This document shows, in pieces, positions 1-10,642 of a stretch of 10,642 bases of DNA. Source of the DNA: DATKZS01 sp035527835 [NCBI: bacterium] (GTDB lineage: Bacteria; RBG-13-61-14); NCBI GenBank assembly GCA_035527835.1, contig DATKZS010000042.1:1-10642 (forward strand), written 5' to 3'. Within the stretch, counting starts at the first letter, position 1. Each line of letters opens with the position of its first letter. The position numbers were made by a program, and so were the translations under genes. The notes under the pieces are model-generated. The model saw nothing but the letters and a program-made list of their open reading frames with translations. It did no database searches and had not been told where the DNA came from.

Positions 1-4
1 AAAA

Positions 5-42
5 CATCGCCCTTGGCGCTCTTGGCGTCTTGGCGGTTCTCC
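5..42. repeat. CCAAG-family intergenic repeat, copy 1 (half element)
   Basis: Three TTGGCG hexamers spaced 8-9 bases apart lie here (CTTGGCGCTCTTGGCG, then TCTTGGCGG). Read on the minus strand, this gives CGCCAAGA-type units following AACCG. The same arrangement recurs at 10443-10512, and a CCACCAAG variant occurs at 6973-7065. Those two copies fold as long inverted repeats. Here only one arm is visible, so the partner arm may lie left of the window edge. The repeat is non-coding and sits upstream of the der promoter. Its role is unknown. Confidence 0.6.
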
Positions 43-80
43 GGTCCGTTTATTTTGGACAGCACTGGCTCCCGATCAAG

Positions 81-109
81 TTTTCACGTCCGGGCATCTG
101 TCATATAAT
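81..109 (+). promoter_or_regulatory. Sigma70-type promoter for der
   Basis: A perfect -10 hexamer TATAAT (104-109) is preceded at 17 bases by TTTTCA (81-86), which matches TTGACA at 4 of 6 positions. Transcription would start near 116, giving a leader of about 45 bases before the der ATG. Spacing, orientation and position all fit. This is inferred from sequence only. Confidence 0.6.
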
Positions 110-160
110 CAGACATCCTCGGAAATTGACGCGACGCGCAATGGAAAGCGGAAACATTTG

Positions 161-1516
161 ATGAACAAAACGGGCAAAACCAGGCTGCCGCTGGTGGCGA
201 TCGTGGGGCGGCCGAACGTGGGCAAGTCCACGCTGTTCAACCGCCTGGCGGGGCAGCGCATCTCGCTGGTTGACGACATGCCGGGGGTGACGCGGGACCG
301 GATTTACGCGGAGATGAGCTGGACGGGCCAGGTGTGGAACATCATGGACACGGGCGGGTTCGAGCCGGAGTCGTCGGACGACATTCTGCGGCACATGCGG
401 ACGCAGACGGAGATCGCGATCGCGGAGGCGGACCTGGTTCTGTTCCTGCTCGACGGCAAGGACGGGATCACGCCGGCGGACCACGAAGTGGCCGAGGCGC
501 TACGGCGCAAGCGCAAGCCGGTGATCTACGCGGTGAACAAGGTGGACGGCCCGGGCCACGAGGACAAGCTCGCGGACTTTTACGAGCTGGGGGCCGAGCG
601 GCTGTTCGGGGTGTCGGCGGAGCACGGCTACGGAACAGACGACTTGCTCGACCATCTTAAAGAGGTCCTTCCCGGGGCGCCGGAGGCCGAACAGTGGGAA
701 GAGGATGAATCAGTTGAGACGCGGGTGGCGGTGGTGGGCAAGCCCAACGTGGGCAAGTCCACGCTGATCAACACGCTGCTGGGGGAGGAGCGGCTGCTGG
801 TTCATGACGCTCCGGGCACGACCCGCGACGCGGTGGACACGCAGAAAACGATCAACGGCCGGGATTATTTGTTCGTGGACACGGCCGGGATGCGGCGGAA
901 GTCGCGGATTGACACGCGGCTGGAGCGCTTCTCGGTGATGCGGGCGCTCCGGGGGCTGGAGCGCTGCCACGTGGCGCTGCTCCTCATGGACGCGCGGGAG
1001 GGCGTGGTTGACCAGGACCAGAAGATCGCGGAGCTGGCCTTGGAGCGGGGCCGCGCGCTCATCCTGATCTTCAACAAGTGGGACCTGATCGAGGACAAGG
1101 AAAAGCGGCGGGCGGAGCTGGAAGAACAGGTCAACGACAAGATGCCGCACGTGAGCTTCGCGCCGGTGCTCACCATCTCGGCCCAGGAGCGGACGCGGGT
1201 AAGCCGGATCGCGGGGATGATCGAGCAGGTGATGGACGAGTACAACAAGCGGATCGGCACGGGCGAGCTCAACCGCATGGTCGAGAAATGGACCACTGAC
1301 AACCCGCCGCCCACGCCGGGCGGAAAACAGATCCGGCTTTATTACGCCACCCAGACCGGCGTGCGGCCGCCGTCATTCGTCTTCTTCGTGAACCGCGCCG
1401 ACAAAGTCCCCGCCCACTACGAGCGGTATCTTATGAACCGCATCCGCGAGAGCTTCTCCTTTACCGGCTGCCCGGTGCGGCTCCGCTTCCGGGCGAGGAA
1501 GAAGAAGGAGAGATAG
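161..1516 (+). CDS. der: Ribosome-associated GTPase Der (EngA)
   Basis: Der is an essential tandem GTPase that acts in late assembly of the 50S ribosomal subunit in the cytoplasm. Both G domains are complete. Domain 1 has P-loop GRPNVGKST (residues 16-24), DTGG (63-66), NKVD (126-129) and SAE (152-154). Domain 2 has GKPNVGKST (193-201), DTAG (240-243), NKWD (305-308) and a SA motif at 340-341. An acidic linker (about 173-186) separates them. The C-terminal KH-like domain covers about 370-448 (LYYATQTGVRPPSFVFFVN, then PVRLRFRARKK). Length (451 aa) is normal for the family. I chose ATG 161 over the TTG at 158; the Shine-Dalgarno is weak (purine-rich GGAAAGCGGAAA). The gene is monocistronic here, with a promoter at 81-109. 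GC-rich codon use matches the window background. Identification is very secure. Confidence 0.98.
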   Translation: MNKTGKTRLPLVAIVGRPNVGKSTLFNRLAGQRISLVDDMPGVTRDRIYAEMSWTGQVWNIMDTGGFEPESSDDILRHMRTQTEIAIAEADLVLFLLDGKDGITPADHEVAEALRRKRKPVIYAVNKVDGPGHEDKLADFYELGAERLFGVSAEHGYGTDDLLDHLKEVLPGAPEAEQWEEDESVETRVAVVGKPNVGKSTLINTLLGEERLLVHDAPGTTRDAVDTQKTINGRDYLFVDTAGMRRKSRIDTRLERFSVMRALRGLERCHVALLLMDAREGVVDQDQKIAELALERGRALILIFNKWDLIEDKEKRRAELEEQVNDKMPHVSFAPVLTISAQERTRVSRIAGMIEQVMDEYNKRIGTGELNRMVEKWTTDNPPPTPGGKQIRLYYATQTGVRPPSFVFFVNRADKVPAHYERYLMNRIRESFSFTGCPVRLRFRARKKKER

Positions 1517-1779
1517 GCCTGCACTTGCTGGTTTTTGCCGACTCGCAAATCGGCAGAGAGAGGCCGGTTCACCGGCCTTGATTAGAGTGCAGGCCCGTGC
1601 TTTAGCGCGGGTGGTAGAACAGGTTTTCAACCTGTTCCCCGACCCCGTTTCAACGGGGTTCTCGAAATAAAGGATTTATCCGGGGGCTGAAGCCCGGAGG
1701 CCGGAGAAGGACGTTAAAACGCCCTCACCTAAAAACTTACGCCGCCTCGACACCCGCCATAAATGACGGGCCTGCACTT
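1516..1779. repeat. GGCCTGCACTT word repeated three times
   Basis: The 11-mer GGCCTGCACTT occurs at 1516-1526 and 1769-1779 in direct orientation. Ten of its bases (AGTGCAGGCC) occur inverted at 1586-1595. The copies bracket and subdivide the hairpin array. The first begins at the last base of the der stop codon. They may be a shared border word of the repeat elements; no function is known to me. Confidence 0.5.
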
Positions 1780-1805
1780 TTGAAAAAAGCCCGATGAATC
1801 GGGCT
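1536..1805. repeat. Array of about ten short hairpins in the der-downstream gap
   Basis: This fills most of the gene-free stretch 1517-1848; I see no credible coding frame in it. Successive inverted repeats are 1536-1555, 1561-1578 (AGGCCGGT/ACCGGCCT), 1594-1611 (one G-T pair), 1617-1637 (GAACAGGTT/AACCTGTTC), 1642-1659 (ACCCCGTT/AACGGGGT), 1672-1681, 1680-1697 (bulged), 1709-1724 (one mismatch), 1753-1770 (one mismatch) and 1788-1805 (AGCCCGAT/ATCGGGCT). Stem sequences differ from one hairpin to the next. Most are about 8 bp with a 2-3 base loop closed by a T-A pair. Centres are mostly about 24-35 bases apart. The array is not a CRISPR, because no repeat sequence is conserved. The last hairpin doubles as a minus-strand terminator. 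Bases 1806-1848 show nothing recognisable. Confidence 0.7.
1783..1805 (-). terminator. Intrinsic terminator of the mazG/membrane-protein operon
   Basis: Read on the minus strand, a perfect 8-bp stem AGCCCGAT/ATCGGGCT with a 2-base loop is followed directly by a run of six T (1783-1788 on the + strand is AAAAAA, sharing its last base with the stem). It lies 43 bases beyond the stop of the membrane-protein gene, which is where termination of that operon is expected. It is also the last hairpin of the array at 1536-1805. Confidence 0.75.
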
Positions 1806-1848
1806 GTAGCAGGTTGCAGCCTCGGGCCTTCACGCGTGGTGGGGTGCA

Positions 1849-2190
1849 CTAGCCGCCACCAGGGCTTCCATTCTCTATCTTCTTGCCGATGAGCCAGGCG
1901 TCAATGACGCTCCAGATCCAGATGGCGAGGATGAGGGCGAGGAGCCACCAGTTCTCGACGTAGGCCTGTTTGTGGACCTGGGCGATGAGGTCGGGCGGGA
2001 GCTGGAAGTTGGAGATGGGCTCGTAGAGAGTGTTATAGACGAGGACGAAGAGGCGGATGAAGAGGGCGAAGAGGAGGAGCAATTCCCAGGCCACGATCAA
2101 GAGGGCTCGCAGCCTGCGGCCCATGACCCACTGGCCGAGTCCGGGGAAGACGAGGCCGGAATAGAACATGGCGCGGTTGCTTGGTTTCAT
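1849..2190 (-). CDS. Small two-helix membrane protein with a PGLGQ motif (TM2/DUF5683-like)
   Basis: This is a 113-aa protein of unknown function. Residues 11-20 (SGLVFPGLGQ) followed by a basic loop (GRRLRA) and a hydrophobic helix (about 29-52) resemble the first helix of TM2/DUF5683-type small membrane proteins, in which an xPGxGQ turn precedes a glycine/arginine loop. A second helix covers about 81-103 and ends in ID..LIGKK. A soluble loop (53-80) joins the helices. I chose ATG 2190 because AGGAG (2195-2199) lies 4 bases upstream; an in-frame TTG at 2211 would add seven residues. It follows mazG in the same direction, 92 bases away, across a palindromic repeat, and is followed by a good terminator. 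The family match is from memory and approximate; no enzymatic residues are visible. Confidence 0.75.
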   Translation of the reverse strand: MKPSNRAMFYSGLVFPGLGQWVMGRRLRALLIVAWELLLLFALFIRLFVLVYNTLYEPISNFQLPPDLIAQVHKQAYVENWWLLALILAIWIWSVIDAWLIGKKIENGSPGGG

Positions 2191-2211
2191 CTCTCTCCTG
2201 TCATCGAGCAA

Positions 2212-2289
2212 GGGCTTGAGGCTTGGGGCTTGAGGCTTGAGGTAAGATCACACGCGCCTCCGCAAGCCTCAAGCCCCAAGCCTCAGGCC
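2212..2289. repeat. Heptamer-built palindrome between mazG and the membrane-protein gene
   Basis: The left arm (2217-2239) is a chain of GGCTTGA/GGCTTGG heptamers and the right arm (2263-2285) is its exact reverse complement: 23 paired bases around a 23-base loop, with weaker pairing beyond. The right arm overlaps the mazG stop codon (2283-2285). There is no T-run after either arm, so it is not a standard intrinsic terminator. It could stabilise the mazG 3' end or attenuate the downstream gene. Confidence 0.8.
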
Positions 2290-3092
2290 TCCTTTTCCTT
2301 GGCCTCGTCCCAGAGCCGGTCCATATCGGCCAGGGTCATGGCCTCGAGTTTTTTGCCCTGCTCCGCGGCCGTTTTCTCGATGTAATGGAAGCGGCGGGTG
2401 AACTTCTCGATGGTGGCGTTCAATGCGCGCTCGGGGTCGAGCTTCAAAAAGCGGGAGAGGTTGACCATGACGAAGAGCAGGTCGCCGTACTCGTCCTCGA
2501 CTTGCGCCGCCGACCCGTTCTGGATCGCGGCCCGCAGCTCCGCGTACTCCTCGTCCAGTTTCTTGAGCACGTCGTCCACCACGGGCCAGTCAAAGCCGAC
2601 CACCGCCGCGTTCTCGGTCAATCGCCGGCCGCGGAGCAGGGCCGGCAGGGAGCGCGGCACGCGGCCCAGAACGCTCTCCTCCTTCTTGTGTCCCTCCTCT
2701 TCCTTGATGCGGGCCCAGTTCTTTTTCACTTCCTCGGCGTCGGCCACCTCGGTGCCGCCGAAGACGTGGGGATGGCGCCGCGTCATTTTTTCGTGGATCC
2801 TGGCGATCACGTCGGCGATGTCGAACTCGCCGCGCTCTGATCCGATCCGGGCCTGGAAGATGATTTGAAAAAGCAGGTCTCCCAGCTCCTCGCAGACGTG
2901 GGCCGGGTCGCCCTCCTGGATCGCGTCCACCAGCTCATGGGCTTCCTCGATGATGTAGGGCGTCAAGGTCTCGGGCGTCTGCTTATGGTCCCAGGGGCAG
3001 CCGTCGGGGGCGCGGAGGCGGGCCATGAGAGAAACCAATTTCTCAAGCCCATCTTCATTTCTTTTCTTGCTTTTTTTCAAGACTATTATCAC
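2283..3092 (-). CDS. mazG: Nucleoside triphosphate pyrophosphohydrolase MazG
   Basis: MazG hydrolyses (d)NTPs to NMP and pyrophosphate, and is thought to clear non-canonical nucleotides or adjust nucleotide pools. Both tandem MazG domains are present. Domain 1 has LMARLRAPDGCPWDHKQT (22-39), EEAHELVDAI (49-58), CEELGDLLFQIIF (67-79) and RRHPHVFG (105-112). Domain 2 has VGFDWP (165-170), EEYAEL (181-186) and EDEYGDLLFVMVNL (199-212). The protein ends with the usual WDEAK. Length (269 aa) is normal. The start is uncertain: GTG 3092 lies 9 bases after the endonuclease stop and has no clear Shine-Dalgarno, and TTG 3080 is an alternative. The first 15 residues are lysine-rich, AT-rich in DNA and have no counterpart in E. 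coli MazG. This start region is where DNA composition changes, so the native 5' end was probably altered when the restriction cassette arrived. Confidence 0.95.
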   Translation of the reverse strand: MIIVLKKSKKRNEDGLEKLVSLMARLRAPDGCPWDHKQTPETLTPYIIEEAHELVDAIQEGDPAHVCEELGDLLFQIIFQARIGSERGEFDIADVIARIHEKMTRRHPHVFGGTEVADAEEVKKNWARIKEEEGHKKEESVLGRVPRSLPALLRGRRLTENAAVVGFDWPVVDDVLKKLDEEYAELRAAIQNGSAAQVEDEYGDLLFVMVNLSRFLKLDPERALNATIEKFTRRFHYIEKTAAEQGKKLEAMTLADMDRLWDEAKEKEA

Positions 3093-3101
3093 TCGATTGG
3101 A

Positions 3102-3971
3102 TCAATGGGTTGATACGAATGATCGGAGGAATTTTGTCGCCGCTGTCTTCGCATCAAATTCGCCGGTTATCCGGTCTCCATTGTTGTATCGCACAGAGAC
3201 CTCAAACCTAACAAATGAAGTTGGGGCCTCTTTCACATTGTATTTTTCGATGAACCCTATGGCGCCTTGTATATTAGTACACTCAAATGGAACGCCGTGT
3301 AATGGCAGAATATAGACAGATACAATGCTGCGGTTGATCGTGGACTCAAGGGATTTTATGAATTCATTTATCGCATCCAACATGGAATCAGTTAAGGCTT
3401 TCGTAACGGAAGTTTGATTAATGTAGCCTAAACGATTCCATGCACTTATTTTCTTTTTCAACTCCGCCTCTGGTGTTTTTTCTTTAAAAGACGCATCAAT
3501 GCCTACTGCGGAGAAGGCGGCAATAACCTTATCTGAGGGAATGGAGAGGACGGTGAAACCAAGTGAGCTAAGCTGATCCAATGCGTTTTTAGTAAAGACT
3601 CCAGCCAGGATTACACCTATGAATGGAGAGTAGCTTCGATATTTTTCGGCAAGAGGTATTATCGCACCCTGAATTTCCTGGGCCTTATTGCGAGAGTGTT
3701 TGGTATAGCTTCTCCAGGCGGTTTCGATAAAAGCGGCCGGAGTCCCGATTTTTTCCGGGGAGCCTCCACGCTCAAGTACGAAATCAAGATCATGGACGTT
3801 TCCAGACCTGTCCTTCCAACTGACTTTCTTCCCGGTCCTGGCCGGGCGATCGCCCTTGCAATCAAGAAACAAATCATGTTTTTTTGCAAAGGCTTGGAGA
3901 ATGGGTTTCATTGCCTCTTCGACGACCTCGCCTATAATCTGCCCGAATTGATGCGCATAAGATTTAGCCAT
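3102..3971 (-). CDS. Putative type II restriction endonuclease (PD-(D/E)XK-like)
   Basis: This 289-aa cytoplasmic protein is called an endonuclease mainly because it follows a DNA methyltransferase with 3 bases between stop and start. The likely catalytic core is HDLDFVLE (60-67, with D61/D63 as the metal-binding acid) followed by AAFIETAWRSYTKHSRNKAQ (79-98, with E83). The usual lysine two residues after the glutamate is alanine (A85). K91 or K96 on the following helix may replace it. The rest is mixed helix/strand with no recognised DNA-recognition domain, so no target sequence can be proposed. Start ATG 3971 has GGGAT in the end of the methyltransferase gene as its likely ribosome site, suggesting coupled translation. 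The gene is clearly AT-richer than mazG and der. An alternative is a different nuclease or accessory factor of the same cassette. Confidence 0.7.
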   Translation of the reverse strand: MAKSYAHQFGQIIGEVVEEAMKPILQAFAKKHDLFLDCKGDRPARTGKKVSWKDRSGNVHDLDFVLERGGSPEKIGTPAAFIETAWRSYTKHSRNKAQEIQGAIIPLAEKYRSYSPFIGVILAGVFTKNALDQLSSLGFTVLSIPSDKVIAAFSAVGIDASFKEKTPEAELKKKISAWNRLGYINQTSVTKALTDSMLDAINEFIKSLESTINRSIVSVYILPLHGVPFECTNIQGAIGFIEKYNVKEAPTSFVRFEVSVRYNNGDRITGEFDAKTAATKFLRSFVSTH

Positions 3972-3974
3972 AAT

Positions 3975-5276
3975 TCATCCCTTTACCCAAAGGCGGCCCT
4001 CTTGCAAAGGTACTCGGTGCTTCCTATTCTTCCATTTGACGTTGCGATCACGGGTCTTTTCGAAAAGAAAGGATTTGAATCCAGCCGCTACAGCTAATTC
4101 CCCCAGCCATCGTTCAACCGGTACATATATGCCATAAGGCGCGGAGTCTCCAACAACGAAACAAACCAAACTCTCCGGAGTGGTTACCCGGCGAAGAGCG
4201 CGCCACACTTGGGCCAAATCGCTGAAATAGGCGCAAACCATTAAATCATAATCTTTCTTGCCACCATGATTCAGTTTTTCCTTTTCAAGTTTATGGCAAC
4301 TATTGGATATTTCATCACGAATCGGCAGAAGAAGCTCACTGGAAAGCATCTCATCCAAATGCCCTTTAAGTTTTGAAACGTGTTGAGTACATGAACTAAC
4401 TAAATGCTTTCTGACCGCCGCCTGCAGGTCGCCCCATCCTTGGATCTCTCCCAGGAAAGCCATCTCCAATCTAGTGGCGTCCGCATAATCATAGTTATTG
4501 GCATACGGCGGAGAGGTAATCACAAGGTCAATTGATGAATCGCCAATTGAAGAACATTCGCGGGCATCTTCTTGGTAGAGAATAGCAGGGTGTAAAGACT
4601 TTTGTCTCTGACATATCATCATGTCATGGGCCATTAGGTTTATTTTGCCCCAATATGCTTCAAACGGCTTTTTGGTCTTAGCTTTGGCCTTTTTGGGAAG
4701 AACGTATTGCCATTGCGCGGTTCCGACTGGAGAGCATTCGCGAAGAATTGAAACCAGAGCCAGCCAAACCAATTCCGAGCTTGCACTATCATCGGCGGAA
4801 GACAGCCACGCTTTTTTTAGGGCATCCAATTGCTGGAGGATCGGACCGGGAAAACATTTCTTAATTAACTCGGGATAATCAAACGGTTCTGAAGAAAACG
4901 ATCTCGCTTCCTCCAATATGGTTGCCGCGTACTCCTTAAATGCCAGCGGATCAGTTTTCCATAGCATCTTCGCGCGACCAACCCTGGATATGAAGGGATG
5001 TGCTTCTACTCCTTTACCCTTTACGCCGCCGAATTCGGCTTCCAACAAGACCGTCGCGGACCCGGCGAAAGGATCCAATACATTGCTTCTGCCATTCGAC
5101 TTTTCTCTAGCGATAAGCTCCTTAACCCAGTTCGCAGAGAAACCAGCCGAGTATCTGAACCAGCGATGAATGGGCAGAGAAAGATTGTCAGAAAAGGTGG
5201 ATGATTTGTCGGCCTTGTTGGCAACTTTCGGCTGATCAAAAAGGTCTAGCTGACCGGTTTGTTGATTATACGTCAT
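3975..5276 (-). CDS. Site-specific DNA methyltransferase (amino-methylating, SPPY type)
   Basis: This protein transfers a methyl group from S-adenosylmethionine to adenine N6 or cytosine N4 at the target site, protecting it from the adjacent endonuclease. SAM-binding motif I is LDPFAGSAT (67-75), with a preceding PIHRWFRYSAGFSANWV segment (35-51) that resembles motif X. Catalytic motif IV is TSPPYANNYDY (254-264), followed by FVVGDSAPYG (373-382) and a basic C-terminus (RNVKWKNRKHRVPLQEG). Motif I precedes motif IV by about 180 residues. That gap could hold the target-recognition domain (alpha-type order) or be an insertion. TSPPY favours N4-cytosine but does not prove it. Length is 433 aa. 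ATG 5276 has only a weak, distant GGAT upstream. It is the first gene of the minus-strand operon, AT-rich relative to its flanks, with a candidate promoter at 5305-5333. Confidence 0.9.
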   Translation of the reverse strand: MTYNQQTGQLDLFDQPKVANKADKSSTFSDNLSLPIHRWFRYSAGFSANWVKELIAREKSNGRSNVLDPFAGSATVLLEAEFGGVKGKGVEAHPFISRVGRAKMLWKTDPLAFKEYAATILEEARSFSSEPFDYPELIKKCFPGPILQQLDALKKAWLSSADDSASSELVWLALVSILRECSPVGTAQWQYVLPKKAKAKTKKPFEAYWGKINLMAHDMMICQRQKSLHPAILYQEDARECSSIGDSSIDLVITSPPYANNYDYADATRLEMAFLGEIQGWGDLQAAVRKHLVSSCTQHVSKLKGHLDEMLSSELLLPIRDEISNSCHKLEKEKLNHGGKKDYDLMVCAYFSDLAQVWRALRRVTTPESLVCFVVGDSAPYGIYVPVERWLGELAVAAGFKSFLFEKTRDRNVKWKNRKHRVPLQEGRLWVKG

Positions 5277-5290
5277 TGTATTAGATGCTA

Positions 5291-5305
5291 TCCTATTAAT
5301 TAGGA
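5291..5305. promoter_or_regulatory. Palindrome in the methyltransferase leader, possible operator
   Basis: TCCTA-TTAAT-TAGGA is a perfect 5-bp inverted repeat around a 5-base centre. It lies between the proposed -10 box and the methyltransferase ATG, where a repressor (for example the methyltransferase itself, as in some restriction systems) could act. No controller gene is present and the repeat is short, so this is speculative. Confidence 0.25.
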
Positions 5306-5333
5306 TTGTAGCAACTCCTCAACTATAATACAA
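5305..5333 (-). promoter_or_regulatory. Candidate promoter for the methyltransferase operon
   Basis: On the minus strand, TTGTAT (5328-5333) is followed after 17 bases by TACAAT (5305-5310; 5 of 6 matches to TATAAT). Transcription would begin about 20-25 bases before the methyltransferase ATG. The -35 matches poorly. The surroundings are AT-rich, so chance matches are likely. Confidence 0.4.
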
Positions 5334-5455
5334 GAACTTTCATGAAACAAGGTGATTAGAGTTTGTTAAAAGGTTGAGTGTGAGGTTGCCGCTGTTAGAA
5401 CATCTGGAAATAACTAAACATTATGATAAGATGATCAAGGGGTATTAGACAGGAG

Positions 5456-6952
5456 ATGGAAGTCAGGGTCCTTGGCTGTTCGGGCGGGCGTAGTCCCGGC
5501 CTGGAGTTGAGCAGCTACTTGATTGATTCGAGCCTGCTGATTGACACGGGCGCGCTCAGTTCGAGCCTCACCCTGCCGCAGCAGGAGACGATCACGGACA
5601 TCCTGATCACGCACGCCCATCTCGACCACGTCGCCGGCCTCGCTTTCCTCTATCTGAACACGTCGGGCTCGCGGTCCCGTCCCGTTGACGTTTACGCGAC
5701 GGAGCCGGTGATCCGGGAGATCAAGGAGCACCTGTTCTCGCCGGAGATATTGCCGGCGCCGCTGGTGGAGCAGGGGACGCCCGGGATCAACTTCCATTCC
5801 ATCGTATTCGAGATCCCGTTCAAGGTGGGTTATTACGAGGTTGAGGCCTTCCCGGTGAACCACTCTCCGGGCTCGGTGGCGTACCGCGTTTCGGACTCGG
5901 ACCATACGTTATTGTTCACGGGCGACACGGGCCGGACGGACCGGGTCTGGGAGTGGGTGCGCAAGCGGGGCGGGGTTGACTGCCTGATCGCGGAGGTCAG
6001 TTTTCCGGACCGGCTGCTGCCGCTGGCGGACGCGAGCCGGCATTTGACCCCGGCGACGCTGATCGAGTCGCTGCGGAAGGCGGAGATTCACCCTGACCAC
6101 AAGGTGCACCTGGTTCACCTGAAGCCGGCGTTTATGGGGGAGCTTCTGGACGAGATCGAGGCGCTTCGGGACTGGAATCTGATCATTCTCCGGCGGGGCG
6201 ACGTGATCCGGATGGAGAAGGGCGAGCAGGCGGCGCGGATGGCTCAGCCGGACGTCGAGGACAAGGTCCGGGACAAGGAGTTCGCGTTTGACGCGGACGC
6301 GGACCTTTACGAGCAGCGCAAGCAGTTGGCGGAGCAGTTCGGGGTGACGGTGAGCGCGGGCGACGCGGTTTTCCGGCAGGGCGACCGGAGCCGGATCATG
6401 TACATCGTGCAGGAAGGCAAGGTGCGGATTTACCGGAGCGCGCCGGGTATCGAGAAGACGCTCGCGATCGTGGGGCCGGGCGATTTTTTCGGGGAGATGG
6501 CGATGCTCAATAACCGTCCGCGCTCGGCCACGGCCCAGGCGCTGACCGACATCCGGCTGCTGGCGTTTGACAAGAACGCGTTCGAGAAGCTGGTGGTCAA
6601 CAATTTCGGAGTGGCGCTGCGCATCATCCGGACGCTGGCGATCCGGCTGGCGGACGCGGACACGCTGATCGAGAACCTGCTCTACCTGGACCCGCAGTCC
6701 AAGGTGGTGAACACGCTGATCCAGACGGCGTACGACGAGGGGATCGAGACCAGCGAGGGCTACCTGGTCCGGACCACCCCGGAAAAGCTCGCGGACAAGA
6801 GCGGCGTGGTCCTGCCCACGCTCCGCCGGATCATGGCGGAAATGGTCGAGCAGAAATTCATCGTGGCCCGCAAGGAAGCCCTGGTCATACCCAACATCCC
6901 GAGGCTCCGCCGGCTGCTCAAGTTCCTGGAGCTCAAGGACGAGTTCTCGTGA
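5456..6952 (+). CDS. Class II cyclic-nucleotide phosphodiesterase fused to a CRP-like cNMP-binding/winged-helix module
   Basis: This 498-aa protein has three parts. Residues 1-252 form a metallo-beta-lactamase fold of the class II cAMP phosphodiesterase type: LGCSGG (6-11), LLIDTG (27-32), THAHLDH (52-58), H136, FTGDTG (154-159), HLTP (196-199) and HLKP (221-224). The metal ligands H53, H55, D57, H58, H136, D157 and H221 are all present, so hydrolysis of 3',5'-cAMP or cGMP is plausible. After a charged linker, residues about 288-400 form a cyclic-nucleotide-binding domain with an intact phosphate-binding cassette, FGEMAMLNNRPRSATA (345-360; E347, R356, S357). Residues 411-475 align with the CRP winged helix, but L453/P454 replace the DNA-contacting R/E. 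There is no signal peptide. AGGAG directly abuts ATG 5456; AAGGGG lies 13 bases upstream. A stop blocks any earlier start. It diverges from the restriction operon. Confidence 0.9.
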   Translation: MEVRVLGCSGGRSPGLELSSYLIDSSLLIDTGALSSSLTLPQQETITDILITHAHLDHVAGLAFLYLNTSGSRSRPVDVYATEPVIREIKEHLFSPEILPAPLVEQGTPGINFHSIVFEIPFKVGYYEVEAFPVNHSPGSVAYRVSDSDHTLLFTGDTGRTDRVWEWVRKRGGVDCLIAEVSFPDRLLPLADASRHLTPATLIESLRKAEIHPDHKVHLVHLKPAFMGELLDEIEALRDWNLIILRRGDVIRMEKGEQAARMAQPDVEDKVRDKEFAFDADADLYEQRKQLAEQFGVTVSAGDAVFRQGDRSRIMYIVQEGKVRIYRSAPGIEKTLAIVGPGDFFGEMAMLNNRPRSATAQALTDIRLLAFDKNAFEKLVVNNFGVALRIIRTLAIRLADADTLIENLLYLDPQSKVVNTLIQTAYDEGIETSEGYLVRTTPEKLADKSGVVLPTLRRIMAEMVEQKFIVARKEALVIPNIPRLRRLLKFLELKDEFS

Positions 6953-6972
6953 TCCTCAGCACGGCAAGAAAA

Positions 6973-7065
6973 GAAAATCAACCACCAAGACACCAAGATC
7001 ACGAAGGAAATTTTCTGATCAATAATATTTTTTTGGTGATCTTGGTGTCTTGGTGGTTGATTTTC
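6973..7065. repeat. Perfect 30-bp inverted repeat, CCAAG family copy 2; probable bidirectional terminator
   Basis: Arms 6973-7002 and 7036-7065 are exact reverse complements (30 of 30), around a 33-base AT-rich loop. The arms are built of CCACCAAGA/CACCAAGA units, the A-variant of the CGCCAAGA units at 5-42 and 10443-10512. It lies between two convergent genes, 20 bases after the phosphodiesterase fusion stop and overlapping the dehydratase stop (7064-7066). On the minus strand the stem is followed by a T-rich stretch (TTTTCTTTTCTTG), so it probably terminates the dehydratase transcript. Termination on the + strand is less certain. Confidence 0.85.
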
Positions 7066-8287
7066 AGCTCAACATCTCGAGATAAGCGTCAATCCGGCTT
7101 TTGATCTGCTCGGACTGGTAGAGGCGGGGGTCGCCGTGGTCGGTGTCGAGCAGGAGTCCGGGCTTTCCGGTGATGCGGGTGACCTCGTTCGCGGTGTCGG
7201 CGAGTCCGATCGAGAGGAAGCGGCAGGAGTGGTCGGAGTGGAGGATGAAGCCGTCGAGGTCATAGCGGCGGATGGTCTCGGCGATGTCCCAGGCGCGGTC
7301 GCGGATCATGGGGTCGTAGTTCTTGAGGTAGTTGACCGCGTATCCCTCGAAGACGTTGTCGGGGTCGGATGAGAGCTGGGCCCAGGCGCGGGTGTAGTTG
7401 TTGGCGACCAGGTTGGCGCCGCGCTCGAAGAGGATCATGTAGAAGTCGGCGATGGACTGCCACAGGGGCAGCCCGTCCCAATAGAGGCGGTACTTTTCGT
7501 CGGGGATGCCGCCGATCTTCTTGGCCACGCGCTCGTTAAGCTCCATGCCCAGCTTCTTGTAGAAGTCCACTGTTACCTGGGTGCCGCGCTGGTCCACGAT
7601 GGGGGCCATGGCCATGTACTGGTCGAAGAGGGTCAGCGGCGCGGGCTTGGCAATGGCGGTTTCCAGGATCATCCACCAGATTTTGCACGCCTCGCGTGAC
7701 AGGTTCATCGTGTCCTTCAACTTTTGCGGGTCCATCTTGCGGCCGGTGATGTCCTCCATCCAGCGAACGCACTCCTTGAGCTGGTCCACGATGTAAGCGA
7801 TCACGTACGGGTCCGGCTCCGAGGCAAAACCCCGGCCCTGGCTCGGGATGTCCAGAGCGAAGAACGGGACATTGTAGCGCCGGGCCAACTCCTCGAACCA
7901 CTTGCCGATGGTCCAGCACTGCACCGAGCAGAACAGGATCATGTCCGGCTCCGGCAGGCCCCCGATCGGCGAGCTTTCCTTGCCCAGGTGCCGGTAGCCC
8001 AGGTCGCACCGGGCGTACGAGCAGATGTCCGGCGCGTAACCGTGCGCCTCCGCGGCCTCCGCCGTCTCCAGCGCCTTGTGCTTGGCCTGGATCGCCACCG
8101 CGTGGTTCTCCGGGTACGCCGGCAAAATGTCCATCGCGTAAGCCAGCTCCGTCGGCGCCAGCGCGTTCATGTAACAAACCTTTTTGCCCTTCTCCTTCGC
8201 CTGGTGCAAACCGATGTGATAAAAGAAATTGATCTGCTTCAAGTCCTTGAGCGCCTGGATGCGCTCCGCCTTTTTTTCCTCCGCCAT
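7064..8287 (-). CDS. 2-hydroxyacyl-CoA dehydratase / benzoyl-CoA reductase family subunit (HgdB/BcrB/BcrC-like)
   Basis: Proteins of this family bind a [4Fe-4S] cluster and carry out radical-based removal of water from (R)-2-hydroxyacyl-CoA, or ring reduction of benzoyl-CoA in anaerobes, together with a paralogous subunit and an ATP-dependent activator. Family features, numbered from the upstream ATG 8290, are KKVCYMNALAPTELAYAMDI (37-56), candidate cluster cysteines DICSYARC (C90, C95) and CSVQCWTIGKW (C121, C125), then LHSDHSCRFLSIG (C356) and a C-terminal LLDTDHGDPR segment (380-389) before a final helix. Length (about 407 aa) is typical. AAGGAG (8294-8299) is 6 bases before ATG 8287 and only 3 before ATG 8290, so I prefer 8287. 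No partner subunit or activator is in the window, and the substrate cannot be told. The gene is monocistronic, ending in the inverted repeat at 6973-7065. Confidence 0.88.
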   Translation of the reverse strand: MAEEKKAERIQALKDLKQINFFYHIGLHQAKEKGKKVCYMNALAPTELAYAMDILPAYPENHAVAIQAKHKALETAEAAEAHGYAPDICSYARCDLGYRHLGKESSPIGGLPEPDMILFCSVQCWTIGKWFEELARRYNVPFFALDIPSQGRGFASEPDPYVIAYIVDQLKECVRWMEDITGRKMDPQKLKDTMNLSREACKIWWMILETAIAKPAPLTLFDQYMAMAPIVDQRGTQVTVDFYKKLGMELNERVAKKIGGIPDEKYRLYWDGLPLWQSIADFYMILFERGANLVANNYTRAWAQLSSDPDNVFEGYAVNYLKNYDPMIRDRAWDIAETIRRYDLDGFILHSDHSCRFLSIGLADTANEVTRITGKPGLLLDTDHGDPRLYQSEQIKSRIDAYLEMLS

Positions 8288-8372
8288 CATACACTCCTTA
8301 AGGGGTACTGCATGATAAAGGTATCACGGGGCGGGCGATTAGACAAGGTTTGGATTATATGGATTTTACTGC

Positions 8373-8400
8373 TTGACATGGGATACGACAGGATTACAAT
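8373..8400 (+). promoter_or_regulatory. Strong sigma70 promoter for the pilin-like gene
   Basis: A perfect -35 TTGACA (8373-8378), a 16-base spacer and TACAAT (8395-8400; 5 of 6 matches) precede the gene at 8448 by a leader of about 40 bases. This is the best promoter match in the window. It suggests substantial expression of the small gene downstream. Confidence 0.75.
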
Positions 8401-8433
8401 GGCAACGGGTCCATGTCAGAGCAAGACCGAAAA

Positions 8434-8440
8434 AAGGAGG
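8434..8440 (+). promoter_or_regulatory. Consensus Shine-Dalgarno fixing the start of the pilin-like gene
   Basis: AAGGAGG lies 7 bases before ATG 8448. The frame is open further upstream to 8373, but that extension overlaps the promoter. This ribosome site therefore decides the start. Confidence 0.85.
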
Positions 8441-8447
8441 TCCGGAC

Positions 8448-8951
8448 ATGAATAGGAGCGGAGACCAAAATCAGTGCGTCAAAGTAGAGAGGGCCCTGAT
8501 ATTGGCGGCGGCGTTATCGGCTACACTTATTCTCGGCATGTTATGGTCCGGGTGCAGGGTTGAGCCGAACTGCGATTGCGCGCGGGGCTGTGATTGCGTG
8601 CAATACGGGGACTTGATAGCCCTTCAGGGCGAGGTCAAGGCCAACCTGGTGGATATCTATACATCAGAGGTCTCTTACTTCGGAGAGAACAACACTTTCT
8701 CGGGCGATTTTTCTGAAATCTACTGGTACCCGGTGGATGAAACCCGCTACGCTTATTTCCTGCCGGGAGATTCGATTCAACCAACGTTGGGCGGCTCTTA
8801 CCGTCTTCCTCCGGGAAGATCGCCCGCCGTCAGCGAGACCGGCTTCACGGTATTTGCGGCCGGCAACATTGATTGCGACCAGACGCTTGACGTGTGGAGC
8901 ATAAATGACGCAAAAAAGCTGGTGAATTGGATCAACGACGTTACCGAATGA
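8448..8951 (+). CDS. Pilin-like globular domain on a lipoprotein-like N-terminal anchor
   Basis: This 167-aa exported protein has unknown function. A basic N-terminal region (1-15) precedes a hydrophobic segment (16-35, ending MLWSG) and C36, an imperfect lipobox because W occupies -3. A cysteine cluster follows: C36, C42, C44, C48 and C50 (CDCARGCDC at 42-50). From about residue 58 to the end (LQGEVKANLVDIYTSEVSYF, then GENNTFSGDF, then AAGNIDCDQTLDVWSIN) it resembles the globular part of Desulfobacterota-type type IV pilins/pseudopilins, in which KxNLxxIxTxExxYFGENNTY and GNIDxDxTxDVW recur. That comparison is from memory. The prepilin cleavage motif G-F-T-L-x-E and its conserved helix are absent. 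Promoter and ribosome site are both near consensus. It converges with bioA, stops 25 bases apart, with no obvious terminator between them. Confidence 0.8.
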   Translation: MNRSGDQNQCVKVERALILAAALSATLILGMLWSGCRVEPNCDCARGCDCVQYGDLIALQGEVKANLVDIYTSEVSYFGENNTFSGDFSEIYWYPVDETRYAYFLPGDSIQPTLGGSYRLPPGRSPAVSETGFTVFAAGNIDCDQTLDVWSINDAKKLVNWINDVTE

Positions 8952-8976
8952 CAATCCGAGATAATATCACGCGATT

Positions 8977-10428
8977 TTACTCCGTTTCTTCCTTGATTGC
9001 ATCCATGGTGATGCTCATCATCCGATCCAGTTCATCCGTGTCCACGCACAGCGGCGGCATCAGCACAATTACGTCTCCGAGCGGGCGGATGATAAGGCCA
9101 TTTTTGCGGGCGGCCTGGCAGACGCGGCGGCCCGTCATCTGGGCTTCGTCATAGGGGACCTTGCCGTAAGGGTCCTCTTCCAATGCTATCCCCATCATCA
9201 GCCCGGCCTGTTTGGTCTCCGCCACGTGGCTCATCCTGGAGATGCGGCCCAGCCAATGGCCCGCCTGTCTCGATCTTTCCTCCACGTTTTTGATGGTCCG
9301 GTCCTTTTCAAACAGGGCCAGCGAGGCCAGGGCCGCGGAGCAGGCCAGCGGGTTGGCGGTATAGGAGTGGCCGTGGAAAAAGGTTTTCTCGGAATGGGTG
9401 GGGCCCTGGAAAGACTCGAACACGTCCTCCGTTGTCAGCGTGGCCGCGATGGGCAAATAGCCGCCCGAGAGGCCCTTGCCCACCGCCATTATGTCCGGCG
9501 TTACTCCATCGTGCTCGCAGGCGAACATGGTCCCGGTGCGGCCAAAGCCGGTGGCGACCTCGTCCGCGATCATGAGCACGCCGTAGTGATCGCAAATCTC
9601 GTGGACGCCCTTGACGAACCCTTCGGGCTGGACGATCATCCCGGCGGCGCCCTGCACGCAAGGCTCGATCACCACGCCGGCGATTTCATCGCAGCGCCCA
9701 GCCAGGACCCGGTCTATTTCCGCGAGGCAACCGGAGCCGGCGCGACAGCCCGGGGCAGTGTCCATCATGGGAGGGCGCGGGCCGAAGATGACTTCCAGCG
9801 CGTGCGGGACATAGGTTTTATCGTACTCGGCGCCGCCCCGGCCCAGATGACAAAAACGGCAATTGGGACAAGGAGCGGTAATAGTGGGGAAGAGCAGCGG
9901 CCGGTAGGTCTGGTGGAACAGGTCAATGCCGCCGAGGCTCACCGAGCCGATGGTGTCGCCGTGGTAGGCGTTTTCGAGCTTGATGAAGTAGCTGCTCTGG
10001 GGCTGGGGCGGGTCCTGCTGCGTCCAGTACTGGTAGGCCATCTTGAGCGCGATCTCCATGGCGGTGCTGCCGTCGTCGGAGAAGAAGACGCGGGAGAGGC
10101 CGGGCGGCGCGATGGCGATGAGCTTTTCCGCGAGCTCGATGCCGGGCGGGTGCGAGAGGCCGAGGAAGGTGGAGTGCGCGATCTTATCGAGCTGCGCGCG
10201 GATGGCCTGGTCAATCTCCGGGCGGCGGTGGCCGTGGACGTTGAGCCACAGCGAGCTCACCCCGTCCAGGTACTTGTTGCCGTCCGCGTCGAACAGGTAC
10301 ACGCCTTCCCCCGACACGATCACCGGGAAGTCTTCATCCTGCCACAGCGCGTGCTGCGTGAACGGGTGCCACAGAACCTTCCGGTCCCGCTCGCGCCAGA
10401 ACCGTGACTTGTTGTCTTTTCCTTCCAT
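8977..10428 (-). CDS. bioA: Adenosylmethionine-8-amino-7-oxononanoate aminotransferase BioA
   Basis: BioA is a PLP-dependent class III aminotransferase that converts 8-amino-7-oxononanoate (KAPA) to 7,8-diaminopelargonate in biotin synthesis. Numbered from ATG 10428: WHPFTQ (20-25), DGVSSLWLNVHGHRRPEI (55-72), NAYHGDT (153-159), the PLP-contacting IADEVATGFGRTG (287-299, D289), Schiff-base lysine K318 in GKGLSGGYLP, FFHGHSYTANPLAC (350-363) and RPLGDVIVLMPPL (448-460). The B. subtilis BioA/BioK-type signatures are clear; the amino donor (SAM or lysine) cannot be told. Relative to B. subtilis it has an insert at about 187-235 with CPNCRFC and two more cysteines (C228, C234). A TTG at 10437 would add three residues. 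No Shine-Dalgarno precedes ATG 10428, and a TATAAT ends 8 bases upstream, suggesting a leaderless mRNA. No other biotin genes are in the window. Confidence 0.95.
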   Translation of the reverse strand: MEGKDNKSRFWRERDRKVLWHPFTQHALWQDEDFPVIVSGEGVYLFDADGNKYLDGVSSLWLNVHGHRRPEIDQAIRAQLDKIAHSTFLGLSHPPGIELAEKLIAIAPPGLSRVFFSDDGSTAMEIALKMAYQYWTQQDPPQPQSSYFIKLENAYHGDTIGSVSLGGIDLFHQTYRPLLFPTITAPCPNCRFCHLGRGGAEYDKTYVPHALEVIFGPRPPMMDTAPGCRAGSGCLAEIDRVLAGRCDEIAGVVIEPCVQGAAGMIVQPEGFVKGVHEICDHYGVLMIADEVATGFGRTGTMFACEHDGVTPDIMAVGKGLSGGYLPIAATLTTEDVFESFQGPTHSEKTFFHGHSYTANPLACSAALASLALFEKDRTIKNVEERSRQAGHWLGRISRMSHVAETKQAGLMMGIALEEDPYGKVPYDEAQMTGRRVCQAARKNGLIIRPLGDVIVLMPPLCVDTDELDRMMSITMDAIKEETE

Positions 10429-10436
10429 GGAAATCA

Positions 10437-10467
10437 ATTATAACCGCCAAGACTCCAAGAACGCCAA
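10437..10467 (-). promoter_or_regulatory. Candidate bioA promoter inside the CCAAG repeat
   Basis: On the minus strand a perfect TATAAT (10437-10442) is preceded at 19 bases by TTGGCG (10462-10467; 4 of 6 matches to TTGACA), which belongs to the repeat arm. Transcription would begin about 7 bases later, essentially at the bioA ATG. The long spacer lowers confidence. Confidence 0.4.
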
Positions 10468-10512
10468 GAAAAAAGATTTATTGAATAAAATTTCTTGGCG
10501 CTCTTGGCGTCT
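10443..10512. repeat. CCAAG-family inverted repeat, copy 3
   Basis: The left arm 10450-10471 and right arm 10491-10512 pair over 22 positions with two mismatches, around a 19-base AT-rich loop. Units are CCAAGA/CGCCAAGA, as in copy 1 (5-42). The left end continues as ACCGCCAAG from 10443, matching the outer end of the other copies. It lies immediately upstream of bioA. Confidence 0.8.
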
Positions 10513-10587
10513 CCTATGAATAAAATTGTCAAGTCGCCTCGATGTTAAAGTCATGCACCTCCGGGGCGCCCGAGGGGGGCACAAGGG

Positions 10588-10605
10588 TTATCCACAATTT
10601 CCACA
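10588..10605 (+). promoter_or_regulatory. Two tandem DnaA-box-like 9-mers
   Basis: TTATCCACA (10588-10596) is an exact match to the strong E. coli DnaA box. It is followed without a gap by ATTTCCACA (7 of 9 matches) in the same orientation. They lie in a non-coding stretch between a terminator and bioA. The pair could bind DnaA as a regulatory or titration site. No AT-rich unwinding region or dnaA/dnaN gene is visible, so an origin cannot be claimed. Confidence 0.45.
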
Positions 10606-10614
10606 GGCCTCCGG

Positions 10615-10636
10615 AAAAGGGGCCTCACGGAGCCCC
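10615..10636 (-). terminator. Probable intrinsic terminator of a minus-strand gene beyond the window
   Basis: Read on the minus strand, GGGGCTCCGTGAGGCCCC forms a GC-rich stem (7 pairs with one bulged G) followed by TTTT (10615-10618 on the + strand is AAAA). The T-run is short. If real, the gene it ends lies right of the window. Confidence 0.5.
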
Positions 10637-10642
10637 TCGCCG

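Follow-up and report, generated by a model that had tools for sequence, protein, structure and literature searches.

We address the question of whether the protein encoded at this locus binds the same nucleotide that it hydrolyses. In an initial annotation of the window (the whole stretch of 10,642 nucleotides analysed here) a single polypeptide was described in which a metallo-beta-lactamase (MBL) half, read as a class II cyclic-nucleotide phosphodiesterase, is followed by a CRP-type cyclic-nucleotide sensor. Our results suggest that the product is probably a phosphodiesterase from the class II lineage that acts on a cyclic mononucleotide; it would carry its own CRP-type receptor domain, and binding there would raise hydrolysis. 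The features of the protein are collected in Table 1.

The open-frame list of the window places the fusion gene at 5456..6952 on the plus strand, with an ATG start and 498 codons for amino acids. Both presumptive sites lie in this one frame. The MBL motifs are THAHLDH (residues 52-58), H136, GDTG (156-159), HLTP (from 196) and HLKP (from 221); the phosphate-binding cassette FFGEMAMLNNRPRSAT begins at residue 344, which places R356 as it was numbered earlier. The claim of one polypeptide with MBL motifs, an intact cassette and a winged-helix region is borne out by these positions. Pfam searches of the whole protein returned cNMP_binding (94.3 bits, cut-off 27.5) and Lactamase_B_2 (69.7, cut-off 27) over their cut-offs, and HTH_Crp_2 (26.0, cut-off 27) and PDEase_II (21.5, cut-off 23.7) below them; HTH_Crp_2 passes when the CRP half is searched alone. 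The third-position GC content (GC3) of the MBL half (0.86) and of the CRP half (0.92) resembles that of the der, mazG, HGD-D and aminotransferase genes (0.84-0.90); this even codon usage makes an assembly chimera unlikely. A promoter and terminator scan of positions 5200-7200 revealed a single weak promoter-like site on the minus strand and no terminator. The full-length structure model has a pTM of 0.39 and a poor MBL half (pLDDT mostly below 50), and contacts between the domains cannot be read from it.

Table 1. Features of the fusion protein, with coordinates in the window
Feature	Coordinates	Strand	Basis
MBL-fold class II phosphodiesterase-like domain, residues 1-258	5456..6229	+	Pfam, NCBIfam, 24-relative profile against solved structures, AlphaFold2, metal ligands identical in 186/186 relatives
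Metal-binding motif THAHLDH, residues 52-58	5609..5629	+	H53, H55, D57 and H58 in 186/186 relatives
Altered loop, residues about 94-103; N..IWPDFT in relatives	5735..5764	+	Alignment of 186 relatives
Linker and entry helix joining the domains, residues 259-290	6230..6325	+	Position between the halves; low-to-middling model confidence
Cyclic-nucleotide-binding domain, residues 298-382	6347..6601	+	PF00027, 94.3 bits, E 4.5e-27
Phosphate-binding cassette FFGEMAMLNNRPRSAT, residues 344-359	6485..6532	+	Kept in neighbouring-gene CRPs
Winged helix-turn-helix with atypical recognition helix, residues 416-487	6701..6916	+	HTH_Crp_2 scores, alignment
C-terminal stretch RRLLKFLELKDEFS, residues 485-498, mark of its own CRP group	6908..6949	+	Aligns with ...RLLKYLEMREIFG

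Beside the fusion gene, on the minus strand (3102-5276), a DNA methylase gene (N6_N4_Mtase, 40.6 bits) adjoins one for a 289-aa protein that has no match in Pfam and may be a restriction enzyme. Their GC3 of 0.46-0.48, as against 0.84-0.92 in most other genes, suggests a restriction-modification pair of recent acquisition. The gene at 7064-8290 (minus strand), which adjoins the fusion on the other side, resembles the D component of 2-hydroxyglutaryl-CoA dehydratase (PF06050, 224.7 bits), and no second gene of this kind occurs among the nine scanned. A 192-aa protein (8373-8951, plus strand) matches the type IV pilin PilA weakly (21.9 bits, cut-off 28.5). None of the nine genes scanned with Pfam is a cyclase. 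At the loci of relatives that were examined, no counterparts of the window's neighbouring genes were found except for one mazG and one aminotransferase match.

The claimed CRP-type half with an intact phosphate-binding cassette was recovered as described, the PF00027 domain being accompanied by a complete cassette. In the alignment this cassette is kept in CRPs encoded next to stand-alone phosphodiesterase genes. It is of the GE..RSA form, which we take to be the cyclic-mononucleotide type. The CRP half groups with these neighbouring-gene CRPs, is 40% and 42% identical to those in genomes G001 and G002, and shares their C-terminal stretch (RRLLKFLELKDEFS in the window; RLLKYLEMREIFG, for example, in others). 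The HTH_Crp_2 score of the half alone is 28.5 bits (cut-off 27); the CRP neighbour at locus L222 reaches 43.1. The winged-helix fold is well predicted in the full-length model, with pLDDT values of 82-94 by block over residues 411-480, and is followed by a C-terminal helix (481-497) whose final residues are of low confidence. The recognition helix reads VVLPTLRRIM, and the pattern R-E-T-V-x-R is absent from the whole CRP group to which the window protein belongs in the alignment; the canonical helix RETVTRIL is present in the CRPs of loci L220 and L291. The lack of canonical CRP residues in the recognition helix makes DNA binding by the window protein doubtful.

By model scores, the family placement of the window's MBL half taken by itself is ambiguous. 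Searched alone, it scores 71.8 bits with Lactamase_B_2 (PF12706) and 23.6 bits with PDEase_II (PF02112), just under the cut-off of 23.7. NCBIfam models for RNase Z (54.9 bits over residues 43-150 only, equivalog cut-off 292.95) and for atypical class II enzymes (NF041851; 40.1 bits over residues 1-226, equivalog cut-off 400) also match it. PDEase_II matches all 24 aligned members of the family, the window included, at E ≤ 0.001 (best 5.5e-21), as does the RNase Z model (best 5.2e-22). When a 24-member profile was compared with solved structures, yeast PDE1 (4OJV) ranked highest (1.5e-17), followed by RNase Z (5.5e-13) and by 6KNS (1.2e-11), a chain of B. subtilis YhfI. PF02112 exceeds its cut-off at exactly the MBL-family gene in four of six genomes searched; among 14 control genomes, two gave a match and none passed the cut-off. 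The PDEase_II scores of relatives over the cut-off are 67.7 (G209), 67.7 (L222), 56.3 (G470), 53.6 (G633) and 33.7 bits (G001). NF041851 finds its best match at other genes in three of four genomes (G209, G001 and G470), and in the fourth (G633) the MBL-family gene is its sole match, with 38 bits. The RNase Z model is best at the MBL-family gene in G633 (54.5 bits) and G470 (43.5 bits), both far below its cut-off; in the remaining four of the six genomes its best match is at another gene.

Typical class II enzymes are distinguished by PF02112 and the metal motif HxHLDH, and atypical ones by PF12706, in the sections of PMC9293780 used here. The THAHLDH of the window protein has the HxHLDH form. 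From the PDEase_II matches of relatives, the order of the profile matches and the genome searches with PF02112 and NF041851 we surmise that the MBL family falls on the typical class II side; judged solely by its Pfam scores, the window copy would be placed elsewhere. The class II reading of the initial annotation accordingly stands for the family, with its PF02112 matches and yeast PDE1 as best structure, and is borderline for the window copy. A placement with RNase Z or PhnP, which would speak against that reading, was not obtained, the RNase Z cut-off being 293 bits; part of the concern stays, in that RNase Z outscores PDEase_II on this half, both being below their cut-offs. In a phylogenetic tree the 27 family rows, the window included, are set apart from nine other MBLs at 99/99, several of these nine being long branches and characterised class II sequences being absent from the tree. 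The AlphaFold2 model of the MBL half has the MBL fold (pLDDT 77, pTM 0.82), and its closest folds are those of PDE1 (Z 23.6, 250 residues, 2.8 A), arylsulfatase (23.6) and RNase Z (23.2), scores so nearly equal that the comparison cannot separate PDE1 from the other two. A PROSITE-like class II pattern has no match in the window protein.

H53, H55, D57, H58, H136, D157, H196 and H221 are identical in all 186 aligned relatives, and K223 in 182. The window copy departs from its family in a loop: position 95 is Asn in 182 and Asp in four of the 186 relatives and Ser in the window, and position 99 is Trp, Tyr, Cys or Phe in all 186 and Leu in the window. The relatives' loop reads ...FNNxIWPDFT, a WPD-like stretch being recognised by a regular expression in 166 of the 186, and its counterpart in yeast PDE1 is NDLIWPD; the window has SPEILP, two residues shorter. 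Among the 186 relatives and the window, alteration of the N..IWPD loop, a feature read off these alignments and not a published class II criterion, is restricted to the fused copy. Substrate choice, rate or regulation of the fused copy may differ as a result of the altered loop.

A survey of the architecture revealed the fusion in no other genome searched, and in relatives the two halves are separate genes. Whole-protein searches of 13, 145, 198, 199, 149 and 23 genomes, partly overlapping, contained no frame covering both halves among the matches listed at the E-value limits; for the sets of 145, 198, 199 and 149 genomes the best few candidates per genome were scored, and the empty result for the 149 genomes carries little weight. 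A search of 198 genomes with the MBL half yielded no long frame that includes it. Measured from stop to stop, the frames of 186 MBL genes reach 642 (L221, in G751) and, next, 390. The first of these was rejected as a fusion, since the MBL frame extends upstream and a cNMP match is absent; behind long frames in G488 and G460 lie MBL genes of ordinary size, 262 and 270 aa. Among 80 control loci encoding cNMP domains, matches that begin within the MBL half at E ≤ 0.01 came from two: L046 (0.001) and L066 of Pelagibius, whose match spans 188-381 and which by eye is a membrane transporter that also contains a cNMP domain. Plasmids yielded 411 matching records, none reaching 80% query coverage, phages one weak match and viral contigs nine distant MBLs; a joint alignment with the viral MBLs set them on the CRP half and was left unused. 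The fusion may be confined to one lineage.

The MBL family itself is widespread, with matches in 61 of 198, 101 of 198 (including two with CRP only) and 51 of 199 genomes of three sets, and the genes around its stand-alone members are informative as to function. In the phylum of G004, a 'Nitrospirae' genome (set B; 198 genomes, match limit E ≤ 1e-28), 101 genomes match, two of them with a CRP only. Both CRP and MBL are listed in 20 genomes; in 17 they lie on one contig and the same strand within 3.5 kb, with the CRP upstream, and in the remaining three they are on separate contigs. The neighbourhood was examined at 95 of the 100 MBL places in this phylum, that is, all save those of G513, G587, G639, G552 and G579; locus L189, from another phylum, is excluded from the counts. 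On the same strand and within 3 kb, a CRP gene is found upstream at 22 and downstream at three of the 95 loci, and a class III cyclase upstream at 22 and downstream at six; a GAF/HD-GYP gene upstream (34 loci) is commoner than a cyclase. A CRP or a cyclase, on either side, accompanies 40 of the 95, and neither accompanies 55. For the phylum of G001 (set A) 72 loci were examined, drawn from 59 of 61 matching genomes and 13 further ones, with the partial matches in G080 and G124 left out. Here a CRP lies upstream at eight loci (a direct neighbour in seven), a cyclase upstream at three and downstream at one, and a GAF/HD-GYP gene upstream at 11; 13 of the 72 have a CRP or a cyclase. All of these counts are lower bounds owing to contig ends, and related genomes are not independent. 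As a control, about 3 kb on each side of 20 der loci, examined with an identical match limit, contained no CRP, no cyclase and one HD-GYP match; these were the first 20 rows of a listing, a non-random sample, from the phylum of set A and not of set B. In the phylum of G006, an 'Acidobacteriota' genome, the MBL occurs in 51 of 199 genomes and a CRP match at the limit in none, so that the CRP-MBL pairing is not universal.

A recurrent gene order is trpA, GAF/HD-GYP, CRP, (cyclase), MBL, accD, folC, seldom complete. At locus L220 the cyclase gene is followed by MBL, with a one-base overlap between the cyclase stop and the MBL start, and, after 27 bases, by CRP; L291 likewise has cyclase, MBL and CRP. 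The MBL-then-CRP order of these two loci is that within the fusion. All five neighbouring cyclases that were scanned were confirmed as PF00211 (Guanylate_cyc) and contain CHASE2 or HAMP parts. Of 24 cyclase candidates, 23 retain the metal motif together with a lysine preceding GD; in the exception (L199) the motifs were missed by the regular expression and the protein is accepted by Pfam. This lysine, with Thr or Asp at the second site, is presumably of the adenylate-cyclase type.

Several arrangements at these loci deserve description in their own right. A class III cyclase gene lies directly upstream of the MBL gene at L236-L239, L245, L268 and others, with CHASE2 in L237, L228 and L306. GAF/HD-GYP genes are found upstream of the phosphodiesterase gene at L222, L230-L232, L147, L148, L151, L154, L155 and others, often in the trpA...accD-folC setting; c-di-GMP and cAMP signalling might meet here. 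Upstream of the HD-GYP gene at L147 and L155 lies a frame that matches cNMP twice; it is 382 aa long in G002 and 437 aa long in G001. In two genomes of the G006 phylum (L226, L227) the next gene downstream of the MBL gene encodes 521 aa; its beginning is FHA-like, as judged by eye, and it matches a cyclase.

The simplest interpretation is that one nucleotide is both ligand and substrate of the protein, because the kinship with class II enzymes is combined with a CRP-type receptor, and because the two halves are gene neighbours in relatives, often with a class III cyclase. The adjoining CRP, MBL and class III cyclase genes suggest that the putative substrate and ligand is a cyclic mononucleotide, with cAMP the likeliest. 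The adjacency of the genes for producer, degrader and receptor in relatives, together with the union of the last two in the window protein, is best read as one feedback circuit. A cyclic nucleotide (most likely cAMP) would bind the C-terminal cassette, movement of the CRP-like part would raise hydrolysis at the N-terminal metal site, and feedback removal of the signal would result, as in Dictyostelium GbpA/GbpB. The same nucleotide would then occupy both sites, binding would activate and not inhibit, and DNA binding would be lost or secondary. Tentatively, and with somewhat less than even confidence, we propose a bacterial one-chain cAMP feedback element, in which two genes of the cyclase/CRP/class II phosphodiesterase/HD-GYP group have been joined and the CRP part has traded DNA recognition for control of the enzyme.

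Other readings of the fusion can be weighed against this one. The protein could be a transcriptional regulator that switches itself off: the nucleotide-bound winged helix would bind DNA, and the MBL half would lower the local cAMP to reset it. This would agree with the recognisable HTH_Crp_2 of the CRP half, with its well-predicted fold and with the loci L220 and L291, which end in CRPs with canonical helices; the window's own helix and its whole CRP group lack the R-E-T-V-x-R pattern, however, and we regard such a regulator as unlikely. Less probable still is a hydrolase of the RNase Z, PhnP or arylsulfatase kind in the MBL half, controlled by a cyclic nucleotide that is not its own substrate. 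While the score of RNase Z above that of PDEase_II, its best matches at the family gene in G633 and G470 and the equally close folds would be expected in that case, the RNase Z match is limited to one part of the domain and lies far below the cut-off, the family carries HLTP at the place of the HST motif of RNase Z, PDE1 has the IWPD loop and E-x-S..GHL[TS]P..EL in common with the family, and cyclases are frequent neighbours.

The signal might also be other than cAMP, for instance c-di-GMP or 3',3'-cGAMP, as HD-GYP genes often adjoin and, with 34 of 95 and 11 of 72 loci in the two phyla, are commoner upstream than cyclases. We consider this improbable: class III cyclases adjoin the gene as well (upstream at 22 of 95 loci), and the cassette is of the mononucleotide type. 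Moreover, the MBL phosphodiesterases tested in the parts of PMC9117128 consulted cut cyclic mononucleotides. Finally, the fused copy could be catalytically weak and serve only as a receptor or tether, its loop, common to the family and yeast PDE1, being changed in this copy alone; all metal ligands, H196 and K223 are kept nevertheless, which leaves a weak enzyme quite unlikely.

If the favoured reading of a phosphodiesterase controlled by its own receptor is true, the one-chain element is a bacterial parallel to Dictyostelium GbpA/GbpB, and the separate CRPs encoded next to stand-alone MBL genes are candidate regulators of the phosphodiesterase in trans. Several bacterial groups, largely known from metagenomes, are suggested to pair a class II phosphodiesterase with a CRP-like receptor in cyclic-mononucleotide signalling. 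The fusion offers a single protein in which binding, hydrolysis and their coupling can be measured together, and the neighbourhood survey offers a testable function for a widespread MBL family.

In the literature searched, mainly non-subscription full text and in part only excerpts, no bacterial MBL phosphodiesterase with a cyclic-nucleotide-binding domain was found, nor, among the papers listed, a description of a cyclase/class II phosphodiesterase/CRP operon. A paper on Myxococcus vesicles (PMC4158809) was set aside as a precedent: the terms belong to separate proteins in a table in the part retrieved. CRP/FNR regulators share with the window protein the binding domain with an intact cassette, the long C-helix and the winged helix; the window protein differs in its atypical recognition helix, its extra C-terminal stretch and its N-terminal enzyme. 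Yeast PDE1 and other PF02112 members have HxHLDH, NxxIWPD (as in the relatives) and E-x-S..GHL[TS]PxxLxxEL in common with the family, whereas the window protein has an additional CRP-type half, no IWPD loop and a score just below the cut-off. The MBL-fold proteins Rv1339, YhfI, C. glutamicum CpdA and Apyc1 hydrolyse cyclic nucleotides according to excerpts of PMC9293780 and PMC9117128. PF12706, the label of the atypical class II enzymes in the former excerpts, is the best Pfam match of the window's MBL half, yet atypical class II enzymes and Apyc1 seem to be a separate lineage from the family, NF041851 being best elsewhere in three of four genomes.

Two systems combine sensing and hydrolysis on one chain. 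In Bd1971 of Bdellovibrio a CRP-like domain gates an EAL phosphodiesterase, so that cAMP is sensed and c-di-GMP is cut (PMC6717892, in the sections available); it resembles the window protein in joining a cNMP domain to a phosphodiesterase, and differs in having EAL in place of MBL, the opposite domain order and c-di-GMP as substrate. The initial annotation named no characterised example of such a protein. This must be corrected in view of Dictyostelium GbpA/GbpB, in which, from the accessible portion of PMC11988041, an MBL class IIb domain is followed by two binding domains and activity is raised by binding of cGMP or cAMP, the nucleotide that is hydrolysed. The order from N- to C-terminus, MBL phosphodiesterase and then cyclic-nucleotide-binding domain(s), is that of the window protein. 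The likeness is one of description and not of sequence: GbpA/GbpB are eukaryotic, have two binding domains as against one, and are given no winged helix in the same portion. The principle of a nucleotide-activated hydrolase is already known; the bacterial gene-neighbour context adds new support.
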